This document shows, one piece after another, positions 1-64,000 of a stretch of 64,000 bases of DNA. The stretch covers positions 1 to 64,000 of the forward strand of contig JAJEHL010000031.1 of the NCBI GenBank assembly GCA_022823725.1, in the 5' to 3' direction. The number at the start of each line of letters is the position of its first letter. Position 1 is the stretch's first letter. The position numbers were made by a program, and so were the translations under genes. A model generated the notes under the pieces. That model made no database searches and was not told the origin of the DNA. It worked only from the letters and a program-made list of their open reading frames with translations. Source of the DNA: Candidatus Latescibacterota bacterium (GTDB taxonomy: Bacteria; Latescibacterota; UBA2968).

Positions 1-86
1 GCCAAATCGTTGGCACTACGACCCGATCTGACCAGATTGACCATTTGCTGGCGAAATGCTGCTGGATATGATCTTTTTCTGCCCAT
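1..86 (-). CDS. IS3-type transposase OrfA, N-terminal fragment (partial at window edge)
   Basis: The ATG is at 84-86 on the minus strand, preceded by a GGAGTCC-type ribosome-binding region. The 28 visible codons begin MGRKRSYPAAFRQQMVNLVR, a basic start followed by the first helix of a helix-turn-helix, as in IS3/IS911-family OrfA proteins that bind the terminal inverted repeats. The reading frame runs off the left edge, so the DDE-domain OrfB and the frameshift signal cannot be seen. The call rests on a short N-terminus only, but its position just inside a putative IS end supports it. Confidence 0.55.
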   Translation of the reverse strand, partial: MGRKRSYPAAFRQQMVNLVRSGRSANDL

Positions 87-141
87 TTTGGACTCCTTTC
101 TCTGAAAGAGATAAGTTGTCCACTAAAACGGGTCAAGTCCA
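1..141 (-). mobile_element. End of an IS3-family-like insertion sequence (continues past the left edge)
   Basis: Read on the minus strand, the element starts near position 141 with a terminal sequence beginning TGGACTTGACCCGTTTTAG. About 30 bases further in, a reading frame opens that looks like an IS3/IS911 OrfA. The outer end lies directly against the broken 3-prime part of an FtsX-like permease gene, and the last codons and stop of that gene come from the element. The other end, any target duplication and the rest of the transposase are outside the window. The boundary is inferred from where permease similarity stops and may be off by a few bases. Confidence 0.6.
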
Positions 142-1544
142 TCACGACGATACCCCAGGTCTTTTTCTGCTATTAATTTCATTTGATCAGCAATGACAAG
201 GGTCAAAGAAATGAAGACGATAGATACCGTAAATTGAAAAACAACCAATGTCTGACGGAAGAACCCACTGCTCGCAGATGTCGTTTCGCTTTTCAGTACA
301 GAAATGGGCTTAAATGTTGATAGTACAAAAGCAGGATACAACCCTGAAAGTAACCCGATGAAAACAGCAGCAGAAAAGGATATGGCCAAAAATGCTGTAT
401 CAAAAGGCTTTTCCATTTGTACCTGAAGTAAATTACTGAAAGTGCCAAACAAAAAACCAGAAAAACAAAATGCCAGGAGCAAAGCAATTATAGAGATCAG
501 AATCGACTCAGTAAGAAATTGAGCGATAAGATTGTTTGGGTGCGCACCAACAACCTTTCGAACCCCTATTTCTTTTGCCCGAAGTGTCGCCCGCCCCGTC
601 GAGAGATTGACAAAATTAAAACAGGCAATGACCAATAAAAAGCTGCTGATAAGCCCCGCAAAATACAAGCGATTGATGTCGCCATAATCAAAAGTCAATC
701 CACCGCCGGGGCTGCGAATGTTGTACATTTGAGACGAATAGAGATATATTTGATTAAAAGGCTGAAGATGATATGCATTTCTCGCAGCAACCTCTTTATC
801 CATATACTGCGTGAAAATACGCTGAATGTTCTTTTCAAAAGCTGCAATGTCAACACCTTCACGCGCGCGCACAAATGTTTCTATGAAACGGTACCCTCTG
901 GTACGCCAATTTGCCCAATGATGATGAACCCGAGCAGCAGATGACTGCGTAGATAGGAGATCAAATTGAATTGTGCTGTTGTTGGGTTTGAAAAATACAC
1001 CACAAACACGATAATCAGCACTCAAGCCAGTTTCTTCAATTCTCAGGGTTTGACCAATCGGATCACGATCTTCAAAGAGTTTCTCCGCCAATGTTTGAGA
1101 AATCACTAAAGAACCTGGCGAACGCACCAGGGTTGCTGCATCACTCCTCGCAAAAACATGTGGAAACGTATCCAATACGTTGTCGTCAGCCAGACAAAAA
1201 ATCTGAGAAAGTACTTTGTCTCCCGAACTCACGAAAACCTCTCGACGCAACAATCGGGTGACATCCAATACTTCCGGGTATTCATTCCGCAAAACACCAG
1301 CTAATGCACCAGAAGTACGGGTCGTGTAAAGCAGTTCATTTTCGTTGCCCACCGTTGAGCGAATTACCCGATATAAATTTTCCGTATTTGGAAATTGTGT
1401 ATTAAAACCGAGTTCCCAGCGAATGTACATTGCAATGAGAATGCCACACGTCATACCAATTGCAAGCCCCAAAACATTAATCGCCGCATGAAATCGCTGA
1501 CGCAACGAACTGCGAATTGCAATCTTCAAATAACTCTTAAACAT
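123..1544 (-). pseudogene. FtsX/MacB-like ABC transporter permease, 3-prime half lost to IS insertion
   Basis: The 473 visible residues match the first half of the long (about 800 aa) two-module MacB/FtsX-like permeases. The N-terminal membrane segment lies at about 20-42, followed by a periplasmic MacB core domain to about 280. Membrane segments follow near 290-312, 343-370, 385-412 and 432-455, with the family signature KEIGVRKVVGA between the first two. The protein ends with the residues GLDPF, encoded by the end of the adjacent insertion element. The second periplasmic domain and last membrane segments are absent. A complete relative is encoded at 57527-59932. No ATPase partner is in the window. 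The fragment is probably non-functional. Confidence 0.8.
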
Positions 1545-1631
1545 AAGTCTATCTCCAATGATCTTAGAAATCGTTCAATGAGCTATATATTTGATTATTC
1601 TATAGATTTTCTTGTTTCATGACATCTCGGG

Positions 1632-2240
1632 TTATTGAAGAAGACCCAGATGATTCAGCTTCTGCCGAAGACTGTCGGCTCCAGTATAGGTGTGCCCGGC
1701 TATACCCAATCTGGTCGCCGCTGCCACATGCCCGGCGTTGTCGTCTATGAACAGAGCCTGCTCTGGCGTTGCTCCCACGGTATTTAGAGCTGCGAAGTAG
1801 ATGTTGGAATCGGGTTTTGCGAATCCCACTTCTGAGGAATTGATGATGTAGTCGAAATTTTCGGCGATGCCGAGTCGCCGAAGGTCTGAGAGTAACCTCG
1901 ATGTCGCATTGCTGATGAGGACTAACCTCGCCCTTTTTCGACAAGTCTGCAAGATCTCCAGTACCTCCAAATTGACCTCTCCTGGCGATGCGGACCAGAG
2001 TTCAACCGCACGCTCCGCGTTGGCTTCTGGAAAGTCTTGGCTGAGCTGGTCCGCAATTCTCCTACGCCACTCATCGTCAGAGATTTTTCCAGTGATTACC
2101 AGGGGGAGTAAGTCATCTGAGAATGCAGCCCTGGGGATGGCTTCCTCGGGAAGCCCGGTTGCTCGCTCCGCCTTCCGATGTATTTCAGGGGACCAGATCC
2201 GAATCACCCCATCAAGGTCTGTCAAGATTGCGTTTGTCAT
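1632..2240 (-). CDS. HAD-superfamily hydrolase (HAD-IA type)
   Basis: This 202-aa protein carries all four HAD motifs. Motif I is DLDGV with D8 and D10, motif II is LISN with S110, motif III lysine is K142 in AKPD, and motif IV is FIDD with D166/D167. The region between motif I and II is a helical cap, as in subfamily IA phosphatases and dehalogenases. The frame is open upstream to 2324, but the ATG at 2240 puts motif I in the usual place and starts just after the stop of the preceding oxidoreductase gene, so this start is preferred. The two genes are probably co-transcribed. The substrate cannot be told from the sequence. Confidence 0.85.
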   Translation of the reverse strand: MTNAILTDLDGVIRIWSPEIHRKAERATGLPEEAIPRAAFSDDLLPLVITGKISDDEWRRRIADQLSQDFPEANAERAVELWSASPGEVNLEVLEILQTCRKRARLVLISNATSRLLSDLRRLGIAENFDYIINSSEVGFAKPDSNIYFAALNTVGATPEQALFIDDNAGHVAAATRLGIAGHTYTGADSLRQKLNHLGLLQ

Positions 2241-2247
2241 TTGAATT

Positions 2248-3594
2248 TTACGTTTCTTTTCTCGCAGTGATGTACGGCAATTCTGAGATATTGGGGTGGG
2301 GTCCCTGCATTTCTGCAAGGTCATTGATCGATGCTCCTGTCTTGATAGCCATTGCTATGGGCGCGAGGGAATCAGCGGCATTCCTGCCAACAGCTAATCC
2401 TCCGACCACTCGCCCTTCATTGTCCCAAGCAACTCTAATAAATCCTTCTAATTCGTTAGTAATATGTGAAAGAATAGTTGCTCGAAAGGGCACTGAAACG
2501 GATTGAACGGAACCGTCATCTCTTTGAATTGTTCCCACTTTGGCAATCTGGGGATTAAGCCCGAAGGAGATTACTGTGCTTTCGTGATCGAAAGGCGATG
2601 TCTTCCTTTTTACAGCGTGTAATCCGGCTACTCTCGCTTGTCCGATTGCGATGGTTCCCGGACCAAATCGGATCGCATCACCTGCAACATAGATGTTAGA
2701 GATGTTCGTGCGCCCAAATTCATCCGGTTCCAGAAGGCCACGGCTATTAACCTCTATACCTGCCGTCTGGAGATTGAGGGGCCCCAAATTGGGGCTATGC
2801 CCAATATTGACGAATGCCATTTCAGCTTCGATTTTTGAGCCGTTCTGAATTACAGATATCGCATCATTACCGCGTTCAATGCACTCAATAGGTGGTCCGG
2901 CTTTGACTCGAACACCTCTTTCTCTGAAGAGGCTGATGAGAAATTCATCTGCCTCCTTCCCAAAACCAGATCTGGGACCGCCAGCCAAAACTATCCAGGT
3001 TACATGGACACCAAGACGGCTGAATATATCGACAAACTCAAACCCAATCGGACCGTCACCCACGACAATGATTGACTTCGGCAAGGTCTTCATCTGATCT
3101 ATTGTGCTTGGGGAGAATACCCTTTTGCCGTCAGGCTCAAATCCAGGTGGAAAATTAGAAACAGATCCAGAAGCAATGATGATGGCGTTAGCAGACAGTT
3201 CTTGCCGACCAGTATGACTCGTTATTTGCACCTGGTTTGAGGAAGTGAATGATGCACGGCCAATTGCAATCTGGATACCTTTCTGGTTGAGCTCTTTCGT
3301 AACGTAATTTCTCCAACTACTGGCAACCTGGTCAGTGTGAGCGGCAATCAGGTCCAGATCAAACGCCCCAGGTTTGGAGGCGGTTCGCAATAATGGAGAC
3401 TGTTCCATTAACTCCATTTGGTCAAGCGCAGTCAACCACACACGACTGGACAGTAGCTTTCCCCAATCGCCAACAGGCCCTTCGGAAATGATTACCACGC
3501 TGCTTGCATAGGGAGCTGCCGTAATCGCCGCCTCAACCCCCGCGGGACCACCACCGATTACAATTATGTCATTTTTTAGTATTTCTTTTTTCAT
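2248..3594 (-). CDS. FAD/NAD(P)-dependent pyridine nucleotide-disulfide-type oxidoreductase lacking the redox disulfide
   Basis: This 448-aa flavoprotein has the lipoamide-dehydrogenase architecture. An FAD-binding GGGPAG lies at 14-19, a second Rossmann motif for NAD(P) (VGDGPIG) at 178-184, the FAD-contacting motif YVAGDA near 300, and a C-terminal dimerisation domain follows. Where mercuric reductases and lipoamide dehydrogenases carry the CxxxxC active site (about residues 42-50), this protein reads VGDWGKLLSS with no cysteine. Disulfide or dithiol chemistry is therefore unlikely, and an NAD(P)H:acceptor or transhydrogenase-like role is possible. It overlaps no neighbour and probably forms a short operon with the HAD gene. 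A stub matching its 5-prime end is found at 5773-5835. Confidence 0.8.
   Translation of the reverse strand: MKKEILKNDIIVIGGGPAGVEAAITAAPYASSVVIISEGPVGDWGKLLSSRVWLTALDQMELMEQSPLLRTASKPGAFDLDLIAAHTDQVASSWRNYVTKELNQKGIQIAIGRASFTSSNQVQITSHTGRQELSANAIIIASGSVSNFPPGFEPDGKRVFSPSTIDQMKTLPKSIIVVGDGPIGFEFVDIFSRLGVHVTWIVLAGGPRSGFGKEADEFLISLFRERGVRVKAGPPIECIERGNDAISVIQNGSKIEAEMAFVNIGHSPNLGPLNLQTAGIEVNSRGLLEPDEFGRTNISNIYVAGDAIRFGPGTIAIGQARVAGLHAVKRKTSPFDHESTVISFGLNPQIAKVGTIQRDDGSVQSVSVPFRATILSHITNELEGFIRVAWDNEGRVVGGLAVGRNAADSLAPIAMAIKTGASINDLAEMQGPHPNISELPYITARKET
3522..3594 (-). repeat. Original of a duplicated gene 5-prime end (copy at 5773-5835)
   Basis: This is the first 20 or so codons of the FAD oxidoreductase, ending at its nucleotide-binding motif. 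A close copy in the same orientation lies about 2.2 kb away, next to the LD-carboxypeptidase gene. The match is strongest over the codons for NDIIVIGGGPAGVEAAI; the leader sequences are looser and differ in length. Confidence 0.65.
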
Positions 3595-3642
3595 GCCAGT
3601 GTATCTTTCTATTTCAGGAATAACAGAGCGACAAGCCTGAGA

Positions 3643-3972
3643 TCAAATCCTGATATATTCCGCTATCAGTTTCTTCAATGCTTTGCCTTTTTCAGCTATC
3701 TCCTGACTCTCAAAATGTCGAATTTCAAAAAGCCTCGCTAAACTCTCATAAAGCTCCGGCAATTTCAGAATCTCAACAATCTGTTCATGAATCCACTTAT
3801 CATAGGCAAGTAGAATTGCGATGTCCAGATAACTGTGACGACTCGCTTTACCTCGGGCACAGGAGTTTACGAGTAAGACAGCCTCAATGCCAACGGTACC
3901 TCTATAAAACTCAACAATAGCTTGTGCGGCTTCTTTATGTTGAGGAGTTGGATAAGTTAAGCTTTTTCCCAT
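3643..3972 (-). CDS. Degenerate nucleotidyltransferase-like small protein
   Basis: The ORF is open to a TTG at 4065 (140 aa), but an ATG at 3972 (109 aa) is the more likely start. The middle reads NSCARGKASRHSYLDIAIL, which resembles the GSxARGxAxxxSDxD signature of MNT/kanamycin-type nucleotidyltransferases. The first glycine and the first metal-binding aspartate appear replaced by N and Y, so catalysis is doubtful. The protein stops at a helix soon after, much shorter than typical members of about 250 aa. It may be a decayed gene or a minimal MNT-like antitoxin without a visible HEPN partner. It lies between the oxidoreductase and the divergently transcribed LamG gene. Confidence 0.4.
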   Translation of the reverse strand: MGKSLTYPTPQHKEAAQAIVEFYRGTVGIEAVLLVNSCARGKASRHSYLDIAILLAYDKWIHEQIVEILKLPELYESLARLFEIRHFESQEIAEKGKALKKLIAEYIRI

Positions 3973-4136
3973 GGCGTTCTTCGTTTTGATGGAGAGTTTA
4001 GGACCAGGTGCGATCCTTTTGCCAGGTCCAGCTCGGGTCCTTAACGTTTCTATTTTTTTTGACAATTCGACTTGCGAGATGTATTTTCGGCCATAGATCT
4101 CACTCTGCTTTTAACCGCCTAAACCGAGGAGAAATC

Positions 4137-5753
4137 ATGCTGCGAGTCAGCGACTCCGACCTGATCGCCCACTGGCCATTCCGGGAAGACCTGAAAGACC
4201 ATTCCGAAAGCGGCCTGTCCATCCAGAATCACGGTGTTGAAATCGGGGAATCAGGCGGACAAAGAAGCGCCCAATTCAACGGGGTGGAAACCTTTCTGGA
4301 AGTTCCCTGCAACCTGTCTATAGGGACAGGCGATTTTTCATTCGCCGGATGGATCCACACGGATGAATCCGAAGTGGTCGGCGACATTCTCAGCCAATTC
4401 GATCCAGAAACCCGCCAGGGGTGGCAGGTCTCAGTCCTCACCCAAACTGGCATGACTTCCACCGCGCAATCGAATTACCGCAATCTCCACTTCGGCATCG
4501 ACAATGGGCATCTCGGGTCATGGACCGATTGCGGCCGGCCCGGTCAGGCAGTCAAGATATCTGCACTTTCGACAATAGGTGGACACCTGTACGCGGGCAC
4601 CTTCGAGAACGGTGAAGAAGAGGTCGGCCATCTGTGGCGCTACGATGGGGAAGAACGCTGGACCGACCTGGGCAATCCAGTCGGATGCAATAGCGTCAAC
4701 GCCGTTGTCGAATTTCAAGGCGCGCTCTATTGTGCCCTTGGCCGGTATAATTCCAGCGGCTCCGCCCTGGGCGATCCTCTGAATACCACACCCGGCGGTC
4801 AGGTCTATCGGGTTGATGCCGATGGCCAATGGACCTTCTGCGGGCATCCTGGCATCGAAGACGCCACACCCGAAGAAACACCTACCACGGGACATAACAC
4901 GGGCAAAGCCGACAACGCCACCGCCCTCATAGTTTATCAGGGCCGGCTCTACGCCACCAGCCTCTATCGCGAGGGCGCCTTTGTCTATGATGGCGGCACC
5001 ACCTGGACGCCCATAGGTCCAGACGTGCGGCTGATGAGTTTCGCCATCTATCGGGGCCGGCTCTATACCCTCGTCAACGGCGGCCCGGTTCTTCGCTACG
5101 AAGGCGGTGCCGAATGGACCGACTGCGGCTGTCCAGAAACCTCCACCCAGACCTACTCGGCGGTCACTTTTAAGGGCCAGTTCTATGTCGGCACCTGGCC
5201 CCAGGGCGAAGTCTATCGATATGACGGCAACACGACCTGGACGTGTCTGGGCCGGGTTGGGTACGAACGTGAAATTATGGCCATGGGACTTTACAACGGC
5301 AAGGTCTATATCGGTTCGCTCCCAATGGCCAATGTCTGGCGGATGGACGGCAATCAATTCACATTCCTGGCGTCTCTGGACAGCACGTCCGCGCCTCTGC
5401 GGCGGGTCTGGTCCATGTCCGTTTATCAGGGCCGCCTCTATGCCGGTACCCTACCGTCCGGACATGTCTATTCGGTCGAAGCCGGAAAAGTTGCCACCTG
5501 GGACCACACATTTCCCGAAGGATGGCGACATGTAGCCGCCGTCAAGCAAGGCGGCGTTCTGACCCTGTACGTCGATGGAACTCCGGTCGCTACAACAGAC
5601 AGCTTCAATCCAAAACGCTACGACCTCAATCCCAATTGCCCCCTCTTAATCGGCTTTGGTACCCACGACTATTTCAAAGGTGCCCTGCGAGACATCCGCA
5701 TCTATCGTCGGGGTCTCACACCACAGGAAATCCAGAACCTCGCCAGGGATTGA
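4137..5753 (+). CDS. LamG-type lectin/glucanase-fold protein interrupted by a beta-propeller
   Basis: The ATG at 4137 follows a good AGGAG site, giving 538 aa; the in-frame extension to 4008 has no support. Residues about 8-125 are the first half of a concanavalin A-like LamG domain (LIAHWPF, FNGVETFLEV, FSFAGWI). Residues about 126-455 contain seven or so repeats of the pattern GRLYAGT-VYRYDG-WTDCG, a kelch/PQQ-like propeller. The LamG fold then resumes (WRHVAAV, LYVDGTPV, FKGALRDIRIYRRGL) to the C-terminus. The propeller thus appears inserted in a surface loop of the lectin domain. No signal peptide is visible, so the location is uncertain. A carbohydrate-binding role is inferred from the fold. 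It is the only plus-strand gene in the first 12 kb. Confidence 0.75.
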   Translation: MLRVSDSDLIAHWPFREDLKDHSESGLSIQNHGVEIGESGGQRSAQFNGVETFLEVPCNLSIGTGDFSFAGWIHTDESEVVGDILSQFDPETRQGWQVSVLTQTGMTSTAQSNYRNLHFGIDNGHLGSWTDCGRPGQAVKISALSTIGGHLYAGTFENGEEEVGHLWRYDGEERWTDLGNPVGCNSVNAVVEFQGALYCALGRYNSSGSALGDPLNTTPGGQVYRVDADGQWTFCGHPGIEDATPEETPTTGHNTGKADNATALIVYQGRLYATSLYREGAFVYDGGTTWTPIGPDVRLMSFAIYRGRLYTLVNGGPVLRYEGGAEWTDCGCPETSTQTYSAVTFKGQFYVGTWPQGEVYRYDGNTTWTCLGRVGYEREIMAMGLYNGKVYIGSLPMANVWRMDGNQFTFLASLDSTSAPLRRVWSMSVYQGRLYAGTLPSGHVYSVEAGKVATWDHTFPEGWRHVAAVKQGGVLTLYVDGTPVATTDSFNPKRYDLNPNCPLLIGFGTHDYFKGALRDIRIYRRGLTPQEIQNLARD

Positions 5754-5772
5754 CCTGGACCTCTACCAGCGC

Positions 5773-5835
5773 AATCGCCGCTTCAACACCCGCAGGGCCA
5801 CCACCGATTACAATTATGTCATTTTATTTTTTTTA
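5773..5835 (-). pseudogene. 5-prime stub of a second FAD oxidoreductase gene
   Basis: On the minus strand these bases encode NDIIVIGGGPAGVEAAIAL, almost identical to residues 8-25 of the oxidoreductase at 2248-3594. An in-frame TAA immediately precedes the aspartate/asparagine codons and no start codon remains. The copy ends abruptly where the 3-prime untranslated bases of the LamG gene begin. The A/T run upstream resembles, but is shorter than, the leader of the intact gene. It is a gene remnant, not an expressed ORF. Confidence 0.7.
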
Positions 5836-5850
5836 TGCCCTGTGCATCCG

Positions 5851-6909
5851 CTAAAGTTCGACAGCATTCTCCAAAATGGTAAACTTGCGCCATTCAGAGT
5901 CGATTTCTGCTTGAATTCCATACGGAAGAACGAACATCGGATCTGTGTGCCCGAAATCCATCTGCGTAATTATGGGGAGCGAAGTCAATCCTTCCTCGTC
6001 AGCGACTATCTGAAGTATGGCGTCGTCATAAGCCTGAAACGAATCAGGCGACAACTCGTGGCCACCTGGTCTTCCAAAGAGAATCCCACTCAAAGATGGA
6101 AGAATATCCATCGCAGCAAGAGATCGGAAAAATCTGGTTACCGTACTTGGCGGCGGTGTTTCTTCAGACGTTTCGATAAAAAGTATTGCACCTTCCCACA
6201 CTTCCTTGTTAGGCCAAACGTCTGTACTTCTTATCCAGTCGAGAACTTCGAGGCAACCACCTATGAGGTGTCCTTCCGCTTGCCCTTCTCCCTGGAGATA
6301 CTGCCAACCCGCAGAGCCTTGAAGGGTCCTCTTTCTTTTTTGATTCGCAGGATTTGCCCAGTCAAGACGTTCGACGGTCCAGCCATCTCGATTCTCCGGT
6401 ATTTCACCAATATTTCCAGAATCAAATAAGGTCCGTCTAACGGAGTTCACCATGTAGGGAAACAACCCGCCGTTCTCGGCAAATCCTGCCATAATTGCTG
6501 GACCATAAAAGGAGACAATGCCCGCCTTTAGGCACGCAAAATGGGAAACGGTCGTATCGGAATATCCCACGAAGGGCTTCGGATTCTTCCTGATAATATC
6601 AAGGTCCAGGTGACGAAGAATTCTAATCGAGTCATCGCCGCCAATAGTCGATATAATTCCTTTGATTTCTGAGTTTGAAAAGGCTTCCATCAAGTCATCC
6701 GCACGCGCTTTTGGATTCTCAGAGAGCCATTTTGGCTCTCTGAGTGTATGAGGCATCTCGATCACGACCAGGCCAAATGCTTCTTCCAGTTGCTTTTTTC
6801 CAGCCTCATATCGATGTGGAATTAGCCCCGGTCCACCCCATGACAGAGATACAGTGGCTACCTTATCTCCCTCTTGAAGCTTTGGTGGTTTAGTAAGCGA
6901 TGGTTTCAT
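5851..6909 (-). CDS. LD-carboxypeptidase family protein (peptidase S66, MccF-like)
   Basis: This 352-aa protein starts at the ATG at 6909, because the family N-terminus (KLQEGDKVATVSLS) follows at once; the longer frame to 7023 reads through a methyltransferase remnant. S66 features are present. The nucleophile is in GYSDTT (S117), the acidic residue of the triad lies in IETSEET, and the histidine in DFGHTDP near the C-terminus. S66 enzymes cleave the L,D bond in murein tetrapeptides in the cytoplasm or inactivate microcin C-like peptides; the size and GGDDSIR segment fit the MccF/LdcA group. There is no clear ribosome-binding site, perhaps because its upstream region is a fused gene remnant. 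Confidence 0.85.
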   Translation of the reverse strand: MKPSLTKPPKLQEGDKVATVSLSWGGPGLIPHRYEAGKKQLEEAFGLVVIEMPHTLREPKWLSENPKARADDLMEAFSNSEIKGIISTIGGDDSIRILRHLDLDIIRKNPKPFVGYSDTTVSHFACLKAGIVSFYGPAIMAGFAENGGLFPYMVNSVRRTLFDSGNIGEIPENRDGWTVERLDWANPANQKRKRTLQGSAGWQYLQGEGQAEGHLIGGCLEVLDWIRSTDVWPNKEVWEGAILFIETSEETPPPSTVTRFFRSLAAMDILPSLSGILFGRPGGHELSPDSFQAYDDAILQIVADEEGLTSLPIITQMDFGHTDPMFVLPYGIQAEIDSEWRKFTILENAVEL

Positions 6910-7081
6910 TTTTTGAACCAGTCTTAAGCGTTCGATGCACTGCCTCGAGGAATCGCCTATTTCCGTCGTCGTCGAAGTATCCGAAACTTCCCCAAAAACA
7001 GAATGCCGCATCGAATGTCTCAATCCAGGACAGGTCTCTCATATCCGTCTCAACAAGCTCAAGACCAAGATTCGCTCCTTT
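6905..7081 (-). pseudogene. Internal fragment of a SAM-dependent methyltransferase
   Basis: In a frame different from the LD-carboxypeptidase, the minus strand encodes about 57 residues including LGLELVETDMRDLSW and FGSFGYFDDDGNRRFLEAVH, then RTLKTG. This is the stretch from just after the SAM-binding motif I to motif IV of class I methyltransferases. Both the N-terminal glycine-rich loop and the C-terminal half are missing. The fragment runs straight into the start of the LD-carboxypeptidase gene. It differs from the frameshifted methyltransferase at 7150-7949, so it is the remains of a separate gene. Confidence 0.65.
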
Positions 7082-7149
7082 ACGTCTAAGAAATAGAGGA
7101 GCAGTAATTCAGCGGTGGCATTCGGTATCCGGGTTTTTGTTTTTTGCAT

Positions 7150-7949
7150 TTACCTGGTTACCGACCAGTAGGTATTGGTGATATGTGGTGAACCCACGTA
7201 GGGTTTGCCGTCGTGGCTACCGTATAATTCCCACTGGTCAAATCCACTCAACCGTAGTAGCAACTGAAATTCCTCCTTGTGAATCCATCGAGCCTGCATT
7301 GGCACTTTGGCCTTTTCTCCGTCATACTCAAAGGTCCAGGTATAGGTTTCCGTCTGCGATGTCAAGTCACATATTTTTGAGTAATTAACCTGAATCGGCT
7401 TCCCTGTCTCGGGGTGCATGCATTCACCAAACTCCTTTTCTGCTGGCGGGCGTCCTGGTGAAGGAGTATGTCTTCTGTGTAGGAGGGAATGTAGAAGTTC
7501 AGGAGCAGGCGTCCTCCTGGCTGTAAATGCTCATAGACACGTCGGAGGCAGTCGATTTGGCTTTGCTGAGTCGGCAGCATCATGAAGGAACTGGCAGGTA
7601 TGAGAACCGCTGAAAATTGGTGGTCATAGATAAAATTGGCAAGATCCTGTTGTGAGATTCGAGCATCTATATCTGAAATTCCCAAATTTATTGCCTTGTG
7701 TCTGAGCACTTCCAACATGGGAAGCGAAACATCAAATCCAAAGATATCAAGCCCATCCAGCAGTAGAGGCAACATTTTACAACCCGTTCCACAGGCAGCC
7801 TCCAATATCGCACCACGCGTGTTCTGCAATTGATTTCGATAAAAATGTAACTCCCGTTCATTTAGTTCAGACCGACCGCCAGTCTCGTTCCATTGGTCAT
7901 AGATTAATGCCCACCAATGGGTATCATAGTTTTTTCCAGTCTCTTGCAT
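7150..7949 (-). pseudogene. Class I SAM-dependent methyltransferase split by a frameshift
   Basis: The first reading frame (from 7949) gives a methyltransferase N-terminus: a YDxW segment, motif I EAACGTGCKM near 50-60, FGFDVS as the acidic loop, and motif IV/V up to GGRLLLNFYIPSY. Family similarity then leaves this frame near 7441-7455 and resumes in another (PAEKEFGECMHPETGK, then YTWTFEYD and GSHDGKPYVGS) to the stop at 7150, which is the usual C-terminal beta-strand region. One inserted or deleted base would restore a protein of about 266 aa. It may be a real pseudogene or a sequencing error; nearby remnants favour decay. The methyl acceptor is unknown. Confidence 0.75.
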
Positions 7950-8012
7950 GATTACCCCTATGCAAAGATAGGTTTGGTTTTTTGCGAACCCGCATAGAAA
8001 GGCCGCTTTGAA

Positions 8013-8537
8013 TTACGTTTGGAGCTTTTGAAAGGCTTTAAGAGTTGATGGATCAGTGACTATTTCCCTTGCGGCTTCAATCGTCAACCATTTGGCGGTA
8101 TAAAATTCCTGAAGGTCAATGTTGAAATTACTTCCATCTGTAAAAAGCAAATACCAGATGTCGTAATGAGACTGACAGGGTTGTACAGGATTATCTATTG
8201 GTGTAATGGTAAGCAAAAACGGTTGTGGTTCAGATTTGAAAAAGCTCCATATTCCCAATTCTTCACCTATCTCACGGTTCAAAGCTGCCAAAAGCGTCTC
8301 GTCTTTATCTATATGACCACCAGGAGAAAGCCAAAGGCCAGACTTTTTATGGTGAATGACAAACACCTTTTTGCTCTGGAGATCATAGGGCAAAAAATAG
8401 ACACAAAAATGGGTCTCCGGATTTTCATCTCGCGTTGGTTTTCCTTCTTTCACTCTTTGTTTATAGCGATTATAGGTTACCCCATTGTCACATATATCAC
8501 GGTCGATAACTTTTGCAATTGATTCTTGTGTTTTCAT
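8013..8537 (-). CDS. Nudix hydrolase
   Basis: This 174-aa protein has a complete Nudix box at 74-96: G74, then E80, then REIGEELGI, which binds the divalent metal and positions the diphosphate of a nucleoside-diphosphate-linked substrate. The preceding SGLWLSPGGHID and the hydrophobic strands fit a single Nudix fold, with a roughly 40-residue N-terminal helical extension. The start ATG at 8537 lies some 50 bases downstream of the DUF4838 gene stop. The substrate (sanitising or signalling nucleotide) cannot be assigned. It is probably cytoplasmic. Confidence 0.9.
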   Translation of the reverse strand: MKTQESIAKVIDRDICDNGVTYNRYKQRVKEGKPTRDENPETHFCVYFLPYDLQSKKVFVIHHKKSGLWLSPGGHIDKDETLLAALNREIGEELGIWSFFKSEPQPFLLTITPIDNPVQPCQSHYDIWYLLFTDGSNFNIDLQEFYTAKWLTIEAAREIVTDPSTLKAFQKLQT

Positions 8538-8590
8538 ATTTGATTCTTCACCTTACCGGCTGGTAGGGGAGAGACTCTGATTCTCAGACT

Positions 8591-10567
8591 TTAACGTTGC
8601 TCCGGCGACTTTATTCGCTTCACGACGGGCGCTCTCTTCCTTGGAGGATAATCTGGGTGCAACCCGGCCATTCGCGGCGTCTGGGGACGGATCGGTCCCC
8701 AGTTGATCGCATAGGGGTGATCCTTACAGAGTTGCTCGATTTTTCTCCAGGCGGCGAGTACGTTCGCCTGTCCGTTTTTGTCTCCGTTCCAATACCGGGT
8801 CATGCCAGCGCGAATGTCGATCATGTGGCGGGTGTGATCCAGGCCTGTGCGGACGAAATCGATCCGCGCCCCGAATCGCTTCGGTTCGTCCGCAACCTTG
8901 CGTGACGCCTGGTCGAGTAGCGCGTAAGCGCGGTCGAAGAGTGCCTTGTCATAGACATCCGGGTATGCTCGTTCACTTGCCCAAAAGATGTTGCGCGTCT
9001 CCTCCATCAGATTCCAATAAGCCTCGAGTTCCGGAGCTGCTGGGCCGAATGCACGTTGATAGTAATTCTGTAGAATCGCCTGCCCATCCTGCGACGGATC
9101 CCACAAGAGATGAGCCATAAGATAGTATTGTGGTCCGTGCGTTGCCCAGTGTTCCCATACCATATCGACAAAGATGCCCATCGCTTTTTCGCCGATCAGT
9201 TTGAAGTCCTCGGTTGCTTGTATGAGAGCCACATCCGGCTGTCCCTGAGGCCAGCCCGCGGGGTCACCGACATTGGGTCGCCACATCATGTGCTTCGCGA
9301 CCTTCGACCACGCGATGTATTGCTCTTTGTGTGTGGAACCCCTGGTCGAACCACGGTCGATCAGGCCGTCCCGGTTGAGGAAATTCGCCACGCTTGCCAC
9401 AATGACATTCTCTGCCGGAACTTCGCGAATCGGAGCAGGCCGGGAATGCCCGTAGGCCAGCATCATGACATAGTAGTCTCGATCCGGATAGCACTGCTTG
9501 AGTAGCCGCGCACATGTGTTGGCAAACCGGACGTGCCGGTCGGATAGTGCGGGCAGTTTCTGCGTGGTCCCTTTCCAGTGAAACGAACGGAGCTCGCCAT
9601 CCGGATGGTCCCAGGCGCGACATGGCTCACAAACACAATGCCCGCTAGCCCAGCCGTCGTTAGGCGACGCATTGAAGACGCGTTGATTTGGGTTTTGTTT
9701 TAGCGCTTCTTCGACATCCGCGAGCCATTGCTGCGGCACCTCCGGATTCGATTGGCACAGCTTGGCGTTTTTGGGTTGTGGAAATCCGCTCCGCGTTCCA
9801 TCAGGCTGAAGGGCGAAGTATTCGGGGTGTGTTTCGTGAAATCGCTCCCACCAGTCGCGGAATCCATGCCCCCCTTCCATTTCGAGGGAACCCAACTGCA
9901 GCCGTTGACGGCGTGTCCACATCTGGGATCGACCGTATGATCCCCTGGGCGCCAGCCTGGAGTAACTGAACAGTCCGGCCCGGAAACGAACACTGGGATG
10001 GTAGCGATATCTGAAGGGCGCGAAGCGGATGGATTCCTGCGGGACGATATCCTCGCCGAGATCGCCGGGCCAGAGCCAACGCACGCCGAGTTGATCGTGC
10101 AGAAACGTATAGATCGCATTTACAGTCCCATACTCTTGCTGGATTCCCTCGACCCGTTTCCTTTTGAACTGTGCAATCATCTGGGTGGGATCCCAACGGT
10201 CTCGCCCCGCGATTACGAGGTGCTTTTCGCTCGCCGCGATGACGATTTCCTCGGGGTGTTGGAAGTCGAAGTCGATCTTTGGAAACAACGAATCAAGCGC
10301 CGGTTGGTAACCCACCCAGATGGCCCGATCTGGGAGTTGGCGGGGTGGACCGTCGATCCATTCCGGCCGTGTGCCACAGGTTTTCTCGATGTAATCGGCA
10401 AGATCAATCGCGGCTTTGCGCGTGAATGGTGGTGCATCTGGAAAGAGGATCAGCGGTGCCGGTTTGATCCCGGCTTTTTTATCGACGAGGGTGAACTCGG
10501 CAGTATCGGCTGCTGAAATCGAGGTTAGCACGATGGAAACGGTGCGGAGCAGCTTGTTTTTTAACAT
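8591..10567 (-). CDS. Secreted DUF4838 family protein (GH67-like, alpha-glucuronidase-type fold)
   Basis: This 658-aa protein begins with a signal-peptide-like segment (KNKLLRTVSIVLTSISAADT). The N-terminal part, with DLADYIEKTCGTRP and AIWVGYQPA, resembles the alpha-glucuronidase-like N-terminal domain. The centre has YGTVNAIYTFLHDQLGVRWLWP and GGHGFRDWW, typical of DUF4838 proteins found beside glycan-degrading genes in planctomycete-like and Latescibacterota-like genomes. The cysteine cluster CVCEPCRAWD is also characteristic. A glycoside hydrolase activity is likely but not established for this family. The C-terminal tail is basic. It lies 9 bases downstream of an MFS gene, so may be in one operon with it. 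Confidence 0.75.
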   Translation of the reverse strand: MLKNKLLRTVSIVLTSISAADTAEFTLVDKKAGIKPAPLILFPDAPPFTRKAAIDLADYIEKTCGTRPEWIDGPPRQLPDRAIWVGYQPALDSLFPKIDFDFQHPEEIVIAASEKHLVIAGRDRWDPTQMIAQFKRKRVEGIQQEYGTVNAIYTFLHDQLGVRWLWPGDLGEDIVPQESIRFAPFRYRYHPSVRFRAGLFSYSRLAPRGSYGRSQMWTRRQRLQLGSLEMEGGHGFRDWWERFHETHPEYFALQPDGTRSGFPQPKNAKLCQSNPEVPQQWLADVEEALKQNPNQRVFNASPNDGWASGHCVCEPCRAWDHPDGELRSFHWKGTTQKLPALSDRHVRFANTCARLLKQCYPDRDYYVMMLAYGHSRPAPIREVPAENVIVASVANFLNRDGLIDRGSTRGSTHKEQYIAWSKVAKHMMWRPNVGDPAGWPQGQPDVALIQATEDFKLIGEKAMGIFVDMVWEHWATHGPQYYLMAHLLWDPSQDGQAILQNYYQRAFGPAAPELEAYWNLMEETRNIFWASERAYPDVYDKALFDRAYALLDQASRKVADEPKRFGARIDFVRTGLDHTRHMIDIRAGMTRYWNGDKNGQANVLAAWRKIEQLCKDHPYAINWGPIRPQTPRMAGLHPDYPPRKRAPVVKRIKSPEQR

Positions 10568-10576
10568 GTGTCATTC

Positions 10577-11839
10577 CTATTCTGTTACAACCGCTTCAGG
10601 TGGGACGCGAACGGATGAAAATATCATGTAGGTAAAGGCCATCATCATTACAGTAGCAGAAATCAATAGTGTTGTCTCCCAGCCAAAAGTTTCACCAAGG
10701 TAACCACCTGACAACGCCGCAATCGGAATTACTCCGAATACGACAAGACGCCTGGTGGCATTGATTCTACCTAACAGTCTATCCGGCGTCACTGCTTGCC
10801 TCAGGCTAATCTGGCTTATGCTAAAGAGGGTCAACGACAGGCTAAAGACCGCCTGGATAGCAATGACGGCTGGGAGCTTCATCCAACCGAAGTGGCCTGC
10901 GAAAGGAAGCACGCCCATCGCAATGCCCTCAAGTAGCAACGCAATAATCATCAACCAGCCTTCACCCATCCGCTTTGCAAGTGGAACAGCGGATAAGGCC
11001 CCGATAATTGAGGCACCTCCTGCAACAGATCCGATGATTCCCAGCCAGATCGGCGTAATGTTCAAGGTGCGAACAAGAAAAAGTGTCCAAACGGTATGTT
11101 GTACAGCACCTGCTGCACTTGCGAGAGCGGTCCCGATAGTCATGGCTCTCAGAATAGGGTGACCAAATAGAGTCGATATTCCTTCCTTGATAGCAGCCAG
11201 TACTCCCTGATCCATCCTGGTCTTGATATCATCAGATTCATCAAATCGGATCCTCGATAGGCATAGACCAGATAAAAAGTACGAAACTGAATCCACAAGT
11301 ATAGCCAACGGCGCCCCGAGAATATCTACAAGGTATCCAGCCGCTCCGGGGCCTGCTACATTCGTTGTTGAAGTGCTTAGCTGAAGTCGGGCATTGCCCT
11401 CGACCAGATCTTCCCGTTTCACGATGGAAGGCAAAAACGATGTCGAGGCAAGGACGTACATCATCGCGAGGGTACCACTGATAAAAGCTACAATATATAG
11501 CAACTCGATGGATAGCCAGCCAACCAGAGCTGCTGCGGGGACCAGACCTATGACCAATCCTTGTCCGAACGCACTCGAGACCAGTATGGGCTTTCGTTTG
11601 GCGCGATCAATCCAGACACCAGCTATGAGTGCGAAGAGAAGTACTGGAAGATGGCTTGCCGCATTGAGGAATCCCATTTCCTTCGCGCCAACCTGAAGCG
11701 TTATCACTGCAACAAGGGGGAGCGCAAGGTTGGTGACAGAAGAGCCAAGATCCGAAATCGTGACGCCGCTCCAGAGCCTGGCGAAGTCAGAATTGGAGCG
11801 CGCCAGCCGAAAGAAGCCCCCCTCAGATACCCTACGCAT
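10577..11839 (-). CDS. MFS transporter (MFS_3 / exporter type)
   Basis: This 420-aa, strongly hydrophobic protein has about 12 predicted membrane segments. The N-terminus FARLWSGVTISDLGSSVTNLALPL and the loop GVWIDRAKRKP (motif A-like, near 75-85) match the MFS_3 group that includes EntS-like and macrolide-efflux exporters. It is therefore more likely an exporter than a sugar importer. A second member of the same group is at 14647-15885. The bases upstream (11840-12033) show no recognised gene. The substrate is unknown. Confidence 0.85.
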   Translation of the reverse strand: MRRVSEGGFFRLARSNSDFARLWSGVTISDLGSSVTNLALPLVAVITLQVGAKEMGFLNAASHLPVLLFALIAGVWIDRAKRKPILVSSAFGQGLVIGLVPAAALVGWLSIELLYIVAFISGTLAMMYVLASTSFLPSIVKREDLVEGNARLQLSTSTTNVAGPGAAGYLVDILGAPLAILVDSVSYFLSGLCLSRIRFDESDDIKTRMDQGVLAAIKEGISTLFGHPILRAMTIGTALASAAGAVQHTVWTLFLVRTLNITPIWLGIIGSVAGGASIIGALSAVPLAKRMGEGWLMIIALLLEGIAMGVLPFAGHFGWMKLPAVIAIQAVFSLSLTLFSISQISLRQAVTPDRLLGRINATRRLVVFGVIPIAALSGGYLGETFGWETTLLISATVMMMAFTYMIFSSVRVPPEAVVTE

Positions 11840-12033
11840 TCGAAATACCCTCTCGGTTTGTGAACCCGCGAAGTGCCACAGCGCAACACCGTGCTGTTAT
11901 GTAACGCGATTATCAGGTCAGTTTGGCGAGCAAATCGTCGAACCTATCTTGCATCTCCGGGTGGGGTGACCATTTGACATCTTGACCATCGCCTTGGTGT
12001 CTCTTGGTCACAGGTCTCAGGTCACATTTCAAT

Positions 12034-12606
12034 CTAAGACTCTTGAGATCGAAATAAGCTGTAGATCCATTTGTCCCGACGCAAGAGAAATACATACCGC
12101 TCGGGCAACATGCGGTTGGCAAATTCGCCTCTGCCCGGTCCTGGTGGTACACGCTCTGCCTCCTCGAAACCCAGCCGGCGGAGTAGCCGGACAGACCGTT
12201 TGTTTGCAACAACGCATCTGGCTTCAATCTCGTCCAGGTCCAAATCTTCAAAACCTATCTGCAGAATGCTCCGGACAGCCTCTGAGGCAAAGCCCTGACC
12301 CCAATAAACGGGCGACAATTCGTAGCCTATATCACCTCGTCGGCTCTCAATGCTTTCTGTGCGTATTCCGCAGTTACCGAGTAATACCCCATTTGAGCGG
12401 TTTGTAATGGCCAGTTGGAACTTGCATCTGGGACTTTCTCTGGACCATGCGATGCACTGTTCTACAAATCGGACACACTCCTCTCTGGTGTAGGCGGGTC
12501 TGTAGTAGTATTCCAGATATCTTGGATCTCTCCTGAACTCGGCGATGGCGTCCACATCTTGTTTTGTGAACTCCCTCAGAAGCAAGCGTTCAGTCAGTTT
12601 CTCCAT
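12034..12606 (-). CDS. GNAT N-acetyltransferase, RimJ/RimL type
   Basis: This 190-aa protein starts TERLLLREF, the usual opening of RimJ/RimL-like GNATs. DIGYELSPVYWGQGFASEA carries the acetyl-CoA pyrophosphate-binding motif (Q-G-x-A near 108-113), and ANKRSVRLLRRLGFEEAER is the conserved C-terminal helix and strand. Such enzymes acetylate protein N-termini or small amines in the cytoplasm. The target here is unknown. An overlapping ORF in another frame (11913-12251) continues past the stop, but only its last 40 codons look protein-like. Confidence 0.85.
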   Translation of the reverse strand: MEKLTERLLLREFTKQDVDAIAEFRRDPRYLEYYYRPAYTREECVRFVEQCIAWSRESPRCKFQLAITNRSNGVLLGNCGIRTESIESRRGDIGYELSPVYWGQGFASEAVRSILQIGFEDLDLDEIEARCVVANKRSVRLLRRLGFEEAERVPPGPGRGEFANRMLPERYVFLLRRDKWIYSLFRSQES

Positions 12607-12657
12607 ATCAAATTCCCCAACACACTCGACTGGACATCAGCTTTTCAATTCCCTTTC

Positions 12658-12729
12658 TCAACCTTCAGCCAGCCTGGCGACAGCATGTGCACCGATAAAG
12701 CGCGTGCCACCGATGACGAGTATGTTCAT
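12658..12729 (-). pseudogene. 5-prime stub of an NAD-dependent epimerase/dehydratase gene
   Basis: A 23-codon ORF, too short to be a whole gene, encodes MNILVIGGTRFIGAHAVARL followed by AEG and a stop. This is the first beta-strand, GxxxxIG dinucleotide-binding loop and helix of an extended SDR epimerase (proteins of about 300 aa). The rest is absent: the downstream bases lead to the GNAT gene start at 12606. Upstream is an AT-rich region that may be its old promoter. This is one of several 5-prime stubs in the window. Confidence 0.65.
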
Positions 12730-12829
12730 GATATTATTCATATAGATTTAGATTGATCCAAAAGTGCATCCGCTCTTGCGTATAAATTGAGAAAGCGTCT
12801 AAGCCGAAATTGAAAAAACGCTTGCATTT

Positions 12830-13000
12830 TTTACAAGGAGGTGATGCGCCTGTGTAAAATGATGACGGTTCCTCTATGAGGGAGAGGCATGCGTATGCCA
12901 CGAACGAGAATCGAACGGAAACAACAGGTTACGCTATTCGCTTTGAATGGCGTTTTTTTTGCGTCGGCCACTGCACAAATGGATGCTGTGGCCTTTTTTA
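12830..13000 (+). promoter_or_regulatory. Structured leader with tandem intrinsic-terminator hairpins before the aldo/keto reductase
   Basis: Two terminator-like structures follow each other just ahead of the aldo/keto reductase start. At 12932-12952 an 8-bp stem (CGCTATTC paired with GAATGGCG, loop GCTTT) is followed by eight T. At 12966-12993 a stem of GGCCAC, one T-T mismatch and GCA (loop of eight) is followed by six T. The second ends only about 14 bases before the start codon, with the ribosome-binding GGAGG in between. Upstream are smaller hairpins, including GGCAT-GCGT-ATGCC and a full-strength AAGGAGGTGAT. This could be an attenuator/riboswitch-like leader or a small RNA gene with its own terminators. 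No known RNA family was recognised. Confidence 0.45.
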
Positions 13001-13026
13001 TTTGGAGGTGCCTATGGATATCCTGA
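12889..13026 (+). other. Small ORF or MFS N-terminal remnant overlapping the aldo/keto reductase leader
   Basis: A 45-codon ORF (ATG at 12889 or 12895, with GAGAGG upstream) encodes RIERKQQVTLFALNGVFF and then ASATAQMDAVAFF. This resembles the first membrane helix of an MFS transporter. It ends by overlapping the start of the aldo/keto reductase in another frame. It could be a transporter stub, a coupled leader peptide or coincidence, because the same bases form two terminator-like hairpins. No choice can be made from the sequence alone. Confidence 0.3.
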
Positions 13027-13976
13027 AAGATGGCTGCTGTCCGCGGCGACGTTGGGGAAAAACGGAATTGTCCATCCCGGTAATTGCCTTTGGAAGTGAT
13101 GGCTTTGGCAATCGGTTCGGCCACGTAAGTGATGAAACTGCCATAAGGCTCATGCAACGCGCTGTCGAACTGGGTGTCAATCACTTTGACTGCGCTCGAT
13201 GCTATGGAGATTCACTACGCAAAATAGGGTTGGCAATCAAGCAAAACGCAATCAAACGAGAGGATTTAATCATCACTGGCCGAATATGTTGTCACGGTAG
13301 CGGTCAATGGGGGCTCTTTGGAAAAGGAGATCCTGAATATGCATCAGAAGTCGCTGATTATTCGTCAGATCGCGTGCTACCAGATATTGAAGATCAACTC
13401 AAACGCTTGGAAATCGACCGCTTTGATGCGCTGCTCATTCACGGCCCCTGGCCTGTCGAACCATCCCTTGCACCGGGCGGTATTCTCGAAGGTCTGGAAC
13501 AAGCCCGAGATCGCGGTCTGGTAGATTTTATCGGCTATGGCATGCATCATCCTCCCTTTCATTTGAAAGCCATTGAATCAGGGCGGGTCGATGTCCTTTT
13601 GACCTACTCTGATTACAATCTGCTTCGCCAAAATGCAGCGGATGATATTCTGCCAGCGGCGGCAGCGCATGACATTGGGGTACTCAATGCCTGGTCTATT
13701 TTTCGAGGTTGGCTAACGGGTTTACCCGTTGAATCGTTTGTCCCTCGACGGGAATGGAATGAGGATCACCACCGGGCTGAAAATATCCGGCTCTGGTGTG
13801 AATCGCAAAATGTCGATATGCTCCAACTCACTCTGCAATTTTGCCTGCGAGAAGCTCGAATACACGGCAATCCAATTGGCATGATGAACATTGAACAGTT
13901 GGAAATGAACGTGGCTGCTGTATTAAAACCACTGCCCGATGAAGTCTTCGGCGCTTTCAAACTGGCGCACTTATGA
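13014..13976 (+). CDS. Aldo/keto reductase family protein with altered catalytic lysine position
   Basis: The ATG at 13014 follows GGAGG at good spacing, giving 320 aa. The TIM-barrel pattern of AKRs is clear: RRWGKTELSIPVIAFGSDGFG at the start, NHFDCARCYGDS containing the catalytic Asp and Tyr, LLIHGPWP with the histidine, and a C-terminal region for NADP(H). The strand that normally ends in T-K reads IITGRICC, so the catalytic lysine seems missing, with an arginine one place on. Activity as a normal carbonyl reductase is therefore uncertain; AKR-fold dehydratases or epimerases are possible. It is the lone plus-strand gene between minus-strand neighbours and has its own structured leader. 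Confidence 0.8.
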   Translation: MDILKDGCCPRRRWGKTELSIPVIAFGSDGFGNRFGHVSDETAIRLMQRAVELGVNHFDCARCYGDSLRKIGLAIKQNAIKREDLIITGRICCHGSGQWGLFGKGDPEYASEVADYSSDRVLPDIEDQLKRLEIDRFDALLIHGPWPVEPSLAPGGILEGLEQARDRGLVDFIGYGMHHPPFHLKAIESGRVDVLLTYSDYNLLRQNAADDILPAAAAHDIGVLNAWSIFRGWLTGLPVESFVPRREWNEDHHRAENIRLWCESQNVDMLQLTLQFCLREARIHGNPIGMMNIEQLEMNVAAVLKPLPDEVFGAFKLAHL

Positions 13977-13991
13977 CCATCCCTCACTTAA

Positions 13992-14363
13992 TTAAATCTT
14001 CACATTGGCATATAAATTGACGATGTTCCCATCCGGGTCACGAAACCAAACGGATCGGCGCCCCCACGGCTGGGTTGTAGGCGGTTTAACAATTTCAACA
14101 TTCAGGGTCTTCAAACGCTCAAATTCACGGTCAACGTCTTCTACCTCAAACTCGATCGTATAGCTACCATATCCGGTCCCCTTCAAGTATCCAGGAGCCA
14201 TCTTCTCCATGCGTTCTGAGGAGAAGATTGACAAAACGGCACCCTCTGTTGGAATGATTTCAGATATATTCCCTTCTTCTGGTTCAAGTTTTAGGATTTC
14301 TCTGTAGAAAGCGCATAATCTGTCCACATTCTGTGTTATAATACAAATACCATTGAACCGCAT
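13992..14363 (-). CDS. VOC (glyoxalase/bleomycin-resistance-type) protein
   Basis: This 123-aa protein has the paired beta-alpha-beta-beta-beta modules of the vicinal oxygen chelate superfamily. The first module (FNGICIITQNVDRLCAFYREIL) and second (GSYTIEFEVEDVDREFERL, then WFRDPDGNIVNLYA) are each complete. The acidic metal ligand in NIVNLY-type strands is not obvious, so metal dependence is unclear. Proteins of this size act as dimers in glyoxalase, dioxygenase or antibiotic-sequestering roles. It is convergent with the aldo/keto reductase, 15 bases away. Confidence 0.85.
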   Translation of the reverse strand: MRFNGICIITQNVDRLCAFYREILKLEPEEGNISEIIPTEGAVLSIFSSERMEKMAPGYLKGTGYGSYTIEFEVEDVDREFERLKTLNVEIVKPPTTQPWGRRSVWFRDPDGNIVNLYANVKI

Positions 14364-14477
14364 GATGAATCTCCAGAAGTCTTAGAGTGGAATTCTTTTG
14401 GACGACTAGCTGCCAGCTCTTTTCGCCCCTGTCATATATCGTCTGGATTCGCCACTGATGTCAATTAGACACGAAAT

Positions 14478-14583
14478 TGGCAGAGGGTGTGGGGATCGAA
14501 CCCATATACGAGATATCCCGCAGGATACCCGTAGCCCTCGGTTTGGAAGCCCTCGGGGCCAGTACCACTGGCTCTCACCCCCT
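14478..14583 (-). tRNA. tRNA-like gene with 8/4 fold, 6-bp D stem and long variable arm (SelC/allo-tRNA-like)
   Basis: The 106-nt sequence has an 8-bp acceptor stem (AGGGGGTG with CACCCTCT), discriminator G and an encoded CCA. It has a T arm TGGG-TTCGATC-CCCA of 4 bp with a consensus T loop, a D arm GCCAGT-GGT-ACTGGC of up to 6 bp, and a 10-bp variable arm (ACGGGTATCC, tetraloop, one bulge). This matches tRNA-Sec or the 8/4 allo-tRNAs rather than canonical tRNAs. The anticodon arm is abnormal: CCGAGGG occurs on both sides of CTTCCAAA as a direct repeat, so only CCC/GGG and GG/CC pair, with tandem G-A mismatches between. No UCA anticodon is present, and identity cannot be assigned. A TATTAT -10-like box lies 5 to 11 bases upstream. 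Confidence 0.6.
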
Positions 14584-14646
14584 GCTCAATAATACGACGC
14601 TATCATAAAATGGAATGTTTCGGATGGGACAGGGAAGACGATACAG

Positions 14647-15885
14647 TCACGGTTCTTTGTCTTCGATACGAACAACGGACGGAATCATCCGAGCAGATGT
14701 TCCGAGAACGAGGGTCAGCACTCCTGCTGCTAAAAACCACGGCTGTGGTCCAAATACATCCGTTACAGGACCTATTACGATGAGACCGAGCATTGTTGTA
14801 GATTGGACAGAACTATGAAGCGCGCCAAATACGCGGCCTTGTAGATGGGGATCGACATTGGCCTGAAGGAGCGCCCGGAGAGGCGCATTAATTAGCGAGC
14901 TACCGACGCCGCTTAAAGCTATGCCCGTGATGGCTAAAGCAAGGCGGGTATGAGGGGCTATACCCACGAGTATTGTTCCAATGCCATACACGATCCAGCC
15001 GAAGATCGTCGTCATGATTCGACGACGAAATCCACCCCAGGCTCCAACCAGAACGCCTCCCAGGACAATGCCCATTCCCCAGGCAGAATTAAACCAGCCA
15101 AGTTCGGTAGCACCTCCATTGAAGTGATCTGTTATCAAGAGGGGAGAGATGGTCATCTTCGTGTTCCCAAATATGTTTAATACGGCAGCAATCAAGAGTA
15201 CATTCCGAAGACCATGCCATCTCCACAAATAACGAAATCCTTCCTGCATATCAGCCCAAATTCCGTCCACTTGGCTTCGCTTCTCCTCCATCCTTTTGGG
15301 CTGTGGAATCATAATGAAGATGAGGGGGACAATAGCAAGCATCGCCGTCAAAACATCGATGGCCAATATGAGATGTATTTCGAACACAGCCAATGCCAGT
15401 GCGCCAAGGGGAGGCCCTCCCATACTGAGTGCTCCATGCAGGGTTTGATTCGTCCCCTGAATCCTGGCCAGATGTTTTTCGGGCACCATCAGAGGCGTGG
15501 AAGTTATCATTGCCAGGCTCTGGAATGCACGGCCAATACTCGCCAGGAAATTTACTGCGTAGATATGCCAGATCTCGATAATGTCCATCCAGAAAAGACC
15601 AGCGAGACCGGCCATGGCTGCCGCAACAAGCGTATCCGAGACGATCATTACGATACGGCGGTTCCATCTATCGTTCAGTGTGCCAATGATGGGAGCCAGG
15701 AAGACTTCTGGTAGATAGGCGACAAGGACCGAGGTCGCGAGAATGGTAGCAGATCCTGTCTTTTCCGTAAGCCACCAGACCAGGGCAAACTGTGCAACTT
15801 GAGTTCCAAGAGATGACAGCGTTTGTCCAGTCCAGATGGTAAAGAATCCGCCAGCCCATGCCCCGTCTCTATTCAGATGAATCAA
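14647..15885 (-). CDS. MFS transporter (MFS_3 / exporter type), second copy
   Basis: This 412-aa polytopic membrane protein has WTGQTLSSLGTQVAQFALVWWL in helix 1 and GTLNDRWNRR as the cytoplasmic motif A loop. The second half has a repeat-like helix bundle with GRVFGALHSSVQ, as in the EntS/multidrug-type MFS_3 branch. Its start codon overlaps the stop of the upstream 2H-phosphoesterase gene (ATGA), indicating translational coupling. It is related in type to the transporter at 10577-11839 but clearly diverged from it. It probably exports a metabolite or drug; the substrate is unknown. Confidence 0.85.
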   Translation of the reverse strand: MIHLNRDGAWAGGFFTIWTGQTLSSLGTQVAQFALVWWLTEKTGSATILATSVLVAYLPEVFLAPIIGTLNDRWNRRIVMIVSDTLVAAAMAGLAGLFWMDIIEIWHIYAVNFLASIGRAFQSLAMITSTPLMVPEKHLARIQGTNQTLHGALSMGGPPLGALALAVFEIHLILAIDVLTAMLAIVPLIFIMIPQPKRMEEKRSQVDGIWADMQEGFRYLWRWHGLRNVLLIAAVLNIFGNTKMTISPLLITDHFNGGATELGWFNSAWGMGIVLGGVLVGAWGGFRRRIMTTIFGWIVYGIGTILVGIAPHTRLALAITGIALSGVGSSLINAPLRALLQANVDPHLQGRVFGALHSSVQSTTMLGLIVIGPVTDVFGPQPWFLAAGVLTLVLGTSARMIPSVVRIEDKEP

Positions 15886-16469
15886 TCATATCTCCTTTTA
15901 CCTGAATCGGCGAGAAAGAACGTTCCCCTCTTTTTGAACCGAAAATTTTCATCGGGAACGACGAACGCCAGTTTATCACACAAAAAAGAGCCAGACGGAG
16001 CTGAATTTTGGAGCTGTGCACAAAGCTCAAGGCTCTCGTCTATGGATATGAATTCAGCAATGGTCATGTGCGGAGCTATGTTGCGCCGGTGATACGCTTC
16101 GTCGGAAAATGCCGATGTACCGTGGAGGATCTGCTTTAAATTATCGATAGGCTCTCGTGGCCTTATAGGATACGAGACACCGGGGTGCCTGGTTGAGGCA
16201 TGCGGCTTGTCGTAATGAAGCGTGAATGGCTGGACATCAGTAATGACATTGTTGATTTCATCGATAAGATCAGGCGTCATTTCCCGGCTCAAGGGATCTG
16301 ATAAAGAGAGGTGTGTCGGACAGGAGTTAGCCGAGCGGGGATCATACTTTGCTCGCAAGAGGTCGATCTCCTGAGATACCTCTGGAGGGGGCATGATAAG
16401 GATAAGGCCTAATCGGTAGTCGCGTTGCCAATCTTCCCACTTTGATGTGTCTTTTGCGTATGGAATCAT
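15882..16469 (-). CDS. 2H phosphoesterase / 2-5 RNA ligase-like protein
   Basis: This 195-aa protein carries two H-x-[ST]-x motifs, HLSL near 53 and HMTI near 134, placed symmetrically as in the 2H phosphoesterase (LigT/CPDase) fold. Each histidine motif ends a beta-strand of the duplicated lobe. Family members open cyclic phosphates or ligate/cleave 2-5 RNA linkages in the cytoplasm. The stop overlaps the start of the MFS gene by 4 bases. The substrate is not predictable. Confidence 0.75.
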   Translation of the reverse strand: MIPYAKDTSKWEDWQRDYRLGLILIMPPPEVSQEIDLLRAKYDPRSANSCPTHLSLSDPLSREMTPDLIDEINNVITDVQPFTLHYDKPHASTRHPGVSYPIRPREPIDNLKQILHGTSAFSDEAYHRRNIAPHMTIAEFISIDESLELCAQLQNSAPSGSFLCDKLAFVVPDENFRFKKRGTFFLADSGKRRYD

Positions 16470-16529
16470 GAGGAACTTTCACGGGGTAATGGCATCGATG
16501 TAATTGGCAATAAAATCCGCCTGATTTTT

Positions 16530-17036
16530 CTATGAGATAGCCTGTGTGATCCGAATAGAGCCTTCCAAAAGAATCTCTCTGTGTTCGTCTTTTCTCTCGG
16601 TTTTCCAGTATTCTCGTGCCCTCTCAAACATTGATCCGAGAGTTTCAGACTCTTCAAAATAGCTTATGAGATCCATATTCGCAGCAAACACACGAGAGCA
16701 ATCAACAATCTCAACTTCGTAGAGTTCAGCATCTGCTCTTTTCGAATTGAACCGTCTGGCAACACGCTCATCTGTCCAGAGAAAGAGGCAATCAAATCGA
16801 CTTGGTCTATATGGAAACTCTCTGAGGCGAACCGTCTCCCAAGCGACTTCCAACAGGACACTGCCCGTTGAGGCCGCATCTGGAACCGTCACGGTGAGAG
16901 GATTGGTTTGCACTTCGATTAGGGTTTGGCGTATCAGATGGTCTTGAAAGTTTCCCGGCTTCACAAGGGTCCCAGGGGAAAGCCCGGACTTCGCTGACCA
17001 AAATAGTAGAGATCCTCGACCAATATCAAGAGCCAT
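16530..17036 (-). CDS. DUF2441-like protein of unknown function
   Basis: The start is set at 17036, after GGAGGATCC at suitable spacing; the frame is open to 17111. The 168-aa product contains FPYRPSRFDCLFLW, then RRFNSKRADAELYEVEIVD. This resembles the DUF2441 pattern in which a query domain resembles ADP-ribosyltransferase-like folds, but the match is by eye and weak. After the TAG stop at 16530 the same frame stays open for 16 more sense codons (KNQADFIANYIDAITP) before a second stop. The stop may therefore be recent, or the tail may be a coincidence. It has no membrane segment. Confidence 0.45.
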   Translation of the reverse strand: MALDIGRGSLLFWSAKSGLSPGTLVKPGNFQDHLIRQTLIEVQTNPLTVTVPDAASTGSVLLEVAWETVRLREFPYRPSRFDCLFLWTDERVARRFNSKRADAELYEVEIVDCSRVFAANMDLISYFEESETLGSMFERAREYWKTERKDEHREILLEGSIRITQAIS

Positions 17037-17137
17037 TGTGTTGGATCCTCCCTTTGGCCACTTCTTTCGAGAGTGATATATAAGATTGAAAATAAATACT
17101 TTATAAAGCACACTGCTTGATTCTAAATTGAAACCGC

Positions 17138-17596
17138 TTACAGTCTCTTTTCAAAAAAAATCACATCAAATCCAGATATCTTCTGTCGTTCAATTTCACA
17201 ATATCCATTTTTTTCATATAGTTTGCGAGCAGCAATCTGCTGCACTGTTGTATCCAGGCAGAGTATTTTATACCCCAGATCATCTGCTCTCATCTCAAGT
17301 CTGTTCAGAATCGTCTGACCAAATCCTCGTCTTTGAAAATCAGGGTGAACGCGCATCCTTTTAATCTCTGCCTTCTCATCTGAAATTCGTTGCAAGGCAC
17401 CTATTGCAACCAATTTTTCTTCGCAGAATCCTGCCAAAAATTCGCCTTTATCAGATAGATATGTCTCTTCAATCGTATGAAGGTCATTGTCTTGTGCACC
17501 GCTGCCAGCATTCGCGCCAACCTGATCCAGTGCTAAGTTGTGTAGATTCCAAACTTCATTGTGGTCAGAAGCCCGATAACGACGAATTTTCAACAT
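17138..17596 (-). CDS. GNAT N-acetyltransferase
   Basis: This 152-aa single-domain acetyltransferase has MRVHPDFQRRGFGQTILNRL containing the acetyl-CoA pyrophosphate-binding signature RRGFG (about residues 85-95), followed by the helix and final strand CLDTTVQQIAARKLYEKNGY. This is the classic Acetyltransf_1 arrangement. The acceptor is unknown. It lies about 20 bases after the alpha/beta hydrolase stop on the same strand and may be the last gene of that cluster. Confidence 0.9.
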   Translation of the reverse strand: MLKIRRYRASDHNEVWNLHNLALDQVGANAGSGAQDNDLHTIEETYLSDKGEFLAGFCEEKLVAIGALQRISDEKAEIKRMRVHPDFQRRGFGQTILNRLEMRADDLGYKILCLDTTVQQIAARKLYEKNGYCEIERQKISGFDVIFFEKRL

Positions 17597-17617
17597 AAAT
17601 ATCTCCTTGAGTGTGTG

Positions 17618-18640
17618 CTATCGTTGGGTTTGTGGACGGCTCTTCAGCCACCAGCGCATGGTATTACTGACCATATCCGCTGCGTCTCGTTGAACCCAAT
17701 GGCCGCTGCTGGGGATGGTGACGAGTGTGTAGTCTTTGTTGATCCAATTCCACGTGTCGCGTAACCCGTCTTTGTCAACAGCCTTGTCTTTCAACCCGTG
17801 GAATTGCAATACGGGCATGGTGAGATTGGGCATCTCCAGGCTCTGGCCAGCCCCCGCAGTTAGACCGCTATAGGCCGCCCGGTAGTAGTCGAGCATGCCC
17901 TTGACCGAGGATTGGGAGAACGCATTGATGTAGCGCTGCCGCACTTCGTCTGAGGCATTACCTGCCGAAATACGTGTAAGCACCTCGGGCGAGAACCGTT
18001 TTTCGTATCCAGGCGTTTGAAAGTCGGTAATGTATTGCGTATTCCTCTTTTGCTCTGCCGTCGCGTTACGCAGCACGGTGCCGTAGCCCTTCGGGTGAGT
18101 CAGATTGCAGATCACCAGCTTGTTGACGAGTTGCGGATAGTGCATGGCGAACCGCCACGAAATGGCGCCACCCCAATCGTGACCAACGAGGGTGACCGAG
18201 TTGACCTCCAGATCCTTGATCACAGCTTCGACATCCGACATGAGATGGGACATGGTGTAGTATTCCACGCCTTCGGGCTTGCCGCTCTTGTTGTAGGCGC
18301 GTGTGTCCATAGCGACGGTCTTATAGTTGTCGGAAAGAGCGGCTATCTGTTCTCGCCAGGTATACCAAAAATCGGGAAAGCCATGGACAAAGAGAATAAC
18401 GGGGCCTTCGCCCAAGGTGACGTAGTGGAGTGCCACCCCGTCGTTATCCGTCTCATGGTGCTCAACGCGGTCGAATACATCCGCCTTGACGTTAGCTATC
18501 GGGGATTTGACGGCACCCTTTAGGCGTTCCTGCTGCGCCTGCCCCTGGGCGAAGAAAATGCAGGAGCAAAAGGCAGTGACCACCAGTATTGAGCGTGTCA
18601 TGCGTTGTTTGGTTCGTTGCGACGGTTTCATGGCGTTCAT
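17618..18640 (-). CDS. Secreted alpha/beta hydrolase, epoxide hydrolase-like
   Basis: Taking the ATG at 18640 gives 340 aa, starting after the upstream sulfatase stop and placing a signal peptide (MTRSILVVTAFCSCIFFAQG) near the N-terminus. The oxyanion motif HGFPD, the nucleophile elbow GHDWGG with an Asp nucleophile, an acid near LKDKAVD and the base in SSGHWVQ are all in order. Asp as nucleophile and HGFPD point to epoxide hydrolases or haloalkane dehalogenases rather than esterases. The protein probably acts in the periplasm. It is the downstream end of a long minus-strand cluster with sulfatase, PLP decarboxylase and PhyH genes. Confidence 0.8.
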   Translation of the reverse strand: MNAMKPSQRTKQRMTRSILVVTAFCSCIFFAQGQAQQERLKGAVKSPIANVKADVFDRVEHHETDNDGVALHYVTLGEGPVILFVHGFPDFWYTWREQIAALSDNYKTVAMDTRAYNKSGKPEGVEYYTMSHLMSDVEAVIKDLEVNSVTLVGHDWGGAISWRFAMHYPQLVNKLVICNLTHPKGYGTVLRNATAEQKRNTQYITDFQTPGYEKRFSPEVLTRISAGNASDEVRQRYINAFSQSSVKGMLDYYRAAYSGLTAGAGQSLEMPNLTMPVLQFHGLKDKAVDKDGLRDTWNWINKDYTLVTIPSSGHWVQRDAADMVSNTMRWWLKSRPQTQR

Positions 18641-18660
18641 CGTTCCAATGGTTTGGGGGA

Positions 18661-19863
18661 TCAGGCTTTTGATGTTTGTTGGGCTTCGCACGCTTGTTTC
18701 CAGACATGATGTTCTGTCATCATCTCCTCAACTTTTTCAGGGGCAGTGGCGCGCAGATCGCGTTGTTCTTCGGGATCGGTGCTCAGGTCGAACAGGCCGT
18801 CTGGCTTGCCGTTTGTGGCGTGGAGTTTTAGATTGCCCTCGCGGATCGCGTCCTCTGTTCTATACGTCCAGTGCAGCGTGCGGTCCAGGGGCTGCTCTTT
18901 GCCTTCGAAAAGAGGCCAGGCATTTTGGGCATCGATGACGCGATCGTCGGGCACAGGTGCACCGGCGAGCGCGGCGAATGTCGCGTAGAGGTCATAGTGT
19001 ACCCAGGGGGTGTTGGTTTTTGTATTTGGAGCGATTTTTCCGGGCCAGACCGCGTTGCAGATGACCTTGAGCGAACGCTCCCAAAGGGTTCGGCCATAAC
19101 CATTGGTTCGGCTGCCTCCCTGGTCGCTCAGGAAGACGATGAGCGTATTTTCCGCAATACCGGCATGGTGTACCGCATCCAGCACGCGCCCCACGCACAG
19201 GTCCAGGTATTCGACCATATACTGGTAGTTTATCAATGGATCATCGCTGTGATAGTATCCGGGTGGGGCCTGGTAGGGGCCGTGTGGGGCATAAAAGGCG
19301 AGATTCAGGTAGAAGGGGTCTGGCTCTTGGGATTGGCGGTTGATAAATTTGATGGCTTCATCCGTAAACAGGGTATCGAAGTAACCCTCGTGCGCTATGG
19401 GTTCCAGACCGCGAAAAAAGTGGCTTTTCATGTCGCGGTTGTAAAGGTGGGTGTAGTAGTCGGCATGGCCGGCGTTGCTGCCGTAAAATTCGTGAAAGCC
19501 GTGGTGTAGGGGGTTGAATGTTGCAGCATATCCCAGATTCCATTTTCCAAACAGCCCTGTTGTGTATCCGGCATTGTGCAAAAGCCTGGCTATAGAGACT
19601 TCCTGGAGCGAGAGTCCGGATTCTGGATCATCTGGACGTGTCTGTGAGTTGATGCCAACCCGATACGGATGCCTGCCCGTGTTCCAGGCGCAACGCGCTG
19701 GTGAACACAGCGGGGTTGCGATCAGGCAATTGTCGAATACGACACCTTCGCTCGCCATTGTGTTCAATCTGGGCGTTTCGAATATCCCTTCGCCATAATA
19801 ATCAACGGCTTCGCGACCGAGGTTGTCGGCGACCATGAAGATGATATTGGGATGATTTTTCAT
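18661..19863 (-). CDS. Type I sulfatase (formylglycine, Cys-type), no signal peptide
   Basis: This 400-aa sulfatase begins at once with PNIIFMVADN, leaving no room for a signal peptide, so it is probably cytoplasmic. The formylglycine motif is C53-S-P-A-R57 followed by TGR. FGKWNLG and FYAPHGPY supply the conserved lysine and histidines. The second metal-binding segment reads LSDQGG rather than SDHG/SDNG, a slight variation. It is shorter than many family members. It lies between a PLP decarboxylase and an alpha/beta hydrolase. No maturation enzyme is in the window. The substrate is unknown. Confidence 0.9.
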   Translation of the reverse strand: MKNHPNIIFMVADNLGREAVDYYGEGIFETPRLNTMASEGVVFDNCLIATPLCSPARCAWNTGRHPYRVGINSQTRPDDPESGLSLQEVSIARLLHNAGYTTGLFGKWNLGYAATFNPLHHGFHEFYGSNAGHADYYTHLYNRDMKSHFFRGLEPIAHEGYFDTLFTDEAIKFINRQSQEPDPFYLNLAFYAPHGPYQAPPGYYHSDDPLINYQYMVEYLDLCVGRVLDAVHHAGIAENTLIVFLSDQGGSRTNGYGRTLWERSLKVICNAVWPGKIAPNTKTNTPWVHYDLYATFAALAGAPVPDDRVIDAQNAWPLFEGKEQPLDRTLHWTYRTEDAIREGNLKLHATNGKPDGLFDLSTDPEEQRDLRATAPEKVEEMMTEHHVWKQACEAQQTSKA

Positions 19864-19905
19864 TGGAATTTCTCTTGATATTTTGTGTGGGGTTCAGAGG
19901 CAATA

Positions 19906-21327
19906 TCAGTTCTGGGGATCAGTGTGGCTCGCCTGGGCCAGTTCGCGCAGTACATCGACCGCGAAGAGGACGTCCTCCCTCCGACAGTCGAACTGCCCGA
20001 CCTGGAAGCGAATGACGAACTGTCCTTCATGGATCGTCTGCGTCAGGTAGATTCGGCCGTCATCGTTGACCGTGCGGAGCAGGCGTTCAGTGGCGTCGTC
20101 GGCGTTCTCACCGTCGGGAGCGTACTGGAACGTGAAGAGCGAAAGGTGGCAGTCCGTTGTCAGGCGAAATTCGTCCAGCGATGCGATCGCGGCGGCGGCC
20201 TCTTCAGCCCAGGCAATATGGTTCCGGATGCGCTGTCGGAGGTCTTCGAGACCGTGGGCACGGAGCAGGAACCAGAGCTTTAGGGCGCGGAATCGGCGCC
20301 CCAGGGGGATCGTCCACTCGCTGTAATTGGTGATCTCGGTTTGACCGAGGGTCTGGAGGTAATCCGGACGGATGCCGAGGGTGCGAACCTGTGGTTCCGG
20401 GTCCGCGAGAAACTGGATCGAACAGTCGAATTGTGCACCGAGCCACTTGTGGGGATTGAAGGCGATGCTGTCGACTTCCTCGACCCCCGCCCACAACTCG
20501 CGTAGCTCGGGACAAATCATCGCAGAACCGGCCCACGCGGCGTCGATGTGGACATAGAGATCGTGCTCGCGTGCCACTTCGATGGTCTGGTGTACATGGT
20601 CGGATGCGCCAATCGACGTACCTCCAACACAGAGGACGATACCGGCCGGGAGGAAACCCGCGGCACGATCGGCGTTGATTGCCCGGCGGAGCGCTTCCGG
20701 GTCGAGTGCCCAGGAATCATCGGTGGGGACTTTGACCAGATTTCGTTGGCCGATACCGGAGATGCGAATCGCCTTGTCAACCGACGAGTGGGTCTCCGGC
20801 GACGCGTAGATCCGGAGTTGTTTCTCTCCCGCTATTCCAGAATCGATGCCTCGCCAGCCAAGTGCGCGCTCGCGCATCGTCAGTACGGCGCAGACATTTG
20901 CCGATGTTGCCGTATCCTGGATAACCCCCTGGAATCCTTCTGGTAGCCCGAGTGCCTGGCGCATCCAATCGACCATCCGGGTCTCGATTTCCGTAGCTGC
21001 GGGTGAGGTCTGCCAGAGCATGCACTGGGCCGCCATGACCGCCGTTAAATTCTCGGCGATCATCGAAATCGGCGCAGCATTGGCGCTGAAGTACGCAAAA
21101 AAGCGCCGGTGTTGCCAATGCGTCATGCCGTCGGGCACGATGCGCTCGAAGTCGGCGAAGATCGTCTCCATGCCTACCGGCTCTTCCGGTGGCGATAGAG
21201 GCAGCATCGCTGCGATCTCGCCCGGTGCGGTCTGCGCCCGAACAGGTCGGTCTTCGAGCGTGGCCAGGTATTCGGCGCCCCACCGTGCGGCTCGTTCAGC
21301 CCATTGAAAGTAGTCTTCTCGTTTCAA
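19906..21327 (-). CDS. PLP-dependent amino acid decarboxylase (group II, aromatic-amino-acid-decarboxylase type)
   Basis: This 473-aa protein is the full length for group II decarboxylases. The PLP lysine is K294 in FNPHKWLGA, the ring-stacking histidine is H180 in ETHSS, and the aspartate that pairs with the pyridine nitrogen is D262 in HIDAAWAG. The N-terminal FFAYFSANAAPISM segment matches the swapped three-helix region of aromatic-L-amino-acid decarboxylases. It converts an amino acid to an amine and CO2 in the cytoplasm; whether the substrate is Tyr, Trp, Phe or cysteate cannot be read. In this sulfur-rich cluster a sulfur amino acid is possible but unsupported. Confidence 0.9.
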   Translation of the reverse strand: MKREDYFQWAERAARWGAEYLATLEDRPVRAQTAPGEIAAMLPLSPPEEPVGMETIFADFERIVPDGMTHWQHRRFFAYFSANAAPISMIAENLTAVMAAQCMLWQTSPAATEIETRMVDWMRQALGLPEGFQGVIQDTATSANVCAVLTMRERALGWRGIDSGIAGEKQLRIYASPETHSSVDKAIRISGIGQRNLVKVPTDDSWALDPEALRRAINADRAAGFLPAGIVLCVGGTSIGASDHVHQTIEVAREHDLYVHIDAAWAGSAMICPELRELWAGVEEVDSIAFNPHKWLGAQFDCSIQFLADPEPQVRTLGIRPDYLQTLGQTEITNYSEWTIPLGRRFRALKLWFLLRAHGLEDLRQRIRNHIAWAEEAAAAIASLDEFRLTTDCHLSLFTFQYAPDGENADDATERLLRTVNDDGRIYLTQTIHEGQFVIRFQVGQFDCRREDVLFAVDVLRELAQASHTDPQN

Positions 21328-21360
21328 TGCATTGTGTCCAGTTTTTAGAGATTTAGTTCT

Positions 21361-22347
21361 TCAAAGGTAGTCACTGACGTCCATTTCCGGATACGCGTTT
21401 TTTATCAGTTCAACGGAGGTGGGGGTGTACATTGCATCACCGGGTTTTGGCCAGCCGAAGAGACTGCGAACCCTCGATGTCGTTTTTCCCAAAAAGGGTT
21501 TCAAGCGCCGAATCGCCTCACCTTCCCTTTTTCCGGTCGATGTCCATGCCATGGTGTCTCGGCGTCCTATCGAAAAGAAAATGACCGCACGCTGTTTGTC
21601 CTTGTCTGCAAAAGGTTGTGCTGCGTGTGGCGTGTGTCCACTGTAGAAGAGAACGCTGCCAGCTTTTCCGGTGATTGAGACGGGTTCCTGCGCGTGAAGA
21701 ATTTTGCGGATATCGGCAAAGCGGTAAGCGTGAGGCACCTTGCGGATGTCGCCAAAGCCCAGGCCATCGTCCTCAATCACACGCAAGATATCGCCCATTT
21801 TGTCGTGTACTCCTGGGACCAACCGAACAGGCGCGCAATCTTTGTCAATATCGTCCAGAAAGACCCAGGCCTGAATATGGCCATACCGCTGCCAATCTGG
21901 GTGGGGGGGAATAAAGGGTTTGGCCCAATCCAGGTGAAATTCGATTTCTGGCTTCGTTGGCGCTTTTCTATCTATTCTGCCGTTTCGGACATAGACGTAA
22001 CCGTGATGGTAGTGTATATCAGGCGTATCCAGAAGCTGTTCCAGAGCATCCAGAAAAGGATCGTGTTCCAGGACCTGGTCAACGATCTCTACTCCTGTTG
22101 GAATGTCACAGAATTCCGCTCGGGGGCCAGCAAAACCGAGACCTGCTCCGGGTAGGCGCAGCGTATTCTCAAGGTCGGGATTGGCGTTCAATTCGGTCTT
22201 GAACTCCGCAAAAGACTTTCCACCGTAAGCGTTTTGTTCCGCAGCCTCAAGTACCGCTGACAATTGGCTGGTCGAGAACAGATCCGGGACTGTGACGTAA
22301 CCCTCTTGTAAGTAAAATTCATACTGCTCTTGTGTCAGCATTTTCAT
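21361..22347 (-). CDS. Phytanoyl-CoA dioxygenase (PhyH) family Fe/2OG oxygenase
   Basis: This 328-aa protein has the PhyH layout: an N-terminal EQYEFYLQEGYVTVPDLFS, the iron-binding H138-x-D140 in EFHLDWA, a distal histidine in GHTPHAAQPF and a 2-oxoglutarate-binding basic residue in KQRAVIFF. It should hydroxylate a carbon using O2 and 2-oxoglutarate in the cytoplasm. It lies 18 bases downstream of a sulfatase gene and 33 bases upstream of a decarboxylase gene on the same strand, so co-transcription is likely. The long insert around SITGKAGSV is as expected. The substrate is unknown. Confidence 0.9.
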   Translation of the reverse strand: MKMLTQEQYEFYLQEGYVTVPDLFSTSQLSAVLEAAEQNAYGGKSFAEFKTELNANPDLENTLRLPGAGLGFAGPRAEFCDIPTGVEIVDQVLEHDPFLDALEQLLDTPDIHYHHGYVYVRNGRIDRKAPTKPEIEFHLDWAKPFIPPHPDWQRYGHIQAWVFLDDIDKDCAPVRLVPGVHDKMGDILRVIEDDGLGFGDIRKVPHAYRFADIRKILHAQEPVSITGKAGSVLFYSGHTPHAAQPFADKDKQRAVIFFSIGRRDTMAWTSTGKREGEAIRRLKPFLGKTTSRVRSLFGWPKPGDAMYTPTSVELIKNAYPEMDVSDYL

Positions 22348-22365
22348 TTTCCTTTAACAAATCGC

Positions 22366-23934
22366 CTAAATTTCATCGTCGTCCAGAGCGCGCTGTCCTT
22401 CAAACGGTCCCCAGTGAATACGCCCTCTGGTTCTTCTATCGCTCTTGTAAATCTCTGGGTCATAATTCGGGTTTTCCTTGGGGAATCGCGCTCCGACCTG
22501 TTCGAGATAGCGCATCATCTCATCGTAGAGTTTCTGATGTGTTTCTGGATTTTGCTTTGCGATATTGGTAACCTCGCCAATGTCGCCAGAAAGGTCGAAG
22601 AGCATTGGAATATCCGGTCGTTCGTAAAAATGAATCACCTTGGACGAACCAGAAATAATGACCGAATGCGGTACAGAGTTCCGATAATGAGGATAATGAA
22701 AATAGAGATAGCGATTCAGAAAGGCCTCGTCTGGTTCTTTTCCTGCCATGTAATCCGCGAGGCTGACACCGTCAATATTCTGCAATTTTTTCGAGTCGCC
22801 ACCAGCCCAATCAACGAAGGTGGGTAAGAAATCATAGTTGATCACATTGCCGGTAAAAGCTGAATCAGGTTTGATCCCGGGACCTTTGACAATCATAGGC
22901 ACCCGGATGCCTCCATCCCACAACCACCACTTTGTTGCGTGTAATGGTTGCTTGTAGTCGGGTATGATTTCGACTTCTTCGTGCCGGTAGCCATTGTCAC
23001 CCACTACGATGACATAGGTGTTATCCGCAATTCCCAGTTCCTCTAACTTGTCGAGCACCGCGCCAATCCGACCATCCAGATCCTCACCCATCCCTAACCA
23101 GATTGCGGGATCATCCCCCCGGTTGACTGTGTCGGGATGTTTATTGTTTTTCTTGTACCACTCCTGCACCAGTGGGTGATTCACATACTTTTCACGCGTT
23201 TTATCCAGGCATTCATAACCCGCATGCATGGCATAATGAGAGATCTGAAGGTAAAAAGGATTGCTCTTTTCTACCTGTTCTTCCATGAAGCCAATTGCCT
23301 TTTCGGTAATGCTGAACATCAACTTGGGATCGGCCATATCTTTGGGTAGTCGTCTGGGCGTCCGCTCGCCTCTCTCCAATCCGTACTTTAGCGTATTGCC
23401 AGGATTATTATCGGTAGCACCATCGTGTAATACATAGCCCGCCTTTGCAGGATCGCCTCTCATGTGCCATTTGCCAATGTGGGCGCTGACATAACCCAGT
23501 GGCTTGAGCGCCTTGGGAATGGTGACTGCGTCTTCGTCGAGTTCTCGGTCGGACACGTTCGCAACAAGCGGAAAATTTTGATATTCCCTGTTCGTGTCAA
23601 AGTAGGGATTTCTCGACCCCATATACACTGTGAAACCACTGTTTGGCGCAGACTGCCCCGTCTGTACGCACACACGGGCAGGTGCACACTGCGGCGATCC
23701 GTAGGCATTGCCAAATTTCATGCCCTCATTTGCCAGTTTTTGGATGTTCGGCATTTGCAAGACCGGCATGAGGGAGTTCTCCATGGTGTCATCCATGGCA
23801 ACCGGTGATCCGTTCCAGGCCCAGTCGTCTATATAAAACATGACAATGTTGGGCCTTGCTTGTGCGCGTGGACTGCTCGAGGTGGGGGATCCGGAGATCA
23901 TCGATAAGAAGGAGAGGTTCTTAAAAAATTTCAT
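22366..23934 (-). CDS. Type I sulfatase, large, possibly exported
   Basis: This 522-aa sulfatase opens with a modest hydrophobic/serine-rich segment ([17 protein letters not shown]) that may be a poor signal peptide, then [14 protein letters not shown] with the first metal-binding Asp pair. The formylglycine motif is C83-A-P-A-R87 followed by VCVQTG. HIGKWHM and the VVGDNG motif supply further active-site residues. The C-terminus [17 protein letters not shown] is acidic and unusual in length. It is followed on the same strand by a PhyH gene 18 bases away. It resembles the sulfatases of polysaccharide-utilisation regions. Confidence 0.9.
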
Positions 23935-24020
23935 GATTTCTCCTGTTGGACATCAGTTGTTGCTCCTTCAAACAATTTTTCTTTGGCATTATCACAATCC
24001 TCCAATCCTCAAAATAGACA

Positions 24021-25295
24021 TCAACTCGTTTTCAATTCATCGACATTATCCCGCAATTTTTGGAACGCTTCGAGAATGAGGTCCATGTTTTCGCGCGGTC
24101 CGAGAAGAATGCGGTGCGTGAGATCAAGGGCTTCGGTTTCGTGAATGCGCTCGGCTTCGGGACAATAGACTTTGGTGTAGTCGATGGGATCAGCCCGGTA
24201 CAACGGACAGCGGATTGGACAGCCTGTTTCGCCCCATTTGCCGCTGGCAAACATGCTAAATTGATAGAGGGGCTTTGTCGGACCAATGCCACAGGGTACG
24301 CCTTCGGCTTGGAGCGCTTTGCGGAATTGGTCGCGGTGGATGCCTTCAAATTCTTCGGATATAAATTTGAAGTGCCAGCGATAGGGGTTCCAGCGGGTGA
24401 CGCGCTCGTCAATGTCGAGACCAGTAAGCCCGGGAATAGACTCCATTCCTTTGTGGAGATACTTGAGATTTCCCCACCGAATTTCTGCCTGTTCTTCGAG
24501 GCGGGTGAGCGCGATCAGGCCGATGGCCGCTTCAAATTCGCCCAGTCTCAGGGTTGTGGCAGGCCAGGTGAAGTTCAGGCTTTCTTCGCCTCTGTCTCGG
24601 CCTGCGTGATGATACCGAAAGGCTTTTTCGTACAGACTTTCGTCTCTGGTCATCACCACGCCGCCTTCGCCTATGGCGAGCACCTTGCCGGGCATGCAGG
24701 AGAAACCAGCAATGTCGGCGTGAGATCCCACGCCTTTGCCTCTCCATTGCCCGCCGTGCGCATGAGAACAGTCACTGACCAGGCCGATGTTGTGTTTGCG
24801 GCAGATGTCACCTAAAGCATCTGTATCGCAGGGCATGCCGCCCATATCTACGGCAACCACTGCCCGGGTGCGCGGCGTGATGAGGGCTTCTACGCTTTTG
24901 GGATCAATGGTGTAGTTGCGCGGGTCGATGTCGGCAAAGATGGGGATACCATTGCAAATCATGACGCAGGAAGCAGACGCGATATAAGTTGACGCAGGGA
25001 CAATGACTTCACAGCCAGCTTCGACGCCGAGGGCGCGCAAGCAGGTTTCGAGTGCTGTGGTACCTGTGGAGACAGCAAGGGCGTATTTGCTGTTGTGAAA
25101 TTCTGCAAAGGCCTGTTCAAATGCGTAGAGTTTGCTGTCGCCATGGTTGTAATAGTCAAAGCCACTGCGCCCCCATTTGTGACTGCGAAGGACGCCGACA
25201 ACAGCGTTCTCTTCGCGTTCATCGTGAACCGGCCAGGGTTGGCGCAGGTCTCTATTAACCGTTTTTGAACCACCGTTGATTGCGAGTTCAGGCAT
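24021..25295 (-). CDS. DegT/DnrJ/EryC1/StrS-family sugar aminotransferase
   Basis: The ATG at 25295 is chosen because the family N-terminus (PELAINGGSKTVN) begins there and because it overlaps the stop of the upstream gene; the frame is open to 25565 without similarity. The 424-aa protein has the PLP lysine K204 in FSCMPGK, an Asp in VSDCSHAHGG and the STGTTALE phosphate-binding loop. This family makes amino-sugars from keto-sugar nucleotides or, in some cases, dehydrates them. Here it is coupled to a ceramidase-like protein and sulfatases, not to sugar-nucleotide biosynthesis genes, so a different keto substrate is possible. Confidence 0.85.
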   Translation of the reverse strand: MPELAINGGSKTVNRDLRQPWPVHDEREENAVVGVLRSHKWGRSGFDYYNHGDSKLYAFEQAFAEFHNSKYALAVSTGTTALETCLRALGVEAGCEVIVPASTYIASASCVMICNGIPIFADIDPRNYTIDPKSVEALITPRTRAVVAVDMGGMPCDTDALGDICRKHNIGLVSDCSHAHGGQWRGKGVGSHADIAGFSCMPGKVLAIGEGGVVMTRDESLYEKAFRYHHAGRDRGEESLNFTWPATTLRLGEFEAAIGLIALTRLEEQAEIRWGNLKYLHKGMESIPGLTGLDIDERVTRWNPYRWHFKFISEEFEGIHRDQFRKALQAEGVPCGIGPTKPLYQFSMFASGKWGETGCPIRCPLYRADPIDYTKVYCPEAERIHETEALDLTHRILLGPRENMDLILEAFQKLRDNVDELKTS

Positions 25296-26532
25296 TGAAG
25301 TGCTCCTGATGGGATGAATTATCGTGCAGTTTTGTGAGTAAGGTTTGTGTTTCGTCAATCCAGCGTTCACCTGTGCCGGGAACAACGCAGGCGCGGTTGT
25401 ATTCGGGTGGGTCGCTGGGGTAGGGGGTAACGCCGTAGCCACCGAAGTTATACGCGCGGCGATTTGGCACATAGCCACATGACCCCTGGGAATAGCCCAT
25501 GACAATCGTGCGTGCAAAGGGGGATGACGATTGGGTGGATAGAGATAGCTCGATGAAGGGTTCACCCTGCCAGAAGACGAGTGATAGGTCGTCGCTTATG
25601 CGGATGGCGGGGATTTCGATTCGGATGGTTTTTTCGTTTGTGTATCGGTTGGGAAGTGTGTCTTGCCAGCGCTCTACTTTAAGTGAAAGATTTTTTTCTG
25701 GCGTTGCTTGTGTCCAGGCAACGATGGCTTCTCTGGCGAGTGCTTTGCCCATTTCTTCGACCGTATCATAATTGTCTCTGGGTTCCTGAATCGGAAGTAT
25801 GTTGCCACATGCCCCTTGTAGAAATATTGAGAAAGGTACAGATGTGCCTGCTTCAAAGTGGCGACAGGTAGCACCGGGATATTCCGCGGTGAAGAGACGA
25901 TTGGCGGTCATCATGATGACGGGATGAGCGGCAAAGTGGATTGCGGTCGCGATGGGTTGGCCATTGGGTGTGTCGAATCGCAGGACAGTGACTGCGGGGT
26001 CAACAGGGCCGTTGGGCAGTTTTTCGGGATTGAGATTAAACGATTTAAAGCTGCCGTCGGGCAATATCTGGCGTCTGTTGTAGGCGAGGTCGGTGTTGAC
26101 AGAGCCAGTTGAGAGTGTGGCGGGTTTAAGATTGGTTATAGACGCGACAGCCGCATCGACAACCTGCTTTCTCATGTGAACAATCGCATCATCTTCGGGG
26201 CTTCCGCCAAAGTAATAGATGCATTCTGGGCCACTGTGATTGTGGGTGCCACACAGGATCAGGTTTTCGGGTGGAAGATCGGATTGTGTGGCAAAAGCAT
26301 CGCGCATGGCATCGACGTCGATCCACTGAAAGCTCAGGAGATCTGCCGAGCAAATGACGATCGTGGTCGTATCGTCAGATAGTGCCAGCGCTTTGACGTA
26401 TAATGGGTCATGGATGCCTTCTGCAATGCGCGGTTGCATGGGCGAGCGGTTTACGGGAAAGGCACCCATAGCCGATCCCGTAGATGGCGTGATGTCTCGT
26501 TGTGCTGTACCAATCTTTATTATATCTGCCAA
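25288..26532 (-). CDS. Neutral/alkaline ceramidase-like N-terminal domain protein
   Basis: The start is a TTG at 26532, preceded by AGGAG, because the family N-terminus KIGTAQRDITPSTGSAMGAF follows directly. The 414-aa protein carries GTHNHSGP near residues 94-101 (zinc histidines and catalytic Ser in neutral ceramidases) and HFAAHPVIM (another zinc histidine), then QGACGNILPIQ. Proteins of this group without the C-terminal domain are common beside sulfatases in environmental bacteria; their substrate is usually not known. There is no signal peptide. The stop overlaps the start of the DegT gene, suggesting translational coupling. Hydrolysis of an amide or ester is the inferred reaction. Confidence 0.75.
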   Translation of the reverse strand: MADIIKIGTAQRDITPSTGSAMGAFPVNRSPMQPRIAEGIHDPLYVKALALSDDTTTIVICSADLLSFQWIDVDAMRDAFATQSDLPPENLILCGTHNHSGPECIYYFGGSPEDDAIVHMRKQVVDAAVASITNLKPATLSTGSVNTDLAYNRRQILPDGSFKSFNLNPEKLPNGPVDPAVTVLRFDTPNGQPIATAIHFAAHPVIMMTANRLFTAEYPGATCRHFEAGTSVPFSIFLQGACGNILPIQEPRDNYDTVEEMGKALAREAIVAWTQATPEKNLSLKVERWQDTLPNRYTNEKTIRIEIPAIRISDDLSLVFWQGEPFIELSLSTQSSSPFARTIVMGYSQGSCGYVPNRRAYNFGGYGVTPYPSDPPEYNRACVVPGTGERWIDETQTLLTKLHDNSSHQEHFNA

Positions 26533-26613
26533 GGCTCAGATCTCCTGTTTTGTATTCGAAAAAGGGTTCCAGGCCCATCTCACCATAGCGACGGCCAATG
26601 CCGCTTTGTTTAA
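26533..26613 (-). pseudogene. 3-prime stub of an aldehyde dehydrogenase gene
   Basis: Out of frame with both neighbours, the minus strand here encodes FKQSGIGRRYGEMGLEPFFE then YKT. This is the conserved C-terminal loop and oligomerisation strand of aldehyde dehydrogenases. The stub is joined directly to the last codons of the sulfatase upstream, and its end overlaps the ribosome-binding region and TTG start of the ceramidase-like gene. The remaining 450 or so residues are absent. It is read as leftover from an older gene at this site. Confidence 0.65.
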
Positions 26614-28013
26614 AGCGTCATCACATTCCACTGTTGTGTCGGATAATCTACCCACTGTTTTGATCCGCGCTCAAACGCCCGCCGATACTCAGCCATTGCG
26701 CCTGCTTGTAGTTCTGCAATTCGCGGTGCATGTGCCGGGTCATTTGCCAAATTCACAAACTCATACGGGTCTTCAGCAATGTGATAAAGCTCTGGTCCAT
26801 AAGGTCCGTGAATATATTTCCACTCCTGCGTGCGAATGCTCAGGCTTAAATCTCGCGGATACTGTAACTCCGTAATCGCCACCTCGCGTTCACGACCATC
26901 AGCCAGCGACTTCAAACTCATGCCGGGTAAATGCACGGGTATATCCATTCCCGCAAAATCGAATGCTGTAGGTAGTACGTCCAATAGATTCACAAGTGAA
27001 TCGCTCACCAAACCCGTTTGAAATCCCTTTGGCGGTTTTACAATGAATGGAATGCGAATGGCCTGTTCGTAGAGATTGTATTTCGAAAATGCGGTCACGC
27101 CTCGCGATCCCAACAGTTCACCGTGGTCAGAAAGAAAAATGATCAGCGTGTCATCGTACAATCCATTGCGGTCCAAAGCGTCTATCACTTGCTGGTGACA
27201 CTGGTCGCAGGCCGTGACAAAAGCCATGTAATTTGCAATCGCATCTCGCAGTTCTTCTCGTTCTAATCCGACAAAATTGGGATAGGCATCTCTATCGGGT
27301 AAATTATCCGGCGGTTCAGGTGGTAACGCAACGTCAGCAGGGTCGTATAAATCTGCCAAATTAGCTGGTGTTACATGAGGCGCATGAGGCCCTGACAAAC
27401 TGCAAATCATGAAAAACGGATTGTCCTTGTTCTCTTCCACAAAGGCAGCAGCCTGTCCGCCAACCCACCAGTCGCGCGTTTGCTCTAACCTCAAGCTGGT
27501 CGTAAACCCCTTAAATGCCGCCGCGCAATTGTCTCCACCCTGACCAATCCCACGCGCTTCCCGCTCGCCTGTCCCCGTTTCCACCCAATCCCGATGTTCC
27601 GCCACAAAATGGCTGTCCATGCGCTCGCCCGTCTCGTGAAACGGCCCTGCCCGATGATCAAATCCGTAATAGTTGTTGCGTTCAATAGCCGCCTGATACG
27701 GTATTGTATGCATCTTGCCAAAGGCACCCGTTACAAAACCCGCCTGCCCAAACGCCTTTCCCATTGTCCACTCGGGGATTTGTGCGGGATCTAATAAATG
27801 CCGATTGGAATAAATCCCAGACTGAAATGCATATCGCCCGTGCAACATCGAATGGCGACTCGGCAAACACGGCGATACAGCACACGTTGCCTGCGTGAAC
27901 CGATTGCCGTCCTGAGCCAAACGATCATACGCAGGTGTCTGTAACCCCGGATAACCTGCACATCCGAGAAAGGAATGCGCGTGTTGATCGTTCATTAAAA
28001 TCACAACATTCAT
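26610..28013 (-). CDS. Type I sulfatase, no signal peptide
   Basis: The ATG at 28013 follows AGGAGG at a 6-base spacing, giving 467 aa; an earlier in-frame start at 28070 lies in the neighbouring gap. The protein begins MNVVILMNDQHAH, with no signal peptide. The formylglycine motif is C49-L-P-S-R53, followed by LHGR. GKMHTIPY, LSGPHAPH and FLSDHGEL give the remaining conserved metal and sulfate ligands. The gene lies 25 bases after the broken sulfatase and before the ALDH stub. The C-terminal tail is typical of choline-sulfatase/phosphonate-hydrolase-like members. The substrate is unknown. Confidence 0.9.
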   Translation of the reverse strand: MNVVILMNDQHAHSFLGCAGYPGLQTPAYDRLAQDGNRFTQATCAVSPCLPSRHSMLHGRYAFQSGIYSNRHLLDPAQIPEWTMGKAFGQAGFVTGAFGKMHTIPYQAAIERNNYYGFDHRAGPFHETGERMDSHFVAEHRDWVETGTGEREARGIGQGGDNCAAAFKGFTTSLRLEQTRDWWVGGQAAAFVEENKDNPFFMICSLSGPHAPHVTPANLADLYDPADVALPPEPPDNLPDRDAYPNFVGLEREELRDAIANYMAFVTACDQCHQQVIDALDRNGLYDDTLIIFLSDHGELLGSRGVTAFSKYNLYEQAIRIPFIVKPPKGFQTGLVSDSLVNLLDVLPTAFDFAGMDIPVHLPGMSLKSLADGREREVAITELQYPRDLSLSIRTQEWKYIHGPYGPELYHIAEDPYEFVNLANDPAHAPRIAELQAGAMAEYRRAFERGSKQWVDYPTQQWNVMTL

Positions 28014-28038
28014 AACCATCCTCCTGAAAGTCGAGCGA

Positions 28039-29015
28039 TCAGTAAATATATCGCACCCGCCTGAACTCACCGAGCATTGGGTCCTTTACGCGTTCCATGT
28101 GGCCTTGCATACATTGCATTAGCGATTCCTGCAATGCCTTGTGTGTCTCGATACCGAAGAGGTTGTGCAGTTCGTGTGGATCGTTTTCGAGATCATATAG
28201 CTCGCCGATATCCGATTGATTAAATACGAACTTGTGCGTCCTGGTGCGTACCATACGAGACTTGTGCTCCTGAATCTGACCGTTGAACTGACAATACACG
28301 CTGTCACGTCCCGGCGGTTCATCCTCACCCTTTAAGAGCGAGAGAATGCTCTGTGTGTCGGGTACAATATCGGGTTGCAGCCCGGCGGCTTCCAAAAAAC
28401 TCGGAAACAGATCTTGCAGATAGACGAATTCGTCGTTCTCTCGGCCTGGCTGTCGGCATTATGGAGGCCGTGCAATTCCCGATTTCGCTGCCCTGGATTT
28501 CCCTGGGCATAGAACGCTTCTATAAGCTCTGGCGGTTCCAGATTCTTCTCGTTCAAATAGTCCAGATAATTCCCCGCAATCTGAGAATCCTGCCGCGCAC
28601 CGCTCTTGATACCTGGCATATTGATATTGGACGCGGGATAGCCATATCCTGGGAAATCTCGTTTACAGCGAAATCCCCAATCACTCGGATTCTTCTGGTG
28701 ATCCACATGCCACTTTCCCGCATACCCCAGGTTGTATCCTGCCCGGGGTAGCTCTGTCGCGAAATTGGGAAGCGACTGATCCAACTGACCGCCGTTGGTT
28801 TCAACCCCGGTAATGTGACCGTACCGGCCTGTAAATAGCGCGGCTCGACCGGGCGCACATGGGATGATAAGCGGAAAAGCATTGTTGAAACGCACGCCCC
28901 GGCTTGCCAGGTTGTCAATATGTGGTGTTCTGCACTGGGAGGCACCATAACAACCCAGCAGATCCCAGCGCTGTTGATCTGTTAGAATGAGCAGAATATT
29001 CGGTTTTTCTTGCAT
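28039..29015 (-). pseudogene. Sulfatase gene with internal deletion and frameshift
   Basis: The N-terminal part (ATG at 29015) has PNILLILTDQQRWDLLG, the formylglycine motif C-A-P-G-R and a GKWHVD motif, about 190 residues. The frame then changes near 28436-28443, where the other frame continues with NDEFVYLQDLFPSFLEAAGL, the usual C-terminal quarter of sulfatases, to the stop at 28039. In addition, the central part with the second His motif and SDHG metal site, about 130 residues in relatives, is absent. Two lesions make a sequencing error an incomplete explanation. The gene sits between an intact sulfatase and a PhyH gene. Confidence 0.8.
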
Positions 29016-29037
29016 ACTTGTGTCCTCACAATTTTTT

Positions 29038-29901
29038 CTAACTCGCCATTGCCAGTACCTGGTCTTCATCAATCAGGAATTCTTTTGGTAAATCGAGGGG
29101 GTGGCCGTTTTCACACACGGGCAAATAATCCAGATATTTATTTTTGGGCCTGAGGGCCCGCATCCAGGGCACATCGCGTTTGGCAATAAACGTCCCTGCC
29201 AGGCCGATGCGTTGTTTGTCTGAACGGTTTGGCCCGCTGTAGTGCAATGCATTTTGATGCCACACGAGAATATCTCCGGGTTCCATCTCACAGGCCACCG
29301 CATCCTGTTTCGGGTTATAGCCGTGATCGCGCGGATCCACTTCCGTGAGCTTATTGCCCTGCCGCTGGTGTGCTATGCGTCCCAGCTTCTGCGAAAAAGG
29401 AATCAACTGTAAGCATCCATTCTCTTTTGTCGCCCGATCAATTGCAATCCAAAAATCAAACATCACAGGTTCGTTGGGATCATAGGGGGCCGGGGGCATG
29501 CTCCATGCCGCAGAATCCTGATGCCAGGGCGTAATAGAACCGTGTCTGGGTGGTTTTAGAAAGAAACCACCGGCGTTTACACAAAAGTCATCCTGTAAAA
29601 CAGAGCGCACCAGTTCGACGGTTCGCGGATTTGAAATCATCTTTTTCCAGAGTGTCTCATTGTGATACGCCGGACTATTCAAGCGATAAAATCGGTGCAA
29701 TGGATTCCCGGCATTCGGCTGGTCCTCCTTTACATGCCCAACTCCTAATTGTTCATATATGTCGGCGTGTTCGGCAATAAACCGAACGCGCTCTTTGATT
29801 ATGGGGATATCGTCCTGGTTCAACAATCCCTGAAAGATGAAATATCCCTTGTCCAGCAATTCCCGGTTCCAATTCTTGTCGCGTATCTCGTCTCTTTTCA
29901 T
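29038..29901 (-). CDS. Phytanoyl-CoA dioxygenase (PhyH) family Fe/2OG oxygenase
   Basis: The ATG at 29901 (287 aa) is preferred over the in-frame 29952 because it avoids overlap with the upstream gene. NWNRELLDKGYFIFQGLL is the family N-terminus; the metal ligands are H127-x-D129 in TPWHQDSA, with the distal histidine in ALHYSGPNRSDKQR, where the final basic residue should bind 2-oxoglutarate. It contains an extended NPLHRFYRLNSP segment. It lies just upstream of the broken sulfatase gene, part of the minus-strand cluster. The substrate is unknown. Confidence 0.9.
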   Translation of the reverse strand: MKRDEIRDKNWNRELLDKGYFIFQGLLNQDDIPIIKERVRFIAEHADIYEQLGVGHVKEDQPNAGNPLHRFYRLNSPAYHNETLWKKMISNPRTVELVRSVLQDDFCVNAGGFFLKPPRHGSITPWHQDSAAWSMPPAPYDPNEPVMFDFWIAIDRATKENGCLQLIPFSQKLGRIAHQRQGNKLTEVDPRDHGYNPKQDAVACEMEPGDILVWHQNALHYSGPNRSDKQRIGLAGTFIAKRDVPWMRALRPKNKYLDYLPVCENGHPLDLPKEFLIDEDQVLAMAS

Positions 29902-29923
29902 AGTAGTTTCCTCTGTTAATGGT

Positions 29924-31081
29924 CTAATCCGCCAGCCCATCCCGGTTTTCATCGTCTATGCCGGCATAGGGGCTTTCAACGATTGCTTCCCAGGCCACCC
30001 GACGCATAATCCTGTCAACCCGTTCGGAGATCCCCTCCGGCGCGTAATCGGCGATGGTTTCCGGGCTTCTCCGGTAAAGCATTCCGAAGTACATATATCC
30101 CGCCAGTTGCTCAATTCCGCTTGTTCTGGATAGATGACCGCCGTCTCGATAGATCCCGCGTTTGCCGGCTCGCCCCCGATCTTCATCGATGCAGTCAAAT
30201 TCTGGCAGTTTCCCATCATGGTACAGCCGGATCATCTTCATGACGGCTTCTCCCGCTGGGATCATGTGAACTTTTCCAGGGTATTTCTCTTCCAAACTGG
30301 TGTATAGCTGTTCAGCGATGGTTTTTTGCAGGTATTTGTGATCGGCCTCCAGGCTGGCCATTACCTCATCGGGCTGCTTTTCCTTGTAAGAGGGAAGATG
30401 TCGTGGCCATCCGTCCTGGATGTAGAATCTCATTTCGGGATTGTTCTCAAGGCAGAAGTCGATCCACTGTGTGTAATATTCGGGCAGGTCATCGTAATAG
30501 CATCCCCAGGTCATGACGTCCCATTCGCCAGTCGCAATCGCGGGCAGCAAAACGGGCGCAGGGGGTGTGTCTTCGTTCCATTTGCCGAATTCCTTGAGCC
30601 ATATTGCATTGGCGGCGCCTGTTGATCCGCCCCCTCCGTGGACTCGCTGGCGATGGCCCGTGTATCCCGCCGCCTCGGCAATTTCGAGGAGCTTGTTTCG
30701 GCCCGGTGCGACCCAGCTATGTCCCGTCATTACGATTCGAAGGCCATTCCCTTTCTCAAAGGATAAGGGACCTCGCTGTGCCGAGTTTTTCCCCATTTCT
30801 ATGAATTTGGCGAACTCGGCTTTGTCCGGTGTGTGAATCAGGGTCTTTTGTATCCGCGCGCCAGTCCGGTTGGGTTGCGTGCTGTTCGGCCCAATTCTTT
30901 CGGCCTGATATGTGCGCCATTCCGCTGCTGTAAGGATTCCGTCTTTATTTTTATCTGCCTTCGGGTGCTGCGCCAGGAATCTTTTGAAGCGCGGATCCGT
31001 CTCCGATGTTCTCTGTTGCGCCAAAGCCAGTCCCATAAAACTGCAAAGGCAAACTGCAAAGATGAACCATTTTGTTTTCAT
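29924..31081 (-). CDS. Secreted EF-hand protein with SGNH/GDSL-like hydrolase domain
   Basis: The ATG at 31081 gives 385 aa starting with a clear signal peptide (KTKWFIFAVCLCSFMGLALA). An EF-hand loop follows at about 40-55 (DKNKDGILTAAEW), a calcium-binding-like motif. The middle part starts IVMTGHSWVAPGRN with a possible catalytic Ser, and DGGHLS near the C-terminus supplies the Asp/His pair, which suggests a GDSL/SGNH-type esterase such as carbohydrate deacetylase. The C-terminus IDDENRDGLAD looks like a second EF-hand-type loop. The hydrolase call is by eye. It is the most upstream gene of the minus cluster and divergent from the next. Confidence 0.6.
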   Translation of the reverse strand: MKTKWFIFAVCLCSFMGLALAQQRTSETDPRFKRFLAQHPKADKNKDGILTAAEWRTYQAERIGPNSTQPNRTGARIQKTLIHTPDKAEFAKFIEMGKNSAQRGPLSFEKGNGLRIVMTGHSWVAPGRNKLLEIAEAAGYTGHRQRVHGGGGSTGAANAIWLKEFGKWNEDTPPAPVLLPAIATGEWDVMTWGCYYDDLPEYYTQWIDFCLENNPEMRFYIQDGWPRHLPSYKEKQPDEVMASLEADHKYLQKTIAEQLYTSLEEKYPGKVHMIPAGEAVMKMIRLYHDGKLPEFDCIDEDRGRAGKRGIYRDGGHLSRTSGIEQLAGYMYFGMLYRRSPETIADYAPEGISERVDRIMRRVAWEAIVESPYAGIDDENRDGLAD

Positions 31082-31221
31082 CGGCTGCTCCTCCGGGGTA
31101 GGGGTGGGAAATACACTTGACAATATAGCTTCCGATACGGGTCATTTCCAGCGGTATTTCTCTATGTCCAGGACATCAGAAAAAGAATGAGACCCTGCGC
31201 TGAGAAGTTGAATTACCCCAA

Positions 31222-31282
31222 CCAAATTCCTCTTGCATGGGAACGAGAGAACCCATTTATTTTTTTTCGCAGGCTTGCAACG
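31222..31282 (+). promoter_or_regulatory. Promoter element shared with katG (copy A)
   Basis: A 61-base block about 53 bases upstream of the substrate-binding protein start is closely repeated upstream of katG (33843-33907). It contains TTGCAT (31233-31238), a 17-base spacer and TTTATT (31256-31261), a fair sigma70-type promoter, conserved in both copies along with the spacer sequence. After the -10 region both copies share GGCTTGCAACG. The rest of the intergenic region is not similar, so this looks like a shared control element. Confidence 0.55.
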
Positions 31283-31334
31283 CTTCCATAAGGAAATTAC
31301 CTTTTCTATAAATTATTTGGGGAAAAATCTTCTC

Positions 31335-32477
31335 ATGAGAATAAAAATTTTAACATCTGCGCTTCTGCTGGCAATTGTTACTCTGACTATTGGGCTTTCC
31401 AGTGGCGATGAGGCCGTCACGGCAATGTCCGATAACGAGATTTCCATCGGTATGGTCGTAGCACTAACAGGACATCACGCCGAACCGTATGGGCTCCCAA
31501 TGCAACGCGGGTTTGAATTGGCACGAGAAGAGATTAACAATCTCGGTGATGTAAGACTTGCGTTTATAACCGTGGACGATATGAGCACCCCGGACGGGGC
31601 AAAGGTAGCTGTAAGGCACCTGGTGGATCAAGGCGTACCTGCTATCGTTGGGCTTGCTATCTCGACGCATCTTAAAGAGGCTGCTCCAATTGCGCAGAAA
31701 AATAAGGTCATAGCCTTCAGCTCAGTCTCCTCCGCTGCAGGTTTGAGCGCGATCGGGGATTTTATCTTCCGGACCAGTCTCGCTGTGAATATAAGCGTTC
31801 CCAGTGGTGTGAGGGCGACTCAGCAGAAACTCGGCTATAAAAAGGTGGCAACGATATATGATGAGATTGATGTCTATGCCACAAGTAGCAACGAAATGCT
31901 AAGGACAGTGCTTGAGGCAAACGAGGTCGAGATTCTAACTCAAGAAACTTTCAAAACCGGCGATACCGATTTTTCTCAACAATTAACCAATATAATGGCG
32001 ATGGAGCCGGACGCGCTCTTTATCTCCGCGCTTTCACAAGAAATAGCGGGGATTCTCGCACAGACACCCGAGGTAGGTTTCCCCGATGCTATTCAGATTA
32101 TTGCGCCGGATTTAACCGCGGATGAAGTCCAAAAGGCGGGTGAGGGTGCCGAAGGAACAATAGGTTTTATCGGATGGTCCAGTATATCTGACGCACCGGG
32201 AAACCAGGCCTTCGTTCGGAATTATCGAGCGAAATACGGTATTGAACCTGAACCCTGGGCGGCACAGTCGTATGCGACTCTTTATGTTCTCGTCAATGCA
32301 ATTAAGACAGCACAATCCACAAATTCGACCGCCATTCGGGATGCACTCGCACAGACGACGGATTTTCCCACAATTTTGGGAAAATTAGGCAATTACGCTT
32401 TTAATCCCGACGGAGACGCACTGTATGACCAAATTCTGGTAGTCATCAAGGACGGAAAATTTGAGTTTCTCGAATGA
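31335..32477 (+). CDS. ABC transporter substrate-binding protein, branched-chain amino acid type
   Basis: The ATG at 31335 gives 380 aa with a signal peptide (KILTSALLLAIVTLTIGLSS). The body starts EISIGMVVALTGHHAEPYG and continues with the type I periplasmic-binding-protein pattern, including DDMSTPDGAKVAVRHLVDQG, a hinge region and the family end LVNAIKTA, QTTDFPTILGKLG. Such proteins (Peripla_BP_6) bind amino acids, amides or aromatic acids for an ABC importer. No permease or ATPase gene is next to it, so it is an orphan here or works with a distant transporter. It overlaps the following ORF by 4 bases if the earlier start of that gene is used. Confidence 0.85.
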   Translation: MRIKILTSALLLAIVTLTIGLSSGDEAVTAMSDNEISIGMVVALTGHHAEPYGLPMQRGFELAREEINNLGDVRLAFITVDDMSTPDGAKVAVRHLVDQGVPAIVGLAISTHLKEAAPIAQKNKVIAFSSVSSAAGLSAIGDFIFRTSLAVNISVPSGVRATQQKLGYKKVATIYDEIDVYATSSNEMLRTVLEANEVEILTQETFKTGDTDFSQQLTNIMAMEPDALFISALSQEIAGILAQTPEVGFPDAIQIIAPDLTADEVQKAGEGAEGTIGFIGWSSISDAPGNQAFVRNYRAKYGIEPEPWAAQSYATLYVLVNAIKTAQSTNSTAIRDALAQTTDFPTILGKLGNYAFNPDGDALYDQILVVIKDGKFEFLE

Positions 32478-32515
32478 TCCGAAGTCGCTACTATAGGATA
32501 GTCAGGCTTGAGATT

Positions 32516-33802
32516 ATGATAAAAAAAATCACAGTGTTTTCAGTTGTATCTATATTGTTTTGTATTCCAATGACTGGTGCGGCGGAATGGCCCCAGTGGC
32601 GAGGTCCCAATCGCGATGGGGTCTCAGGTGAGGTGGGAATCCTTAAGGCGTGGCCTCCGAATGGTCCCAAGATGCTCTGGAGGGTCCCACTTGGAGAGGG
32701 TTTTTCTGGTATCTCGGTCTCTCAGGGACGTGTCTATACTATGTTCTCTAAAGAGGATGACGAGTTTGTCGTCTGCCTCGACGCCACAGATGGTAGGGAA
32801 ATTTGGCGTTTCCGATCGGACAGCACTTACTACGAATACGAGGGCGGTCATGGACCCCGTTCCACGCCAACGATCGATGGGGATCTCCTCTTTGCAATCA
32901 GTGCCCAGGGCAAACTATATGCCCTGAATGCTGCGAGTGGGCAAGAGGTCTGGTCCCATGATCTGCCGCGAAAGTTCGGGAGCAAAATGCCCAGATGGGG
33001 GTACAGCATATCGCCATTAGTTGATGGGGAGTTACTTCTGGTCGAAATCGGTGGAATACGCGAAAAATCCATCGTTGCTTTAAATAAAAACAGTGGTGAT
33101 GTGATATGGAGTTCCCATGAAGACAAACTTGGATACTCATCGCCCATCGCCATTACGGTCGATGGGGTTCGACAAATCATCTTTTTGACAGGGACTAATC
33201 TGGTTTCTGTTTCCCCAACCGATGGAACAATCTACTGGAAATATTCGTGGCAGACTCGTGGCAGACTTGGCTTCGATGTCAACGCTGCCACGCCGGTTTT
33301 TATTCCGCCGGATAAAGTTTTTATATCCACCGGGTACGGTACAGGTGCCGCTGTGCTACAACTGAGAGCTTTTGTTTCGCCCGACGATGACCGCGCTACA
33401 ACGGGTCAAGTCAAGGCAAACCGGGACGCAGTAAGGATTGAAGAGATTTGGAAAAGTCCTATAATGGAGAACAAATTAGCTTCGTCAGTGCTTTACGAAA
33501 ACCATCTGTATGGCTTCGACAATTCCATTTTAAAGTGTATTGAGGTAAATACTGGCGAGGAAAAGTGGAAGAGCCGTGGATTTGGAATGGGTACGGTGAT
33601 TCTTGCTGATGGTCACTTGATTCTTCTGAGCGACCGTGGCAAGTTAGGGCTAGCTGAGGCAACGCCCGCAGGATACAGAGAAAAAGCGAGTGCAAAGGTG
33701 CTGAGTGGACGGTGCTGGACTGTACCAGCACTTGCGAATGGTAAACTTTACGTACGAAACCTGGAGGAAATAGTCTGCTTAGACATAACAGGAACGCATT
33801 AG
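32516..33802 (+). CDS. Secreted PQQ-like beta-propeller repeat protein
   Basis: The ATG at 32516 is preferred over 32474 because a signal peptide (KKITVFSVVSILFCIPMTGA) follows it. The mature N-terminus AEWPQWRGPNRDGVS is the hallmark of PQQ-like repeat proteins of planctomycetes and relatives. About seven blades follow with DATDGREIWRF, LNAASGQEVWSH and ALNKNSGDVIWS patterns (428 aa). No PQQ-binding catalytic residues of alcohol dehydrogenases are evident, so it is probably a non-enzymatic propeller or scaffold outside the cytoplasm. It directly follows the substrate-binding protein, with which it is probably co-transcribed. Confidence 0.85.
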   Translation: MIKKITVFSVVSILFCIPMTGAAEWPQWRGPNRDGVSGEVGILKAWPPNGPKMLWRVPLGEGFSGISVSQGRVYTMFSKEDDEFVVCLDATDGREIWRFRSDSTYYEYEGGHGPRSTPTIDGDLLFAISAQGKLYALNAASGQEVWSHDLPRKFGSKMPRWGYSISPLVDGELLLVEIGGIREKSIVALNKNSGDVIWSSHEDKLGYSSPIAITVDGVRQIIFLTGTNLVSVSPTDGTIYWKYSWQTRGRLGFDVNAATPVFIPPDKVFISTGYGTGAAVLQLRAFVSPDDDRATTGQVKANRDAVRIEEIWKSPIMENKLASSVLYENHLYGFDNSILKCIEVNTGEEKWKSRGFGMGTVILADGHLILLSDRGKLGLAEATPAGYREKASAKVLSGRCWTVPALANGKLYVRNLEEIVCLDITGTH

Positions 33803-36082
<2,280 letters not shown>

Positions 36083-36128
36083 TCTCAGCGTGTGCTCGTA
36101 ACGAAAATCAGGAAACACCATGAGAGAA

Positions 36129-36155
36129 GGGGCGCGATAATCGCGCCCCTTTTTT
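36129..36155 (+). terminator. Strong intrinsic terminator after katG
   Basis: A perfect 9-bp stem, GGGGCGCGA with TCGCGCCCC, has a TAA loop and is followed by six T. It is 46 bases past the katG stop and should end the katG transcript, separating it from the sugar isomerase gene. Confidence 0.9.
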
Positions 36156-36268
36156 GCACTTTGCATTTTGTACATAACCGTCTATTTTGCAGCGCGACCC
36201 ACCAGGAAATAACAGACCTTCTGACCAATCAGCCAGAAATCACTGGCTCATAACCTGAGGACACCATT

Positions 36269-37102
36269 ATGCAAGTGGGAATTATGTCAGGTCACATCGC
36301 TCGGCCGACCTTGGAGAAATCACTCGACGCCATACTTGGGCACGACATCAGGCATCTTCAATTCAATTTGGGATCCCTCAATATGGAGGGTTCGCTATCT
36401 GATAAACTCGCAAAGGCACCCGTGGTTCGGGCGGAGATCGAAAAACGCGGCATGGTCATCGCTGCTCTGGCTGGCACGGTCAATATGGTTCATCCCGATG
36501 AAGAAAAACGGCAGGAAGCTATCGAGCATCTCAAATTGCTTATCCCGGCGTGTGACCCGATAGGTACCTCGGTGATTGCCACCTGTACCGGATCGCGCGA
36601 TTCGGAGAGCATGTGGCACTGGCACCCAGATAACGAATCCGAAGAAGCCTGGCAGGTGCTACACAATACCCTGGAACAGGTGCTGCCGGTTGCCGAAGCG
36701 GCTGGCGTGATCCTTGCGTTTGAACCGGAGATAAACAACGTTGCCAGCACAGTGCATAAGAGTCGGCAACTGATCGACGAAATGGGTTCGCCAAACCTGA
36801 AAGTCGTGATGGATGCCGCCAACATTTTTGGCAAAGATGACCTGTCTCGCATGAAAGAGGTATTAGACGAGGCTTTCGAGCTTTTGGGCGACCACATTGC
36901 CATGGCCCATGGCAAAGATCTGGATCGCGGTGGCGATGCAGGCCATCTCGCCGCTGGTACCGGCAAGCTCGATTACGCCCATTATGTATCGTTACTCTGT
37001 AGGCTTCCTTTCGATGTGTCGGTCATTCTGCATGGCCTTTCCGAAGATCAGGTGGATGACAGTGTTGCGATGCTCCGGCGTCACGCCGCGACCCACCAGT
37101 AA
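36269..37102 (+). CDS. Sugar phosphate isomerase/epimerase family TIM-barrel protein
   Basis: This 277-aa protein has the AP_endonuc_2/xylose-isomerase-like pattern: EPEINNVASTVHKSRQLIDE with a metal-binding Glu, then MDAANIFGKDD and MAHGKDLDRGGDAGHLAAGTG, which give Asp, His and acidic ligands for the divalent metal. It should act on a ketose or inositol-like sugar in the cytoplasm. The start follows GAGGACA. It is the first gene of a plus-strand cluster with an alpha-L-fucosidase and a second isomerase, so a role in the catabolism of a liberated monosaccharide is plausible. Confidence 0.8.
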   Translation: MQVGIMSGHIARPTLEKSLDAILGHDIRHLQFNLGSLNMEGSLSDKLAKAPVVRAEIEKRGMVIAALAGTVNMVHPDEEKRQEAIEHLKLLIPACDPIGTSVIATCTGSRDSESMWHWHPDNESEEAWQVLHNTLEQVLPVAEAAGVILAFEPEINNVASTVHKSRQLIDEMGSPNLKVVMDAANIFGKDDLSRMKEVLDEAFELLGDHIAMAHGKDLDRGGDAGHLAAGTGKLDYAHYVSLLCRLPFDVSVILHGLSEDQVDDSVAMLRRHAATHQ

Positions 37103-37114
37103 GAAATTGACGAT

Positions 37115-37168
37115 ATGAAAGCCAAAGTCGCTATCCTGGAACCAGGAAAGGGAAACAAACATGCATGA
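37115..37168 (+). pseudogene. Possible 5-prime stub of a dehydrogenase-like gene
   Basis: A 17-codon ORF between two genes encodes MKAKVAILEPGKGNKHA, ending across the start of the fucosidase. The opening resembles zinc-type dehydrogenase starts. It may instead be part of the leader of the fucosidase gene. The length allows no firm call. Confidence 0.25.
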
Positions 37169-38891
37169 AGACAACGGTCGTGAAATGGACGCGCTTTGGG
37201 GCGAAGATGTCATTGCACTGCGCGCTGAAAATGCAGAACGGGGTCAGCTCTTTAATGATGGCAATTACGCCATGTTTATCCACTGGGGTCCATATGCTCA
37301 ACTTGCCAACAAAGTCGATGGCAAAACGTACTACGGTATTGGCGAATGGATCATGAACCCGCGCATGGCCAATATTCCGGTCGAGGAATATATGGAAATG
37401 GCGAAGACCTTTAACCCCGTCAATTTTGATGCAACAGAAATAGCACAACTGGCCAAAGACGCGGGCATGAAATACATCATTATTACCAGCAAGCACCACG
37501 ATGGGTTTGCCATGTATCGCTCAGCTTGCAACGACTTTAACATTGGTGCCGTCACCCAATTTAATCGCGACCCCATGAAAGAACTCGCCGGGGCATGCAA
37601 AGAACTCGGTCTCGGATTTGGATTCTACTACTCTCACAATCAGGACTGGACTTTTCCAGGTGGTGCAAACGGCCCAGGCACAGATGCCGATGGCAACCCG
37701 GCCACCTTCGACGATTATTTTGTCAAAAAATGCCTGCCACAGGTCGAAGAAATCACCAGCCAGTACGGGCCTATCGAACTCATCTGGTTTGACACACCCG
37801 GACAAATGCCCAAAAAGTACATTGAACAACTCATCGAAGTCGTGCGCAAAAATCAACCCAATGCGCTCGTTTCAGGCCGCGCCGGGCATGGGCTGGGCGA
37901 CTACAAGACGCTGGGTGATATGGATGTGCCAACCACCAACGTTGAAGGTATGTGGGAAAGCGTCGATACCACCAACGACTCCTGGGCTTTTGCCTGGTAC
38001 GATGAATACTGGAAAACACCCGGAGAAATTCTTCGCCGCCTGATCTCCTGTGTTGCCAGAGGTGGCACTTACATGCTCAACATAGGTCCCCGCGGTGACG
38101 GTTCAATACCCGAAAGAGCTGCCCGCACTTTACGTGCTGCTGGCGAATGGATCAAGCGCTATCCCCAGGTCGTCTATGGCACCGATGCATCGCCCTGGCA
38201 ACAGGCTCTGCCCTGGGGAGATGTGACGGTAAAAGACAACACGCTCTTTCTCAGCATTTTCAACTGGCCTGCCTCTGGCACACTTTATTTGCCAGGCCTC
38301 AAAACAGAAATCGAATCTGCATCCCTCCTCGATGGCGATCGATCTACACCCGTCACTTTTAGTAAAAAACACGGCTGGACCTGCTTTGAGCTATTGCCAC
38401 AGGCACCCGATAATCTGGTTTCAGTTCTTGAAGTCAAACTCAAAGGTACACCAAAAGCCGATTCGACCTGGGCAATTGATCCCGAAATAGAGACCGAAAT
38501 TTTTTCAGAGGCTGCGGCCGTTGAAAATGCCACATTGGAAAATCAACGCTGGATGGAAAAATTTGGAGAATGGAAACACGTCAGCCGTGTCCATAAATGG
38601 ACGCCTAAAGGCAAAGCGACCTGGACGGTCAACGTTCTTGCACCTAGAGACTACATCGTAGATCTCACCTATTCAGGTGAAGGGCGTCTCGTCTGGGGGG
38701 TTACTATTGAAAATGGTGAACACATTCAAAATCAGCAAAATTCGTCGCATAACTACCAGCGTTTTCCCATCGGCTGGATTAACTTTCCCGGGCCGGGTAC
38801 TTACAAAATCAGCGTTTCCTGTCTCGAAGGCGATTTGAGCAAAGCCAGTCTAAAATCGATTCACTTCACTCCTGTTCACAATATTTGCTAA
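37161..38891 (+). CDS. Alpha-L-fucosidase (glycoside hydrolase family 29)
   Basis: This 576-aa protein has the GH29 catalytic barrel, with GNYAMFIHWGPYAQ at the start, TSKHHDGFAMY (H112/H113, which bind fucose) and the catalytic nucleophile D211 in IELIWFDTPG. A C-terminal beta-sandwich domain runs from about 400 to the end. No signal peptide is visible, so it probably acts on imported oligosaccharides. It lies after a sugar isomerase on the same strand. It removes alpha-L-fucose, fitting the presence of sulfatases that would act on sulfated fucans, though the latter link is inferred. Confidence 0.92.
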   Translation: MHEDNGREMDALWGEDVIALRAENAERGQLFNDGNYAMFIHWGPYAQLANKVDGKTYYGIGEWIMNPRMANIPVEEYMEMAKTFNPVNFDATEIAQLAKDAGMKYIIITSKHHDGFAMYRSACNDFNIGAVTQFNRDPMKELAGACKELGLGFGFYYSHNQDWTFPGGANGPGTDADGNPATFDDYFVKKCLPQVEEITSQYGPIELIWFDTPGQMPKKYIEQLIEVVRKNQPNALVSGRAGHGLGDYKTLGDMDVPTTNVEGMWESVDTTNDSWAFAWYDEYWKTPGEILRRLISCVARGGTYMLNIGPRGDGSIPERAARTLRAAGEWIKRYPQVVYGTDASPWQQALPWGDVTVKDNTLFLSIFNWPASGTLYLPGLKTEIESASLLDGDRSTPVTFSKKHGWTCFELLPQAPDNLVSVLEVKLKGTPKADSTWAIDPEIETEIFSEAAAVENATLENQRWMEKFGEWKHVSRVHKWTPKGKATWTVNVLAPRDYIVDLTYSGEGRLVWGVTIENGEHIQNQQNSSHNYQRFPIGWINFPGPGTYKISVSCLEGDLSKASLKSIHFTPVHNIC

Positions 38892-38929
38892 ATCAATCAG
38901 CGGCGAGGCGTGCGAGGAGTCCGTGAGAA

Positions 38930-40156
38930 ATGAGTGAGATTGCGTTCAGGCGAGCGATGGTGGGGGATGTGGAGGAGGTCCTTCGCGTAATGGCGCAGGC
39001 GTTTGGGAGGGCGCCGGGGTCGGAGAAGTATGAGCGCGACAAGGAGAGAATTACGAGGGAGACTGACGCGCATTGGGTGCTTGTGCGAGCGGGGGAGATC
39101 GTCGGGGCGGCGCATGTTCGGCGGGAGGAGATTCAGGTGGGGCAGGCGGTCGTGGCCAAGGCGGATGTCGGGGAGGTGTGTATCGCGCCGAGTTGTCAGG
39201 GGGAGGGGCTTGGGACGGCGTTGATGAAGATGGTGGTGGGGCAGTTGAAGGCGGACGGATATCCCCTGTCGCGGTTGGGCGGATATCGGCGGTTCTACGA
39301 GCGGTTCGGGTGGGTGCCATTTCCGCGGGGCTACATCGACTTCGCGCTGCGGGGATTGACGTCGCGGGGTGGGTTCACCGATCCAGTGAGCTACCTGGAT
39401 AGGCCGGAGGAGGATGCGCGGATCCGGGCGTACGATGGGTGTCGGGATGCGGCGGCGTGCGAGGCGCTTTACGCGGCGTTCAACGCGGGGCGGACAGGGG
39501 CTGAGCCAGCGCGGGCATTTGGGGCGGGCGCAGGGAATCCGTGGCGGGTGGTATATGAGGAGGGCGGAGCGGTTCGGGCTTATGTTTTTGCGTCACAGAA
39601 CGCGCCGCCTTATACGCGGTTTTCATCGGCGGTGTCGATCTCCGACGGGGCGTGCGATCCGGGTGATACGCGGCCGCTTCGGGCAACGCTGCGATACGTT
39701 CTGCGTCAGGCGGCGATCGCGGGGGCGGAATCGGTCAGGGCGCGGCTACCGCTGGACCCGTCGCTCTACGATCTGTATCGGGATTCGAGCTGCGGGTTCG
39801 TGCCGTCGCTCTGGCAGTCGTCGGAAGGCGGGAACATGCTGCAGGTGCTGAGTCTGAGGGGACTGCTTGAGGCGATTGCGCCGGAACTGACGGAGCGGCT
39901 GCGGACGGCGAAACAGGGGACGGGCGAGGTTGGTCTTCGCGTGCGGGGGGAGACGGTTGGATTGGCGTGGGATGGGGGGCGGTTGACGGTGGGAGAAGGG
40001 AAAGGGGATTGGGTGGCGCTCGGGCAGGATGGGGTGATGAAGATGGTGCTGGGGTTGGTGCCGGTGGAGCAGGTCGTGGAAGGAGAGAGGGAGGATGTGG
40101 CTATGCTGAGGGCGGCCTTTCCGGTGCAGGGGACTGCGACGGGGGTTTGGGGGTGA
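38930..40156 (+). CDS. Eis-like GNAT acetyltransferase, GC-rich
   Basis: This 408-aa protein has an N-terminal GNAT domain (IAFRRAMVGDVEEVLRVM; acetyl-CoA motif in QGEGLGTALMKMVV near residue 88), a second degenerate GNAT-like region and a C-terminal SCP2-type domain, the layout of Eis-type multi-acetyltransferases of about 400 aa. Its coding sequence is far richer in G and C than all its neighbours (long runs of GCGG and GGGG), so it was probably acquired recently. It may acetylate amines or aminoglycoside-like molecules. It lies between the fucosidase and a second isomerase. Confidence 0.75.
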   Translation: MSEIAFRRAMVGDVEEVLRVMAQAFGRAPGSEKYERDKERITRETDAHWVLVRAGEIVGAAHVRREEIQVGQAVVAKADVGEVCIAPSCQGEGLGTALMKMVVGQLKADGYPLSRLGGYRRFYERFGWVPFPRGYIDFALRGLTSRGGFTDPVSYLDRPEEDARIRAYDGCRDAAACEALYAAFNAGRTGAEPARAFGAGAGNPWRVVYEEGGAVRAYVFASQNAPPYTRFSSAVSISDGACDPGDTRPLRATLRYVLRQAAIAGAESVRARLPLDPSLYDLYRDSSCGFVPSLWQSSEGGNMLQVLSLRGLLEAIAPELTERLRTAKQGTGEVGLRVRGETVGLAWDGGRLTVGEGKGDWVALGQDGVMKMVLGLVPVEQVVEGEREDVAMLRAAFPVQGTATGVWG

Positions 40157-40211
40157 ATCCGATACAGGGAAAGCGCCCCAGATACACAACATCACCAAAC
40201 GAGAGATCAGT

Positions 40212-41084
40212 ATGTCATCAAACATTCACTTTGCTATGGGCGGCGCCATTTTTGGAGCTTTCACCGCTGAATCCGCGGCACTGATTGCTAAGCACGGTCT
40301 GCCGGGCGTCGAACCTTACCGCAGCGGATTGATCGCCTGGCTCGACGACCCGCAAGCGCTGAAGGCCCGCATTGACGAACACGGTATTCGGCTCATTACC
40401 GCTTCGAACGGCGGCCCCGGTCAGTCGATGGAATTCATCGATCGGTCAAAACGTCGTGAAACAATCGCCGACCACGTCGCCTTTTGCCGCGATTTCCTGA
40501 AGGTATTCGGCTGCACGCACTTCAAGATCAACATGGGTAGCCGCCCGCAGAACGGAACAACCGCGGATGACATCAAAGCGATCTCTGAGACTGTGTCAGA
40601 ACTCGGCAAGCGAACGCTTGAGATGGGTGTGACGATTGCGCCACACCCGCATATCTGGGGGCCAATCGAGCGGCCTGAGGAAGTTCGCGCCCTTCTTGAT
40701 CAGACCGACCCAGATGTCGTATCCTGGATTCCCGACACCGCACAGCTCAACCTCGGCGGAGGCGATCCCGTTCAGCTCATTGACGATTATTACGACCGAC
40801 TGGCCGCCGTCCATTGGAAGGATTCGAAGGCGTCGTATCGGGGTTATACTGGCCCGACACCGACGAAGGAGATGCACGCGGAGGAAATTCTGTACAAAGA
40901 TCTGGGATCCGGCGGTGTTGACCATCCTGCGATTTGGGCCATGCTGAATGAGCGAGGCTACGACGGATGGATTACGCTTGATCTCGATCCCCCGCGTCCA
41001 AACGAAGGCGAAGGTTCAGTTGATGACAAAATGGGGATCAACTGCAGGTATCTGATGGAAACATTGAAAGTTTCCCGCTTTTAG
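40212..41084 (+). CDS. Sugar phosphate isomerase/epimerase family TIM-barrel protein, second
   Basis: This 290-aa protein has the xylose-isomerase-like TIM-barrel order. HPHIWGPIERPEEVRALLDQ, WIPDTAQLNLGGGDP and AAVHWKDSKASYRGYTGP carry the His, Asp and His/Asp metal ligands; the C-terminus WITLDLDPPRPNEGEG closes the site with an acidic residue. It is related in family but not close to the isomerase at 36269. A divalent-metal-dependent isomerase or epimerase acting on a sugar or polyol in the cytoplasm is likely. A hairpin terminator lies 74 bases after its stop. Confidence 0.8.
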   Translation: MSSNIHFAMGGAIFGAFTAESAALIAKHGLPGVEPYRSGLIAWLDDPQALKARIDEHGIRLITASNGGPGQSMEFIDRSKRRETIADHVAFCRDFLKVFGCTHFKINMGSRPQNGTTADDIKAISETVSELGKRTLEMGVTIAPHPHIWGPIERPEEVRALLDQTDPDVVSWIPDTAQLNLGGGDPVQLIDDYYDRLAAVHWKDSKASYRGYTGPTPTKEMHAEEILYKDLGSGGVDHPAIWAMLNERGYDGWITLDLDPPRPNEGEGSVDDKMGINCRYLMETLKVSRF

Positions 41085-41157
41085 TGTGTCAATCCCGAAT
41101 TAGAGTTGAGAGAAATCTACGGTAAAAGGTGAAGATAGGGCCTTATTTTGTCGTACA

Positions 41158-41197
41158 AAGACCAATCAGCATCATTGTCTGATTGGTCTTAAATTTT
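41158..41197 (+). terminator. Intrinsic terminator hairpin
   Basis: A perfect 12-bp inverted repeat, AAGACCAATCAG with CTGATTGGTCTT, has a 9-base loop and is followed by AAATTTT. It would end the transcript of the isomerase at 40212-41084. The T tract is weak in this direction, but the stem is unusually long. Confidence 0.65.
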
Positions 41198-41342
41198 GGC
41201 ATATAATAAACTTTATACGCAAAAATGCCATTGCAAGCCCTTGTTTTTTCAAGTAAATTGCAAATAGGTATTTATCATTATATGCAAAAAGCGGATGGGC
41301 GATTCGCCCGGTTCGATAGCGCGTTTATGGAGACACGACGCG

Positions 41343-42518
41343 ATGAAAAAGCCAATAGTCAAAACTGACGAACTTGATGCCCAGTACCAGTCCATCTTTG
41401 GTGATGTATCCAGTATTATCGACGAGGCGAGGCAAACTGCTGCTCGTTCAGTAAACGCTGTCATGACCGCTGCGTATTGGATGATCGGGCAGCACATCGT
41501 GGAGTTTGAGCAGTCAGGTGAGGAGAGAGCCGAATACGGGGCTGCGCTTATTAAAAGGCTGGCGGAGGATTTGACGCAGCGGTTTGGTCGAGGCTTCGGA
41601 GCTGTCAATCTGAGTCAGATGAAGAGATTCTATCTGCTATGGCCATCCGAACGAATTCTTCAGACACCGTCTGAAAAATTGGGAGACGCAGAGAATATGC
41701 CAGCGACATCAGCGGAATCTTCCCTGACCAGTATCGCCTCACGCTTTCCCCTTCCGTGGTCAGCTTATGTGCGATTGCTTTCGGTCAAGAACATAAACGC
41801 CCGTGAGTTCTACGAAACCGAGGCTCTGCGCGGAGGATGGTCGGTTCGCCAACTTGACCGGCAGATCAATTCCCAATTTTACGAGCGTACGGCACTTTCG
41901 AAGAACAAAGCCGCCATGCTGACCAAAGGCCAGAAGGCACAATCTGAAGACCGCGTTCTTTCCGAAGAGGAAATCAAAGACCCATTCGTTCTCGAATTTC
42001 TCGATCTCAAAGACGAATACTCCGAAAGCGATTTGGAAGATGCGTTAATCAAGCACCTGGAAACTTTTCTCATGGAATTGGGAGGGGATTTCTGCTTCTT
42101 GGGCAGGCAAAAACGTCTGCGTGTTGGCGACGAATGGTATCGGGTAGATTTGCTGTTTTATCATCGTCGTCTGCGGTGTCTGGTGGTCATTGACTTGAAA
42201 CTCGGAAAATTCACTCACGCCGACGCTGGACAAATGAACCTCTATCTTAACTATGCACGGGAACACTGGACGCACGAGGATGAAAACCCGCCCGTAGGGC
42301 TAATTCTCTGCTCTCAGAAAGATGAAGCAGTTGCCCGGTACTCGCTCGAAGGATTATCGAACAAAGTGATGGCCGCAGAGTACCGAACTACGCTACCCGA
42401 CGAGGAACTTCTGGCTGCGGAAATCGACCGCACGCGACAGGTGATAAACTTGCGCGCCACGATCAAGGCAGGAACGTCGACCATACACGCCGATCTGGCG
42501 GTAGAGCATCCAAAATGA
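41343..42518 (+). CDS. PDDEXK nuclease-domain DUF1016 protein (YhcG-like)
   Basis: The ATG at 41343 (391 aa) is set before the family N-terminus. The N-terminal part (about 20-190) has AYWMIGQHIVEFEQSG and ALIKRLAEDLTQRFGRGF, typical of DUF1016_N. The C-terminal part has VDLLFYHRRLRCLVVIDLKLGKF, with the D-x-K of a PD-(D/E)xK nuclease core, then GQMNLYLNY. Such proteins are associated with defence or restriction-like roles. The upstream 250 bases are AT-rich. A small ORF lies 13 bases after the stop. Acquisition by transfer is plausible, and no other defence gene is near. Confidence 0.85.
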   Translation: MKKPIVKTDELDAQYQSIFGDVSSIIDEARQTAARSVNAVMTAAYWMIGQHIVEFEQSGEERAEYGAALIKRLAEDLTQRFGRGFGAVNLSQMKRFYLLWPSERILQTPSEKLGDAENMPATSAESSLTSIASRFPLPWSAYVRLLSVKNINAREFYETEALRGGWSVRQLDRQINSQFYERTALSKNKAAMLTKGQKAQSEDRVLSEEEIKDPFVLEFLDLKDEYSESDLEDALIKHLETFLMELGGDFCFLGRQKRLRVGDEWYRVDLLFYHRRLRCLVVIDLKLGKFTHADAGQMNLYLNYAREHWTHEDENPPVGLILCSQKDEAVARYSLEGLSNKVMAAEYRTTLPDEELLAAEIDRTRQVINLRATIKAGTSTIHADLAVEHPK

Positions 42519-42531
42519 AGGACATCAACTT

Positions 42532-42693
42532 ATGAAACGCGATCCTATTGTCGAAGAAATTCACCAGACGAGACAGAAACTCATAGAAGAGTGCGGTGGC
42601 GATCTCAACCAATTAATGGATCGCCTAAAAGCCGCTGAAATACAAGATCGAGATCGCGTGATCAGCACCATCTCTGTCCGCAAAACCTCATAA
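42532..42693 (+). CDS. Small helical protein after the DUF1016 gene, function unknown
   Basis: This 53-aa ORF has a GAAGGA site nine bases before the ATG. It encodes KRDPIVEEIHQTRQKLIEEC, then GGDLNQLMDRLKAAEIQDRD and a short tail, a charged, probably alpha-helical protein. Its tight spacing after the nuclease-domain gene suggests co-expression, perhaps as a partner or antitoxin; this is not established. Small proteins of this general pattern are often found downstream of toxin-like genes. Confidence 0.55.
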   Translation: MKRDPIVEEIHQTRQKLIEECGGDLNQLMDRLKAAEIQDRDRVISTISVRKTS

Positions 42694-42763
42694 CAGAACG
42701 TTTCGGACGTGAATTTTCCGTTCGAACTGTTTGGCAGATGAATAAAATCTGGAGACAAACCCC

Positions 42764-43939
42764 ATGACACATACACTTGATTCTTACGGCGGCACAACCC
42801 AATTGAAGGGAAAAAGCACCGGCTGGTTCCATCTCGAGGAACTGGACGGACGCAGATGGTTCATCACACCCGAGGGCAACGCCTTTTTCCCTGTGTCGCT
42901 GGCTCATATCTACACTGGCAACAGTCAGCCGACCGTGCAAAAGCTTTACGACGGCGACAAGGATGCGTGGGTTGAAAAGTGGTTCGGCCAGATGCGAGCG
43001 CTCGGGTTTAACTGCGCACTCGCAGGCGCGACGAGCCAGTGTCGGGATCCCAGGGGCTATGTGGATGTCGAGAAGGTGGTGGCGCTGTTTCGCCGCGAAT
43101 CTTTTCCGTACGCTGCCGGACTCTTTCTGATCCCTCACCCCAACGAACTGCCGGAAGGTCAGGAACGACCAGATATTTTCGCCCCTGCTTACCAGGAGTG
43201 GGTAGAAGCGTTGGTAGCCGATGTTTGCTCGCGGTACGCCGATGATCCGTTGATGATGGGATACTACTATGGTTTCGGCACCTTTATCAGACCAGAGAAC
43301 TGGATCGCTTCAATACCGTCGCTCGACAGCAAAGCACCAGAGCAAGAGAATATCCGCAAAATGGCGGTTCACATGTACCGTATGGTCCACGATGCGATAC
43401 GTCGGCATGATCCCAACCACCTGATCCTCGGACCTTATGTCAAGGAGCAGTCCTTTGACCTGAAAACGTGGGAGGCTTTGACGCCTTATGTTGACATGCT
43501 TTCGCCCCAGCACTTCAACCGCGACATCAGTTTTGCCGAACAGAGTGCTGCAACGGGCAGGTCCGTGCTGGTCTCTGACGAGGAGTCAGGCCATATGTTC
43601 GAAGCGTCACGCCAGAATCCGCGCAGTGTGACGCCCGAGCACAAAGGCCGCATCTACGGCTTGCTGCTCAACCGCCACTTGCGAGACACGAACGTGTGCG
43701 GTGTCAATTTTTGTGCGACTCTGTACGACCTTGATGACGGTCCGTTGATGAAAATGTCCGGCATGACGGAAGGCCTGTACGACTGGGACGGCAACCCAAA
43801 GCCCGGTCTCGTGGATGCCGTGAGGGAGGCCAACAAGGAAATCTATGAACGCGCAACAGATCCCTATGGTTCTGAACTCGTCGAGTTGGATGAAGAGCTG
43901 TGCCGCGTCAGAGATGAGGTCCACAAACACATTCGTTAG
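42764..43939 (+). CDS. Agarase-like glycoside hydrolase TIM-barrel protein
   Basis: This 391-aa protein begins GWFHLEELDGRRWFITPEGN, then FFPVSLAHIYTG, as in a group of agarase/beta-galactosidase-like barrels that are frequent in environmental PVC/FCB-type genomes. RALGFNCALAG and GYYYGFGTFI mark barrel strands. The usual N-E acid/base after the GYY strand is not present (YGFGTF), while DEESGHM could hold another acid, so catalysis is uncertain. There is no signal peptide. The preceding 70 bases show no clear stub. It is followed by two PhyH genes on the same strand. Confidence 0.6.
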   Translation: MTHTLDSYGGTTQLKGKSTGWFHLEELDGRRWFITPEGNAFFPVSLAHIYTGNSQPTVQKLYDGDKDAWVEKWFGQMRALGFNCALAGATSQCRDPRGYVDVEKVVALFRRESFPYAAGLFLIPHPNELPEGQERPDIFAPAYQEWVEALVADVCSRYADDPLMMGYYYGFGTFIRPENWIASIPSLDSKAPEQENIRKMAVHMYRMVHDAIRRHDPNHLILGPYVKEQSFDLKTWEALTPYVDMLSPQHFNRDISFAEQSAATGRSVLVSDEESGHMFEASRQNPRSVTPEHKGRIYGLLLNRHLRDTNVCGVNFCATLYDLDDGPLMKMSGMTEGLYDWDGNPKPGLVDAVREANKEIYERATDPYGSELVELDEELCRVRDEVHKHIR

Positions 43940-43982
43940 ATAGGAAAGCTGTTCAGGGACACGACACTGGAGGAGCACGGTT

Positions 43983-44768
43983 ATGGGACAAGCATTGACG
44001 GAGCGTGAGATCGAAACCGTCGTTCGGGAGGTCACAGACGAGGAAGTGGCTTTTTACCACGAATACGGGTGGGTCATGATGAAGCAACTCGTGGACCCGG
44101 AGTTCGCAACAGAGCTCCTGTGCGTTGGTCAGGAGTGGTTGAAACGCAATAGCGCCCCCAGACGGGCCGTCGGCCTGGCGCGGCGGGAAGAGACCGAGCC
44201 GTTCCGCTCGTTCATGTTCAGCGAGCGCATGTCAAAGAACGCAACGCGACTCGTGAACAGGAAGCGGCTCAAGGGCGTAGATATCCCACTTCGCTATCGC
44301 ATCGACATCCTCCAACACAAGCCCCCGGGGGCAGCCGGGGCCACTTATCATCAGGACTCGTCAGAGCACGGCTCTGATCGCGTGGGCGAGCTCCAGTTCT
44401 GGCTTGCGCTGGTGGAAGTGCCGCCAGAGATGAGTGCCATGCGATTCGTCAGCCGCTCGCATCGCGAAGGACCGCTTGGCTCGGTGTTCAAGGATGACCG
44501 GGGCAATTTGCTCGAGCAGTACCCAAATCTGACGTCTGTGCTGGAGCTTTCTCCGCCGTTCCATTACCAGCCGGGTGACTGCACTGTGCATCACGGATAC
44601 ACAGTCCATGGCGGTCCACCCAACAGTACCGACAAGTCGCGCTGGTCATACCTCTTCTCATACTCCCCTTCTGACACGCGATACTGGAATGGCACCGCAG
44701 CCAACTGGGGCAGCGAGCGGAAGCGTTTGAGTGATCCGAACAATCCCACGGTCCATTTTTCCGAATAA
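43983..44768 (+). CDS. Phytanoyl-CoA dioxygenase (PhyH) family Fe/2OG oxygenase
   Basis: The ATG follows GGAGGAGCACGG, giving 261 aa. The N-terminal EVAFYHEYGWVMMKQLVD is typical. H123-x-D125 in TYHQDSS binds iron and a distal histidine lies in HHGYTVHGGPPNSTDKSR. The leader GGGACACGACACTGGAGGAGCAC is nearly repeated at 46966, after the next sulfatase. The next gene, 17 bases on, is another PhyH, followed by a sulfatase. It should oxygenate a small molecule in the cytoplasm. Confidence 0.9.
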   Translation: MGQALTEREIETVVREVTDEEVAFYHEYGWVMMKQLVDPEFATELLCVGQEWLKRNSAPRRAVGLARREETEPFRSFMFSERMSKNATRLVNRKRLKGVDIPLRYRIDILQHKPPGAAGATYHQDSSEHGSDRVGELQFWLALVEVPPEMSAMRFVSRSHREGPLGSVFKDDRGNLLEQYPNLTSVLELSPPFHYQPGDCTVHHGYTVHGGPPNSTDKSRWSYLFSYSPSDTRYWNGTAANWGSERKRLSDPNNPTVHFSE

Positions 44769-44785
44769 GATTTCAGGGGATTGAA

Positions 44786-45523
44786 ATGATTTCTGTGCAA
44801 CAATGGGATTTTTTTCAAGAACACGGTTATCTGATCGTTGAAAATGTGATTTCTGTGCAACGATTGGCAGCGTTGCGAGAGGCCCTGGAAAAGAGATATG
44901 ATCTGGAGGGCGAAAAGGCAGGGACAGAAGGATCGACCCCTCCGGGCGTTCGCAGGTTGTGCAATCTCATTGGTAAAGGCCGCGCCTTTGAAGAGCTGGC
45001 AATCGAGCCGATTGCATTAGAAATGGCCAGGCTGGTGATTGGAGAGGATATGCGCTGGCAGGCCATGAATTTTCACGATCCCATGCCCGGTGATCCGCGT
45101 CCTATCCAGGCAATCCATGCCGATCGATCGTTCTTTAAGAATTGTACTGCATATCTCAATGTGGTGTGGGCACTTGATGATATGACAGAAGAAAACGGTG
45201 CGACTCGCCTTGTGCCGGGATCGCATAAAAAACCCTGGCCCCGAGATATTCTGGACGATCTCAAAGAGGCAGTTGCTGGAGAAATCTACGCGACCTGTAC
45301 GGCTGGAACTGGCATTTTTTGCCACGGTGATATCTGGCATGGCGCCCGTGCAAACCTTTCAAAATCGCCCAGGCGTGTGATCCATATGGGATACAGTTGT
45401 ACAAACACTGCGCCTCAATATGAAATTGCAGGCTCTTTGACGCAGGCTATTCGCGAGCGGTTGGGCGAGCATTGCGCGCTCATTCCAGATCCCCTATCGT
45501 CATTTGATTTGGAGAAACCTTAG
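44786..45523 (+). CDS. Phytanoyl-CoA dioxygenase (PhyH) family Fe/2OG oxygenase
   Basis: This 245-aa protein begins VQQWDFFQEHGYLIVENV. The iron ligands are H111-x-D113 in QAIHADRSF, with the distal histidine in GDIWHGARANLSKSPRR. The segment MNFHDPMPGDPRPIQ is usual for small PhyH oxygenases. It is 17 bases after the preceding PhyH and 5 bases before a sulfatase start, a tight operon. The short repeat of ATTTCTGTGCAACRATTG around the start (44788 and 44849) encodes ISVQ twice and is probably accidental. Confidence 0.9.
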   Translation: MISVQQWDFFQEHGYLIVENVISVQRLAALREALEKRYDLEGEKAGTEGSTPPGVRRLCNLIGKGRAFEELAIEPIALEMARLVIGEDMRWQAMNFHDPMPGDPRPIQAIHADRSFFKNCTAYLNVVWALDDMTEENGATRLVPGSHKKPWPRDILDDLKEAVAGEIYATCTAGTGIFCHGDIWHGARANLSKSPRRVIHMGYSCTNTAPQYEIAGSLTQAIRERLGEHCALIPDPLSSFDLEKP

Positions 45524-45528
45524 ATCTT

Positions 45529-46962
45529 ATGGGCAATCAAAAACCATTGAATTTTATATTTTTTCAGCCAGACGAAATGCGAGCCGAGAGTTTGGGCTGT
45601 TATGGTCATCCAGTGATCAAAACCCCAAATTACGATCGCCTGGCGGCAGAAGGGGTTCGCTTTGACCAGTGCCATGTGCAAAACGCGCAATGTACGCCTT
45701 CCAGGGTTTCGATGATGACGGGTCTTTATCCCCATTGTGCCGGACATCGCTCCATGTGGCATCTGATAAGGCCCCACGAACCCCATCTTTTTAAATACCT
45801 GTATGAAGCGGGATACGACATTCACTGGTTTGGCAAAAACGATATGCTCGCGCCCGGAAGTTTGTCCTGCATTAAAGAATATTATGAACACAAAGATGAC
45901 AAAAGAAAGAACCGCTGGGAAAGCGGGGACAAGGAATTCTATAGTTTTGATTTTGAGCCTCTGGATTGCGAGAGGGAAGAGGTCGCTGACTATATTAAAG
46001 TCAAATCGGGGATCGATTTTCTGAACAATCGCAAAGATGATGACAATCCCTTCTTTTTGTTTTTGCCGCTTCTACAACCCCATCCAGGCTATACCACCCA
46101 CCGCGATTTTTACGACATGTATGATCCCGGGGATATACCCGATTTGCGACCCGCAGGGCTGGACAAAAAGCCGGATTTTTACGCGCTCATCAGAAAATAC
46201 CGCCGCCTGAATGAATTGTCGGAGGATTTCTTTCGAAAATTGAATGCTGTTTATCTCGGTATGATCAGCTATACGGACTGGCTTCTCGGAGAACTGATGA
46301 CCGTTATGGAGGAGAAGGGGCTTTTTGAAAATACGGTTCTCATTGTTTCGTCTGATCATGGTGACTGGGCAGGGGACTATGGTTTGGTGGAAAAATGGCC
46401 AAGTGATTACAGTGATGCGCTGACGCGAGTGCCGCTATTGGTAAAAGCACCCGGTAACAAAGCAGGTCATGTGGTGGAAGGTCCGGTTGAGATGTTCGAT
46501 CTCATGCCATCTGTTTTGGAACTGGCCGGTCTTTCGCCCACACACACCCATTTCGCCAGGTCCTTTGTGCCGCAACTTCGGGGTGAAGCGGAAGATAAGG
46601 ATCGATTGGTATTCGCAGAAGGGGGCTATGAGATTTGTGAACCCCATGCATTTGAAGGACGATGGGACTGGCGTAATCCCAACAGGGATGGTATCTATTT
46701 TCCCAAGGGCAAACTACAACAAGAAGTGCCCGAAAGTGTTTGCCGTACGACGATGATCAGGAGTTTGAATCACAAGCTCATTCGACGCACAGCCGGTCAG
46801 GACGAATTATACGATCTCAAAAATGATCCCCAGGAGTTAGAGAATTTAATCGATGACCCGGGTATGCAAGAGACAAAGTTAGATCTGGAAAGGTCTATGT
46901 TGGATTGGTTTATGAGAACTTCTGATACGGTCCCCGTCGGAGGAGATCCAAGGGGATTTTGA
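45529..46962 (+). CDS. Type I sulfatase, no signal peptide
   Basis: This 477-aa protein begins LNFIFFQPDEMRAESLGCYG, with no signal peptide. The formylglycine motif is C55-T-P-S-R59 followed by MMTGLYP. The segment LFLPLLQPHPGY and VSSDHGDW supply the other active-site residues, and the C-terminus DELYDLKNDPQELENL is as in arylsulfatase A-like members. It lies 5 bases after a PhyH gene, with another PhyH following 79 bases later, so it is flanked by oxygenases. The substrate is unknown. Confidence 0.92.
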   Translation: MGNQKPLNFIFFQPDEMRAESLGCYGHPVIKTPNYDRLAAEGVRFDQCHVQNAQCTPSRVSMMTGLYPHCAGHRSMWHLIRPHEPHLFKYLYEAGYDIHWFGKNDMLAPGSLSCIKEYYEHKDDKRKNRWESGDKEFYSFDFEPLDCEREEVADYIKVKSGIDFLNNRKDDDNPFFLFLPLLQPHPGYTTHRDFYDMYDPGDIPDLRPAGLDKKPDFYALIRKYRRLNELSEDFFRKLNAVYLGMISYTDWLLGELMTVMEEKGLFENTVLIVSSDHGDWAGDYGLVEKWPSDYSDALTRVPLLVKAPGNKAGHVVEGPVEMFDLMPSVLELAGLSPTHTHFARSFVPQLRGEAEDKDRLVFAEGGYEICEPHAFEGRWDWRNPNRDGIYFPKGKLQQEVPESVCRTTMIRSLNHKLIRRTAGQDELYDLKNDPQELENLIDDPGMQETKLDLERSMLDWFMRTSDTVPVGGDPRGF

Positions 46963-46965
46963 GGG

Positions 46966-46987
46966 GACACAATACTGGTGGAGCACA
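46966..46987 (+). repeat. Copy of the 43983 PhyH leader without a gene
   Basis: The bases GGGACACAATACTGGTGGAG, then CAC, right after the sulfatase stop repeat the leader of the PhyH at 43983 (43955-43979, two or three mismatches) but lead into an unrelated stretch. It may be the remains of a duplicated start region. It is short, so chance is possible. Confidence 0.3.
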
Positions 46988-47041
46988 GGTCGCCCGTATC
47001 AATCCGTCTGCGACATTTTCTTTTAATTAAAGAGGTCAGCT

Positions 47042-48157
47042 ATGAAACACAACGGTCCTGTCGAACTCACCCTCGAGCAAAAACGCACTTTCTATCGGGA
47101 TGGATTCATTGTCCTTAAGAACATCGTGCCCAAAGAGTTGACCCACCGCGCCCGACGACTGGTCAATATCACCGCAGGTCAAATTATGAATGGTACGATA
47201 GACGCACCCAAAAGAAGAAACCGCTTTGTCGGCAGCGAAGACATCATCACAGATCTCGTCAACAAAACGGCACTAACCGAATTGCTCACCAACACCATGG
47301 GGCCATTTGATCCTCCGACAAACGGCTTTGCGCCGATTCTGTATCCGCGCGAGCCAACCAGAGAAATCGGCATCCACGGCCTGCCGGACGATGAAGTGCC
47401 CAATCATGCATTTTTTCCGCACCTGGACGGCCAGTGGACAGGCCCCATTCCCCAAAAAGCGGATGAAGTGGATGATTGGTACGCGCCCAAAACACCGCAC
47501 TTTGGTGATCGCAGCGCCAGCGTGATCGGGATAAACGGCTCGCCTTTGTTTCAGGACCCGGATTGTACGCTCTCCCTCGGCAGCTTTACCACATTCGTCG
47601 GCGTGATCCTGAGCGACCAATCCAAATTTGGCTACGGCAACTTTGCCGTTCTCCGCGGTGCCCATCATCACACAGCCGAATTCTTTCGACGACAACGCGC
47701 CCAGGGCGGCGTCATCGGTCCCGAAGGTCCTGATTGGCCGCGTTTAAAACCCGTTGGCGATAAGGGGGTCGGCATTAATTACATGCCGGAATGGATTGCT
47801 AATCACTATCGAGAAAGCGCGCAATACACGCCCGATGGCCTCATGTGGCCGGAGCCTACACCCTTGCTCGTTGAAGAGGGCGATGCTTTTATTACGGCTC
47901 ACGGCATCCCACATTGTGGCACCCGCAATGACCTGGGTGCAGATCCTCGCATCAGTGCCTACTTTCGGTTGCGCCGCCATCGCCCGGGAGGTGCAAAAGT
48001 GCGGGGAGACAGCGATCACCCCGACCGCGGTTGGGAAGGCGAGTTTCTCGAATATCCCGATGGTTATAATCCCTGGCAGGTCGCAATCGATAAATTGTGC
48101 GATCCCTGGAGCGAATGGGACGGCATGCGGGAAGTGGTTGCTGAGGCGAGGGGTTAG
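47042..48157 (+). CDS. Phytanoyl-CoA dioxygenase (PhyH) family protein, large form
   Basis: This 371-aa protein has the start LEQKRTFYRDGFIVLKNIVP, iron ligands H127-x-D129 in FPHLDGQW and a distal histidine in AHGIPHCGTRNDLGADPR followed by ISAYFRLRR. It is about 100 residues longer than typical PhyH proteins, through insertions before the iron site (GSEDIITDLVNKT) and at the C-terminus (GWEGEFLEYPDGYNP). The ribosome-binding site is AGAGG. It is followed on the same strand by an unusual two-domain PhyH-like protein. Confidence 0.85.
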   Translation: MKHNGPVELTLEQKRTFYRDGFIVLKNIVPKELTHRARRLVNITAGQIMNGTIDAPKRRNRFVGSEDIITDLVNKTALTELLTNTMGPFDPPTNGFAPILYPREPTREIGIHGLPDDEVPNHAFFPHLDGQWTGPIPQKADEVDDWYAPKTPHFGDRSASVIGINGSPLFQDPDCTLSLGSFTTFVGVILSDQSKFGYGNFAVLRGAHHHTAEFFRRQRAQGGVIGPEGPDWPRLKPVGDKGVGINYMPEWIANHYRESAQYTPDGLMWPEPTPLLVEEGDAFITAHGIPHCGTRNDLGADPRISAYFRLRRHRPGGAKVRGDSDHPDRGWEGEFLEYPDGYNPWQVAIDKLCDPWSEWDGMREVVAEARG

Positions 48158-48196
48158 GAGATCAAAATAACTAACTGTGCGACAAAGGAGTGCCAC

Positions 48197-49381
48197 ATGC
48201 CCCCAACTCAGAAATTTGAAGAACGCGTCGTTCGCGTGGAGAAACCTTCTGCCCACTTCACGCTGTTGAGAAACGAAAAGGGTGATTTTTTAGGCACATC
48301 GGAAGGTGAGACAGCCGTCTTCGAACACGCTGACGACAAAGCGGTCTGGAAAGAAGAAGGCGATACCTATCGCCACGTGGTGTCGGGCCTGATACTCGAT
48401 GTGTCTGCCGCGAATGACGAAAGTGTGCATCTCGCCCTGAATGGGAAAACACTGGGCGAAGACGGCGCTGAATCGTCCGTGCCGGGGCGTTTTCAGCCGG
48501 GTCACGGCCCTGCCCATCTTCCGTCCGAATACCTCCAGCAAATCCGCGAGAACGGGTGGGTCTGTCTTCCGAGCATCTTGTCTCCCCACGCAATTGAAGA
48601 ACTGCAAAGGGTGAGTTGCACCGGCAAGTGGGACCATGAGGAATTAGACAAAACCCTGCCGACCCTCACGCAGTCTGTGGAAGTGTCGAGAGCCGCAACC
48701 GAGCCAGTATCCCTCTGGGTGATGCGGGAGTATATGCAGTGTCGGGAAATTCGGCTGGCGCACAGGCCCGGTTTTGCCGTCGTGGCCCCGGACGACGGTG
48801 AACGCAACGTGGGGGGGTGGCATTCGGATTATCCCTACCTCTGGGGGATCGCCAGGAATTCCTCCGATGGCAATCGGATTGTACCGCACAATGCGCTAAA
48901 TCTCGTTCTTGGCGTTCAGCGAAATTTATGTGTGACCGAATTTAAGCGTGAAAACGGCGCAACCTGTTTCAAACTCGGATCGCATACGTTTGGGCAAGGA
49001 CCTCCTCCAGAATGGGGGAGTGGGAATACGTACAGGGAGGAAGGATCTCGCCAGGCAAAAGGCCTCCCCTATACGGGCGCCGAGGCAGATGTCGTCGAGG
49101 CACCGGCGGGCAGCTACGTCATCTATGATGCCCGAACCTGGCATCGAGCAGGCGTGAACCGCACGGACAAAAAGCGGGCGGCGATGCTTCAGTCCGTGGT
49201 TCCCATGTACATCATGCCTTTTATGGAGACCGCGCGTCCTTACAAAGAATTCCTTGCGAGTCCTCTGGCGAGTCAACTGACGGAGCGGGAGCATATCGAG
49301 CTGGAATCCCTCCTGGTAAGCCGAATCGATGGGCCTCAAGGGCGTTTTGCGATCACTATGGATGAGGAACTTTCAGGATGA
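48197..49381 (+). CDS. PhyH-like oxygenase fused to an N-terminal domain
   Basis: This 394-aa protein has two parts. Residues about 14-95 (FTLLRNEKGDFLGTSEGETA, then LILDVSAAND) look like a small all-beta domain of unknown type. Residues about 105-394 are PhyH-like, with EYLQQIRENGWVCLPSIL, iron ligands H209-x-D211 in GGWHSDYPY and the distal histidine in ARTWHRAGVNRTDKKR. The stop overlaps the start of the next gene by 4 bases (ATGA). The extra domain could bind carbohydrate or serve as a lid; this is a guess. No signal peptide is visible. Confidence 0.75.
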   Translation: MPPTQKFEERVVRVEKPSAHFTLLRNEKGDFLGTSEGETAVFEHADDKAVWKEEGDTYRHVVSGLILDVSAANDESVHLALNGKTLGEDGAESSVPGRFQPGHGPAHLPSEYLQQIRENGWVCLPSILSPHAIEELQRVSCTGKWDHEELDKTLPTLTQSVEVSRAATEPVSLWVMREYMQCREIRLAHRPGFAVVAPDDGERNVGGWHSDYPYLWGIARNSSDGNRIVPHNALNLVLGVQRNLCVTEFKRENGATCFKLGSHTFGQGPPPEWGSGNTYREEGSRQAKGLPYTGAEADVVEAPAGSYVIYDARTWHRAGVNRTDKKRAAMLQSVVPMYIMPFMETARPYKEFLASPLASQLTEREHIELESLLVSRIDGPQGRFAITMDEELSG

Positions 49382-50139
49382 ACGAATACAAGACACACTT
49401 TGATACACCGGAAGATGCTTACTTTGGCTTTTTTGAAGCCGACGCATCCCAAAATGGAGATGCCTGGGCTGCTGTGATGAGCTATCCCCATGTCCGCGTT
49501 GACGGATCGGGACAGACCGTCTATTACGATACGGCACGGGACTACGCGGATAATGCCGACTGGACATCGAGGGTAGCGACGGGTTGGGTCCTGACGAGGG
49601 GGCGAGAACCCGTCCGGCTGCACGAGTCTCCCAACAAGGTTCACCTGGTGGGTGGGTGGACGCGATACAATGCAGACGATGATCCCATCCTGTGGAACCG
49701 CGTCACTTATATTGTCACCAAACCCGCTGATTCGTGGGGGATCCAGGCGCGGTTTGCACTCGGTTCTTATTACGACGGACGTGACGACGAAACAGCTATC
49801 GCCCAGGCTGCCGAGGCAGCAATTAGGCAGGTGCGACGCTATTGGGATGCACTGGACAAAAACGATGGCGATGCTTGCGCCAACCTCTGCCGGTTTCCGC
49901 TGATTGAGGTCGGCGTTGGCGCAGTAACGCGGATCGAAGATGGCACCGAACTGGCGCAACAGGTCAATGAAAGAACCACATCGGTCAGCAATCTAAAAGT
50001 CGAGGCAGCACAATCCGGTCCCAAAGGTGTCCTCGTGGCAGTGACTGCTGACGATGCCTCTGGCAACAGCGAGCAATCCATCGTGGTAGTCGGCAAAGAG
50101 GCCGACACATGGCAGATCGCTGGTATTTCGAGGATCTGA
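49378..50139 (+). CDS. Tandem NTF2/SnoaL-like domain protein
   Basis: This 253-aa protein contains two repeats of an NTF2/SnoaL-like domain, starting near residues 7 (EDAYFGFFEADASQNGDAWA) and 137 (AIRQVRRYWDALDKNDGDA). Each begins with a helix and a FPxxRVxG-like strand (YPHVRVDGSGQT, FPLIEVGVGAV). It has no catalytic residue recognised by eye and may bind or isomerise a small ligand. It is translationally coupled to the upstream PhyH fusion gene and followed by an enolase-family dehydratase, so probably acts in the same pathway. Confidence 0.65.
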   Translation: MNEYKTHFDTPEDAYFGFFEADASQNGDAWAAVMSYPHVRVDGSGQTVYYDTARDYADNADWTSRVATGWVLTRGREPVRLHESPNKVHLVGGWTRYNADDDPILWNRVTYIVTKPADSWGIQARFALGSYYDGRDDETAIAQAAEAAIRQVRRYWDALDKNDGDACANLCRFPLIEVGVGAVTRIEDGTELAQQVNERTTSVSNLKVEAAQSGPKGVLVAVTADDASGNSEQSIVVVGKEADTWQIAGISRI

Positions 50140-50160
50140 CACTATAGAAGGAGGAATATC

Positions 50161-51315
50161 TTGAAGATTACATCGGTAGAAGCAGTTCCGGCATCATCGT
50201 CACCGCAAGGTCGTCCGCCACGCAACTACATGTTTGTGAAGATTGAAACCGATGAAGGCATCACGGGCTGGGGTGAGGCGACTGCCGGTCCGCTTAGCGT
50301 TGCTACCCAGATTGACGAGGTCGGTCAGGTGCTGGTGGGCGAAGACCCCTGGCAGATCGAGAAACACTGGCAAACGCTCTACCATCACTTTTTTGTGCGG
50401 GGCGGTGTCGTGCAGATGTCGGCCATAAGCGGCATAGAGATCGCCCTGTGGGACATCAAAGGCCAGGCTGTGGGACTGCCCATATACGAAATGCTGGGTG
50501 GAAAGATGAGAGATCGGATCTGGTGCTATGGCAGGTGGGATGGGCCTACTCCCGAAGCCGCCGCCGAAACCGCGCTAAATAACACGGCGAATGGATTGAC
50601 GGCGCTCAAGGGGGACCCGTTTGACCATTGCGGGCTGTTTATTCCGGCAGAAGCCGAACGCGTAGCCATACAAAAACTCGAAGCCGTTCGCAAAGTAGTG
50701 GGCGACGACGTCGAGTTGCTCGTTGAGGTGCACGGACGGCTTGCCCCGGCAGACGCCATTCGCATCGGCAATGCGATGGCCGATTATCGTCCCTTTGTGT
50801 ACGAAGAACCCGTGCCACCAACAAACCTCGACGCGATGCAACGGGTTGCCGAAGCCGTGAGCATTCCACTGGCGACAGGTGAACGGCTTTACACCAAGTG
50901 GGAATTTACCGACTTGCTGAGCCGACAAATTGTGAAGATGATTCAACCGGATATTGTTCAGGGTGGCGGCATATTGGAGTTGAAGAAGATCGCGGCGATG
51001 GCAGAAGCCCATTATGTCGGTTTCCAACCGCACAACCCCTACGGCCCGCTTTGCACGATCGCGTCTTTGCATCTCGACGCCTGTACCCCGAATTTTATGA
51101 TTCAGGAAGGCGGAATCAGTCCGTGGTTTCAGGACGCTTGCACGGGCGACTTTCCGGTTCAGAAGGATGGCTTTCTGCCGATCCCTTCTGGCACTGGGCT
51201 GGGCGTGGCCATGAACGAAGCGTGGCTGAAGGCAAACCCCTGGCGCGACGACGCAAACATTTGGCGGCCCCGTCCTGGCACGGTCGCATCATTGCAAGAT
51301 ACAAAGTGGGTCTAA
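50161..51315 (+). CDS. Enolase-superfamily dehydratase, galactonate dehydratase-like
   Basis: The start is TTG at 50161, well placed after GGAGGA; the protein is 384 aa. The barrel has VEVHGRLAP and YEEPV, then TGERLY, which supply the three metal-binding acids of the mandelate racemase/muconate-lactonising group, and QPHNPYGP gives the catalytic histidine. This pattern, with MQ-PDIVQGGGI, matches D-galactonate/gluconate-type dehydratases. It would dehydrate a sugar acid to a 2-keto-3-deoxy acid in the cytoplasm, fitting sugar catabolism around it. The exact acid is unknown. Confidence 0.85.
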   Translation: MKITSVEAVPASSSPQGRPPRNYMFVKIETDEGITGWGEATAGPLSVATQIDEVGQVLVGEDPWQIEKHWQTLYHHFFVRGGVVQMSAISGIEIALWDIKGQAVGLPIYEMLGGKMRDRIWCYGRWDGPTPEAAAETALNNTANGLTALKGDPFDHCGLFIPAEAERVAIQKLEAVRKVVGDDVELLVEVHGRLAPADAIRIGNAMADYRPFVYEEPVPPTNLDAMQRVAEAVSIPLATGERLYTKWEFTDLLSRQIVKMIQPDIVQGGGILELKKIAAMAEAHYVGFQPHNPYGPLCTIASLHLDACTPNFMIQEGGISPWFQDACTGDFPVQKDGFLPIPSGTGLGVAMNEAWLKANPWRDDANIWRPRPGTVASLQDTKWV

Positions 51316-51345
51316 TCATCAGCACCGAGTATAGGAGAGACGTCC

Positions 51346-52752
51346 ATGCCACAACCAGATCAACAGCCCAATATCCTATTTGTGTTTTCCGACCAGCAGC
51401 GTGCATCGGCAATGGGTTGCTACTACGGCGATGAAGATCTGGAGACACCGCACTTCGACGCATTCGCCAGGCAGGGAATGAAATTGGAAAGTGCCGTGTC
51501 AACGACCCCGCTTTGTTGCCCCTACAGGGCCATATTGATGACGGGATTACACGGCCATCGCATGGGGATAACGACCAACGGGTATCATCCGGATCTAAGT
51601 GAATATGCCCACATCGGCAAGGCTTTCAAAAACGCAGGGTACCGCTGTGGTTATATCGGCAAATGGCATTTAGGAGATGTACAACTCGATTCGGGTCATC
51701 CGATGCGTCTGGGATTCGACGATGAATGGTTTGTACCTCTGGTATCGAGTCACGCGAGTCCCAATCGAAACTATGCGGTGAACAGCACTGAGACTGTGGT
51801 TGGAAAAGGGTTCGACAAGCCGCAGATCGAGGCCAACAGGGCCATTGAATTCATTCGAGGACAGGACGGTGGGGCGCCCTGGTGCCTGTTTCTTTCATGG
51901 TATCCCCCTCATCCCCCACTGGTATCTCCAGAGGTATATCTCGAAAAATATCGGGGACGGGACCTGAAGTTTCATCCCAATGTGAAGACCTTAGATGCAG
52001 AGACGCTCAATCGTTTTCAGGACCATTATGCGCATTATTACGGTCTCGTAACGGGCCTGGATACTGAGTGGGAACGCTTGATGCAGGCCCTGCAAGACAG
52101 TGGCCAGGCGGAAAACACCATTGTGGTGTACACCTCGGATCACGGTGAAATGCTAAACAGCCAGGGCTGGCGAGGCAAACGATGGCCTCATCGCGAATCC
52201 ACCCAGGTTCCTTTTCTGATTCGATGGCCAGGCAAGATTGAAGCCAACGCCACACTGGACATGCCGTTTGGCACGCCAGACATTTTTCCCACGCTATGTG
52301 GACTCGCAGGGATCAATGTGCCATCGGGGTTGGACGGGGCCGACCTGTCCGGCGTCATCCTCGGCAGCGATTCCAATGGGCACCAGCAAGAGTACGCCTA
52401 TATGGCGATGCACCACAGCTTCATTCCGTGGCCCGGCTGGCGCGGGATTCGCACAGCGAAGTACAATTACGCGCGAATGGAGGAAGGACCATGGGTGTGT
52501 TTCGATCTTGAAAACGATCCCTACGAACAGAACAACTTGGTCGAAGAGAATGGCGCGGTCGTGTCGGAACTGGATGGGCTTCTTGTAGATGCGATGAAAA
52601 AAGCGGGCGATTCCTGGCGCGATGTCGGCAGGGAAGTAGGCGATTGGCAGGCGTGGCACGGCAATAAACAGATTGAGCAACTCGGATTGGATGCTGAATA
52701 CCCGGGTTCCGAGGCCATTCGAATCTGGGCAGAACGGAACAATCTTGTATAG
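51346..52752 (+). CDS. Type I sulfatase, no signal peptide
   Basis: This 468-aa protein starts PQPDQQPNILFVFSDQQRAS with no signal peptide. The formylglycine motif is C57-C-P-Y-R61 followed by AILMTG, with IGKWHLGD and FLSWYPPHPPL as histidine-containing segments and YTSDHGEM as the second metal site. The C-terminus is longer than needed, ending in a helical tail. The gene follows the dehydratase by 30 bases and precedes an arylsulfotransferase-like gene, linking sulfate removal and sulfate transfer in one operon. Confidence 0.92.
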   Translation: MPQPDQQPNILFVFSDQQRASAMGCYYGDEDLETPHFDAFARQGMKLESAVSTTPLCCPYRAILMTGLHGHRMGITTNGYHPDLSEYAHIGKAFKNAGYRCGYIGKWHLGDVQLDSGHPMRLGFDDEWFVPLVSSHASPNRNYAVNSTETVVGKGFDKPQIEANRAIEFIRGQDGGAPWCLFLSWYPPHPPLVSPEVYLEKYRGRDLKFHPNVKTLDAETLNRFQDHYAHYYGLVTGLDTEWERLMQALQDSGQAENTIVVYTSDHGEMLNSQGWRGKRWPHRESTQVPFLIRWPGKIEANATLDMPFGTPDIFPTLCGLAGINVPSGLDGADLSGVILGSDSNGHQQEYAYMAMHHSFIPWPGWRGIRTAKYNYARMEEGPWVCFDLENDPYEQNNLVEENGAVVSELDGLLVDAMKKAGDSWRDVGREVGDWQAWHGNKQIEQLGLDAEYPGSEAIRIWAERNNLV

Positions 52753-52872
52753 CGAGCGGCGACTATCGAGTATGAGCCCGGTCGTCTCTTCTTCATTTAC
52801 TGGGGACATGAGCCTGGCGAGGTGAGTTGTATCCAGGGGATCTATGTTAGTCTGAACATAAAGGGAATTGAA

Positions 52873-54120
52873 ATGAATCGTTCTGTTATAGACTGGCCAA
52901 CAGGCGTTACCGTCTATCACCCCGACCGATGTTACAACGGGTACACGCTCGTTCACGGGCGAGGGCCCTGGGATCCCGTGCGTGGTATCTCTGCCCAGCA
53001 AGTTGATCGATGGCACTTGATAGACATGAAGGGGCAGGTGGTTCACGAGTTCTACGGAAACCCGGCGACGCAGCGCGGTTCTCAGCTATTTGAACGCGTC
53101 GCAAACGGCCACTATATCAGCAATGGGGCCTCCATCACAGAACAGGACTGGGATGGAAATATTGTCTGGTCTCTGTCCTCGGACTTCCGCGTGGATGCGC
53201 GACCAACGGGTTTCCATCACGATATCCAGAAGACTTCTGAACACACCTATCTCGCTATGGTCGCGGATCGCGTCGATGCCCCTCAGGTATCGCGCGTCAC
53301 ACTTAAAGACGATCACCTCATGGAAATAACTTCGGAGGGCGAAATCATCTGGGAATGGTGGGGCCATCACCACCTGGAAGAATTCGGATTCAGTGATCGT
53401 GCGAAGCAGATCATATTTGAAACTGGCGGAGGGCAACAGCCGGGACAGGAAGGAGATTGGCTCCATCTGAATACGCTTCACACACTTCCCGACAATCCCT
53501 TATACGATCGGGGCGATACGAGATTCAAACCGGGAAATATTCTCAGTTGTTCCAGAAATGGAAATCAGATATTCATCATCGAGAAATCGACCGGGAACAT
53601 CGTCTGGAAGTGGGGCTATTTGGACCAGATGGAAGCCATGTGGTTGAACGGGACCGAAAGGCAGAATCAATACCTGATAGGTCCACACGATCCCAAAATG
53701 CTGCACAACGGAAATATCCTGATCTACGACAATGGAGGCGGTACGGGCTATCCTCCGATTAATCGATTCTACACCCGGCTTGTAGAAATCAATCCCGTGA
53801 GTGGAGAAGTCGTATGGGAATATGCTGCGGGGCCTCAGGCCAGCATATTCCTGAGCATTGTTACCGGCGGTGTACAGCGCCTCCCGAATGGGAACACGCT
53901 AAGTCTGGATACGGACAAGGGACGGATCTTCGAAGTGACCTGGGAAGGTGAAATCGTGTGGGAGTACATCAACCCGAGAGGCGGATTCTACAGAACCCAA
54001 CGCATTGCGTACTCCGATTGCCCACTGGATCCTCCTGACCCGAAGCCAGCAGACCTCCCAGTTCCCGACCACCTCGGCCTACCCGTATCAGACACCCTGG
54101 ATTACTGCCCATCTCCCTGA
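52873..54120 (+). CDS. Arylsulfotransferase (ASST)-like propeller protein
   Basis: The ATG at 52873 (415 aa) is preferred, as GTG at 52822 extends into the gap without family similarity. The body has repeated blades with GQVVHEFYGNPATQRGSQL, NIVWSLSSDFRVDARPTGF, GEIIWEWWGHHHLEEFG and NTLHTLPDNPLYDRGD, with H-x-H-type residues as in PF05935/PF14269-type arylsulfotransferases. Classical ASST enzymes transfer sulfate between phenols; these divergent relatives are often unassigned. The frame stays open upstream as far as the sulfatase stop, perhaps a coding remnant. It is the last gene before the convergent minus cluster. Confidence 0.75.
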   Translation: MNRSVIDWPTGVTVYHPDRCYNGYTLVHGRGPWDPVRGISAQQVDRWHLIDMKGQVVHEFYGNPATQRGSQLFERVANGHYISNGASITEQDWDGNIVWSLSSDFRVDARPTGFHHDIQKTSEHTYLAMVADRVDAPQVSRVTLKDDHLMEITSEGEIIWEWWGHHHLEEFGFSDRAKQIIFETGGGQQPGQEGDWLHLNTLHTLPDNPLYDRGDTRFKPGNILSCSRNGNQIFIIEKSTGNIVWKWGYLDQMEAMWLNGTERQNQYLIGPHDPKMLHNGNILIYDNGGGTGYPPINRFYTRLVEINPVSGEVVWEYAAGPQASIFLSIVTGGVQRLPNGNTLSLDTDKGRIFEVTWEGEIVWEYINPRGGFYRTQRIAYSDCPLDPPDPKPADLPVPDHLGLPVSDTLDYCPSP

Positions 54121-54169
54121 GATTCGATTATGAAAGCGTTGATCGATGGGGTAGGGGACTGATTCTCAA

Positions 54170-55222
54170 TTATTGCGGTACAGCGCTGCTGATGAACCCT
54201 TCGTTTCTCACCAGAACCTGGAGATCCAGATTTGTCATAGGGAAATCCACCCGGGCGTTGCCCAATCGCTCCGATTCGTGAAGAGAAAGCACCATTTCCA
54301 GCGCGGCTCGTCCATCTTCTCCAGTGGATATTGTATCCCGATCGCGGTCGAGGCTTTCTACGATCTCCTCTACTGACAACGGGATCACACATCGGCCCCT
54401 GTCCGTTGTATTCAGCTTGTGTTCCTCGGGTATTTCGGGGAATTTTTCCTCTTTATTACCAACGAAGAGCTTGAACTGTCGTGGCCGTGTATTGTCCACC
54501 GTTATCCGTCCCCTGGATCCCAACAATTCAAATAGGTGCTGGGCCTTTCCTCCGGTAGATCCATTCACAATGCATTGTACGCCATTCTGAAACTGAAAGT
54601 ACCCGGCGCCGCGGGGATCCAGCGCATCCGGATCTAATAGGTGACCGGTTGCCCACGCGACATCGCCTGCAAAGAAGCGCAGCATGTCAAAATAGTGGGT
54701 TCCGTTGTTGGCAAGCCCGGCGCTGTACTGGAGCGTTATCGCCTGAAGAGAACCGATGACCTCCTGATCAATTAGCTCCTTAATCTGGCGAAATTGCCAA
54801 TCCCATCGGCGCGTGTGGTTAATGCTCAGCTTTACATTGTTTCTCCGGCAAGCATCAATCATTTCATCTGCCTCTCGCAACGTAGTCGCCATCGCCTTCT
54901 CACAGAATATGGCTTTTACTCCTGACTGAGCCGCGGCAACAACGATATCTCGATGCGGAATGGGATAGGTGCAAACACTCACGATATCCAGCTTCTCTGT
55001 ATCCAGCATTTCCTGCCAATCTGTGTACAGACCCGGAACATCCCATTTGCCTCCAAAACTCTGTCGGCGTTCATCGTCCCGATCTGCTGTTGCGACAATA
55101 CGGGTTCGATCACAGTGATCGTAACAACCCGCGTGAGTGTTCGGTGTTCCGCGATGTGTTTCCTGCTCCAGTAAACTCGCAATCCTGCCACAACCGATAA
55201 CACCAACGTTATAAACTTGCAT
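54170..55222 (-). CDS. Gfo/Idh/MocA family NAD(P)-dependent oxidoreductase
   Basis: This 350-aa protein starts VYNVGVIGCGRIASLLEQE, with the Rossmann GxGxxG-type motif near 9-14. IFCEKAMATTLREADEMID carries the E-K-P/A type loop and lysine of the family, and HTRRWDWQF, TGHLLDPDALDPRGAGYF belong to the substrate domain. Family members oxidise or reduce sugars, inositols and related polyols. Codons 1 to about 16 and the ribosome-binding region are duplicated at 56534-56601, upstream of the sialidase-like gene that separates them. Confidence 0.88.
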   Translation of the reverse strand: MQVYNVGVIGCGRIASLLEQETHRGTPNTHAGCYDHCDRTRIVATADRDDERRQSFGGKWDVPGLYTDWQEMLDTEKLDIVSVCTYPIPHRDIVVAAAQSGVKAIFCEKAMATTLREADEMIDACRRNNVKLSINHTRRWDWQFRQIKELIDQEVIGSLQAITLQYSAGLANNGTHYFDMLRFFAGDVAWATGHLLDPDALDPRGAGYFQFQNGVQCIVNGSTGGKAQHLFELLGSRGRITVDNTRPRQFKLFVGNKEEKFPEIPEEHKLNTTDRGRCVIPLSVEEIVESLDRDRDTISTGEDGRAALEMVLSLHESERLGNARVDFPMTNLDLQVLVRNEGFISSAVPQ

Positions 55223-55242
55223 AGAAAAGCTCCAGGGAAAAT
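55175..55242 (-). repeat. Original of a duplicated 5-prime gene end (copy at 56534-56601)
   Basis: These 68 bases cover the first 16 codons of the MocA-type oxidoreductase gene plus its leader. The same orientation and order are found 1.36 kb upstream of the gene, with about three mismatches. The two copies bracket the sialidase-like gene. Confidence 0.8.
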
Positions 55243-55310
55243 GATAGCGTCCGTATATTTCTGTAAAATTAAATTGGCCGTCGATTGTTCATAAAATATC
55301 CTTAAATGAA

Positions 55311-56504
55311 TTAGCGTCGCTGAGGGTCTCGGGGGCTGTGCGATGATCGATCGAGTTTATAGAGTTCCGATAGCGGAATGCGGGCCACTTCCATGTCTTC
55401 CTTGTTCACCGAATAAATCACCCAAAGGTACTCCCCGACGACGATCGAATGTGGGTATTGGAATCCATTTGATCTCTTTGCTTTGCCTTGATACCGCTGG
55501 GGCGGCGCAACGAACTGAATAACAGCCATTCGATCAAAATTGAGCCCATCTCGAGACAGCGAGATGGCAAGCATCGAACGGCCTCCTTTGCTGGGCGGCA
55601 TCGTCAGGATGTTGTTGATCACATAGACCTGACCGTCCGGCAGTTTGCCGGCATTGGATCGCGCGCAGGAGTCAGGAAAACTGGTCCACGTTGGCGTGGT
55701 CCACGTTTTTCCGTCATCAAACGAAAAGGCAGCGTAGTTGCGTCGGCTTTTTGAAGCTTCTAATTCGGCACGGTTTTTTGCATGAATACTGCCAGCATCA
55801 CGATAGAGTCGCACCCATGTGCCATCGTCGAGTTGCCAGGGTGGCGTCGGTTCAGTCATGCGGTGATCATCGTCTGAGTCCGGGTGCTCTCTCGGCCTGA
55901 AGAGGAGTTGCAACAGATTGGCAGGCTCCTTGAAATAGGCATTGATCTTTGCGACCAGCACCGGATCGCCTGCCGGGTATGCAGGATAACCAGGCTCAGG
56001 CTCGGGAGTCGTGTCAGACAGCCAGAAGATATCACCAGGCGTTCCGTCTGCCCACACTTCACGCGCAAGGAATCCGATCCGGATACGCGACACCTCATTA
56101 TAACGATATACCTTTTCGTTCAATGCCTTGTCAACGCAGGTAACCACGTAGAGTCGATCAGCGATTTTGACAAAGCCTTGTGAAGTCTGAAAAGGATTGG
56201 GTTGTTCCGTCTCAGACGCGGGAACATTGTCGGCCAGTGATGGAAACAAAGATTTCAGATCAGACCATGTCTCTCCATCATCGGTTGAATATCGGAACAC
56301 GCCATGCTGACCCGAGGTGTTTTCGTCACGCGCCTGGCTATCCCAGCACGCAAACAAGACGCCTTTATAATATGTGAGATAACCGTGGAGGTTGAAGGTG
56401 CCTGTCTCTGGTGTCGCGTGTAGCAACTCAGTGGTCTTCACATTATCCAAAAATTGATAGCGAAAGTCCGGCGCTTCATGAACTGTCCATTTCACAACTG
56501 GCAT
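55311..56504 (-). CDS. Sialidase-like BNR-repeat propeller protein
   Basis: The ATG at 56504 (397 aa) has a ribosome-binding AAAGGAT; the frame is open to 56522. Asp-box repeats appear at FRYSTDDGETWSD and AFSFDDGKTWTTP, with ISLSRDGLNFD as another. This is the six-bladed propeller fold of sialidases. The Arg/Tyr catalytic set of true sialidases was not identified, and no signal peptide is visible, so the activity is uncertain. It sits between the MocA gene and a duplicated copy of its 5-prime end, suggesting that the gene was inserted there. Confidence 0.7.
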   Translation of the reverse strand: MPVVKWTVHEAPDFRYQFLDNVKTTELLHATPETGTFNLHGYLTYYKGVLFACWDSQARDENTSGQHGVFRYSTDDGETWSDLKSLFPSLADNVPASETEQPNPFQTSQGFVKIADRLYVVTCVDKALNEKVYRYNEVSRIRIGFLAREVWADGTPGDIFWLSDTTPEPEPGYPAYPAGDPVLVAKINAYFKEPANLLQLLFRPREHPDSDDDHRMTEPTPPWQLDDGTWVRLYRDAGSIHAKNRAELEASKSRRNYAAFSFDDGKTWTTPTWTSFPDSCARSNAGKLPDGQVYVINNILTMPPSKGGRSMLAISLSRDGLNFDRMAVIQFVAPPQRYQGKAKRSNGFQYPHSIVVGEYLWVIYSVNKEDMEVARIPLSELYKLDRSSHSPRDPQRR

Positions 56505-56533
56505 TTCAGATCCTTTGTCCATAGTATCTCTGC

Positions 56534-56601
56534 ACTCGCAATCCTGCCACAGCCGATAACACCAACGTTATAAACTTGCATAGAAAAGCTCCGTGGAAAA
56601 T
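56534..56601 (-). pseudogene. 5-prime stub of a Gfo/Idh/MocA oxidoreductase gene
   Basis: On the minus strand the copy keeps the leader, ATG (56578-56580) and codons for MQVYNVGVIGCGRIAS, then diverges into AEILWTKD and soon stops. It is nearly identical to the start of the gene at 54170-55222. Its last codons overlap the start of the sialidase-like gene in another frame, so transcription signals may still drive that gene. Confidence 0.8.
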
Positions 56602-56618
56602 TGTGGGAAGAACGATTA

Positions 56619-57470
56619 TTATGCCCCATTGTAATCGTAGGGCCGGTTTCTGAAGAGGTAGTCTATTGGTTCATCTACAAAAATTGTGTTCGGGTCCAGG
56701 TCGCTTTCTGAAAAGGCGGTTTCACAACCGGTATTGAACCGGAGAGGGGGAAGGCGACGCATCCAGTGGCATGAGTAGATCGCCGCGATCATGAACCGCG
56801 TTTGGTCGGAGCGATTTGGCATTCCCCGGTGCCAGAGCCGGGGATCGCGGAGCAGGATGCTTCCCTTTTTTGTATTTCCCCGGACCGGCGGTGTTACTTT
56901 CCGGCGTGCTTCCTGCAGTTGTTCTGCGACCTTGATATCATCTTCAACTACCTTTTGCGTTTCCAGATGGGAGCCGGGCCAGAGTTCGATACTCCCGTTG
57001 GCTTCGGTCACTTCGTCCAGAGCAATATTGACAATGACTTTGGACGGCGGGTGCGCAACCTCCAGGTTCGGCCAGAGTTGTCCCGAATCGACATGTACCG
57101 GCTGGAGCTTGCTGCCCGGCAAGTTGGTGTTGCCGGTGTAGCGGTTGTTGAAGATCCCCTCGCCGAGCAGGGCTTTCGAGACCTGGACCACATAGGGGTT
57201 CGCTATCACGTCGCGAAAGACGTACGGGGAGAAGGGGGGCGGATCCTGCTGGACGTTACCCCAAACGAAGTTATGGGGTGGCGCAGGGGCATTCATGATC
57301 TTCTCTATGTCTTCGGTCATCCGCTCACAGAGAAGGTCAAGGTGTTCGTGCGCGACCACTGCATTGAGGACGATGTAGCCCTCCGTTCGAATGGCATCAA
57401 GGGCCTGTTTCAGGTGCGTGTCGGTGAGAGATTCGGATTCGCACTCTTCCGGTGTGACGGTGATTTCCAC
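56619..57470 (-). CDS. Phytanoyl-CoA dioxygenase (PhyH) family Fe/2OG oxygenase
   Basis: This 283-aa protein has QALDAIRTEGYIVLNAVV, iron ligands H126-x-D128 in PVHVDSGQLW and a distal histidine in PRLWHRGMPNRSDQTRF, with the Arg expected for 2-oxoglutarate binding. GSILLRDPRLWHR is a clear PhyH strand. The start ATG is at 57470. The gene directly follows the large permease on the same strand (57 bases apart) and precedes the MocA stub. The substrate is unknown. Confidence 0.9.
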   Translation of the reverse strand: MEITVTPEECESESLTDTHLKQALDAIRTEGYIVLNAVVAHEHLDLLCERMTEDIEKIMNAPAPPHNFVWGNVQQDPPPFSPYVFRDVIANPYVVQVSKALLGEGIFNNRYTGNTNLPGSKLQPVHVDSGQLWPNLEVAHPPSKVIVNIALDEVTEANGSIELWPGSHLETQKVVEDDIKVAEQLQEARRKVTPPVRGNTKKGSILLRDPRLWHRGMPNRSDQTRFMIAAIYSCHWMRRLPPLRFNTGCETAFSESDLDPNTIFVDEPIDYLFRNRPYDYNGA

Positions 57471-57526
57471 GGCTACTCTTCTCCTGTCATTAAACGATTG
57501 AGACAGTCAATGTCTATTCGTCAGCT

Positions 57527-59932
57527 CTATAAACGTCTGAGTGCCTTTACTGGGTCGGAATTCGCTGCACGAAGCGTCTGCGACCCAACTACTGTGAGAA
57601 CAACTGCTACCATCACGGCAACAACACCACCGAACAGCCACGGACTCATTGTGGTTCGGAGGGGGAACTCGTTTAACCAGTGGTGGTTTGCAAACCACGC
57701 AACAGGAGCTGCAAGTAGAACCGCCACAACAAGCATCAAGAGAAAATCCTTTGACAAGAGCACAGCGATCTGCCAAGAACTCGCTCCCAGAACCTTACGT
57801 ATTGCAACTGCCTTGACCTGCATTTCCGTGACATGCATAGCGATTCCCAACATGCCAAGTAAGGCCAAAAGCACCCCGAAAGCGCTAATCAGAGCAATGA
57901 TATGCAAAACATCGGAATAGATTCCAGCGAGCATTCCTTTTTGGATTTGCGTCGTAAACAGATCGTACTCCACTTTCCAAGGACTTCCTAACTCAGCCCA
58001 GACCTGTTCGAGGTGCGCAACCGCCTCAGGCATATGGCCGGGTAACACGCGCACGTTTGCCCACTGTAAACGCGCTGGCTCACAGAACAGTATGACAGGA
58101 TCAATATCCATGCCTATGCCCTGTGTCTGAAAGTCTTCCAGAATCCCCACAATGGTAGGTTTCGTGTTCTTCCCTGACACGTTCAAGATTTGACCTATCG
58201 CTTGCTCTTCGTTTCCCAGACCTAGCAGCCGAGTAGCGGTTCTATTGAGCAGCACACTCCTGTGAATATCCGACGGGCGATTGAAGTAACGGCCTGCAAG
58301 TAGCTTGAGTTTCAGGTTCGAAACAAAATTGTAGTCCACGCTTAATTCGGAAACTGTCTTAGGATCACCTCTCCCAATCGTCACCGAACGTGCTGATCGC
58401 GCACCCTGCATCAGCAGATGTGAGGAACCAGAAATGAGCTCCACTGAGGGCGATTGCTCCATCGCCTGTCGGAACACGTCGTAGCGCACTCCCTGAAGCC
58501 GTACGTTCACTATATTTTCATGATCAAATCCATAGTCGGACGATACCAAATATCGGAACTGCTGGTACACGAACAGGGTCGAGAGGACGAAGAATAACGA
58601 CATGCCAAACTGCCCCACCACAAACATCCGATTGAATGACTTGGCTCGATCCTTTGTAAAACTTCCTCCCTTCAAGATCAAGACTGGGACGAATCGAGAA
58701 AGATGAAGTGCGGGGTAGGTGCCCGCAAGAATGCCTACGCCTACGCTGAAGCCAAGGACAGTGAGATAGACCGTCAGATCTTTGAGAACGTCGAGCTTGA
58801 TGCGGGCCAAGGGAAAAAGTGAAGTAAAGTACATCTCGTTGAAAGCAGGAATTAACCATACCAACAGCCACATGGCAAAAAACGTCGCCAGCAATACTGT
58901 TAGAATCGACTCCATCAAGATTTGGCCAATGATCTGTCTGCGATATGCACCTACGACTTTCCGAATTGCCACCTCGTGGGCTCTGGCCATTGCTCTGGCC
59001 ACAATTAAGTTGGTATAATTGTAGCACGCCCCTATCAGTATTATAGCGGCCAGAACACTAACAAAATAAACAACCATGCCAGGAACAATCCAACTAAGTT
59101 GGTTAACTCTCATGACGCTCAGGTTGAGGTCGGTCAGTAATTGGACACTTGCCCTCTCTATCTCTCGATCTGTACTGGGATAGTAGTGGTCTTGAATGAT
59201 CTGTGTGAAGTATCTTTCCAGGACCGTTGGGTGGGTACCTTCTCGTAAGACCAAGAATGTGTATGTGTCATTCATGCCATCGCTCCACTGAGGAATGCTT
59301 CCGTCGGGTGGCGCAAATTTCAAGGTCTCAAACGACACCAAGATCTGAAACCGTACATAGCTAGCCCCTGGCTGATCCGCCAGGACGCCCGTTACCTTGT
59401 ATGGCGTCTGTCCGATCATCACAGTCTGATTCAGTGGGCTGGAATCTCCAAAGAGTGCAACCGACTGGTTCTGCGAAAACACGATGGAATTGGGTTCGGA
59501 AAGCGCGGTAGCGGGATTCCCCTCCACAAGAGCGAAATCGAATACCTCGAAAAACGACGGCTCGGCATAAAGGCCAGACACTTTAATTTGACTTTGACTG
59601 CCGAGAAAGCCCATGGAACCACGGAATCTGCGTACCCGTGTCGTCACTTCTACATCTGGGCAGACATCTTGAAGAAGCGAAGCAAGACTCACAGGTGTCG
59701 TTGCGTAGGAGAGAACACGATCAGGGTGTTCGGGCGAACGGTAGTCGCTGATGGTGAGATAGATACGATCTGCCTTCTTGTGCCATGCATCAGACGTTTT
59801 TTGGTATGACACAAACAAGATGATCAGCAGGCAGATCGACAGACTTGCTCCTAGTCCCAAAACGTTGATCATTGACAAGATTTTATTCTTCAACAGATTC
59901 CGAACCGCTACAACCAGATAATTACGCAGCAT
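57527..59932 (-). CDS. FtsX/MacB-like ABC transporter permease, full length
   Basis: This 801-aa protein is the complete form of the two-module permease. A first membrane segment (about 20-40, NVLGLGASLSICLLIILFVS) is followed by a periplasmic MacB domain to about 290, then three membrane segments with the signature HEVAIRKVVGAYRRQII. A fourth segment near 435-455 leads to the second periplasmic domain (about 460-670), and three membrane segments close the protein, with VKAVAIRKVLGASSWQI. Such proteins act with an ATPase in lipoprotein, peptide or macrolide export; no ATPase is in the window. It gives the intact reference for the truncated copy at 123-1544. Confidence 0.9.
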   Translation of the reverse strand: MLRNYLVVAVRNLLKNKILSMINVLGLGASLSICLLIILFVSYQKTSDAWHKKADRIYLTISDYRSPEHPDRVLSYATTPVSLASLLQDVCPDVEVTTRVRRFRGSMGFLGSQSQIKVSGLYAEPSFFEVFDFALVEGNPATALSEPNSIVFSQNQSVALFGDSSPLNQTVMIGQTPYKVTGVLADQPGASYVRFQILVSFETLKFAPPDGSIPQWSDGMNDTYTFLVLREGTHPTVLERYFTQIIQDHYYPSTDREIERASVQLLTDLNLSVMRVNQLSWIVPGMVVYFVSVLAAIILIGACYNYTNLIVARAMARAHEVAIRKVVGAYRRQIIGQILMESILTVLLATFFAMWLLVWLIPAFNEMYFTSLFPLARIKLDVLKDLTVYLTVLGFSVGVGILAGTYPALHLSRFVPVLILKGGSFTKDRAKSFNRMFVVGQFGMSLFFVLSTLFVYQQFRYLVSSDYGFDHENIVNVRLQGVRYDVFRQAMEQSPSVELISGSSHLLMQGARSARSVTIGRGDPKTVSELSVDYNFVSNLKLKLLAGRYFNRPSDIHRSVLLNRTATRLLGLGNEEQAIGQILNVSGKNTKPTIVGILEDFQTQGIGMDIDPVILFCEPARLQWANVRVLPGHMPEAVAHLEQVWAELGSPWKVEYDLFTTQIQKGMLAGIYSDVLHIIALISAFGVLLALLGMLGIAMHVTEMQVKAVAIRKVLGASSWQIAVLLSKDFLLMLVVAVLLAAPVAWFANHHWLNEFPLRTTMSPWLFGGVVAVMVAVVLTVVGSQTLRAANSDPVKALRRL

Positions 59933-60019
59933 TATAGCCTCTTAAAGTTTGACTCGATTTGGTGTGTACCTTAGATCCTATATGAAAGATAAGAAGAAGA
60001 GACATAAAAAAGATGAGCG

Positions 60020-61054
60020 CTATTTTGTCGGATCGTCCGACACCCGAATAACAAGCTTACCAAAATTTTCACCCTTGAGCAGACCAATCAAAGCTGCGGG
60101 CGCGTTTTCCAAACCATCGACAATATCTTCCTTGTAGCGCAATTTGTCTTCACGAATCCATCCGCCTAAGGTACTAAAAGCTTCTTCCCTTTGGTCCGCA
60201 AAGTCCGAGACAATGAAACCTCGAAAGGTGAGTCGTTTGGTGAGAATCTGGCGCAGCATATAATGCATCTGGTTGGGACCGGGTGGCAATCCCGTATCAT
60301 TGGCAATGGCGATGGTGCCACATACGGGTATCCGGGCAAAGGGGTTGAACAGCGGCAATACCGTCTCAAACACCTTGCCAGCCACATTCTCAAAATAAAC
60401 ATCAATCCCGTCCGGACAAGCACCAGCGATTTGTTCTTCAAAATCGCCGGCTCTGTGGTTCACGCACGCATCGAATCCAAACGCATCGGTAACATACCGG
60501 CATTTTTCTTCAGACCCCGCAATGCCTACGGCCCGCGCGCCTTTGATCTTGGCGATTTGCCCAACCACCGAACCCACCGCTCCCGAGGCAGCCGCCACGA
60601 CGACGGTCTCATCGGGTTGCGGTTTGCCGATATTGAGCAGCCCCGTGTATGCGGTCATGCCCGGCATGCCCAGCACGCCCACTGAGGTAGAGATCGGCCC
60701 CCAGGCCGGATCGATCTTGCGCAGCGCTTTTCCAGGGAGAGCGAAAAGGGATTGCCACCCGCCCTTGCCCTCCACGATGTCGCCCTCAGCAAATTCCGCA
60801 TCGTTTGAGGCGATCACCTTTCCCACGCAGCCGCCCTCCATCACCATGCCAAGTTCGACCGGTTTGGCATAGTTTTTCGACTCGTTCATCCTTCCGCGCA
60901 TGTAGGGATCCAGCGAAAGATAAATCGTCTGGCACAAAACTTCACCCTCACCAGGGGCAGGCACGTCGGATTCCACCAGTTGGAAATCACTCGGTTTCGG
61001 TTCTCCCTCGGGACGAGCAACCAGCAAGATTTGACGGTTTTTTAGATCGGACAT
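60020..61054 (-). CDS. NADP-dependent medium-chain oxidoreductase (curcumin-reductase/leukotriene-B4-dehydrogenase type)
   Basis: The ATG at 61054 (344 aa) precedes the family start SDLKNRQILLVARPEGEPK. The zinc-free MDR pattern is clear: YLSLDPYMRGRMNESKNY, GMPGMTAYTGLLNIG and the Rossmann motif AASGAVGSVVGQIAK. It reduces alkenals or enones with NADPH in the cytoplasm. The frame continues upstream to 61138 through the 3-prime stub of another gene, which is not counted. It lies next to an SDR gene. Confidence 0.92.
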   Translation of the reverse strand: MSDLKNRQILLVARPEGEPKPSDFQLVESDVPAPGEGEVLCQTIYLSLDPYMRGRMNESKNYAKPVELGMVMEGGCVGKVIASNDAEFAEGDIVEGKGGWQSLFALPGKALRKIDPAWGPISTSVGVLGMPGMTAYTGLLNIGKPQPDETVVVAAASGAVGSVVGQIAKIKGARAVGIAGSEEKCRYVTDAFGFDACVNHRAGDFEEQIAGACPDGIDVYFENVAGKVFETVLPLFNPFARIPVCGTIAIANDTGLPPGPNQMHYMLRQILTKRLTFRGFIVSDFADQREEAFSTLGGWIREDKLRYKEDIVDGLENAPAALIGLLKGENFGKLVIRVSDDPTK

Positions 61055-61073
61055 ATGTATTCCCTTATAAAGT

Positions 61074-61142
61074 TCAAATTCGTGTGAATTTTTGCAGTCG
61101 GTTGGGCTGGTAGGGCACTTCGGTGACGTAAATATCACCGCG
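61074..61142 (-). pseudogene. 3-prime stub of an NHL-repeat propeller gene
   Basis: Between the SDR and MDR genes, the minus strand encodes RGDIYVTEVPYQPNRLQKFT, then RI and a stop. This matches the last blade of an NHL-type six-bladed propeller (G-x-IYV, NRLQKF). The preceding part of the gene is missing and is replaced by the SDR gene end at once. It is a 22-codon remnant, not an expressed gene. Confidence 0.5.
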
Positions 61143-61143
61143 A

Positions 61144-61971
61144 CTACCTGTCCAGTTTAACCCAATCGGGCCAAACGCTGGCAAAAAATGCGCGCTGGAT
61201 GCCTCGTACGCTCTCCCCGCCGTCAAGAACGAGATTGGAGCCTACACTGAAGTTGCCTGCTTGCGAAGCGAGAAAGATGGCCATGCCTGCGATGTTTTCC
61301 TTCTCCCCAACCCGCTTGCCCGGAATGCTCTTCTTCATCTCGTCTGTGTGATCCCGAGCCACCTTATTCAAATCGCTGGGAAAATCACCGGGGGAGATGG
61401 TATTGACTTGAATCCCTTCCCAGGCCAAACTATCACCTAAGTGTCGGCCCAAATGGATCACACCTGCTTTGCTGGCTCCGTAGGCATAATTATAAGCTGT
61501 GTTGAGTTTACCACAGCCGTCGATAGACGCGATATTGATCACATTGCACGGTGTTTCTGGCGAAGCCCCCACGCGTAGGAATGGCAGAAACGCCTGGATC
61601 ATAAAAAAGATGCTTTTGAGATTGAGATCCATCACCGCGTCCCATGTTTCCTCTGTCACATCCTCGATCTCCCTGCGACCATCACTGATTCCAGCGTTGT
61701 TGATCAAAATATCGAGCGACTGTTCTCGTTCACCGTAGGCATTTGCCAGTGCCTTGATTCCGGAGACTGAACTTACATCGGCTGTGATATACTCGCAGGG
61801 ACCGATTTGTGCAAGTTCCTCCTGTTTCTTTTTTAAGACCTCTTCTCTGCGCGCGACAATGTAAACCTTCGCCCCAAAATTGACAAAGCCTTCAGCGATC
61901 ATCGCTCCGATGCCAGTCGAACCACCAGTCACCAGTGCGGTTTTTCCCGCCAGTGAAAATAGATCTCTCAT
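61144..61971 (-). CDS. Short-chain dehydrogenase/reductase (SDR)
   Basis: The ATG at 61971 (275 aa) precedes LFSLAGKTALVTGGSTGIG with the NAD(P)-binding TGGSTGIG. NNAG, then the catalytic Ser in NIASIDG and Tyr/Lys in YGASK, complete the classical SDR set, and NTISPGDFPSDLNK is the usual C-terminal loop. The upstream frame to 62163 runs through the sulfatase 3-prime end and is not coding. It lies downstream of the Tat-type sulfatase on the same strand. The substrate is probably a sugar or other alcohol. Confidence 0.92.
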   Translation of the reverse strand: MRDLFSLAGKTALVTGGSTGIGAMIAEGFVNFGAKVYIVARREEVLKKKQEELAQIGPCEYITADVSSVSGIKALANAYGEREQSLDILINNAGISDGRREIEDVTEETWDAVMDLNLKSIFFMIQAFLPFLRVGASPETPCNVINIASIDGCGKLNTAYNYAYGASKAGVIHLGRHLGDSLAWEGIQVNTISPGDFPSDLNKVARDHTDEMKKSIPGKRVGEKENIAGMAIFLASQAGNFSVGSNLVLDGGESVRGIQRAFFASVWPDWVKLDR

Positions 61972-62017
61972 TTTCGATTCTCCGTGAGGATAATGATTAC
62001 GTTGGGTCGTTTCATTT

Positions 62018-63370
62018 TTAATTTGCTCCTTGTTGCGCAGGTCTGTTTCTGTTTCTCCGAGGTCTTCTAATCCTTGGTGCCATCTGGCTTCTCCATGCCT
62101 TGAACTTTTTTTGTAGCCGCTGAACAATTTCCGGTTGCTGGTTTGCCAGGTCGTTTTTCTCACCTATATCTGCATCCAGATCGTACAATTCCAGCTTCTT
62201 AGACCTGCTAAATGTAAGTTTCCATTTCCCTTCCCGAATCGCCCAGGTTCCCGAATCGCCATCCCAATACAACGCATCGTGCAATGCCCCTTCTGTTTTA
62301 CCTTGCAAGACTGGCAACATATTTTTGCCGTCGTAGATACGGTCTTCGGGCAATGGAATGCCAACAGCTGCACAGACAGTCGGCAAAATATCCATACAAA
62401 TAACCGGTTCATCACACACACCACCTGCTTCCAAATGCCCTGGCCAGGACACGAGAAACGGCACACGTAGCCCTCCCTCATAGACATTCTGTTTGTAACC
62501 GCGCAGGGGCATATTGTTTGCATTTGTGGCCCTTGCACCACCATTATCGGAAAAATAAAAGATCAGTGTATTTTCCCACACGCCATTGGTCTTGAGCGCT
62601 GCCACCACATCGCCAACAGCAATATCCATTCTTTTGAGCATGCCCATCAAAATATCGCGTTTGGAATCTCCTGTATTAAATTGTTTGACATCCTCTTCTG
62701 GAGCTTGCATCGGCGCATGCACAGCATTAAAAGGAAGATAAAGAAAGAATGGGTCGTTTTTGTTTCGTTCTATGAAGCCAACAGCCTCTCGGGCCAGATT
62801 ATCGGTCAAGTACCCGGTATCATTGATGATCTCTTTATTTCGATATATCGCATTATGGGCTTGGTCCTCTTTATAATTCAAATCAAAATAGTCGTGCCCC
62901 CCATGCCCTAAAAATCCGTAAAATTCATCAAATCCACGGTTGTTCGGATGATATTCAGGCGTCAAACCCAAATGCCATTTTCCAAATACACCCGTCCTGT
63001 ACCCCGCTTTTTTGAGTAGATCTGCAAGTGTAATTTCATCAACCGGCATACCGGCGCGTGAGTCACTGGCCGTATAAAAACCAAAGCGCTGCTGGTATCG
63101 ACCGGTCATTAAACCCGCCCTGGTGGGCGCACATACAAAGGCACTGGCATATCCATTAGTCATTCGAATGCCCGAGTTGGCCAGTGCGTCGATATGTGGT
63201 GTATAGACTTCTGCGGGATGTTGCTGGTAACTCACATCTCCAAAGCCCTGATCATCTGACAAAATCACCACAATGTTTGGCCGTTTGGCCTCTTCGGCCC
63301 ATATAAAAGGACTTGCTATCATTCCTGATACTCCTATTCCCAACGTTTTTAAAGCGGCGCGTCGATCCAT
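62018..63370 (-). CDS. Type I sulfatase with Tat-like signal
   Basis: The ATG at 63370 (450 aa) gives an N-terminus DRRAALKTLGIGVSGMIASP, a twin-arginine-type signal in a sulfatase, so it should act outside the cytoplasm. The formylglycine motif is C80-A-P-T-R84 followed by AGLMTGRYQQ. GKWHLGL, FNAVHAPM and YFSDNGGA supply the other active-site residues, the last as SDNG. It resembles arylsulfatase A-type family members. It is the only clear exported sulfatase of the set and lies downstream of a PhyH gene. Confidence 0.92.
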   Translation of the reverse strand: MDRRAALKTLGIGVSGMIASPFIWAEEAKRPNIVVILSDDQGFGDVSYQQHPAEVYTPHIDALANSGIRMTNGYASAFVCAPTRAGLMTGRYQQRFGFYTASDSRAGMPVDEITLADLLKKAGYRTGVFGKWHLGLTPEYHPNNRGFDEFYGFLGHGGHDYFDLNYKEDQAHNAIYRNKEIINDTGYLTDNLAREAVGFIERNKNDPFFLYLPFNAVHAPMQAPEEDVKQFNTGDSKRDILMGMLKRMDIAVGDVVAALKTNGVWENTLIFYFSDNGGARATNANNMPLRGYKQNVYEGGLRVPFLVSWPGHLEAGGVCDEPVICMDILPTVCAAVGIPLPEDRIYDGKNMLPVLQGKTEGALHDALYWDGDSGTWAIREGKWKLTFSRSKKLELYDLDADIGEKNDLANQQPEIVQRLQKKFKAWRSQMAPRIRRPRRNRNRPAQQGAN

Positions 63371-63432
63371 ATTGTTACGCTCCTTTTCTGTTTTTGGAAT
63401 TCTTGGGTGTAGCGCTGGTTGGTGGAGCAAAC

Positions 63433-64000
63433 TTACGCATCCCACCGCCACGTATTGCGACAGGCAAGCCGTGGATAATCATTCACGTTCTTGCTTCCCG
63501 CGTGTACAAAAAAGTTCTGGTAAAACAGAATGTCTCCACGCTTCGACACTACTTCCACACCTTCGCCAATATCCACCAGATGCATATCCGAATTCACGTC
63601 CCACAGATAGGGATACTTCTCTGGATTGCGCTCTGCAAGACCCCGCATCTTGTTATGTGAACCCGGCCATCCAAACGTACAACCCCCATGCGATTCTGTA
63701 TCACTCAAATACAAAATTGAATGCACACTGGTTGGAATCGGAAACGTCACATTAAACTTCTCCCGGTTGGTTCCGCCATCGAAGTGTGGTTTCTGGTGGC
63801 TCCATTCACCTTCTGTCGGAAACGTGTTCTGCGTCAGGATATCCTTCGGCGCGTGGATCTCCTCGCGCCCCACACCCGTCAATTCAGAAAGTGCGGTCAA
63901 AATATCATCCGTATAACACGCTAAGATATCCGGCGCGCCCGATCTTCGATTTTCCGGCAATGCGCGATGCCGTTGACTCATCGCATGCGCTGACACACGG
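63433..64000 (-). CDS. PhyH-like oxygenase, 5-prime end outside the window (partial)
   Basis: The visible 187 or more residues contain iron ligands H-x-D in KPHFDGGTNRE, LYLSDTESHGGCTFGWPGSHNK and the distal histidine in FFVHAGSKNVNDYPRLACR, as in PhyH-like oxygenases. The frame continues upstream at the edge without a stop, and the first in-window start is a GTG at 63996, so the true start is probably beyond 64000. The gene lies just upstream of the Tat-type sulfatase, repeating the oxygenase-sulfatase pairing. Confidence 0.75.
   Translation of the reverse strand, partial: RVSAHAMSQRHRALPENRRSGAPDILACYTDDILTALSELTGVGREEIHAPKDILTQNTFPTEGEWSHQKPHFDGGTNREKFNVTFPIPTSVHSILYLSDTESHGGCTFGWPGSHNKMRGLAERNPEKYPYLWDVNSDMHLVDIGEGVEVVSKRGDILFYQNFFVHAGSKNVNDYPRLACRNTWRWDA

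Follow-up and report, generated by a model that had tools for sequence, protein, structure and literature searches.

Structure of the tRNA-like gene and its leader

The window, that is, the whole 64-kb stretch of DNA analysed here, carries a confirmed tRNA-like RNA gene of 106 nt, whose neighbours are a VOC/glyoxalase-like gene and a gene for an MFS transporter. The gene occupies positions 14478–14583 of the minus strand, with A1 at 14583 and the CCA terminating at 14478, and its sequence and fold describe an 8/4 cloverleaf with a long variable arm. Read from 5' to 3', its first half is AGGGGGUG-AGA-GCCAGU-GGU-ACUGGC-CCCGAGG-GCUUCCAAA-CCGAGGG-CU- and its second half ACGGGUAUCC-UGCG-GGAUAUCUCGU-AUA-UGGG-UUCGAUC-CCCA-CACCCUCU-G-CCA. 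The 5' strand of the acceptor stem, AGGGGGUG (14576–14583, minus strand, as are all the following elements), is identical in all copies of the window type and forms 8 bp with CACCCUCU (14482–14489), including a G3·U70 wobble in which U70 is gene position 100. The D arm, GCCAGU-GGU-ACUGGC (14558–14572), has 6 bp and a GGU loop, and is followed by the arm at the anticodon position, CCCGAGG-(GCUUCCAAA)-CCGAGGG (14535–14557), with tandem G·A pairs, by the variable arm, ACGGGUAUCC-UGCG-GGAUAUCUCGU (14508–14532), with 10 bp and one bulged U, and by the T arm, UGGG-UUCGAUC-CCCA (14490–14504), with 4 bp and the loop UUCGAUC. G73 and the CCA (14478–14481) are encoded in the sequence.

The acceptor and T arms of 8 and 4 bp, the 6-bp D stem, the 10-bp variable arm, the G discriminator and the CCA that a first-pass annotation had listed are thus all present and lie on the minus strand, whereas the strand itself, the family described below and the invariance of G3·U70 had been overlooked. 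The same annotation had pointed to a direct repeat, CCGAGGG, flanking the loop; it is indeed there. The arm at the anticodon position pairs CCCGAGG with CCGAGGG through tandem G·A, and the minimum-energy fold (–46.4 kcal/mol), which is the cloverleaf bar a slight shift in the variable arm, pairs the repeat in this way. The UCA anticodon reported as missing is in fact absent, the loop being GCUUCCAAA.

This architecture exceeds chance, since a blind search for an 8-bp acceptor and a 4-bp T stem with a TTCRA loop and NCCA hits this single site in the window and one site across 200 dinucleotide-shuffled windows. The folding energy of the gene by itself is not significant (z = –1.4 against shuffles). 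Neither ARAGORN nor Rfam at gathering thresholds, RF00005 included, reports the gene; the best Rfam family below threshold is tRNA-Sec (RF01852), with 30.4 bits (E = 0.001 genome-wide) against a gathering score of 47.

Immediately upstream lies a conserved leader of about 57 bp (14584–14640, minus strand), a possible promoter region with TATTAT shortly 5' of the gene. The leader is kept in 10 of 10 aligned loci despite their differing gene contexts, and a scan of this region for sigma-70 consensus promoters found none.

Distribution, covariation and genomic setting of the family

The window gene belongs to a previously unannotated family that numbers 30 related copies or more and occurs in one order of uncultured Candidatus Latescibacterota. 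Searching the host genome at DNA level led to a related spot on another contig (C36: 42212–42519, minus strand), where three tandem copies share nearly the same acceptor and T arm and each fold better than nearly all shuffles (z from –2.2 to –2.6). A covariance model, R1, built solely from these three array copies and not from the window gene, scores the latter with 36.5 bits (E = 6.6e-4 genome-wide) as its next best match in the genome, ahead of tRNA-Ser and SelC. Of the 11 genomes of the genus, 10 have one to three array copies by covariance model search, and the order contains three other genera in which the model finds copies. The window-type gene is found in six of the 11 genomes, so that comparison of orthologous loci, as the first-pass annotation had proposed, shows it conserved in five genomes besides the host; three of the six (G003, G004 and G006) have a second copy, a partial copy occurs in G007, and copy number varies among genomes. 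A search of the phylum with model R2 gave no family copies outside the order, and a search of IMG/VR with an exact pattern gave no match. Weak R1 matches at class and phylum level were rejected, those inspected being ordinary tRNA-Ser wherever ARAGORN made a call. What has been written on the phylum suggests that these Latescibacterota may be associated with sponges.

Covariation was evaluated on 22 distinct array-type sequences. In this alignment 97.9% of cells are paired, against 83.6% in shuffled alignments and 47–55% when slid by 1–3 columns, a gap that is still large for an alignment fitted to, and therefore biased towards, the model structure. Sixteen of the 28 pairs are altered on both sides, including all six of the D arm and all five at the anticodon position. 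The covariation of the cloverleaf in these homologues makes very unlikely the suggestion that the window sequence is an unrelated RNA. The window-type copies alone are too similar to one another for such a test; among them, pairing of the D arm is maintained through A-U to G-U to G-C and U-A to U-G changes, with one mismatch in one copy, and that of the variable arm is preserved through a G·U to G-C change in G001, G003 and G006. In nearly all copies the D loop retains GG and the T loop its UUCRA core, which, from general tRNA structure, fits the requirement for a tRNA elbow.

In most of the genus the arrays are flanked by a PhyH gene on one side and a TIM-barrel gene on the other. Around window-type copies the gene contexts change, with sharp breakpoints close to the tRNA-like unit, and the neighbours in other genomes include a PhyH-like or a methyltransferase-like gene (names read from translations). 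Comparison of neighbours over these contexts shows no gene that accompanies all copies, nor are integrases or transposases a rule. FemAB/MurM-type aminoacyl transferases are absent from all family-carrying genomes, with one weak match in a genome lacking the family, and the search for partner genes, by neighbourhood and by FemAB-type co-occurrence, hence returned none. A PIN-domain gene is located near the host's own array. Furthermore, an insert of 26 nt interrupts the T loop in the second window-type copies of G003, G004 and G006 and in one array copy of G006; at the core of this insert is a palindromic repeat that is dispersed over other sites in the genus as well.

Other features of these genomes were recorded along the way. 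A 24-nt palindromic repeat, RAACTTCTGTCGAAGTTGTACRCC, is present in 12 copies in G008 (L097–L119, e.g. G008:C1:320251–320274), mostly with GAT just before it; it is the dispersed repeat that also forms part of the T-loop insert of the four tRNA-like copies. Comparison of positions 8000–21400 of the window with L077–L081 reveals that gene order is strongly shuffled, gene by gene, within the genus, with long stretches of 90–99% identity. In G008 (OY282377.1), 150 bp past a tRNA-like copy, a locus (L090:4294–6401) encodes a TnpB-family protein of 442 aa (NCBIfam guided_TnpB, 248 bits; Pfam Cas12f1-like TNB) and continues with 11 direct repeats, each about 37 nt long, at a spacing of 70–73 nt; because the repeats follow such a protein, the locus may represent a compact type V CRISPR system with a TnpB-like protein at its core.

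Acceptor identity signals and the anticodon position

The two halves of the molecule differ in what has been preserved. The top half, namely the 8-bp acceptor, the T arm, the GG of the D loop, the long variable arm, G73 and CCA, is kept; at the anticodon position the pairing is kept and a normal anticodon loop is not. G3·U70 is present in 30 of 30 family copies, a figure partly favoured by the search, which picks similar acceptor ends. G73 is likewise found in all 30, and GCCA is intact in 27, with a single base changed in the other three. Among host tRNAs G3·U70 is an alanine feature, visible directly in two tRNA-Ala and, allowing for the absence of CCA from its end, in a third; the pair recurs in just one other host entry, a 92-nt 'Pro' call that is dubious. 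The family has G73 and a long variable arm in common with host tRNA-Ser and tRNA-Sec. The family therefore displays a mixture of alanine and serine signals. The host tRNA-Ala discriminator is A73, and G73 in its place would weaken recognition by AlaRS; A1:U72 of the window gene is unlike both the Ala and the Ser tRNAs of the host. Position –1 holds a pyrimidine, C or U, in 29 of 30 copies, where it could form a pair with G73; 27 of these copies also have a G at –2 that could pair with C74.

Loops at the anticodon position are irregular. In array copies they measure 4 nt (AUUG, ACUG, AUAU), 6 nt (AUUCUG) or about 12 nt, some copies bear longer inserts, and the sequences differ without any shared triplet. 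Among window-type copies, those of the host, G004 and G005 and two second copies have a 9-nt loop, those of G001, G003 and G006 and the remaining second copy an 8-nt one, on an arm that includes two G·A mismatches; in the window copy a 7-nt loop, CUUCCAA, with U33 and the anticodon UCC, can be drawn only if a G·A is counted as the closing pair. The tRNA set of the host is ordinary, with tRNA-Gly(UCC) among its members, and SelC and tmRNA are present as well. Hence, with the anticodon loop lost or irregular and the host set ordinary, codon reading is neither needed nor likely.

The host's SelC, with anticodon UCA, is intact and directly adjoins selD (G000:C25; L041:3519–4591), and for this reason the host very likely uses selenocysteine. 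The proposal of a decayed SelC was therefore rejected in the sense of the host's only SelC. SelC ancestry is possible, since the loop region GGGCUUCCAAACC is one base from the SelC sequence GGGCUUCAAACC. A role as tmRNA, or as its replacement, was also rejected: a normal tmRNA lies elsewhere in the host genome (G000:C45:111587–111971), and the window gene is absent among the 16 RF00023 matches.

Proposed role and comparison with known systems

A top half preserved as in a working tRNA, joined to an abnormal codon-reading arm, indicates that the family probably works outside ordinary codon reading. We give slightly better than even weight to the view that the window gene is a member of a lineage-specific, non-decoding family of tRNA-like RNAs, with an architecture akin to that of allo-tRNAs and SelC. 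In the course of events that we envisage, the RNA would be transcribed from its own leader and its ends processed as in a tRNA; it could plausibly receive alanine by virtue of G3·U70, serine by virtue of G73 and the long variable arm, or both; and, once charged, it would have a task other than codon reading, most likely donating its aminoacyl group to a non-ribosomal reaction or serving a tRNA-binding protein as ligand. A narrower version, which we advance tentatively and hold to be less likely, is that these are anticodon-less tRNAs charged with alanine via G3·U70 and serving as dedicated non-decoding aminoacyl donors or sensors, whose anticodon arm would be free to diverge.

Among the competing explanations, which we would rank by our own estimate from an uncharged regulatory RNA through a spreading pseudogene family to a decoding allo-tRNA, the first is unlikely but not negligible. 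In it, the tRNA fold would serve as a regulatory or decoy RNA, for example as ligand of a tRNA-cleaving or tRNA-binding protein. tRNA-Other, a poorly charged pseudo-tRNA acting inside a larger RNA (PMC3399842), provides a precedent, and, in a longer transcript, pairing of the –1 pyrimidine with G73 and of G–2 with C74 would hide the CCA end. However, an RNA with no function at its acceptor end would hardly be expected to retain CCA in 27 of 30 copies and G3·U70 in all, and the PIN-domain gene near the host array, which would fit this explanation, is probably incidental because no gene consistently adjoins the copies. Covarying stems and intact acceptor, T and variable arms across genera would not result from decay, and argue against remains of SelC, or of a tRNA borne by a mobile element, multiplying by duplication as a repeated pseudogene family. 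We regard this explanation as improbable, even though the changing gene contexts and sharp breakpoints of window-type copies, the four copies with a palindromic-repeat insert in the T loop, the partial copy in G007 and the variable copy number would suit it; the place of the arrays between the PhyH and TIM-barrel genes is held in most of the genus, and integrases or transposases are not generally found alongside.

Very improbable, in our opinion, is a decoding allo-tRNA that, charged with serine or alanine, would read GGA via UCC or promote +1 frameshifting via its enlarged loop. The 7-nt loop closed by G·A would supply the anticodon, and allo-tRNAs with such a body, some of them with mixed Ala/Ser signals, inserted alanine and serine in E. 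coli (PMC7609411), but the loop lengths of 9 or 8 nt in orthologues and of 4, 6 or about 12 nt in relatives, and the ordinary tRNA-Gly(UCC) of the host, speak against it. Of the first-pass interpretation there stand the SelC- or allo-tRNA-type 8/4 gene and, from its 'new allo-tRNA isotype', the anticodon stem with tandem G·A; a new decoding isotype is unlikely, and decay of the host's SelC gives way to a possible SelC ancestry.

The non-decoding family that we favour resembles several known RNAs. With tRNA-Sec (RF01852) the window gene shares the 8-bp acceptor, the 6-bp D stem, the long variable arm, G73 and the loop region GGGCUUC(C)AAACC; it differs in its T stem of 4 bp rather than 5 bp (8/4 against the bacterial 8/5 acceptor domain), in having no UCA and in a score below gathering. 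The tRNA-like domain of tmRNA has G3·U70 and no anticodon function, as in the family, and differs in that the window gene has neither a tag-reading frame nor pseudoknots. As is proposed for the family, tRNA-Other of B. cereus is a tRNA-like gene outside translation, and it too is limited to a small group of genomes; unlike the family, it is a single gene with a Trp anticodon, and no sequence kinship is claimed (PMC3399842).

Allo-tRNAs (Mukai et al. 2017, via PMC7609411) are alike in the 8/4 acceptor domain, the long variable arm and the SelC-like body. The 12-bp acceptor domain split 8/4 or 9/3, the long variable arm and G73 that characterize them are all found here, a readable anticodon within a 7-nt loop is not; array copies could also be split 9/3, as some allo-tRNAs are, and G3:U70, present in some of these, is in all 30 family copies (PMC7609411). 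The allo-tRNAs described mostly have usable anticodons, whereas the family has lost the loop or made it irregular, and their hosts are Clostridia, Proteobacteria and Acidobacteria, whereas the family resides in Latescibacterota (PMC7609411). The same account describes irregular, polycistronic allo-tRNA-like sequences from soil metatranscriptomes that were not charged in vitro by E. coli enzymes; compared by description, these share with the family tandem copies and irregular structure, are mostly 8/4, and differ in having G at –1, where the family has a pyrimidine, and an extra loop between acceptor and D stem, which the family lacks (PMC7609411). Metagenomic allo-tRNA-like RNAs with irregular anticodon arms have been noticed before, without known function. 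In the present family, a whole tRNA-like family that escapes standard tRNA finders and Rfam thresholds, strong covariation goes together with an invariant synthetase signal and the lack of a usable anticodon, and the hosts are named, two of them being single-contig genomes; this makes directly testable the question of whether tRNAs are kept for non-decoding work in uncultured bacteria.
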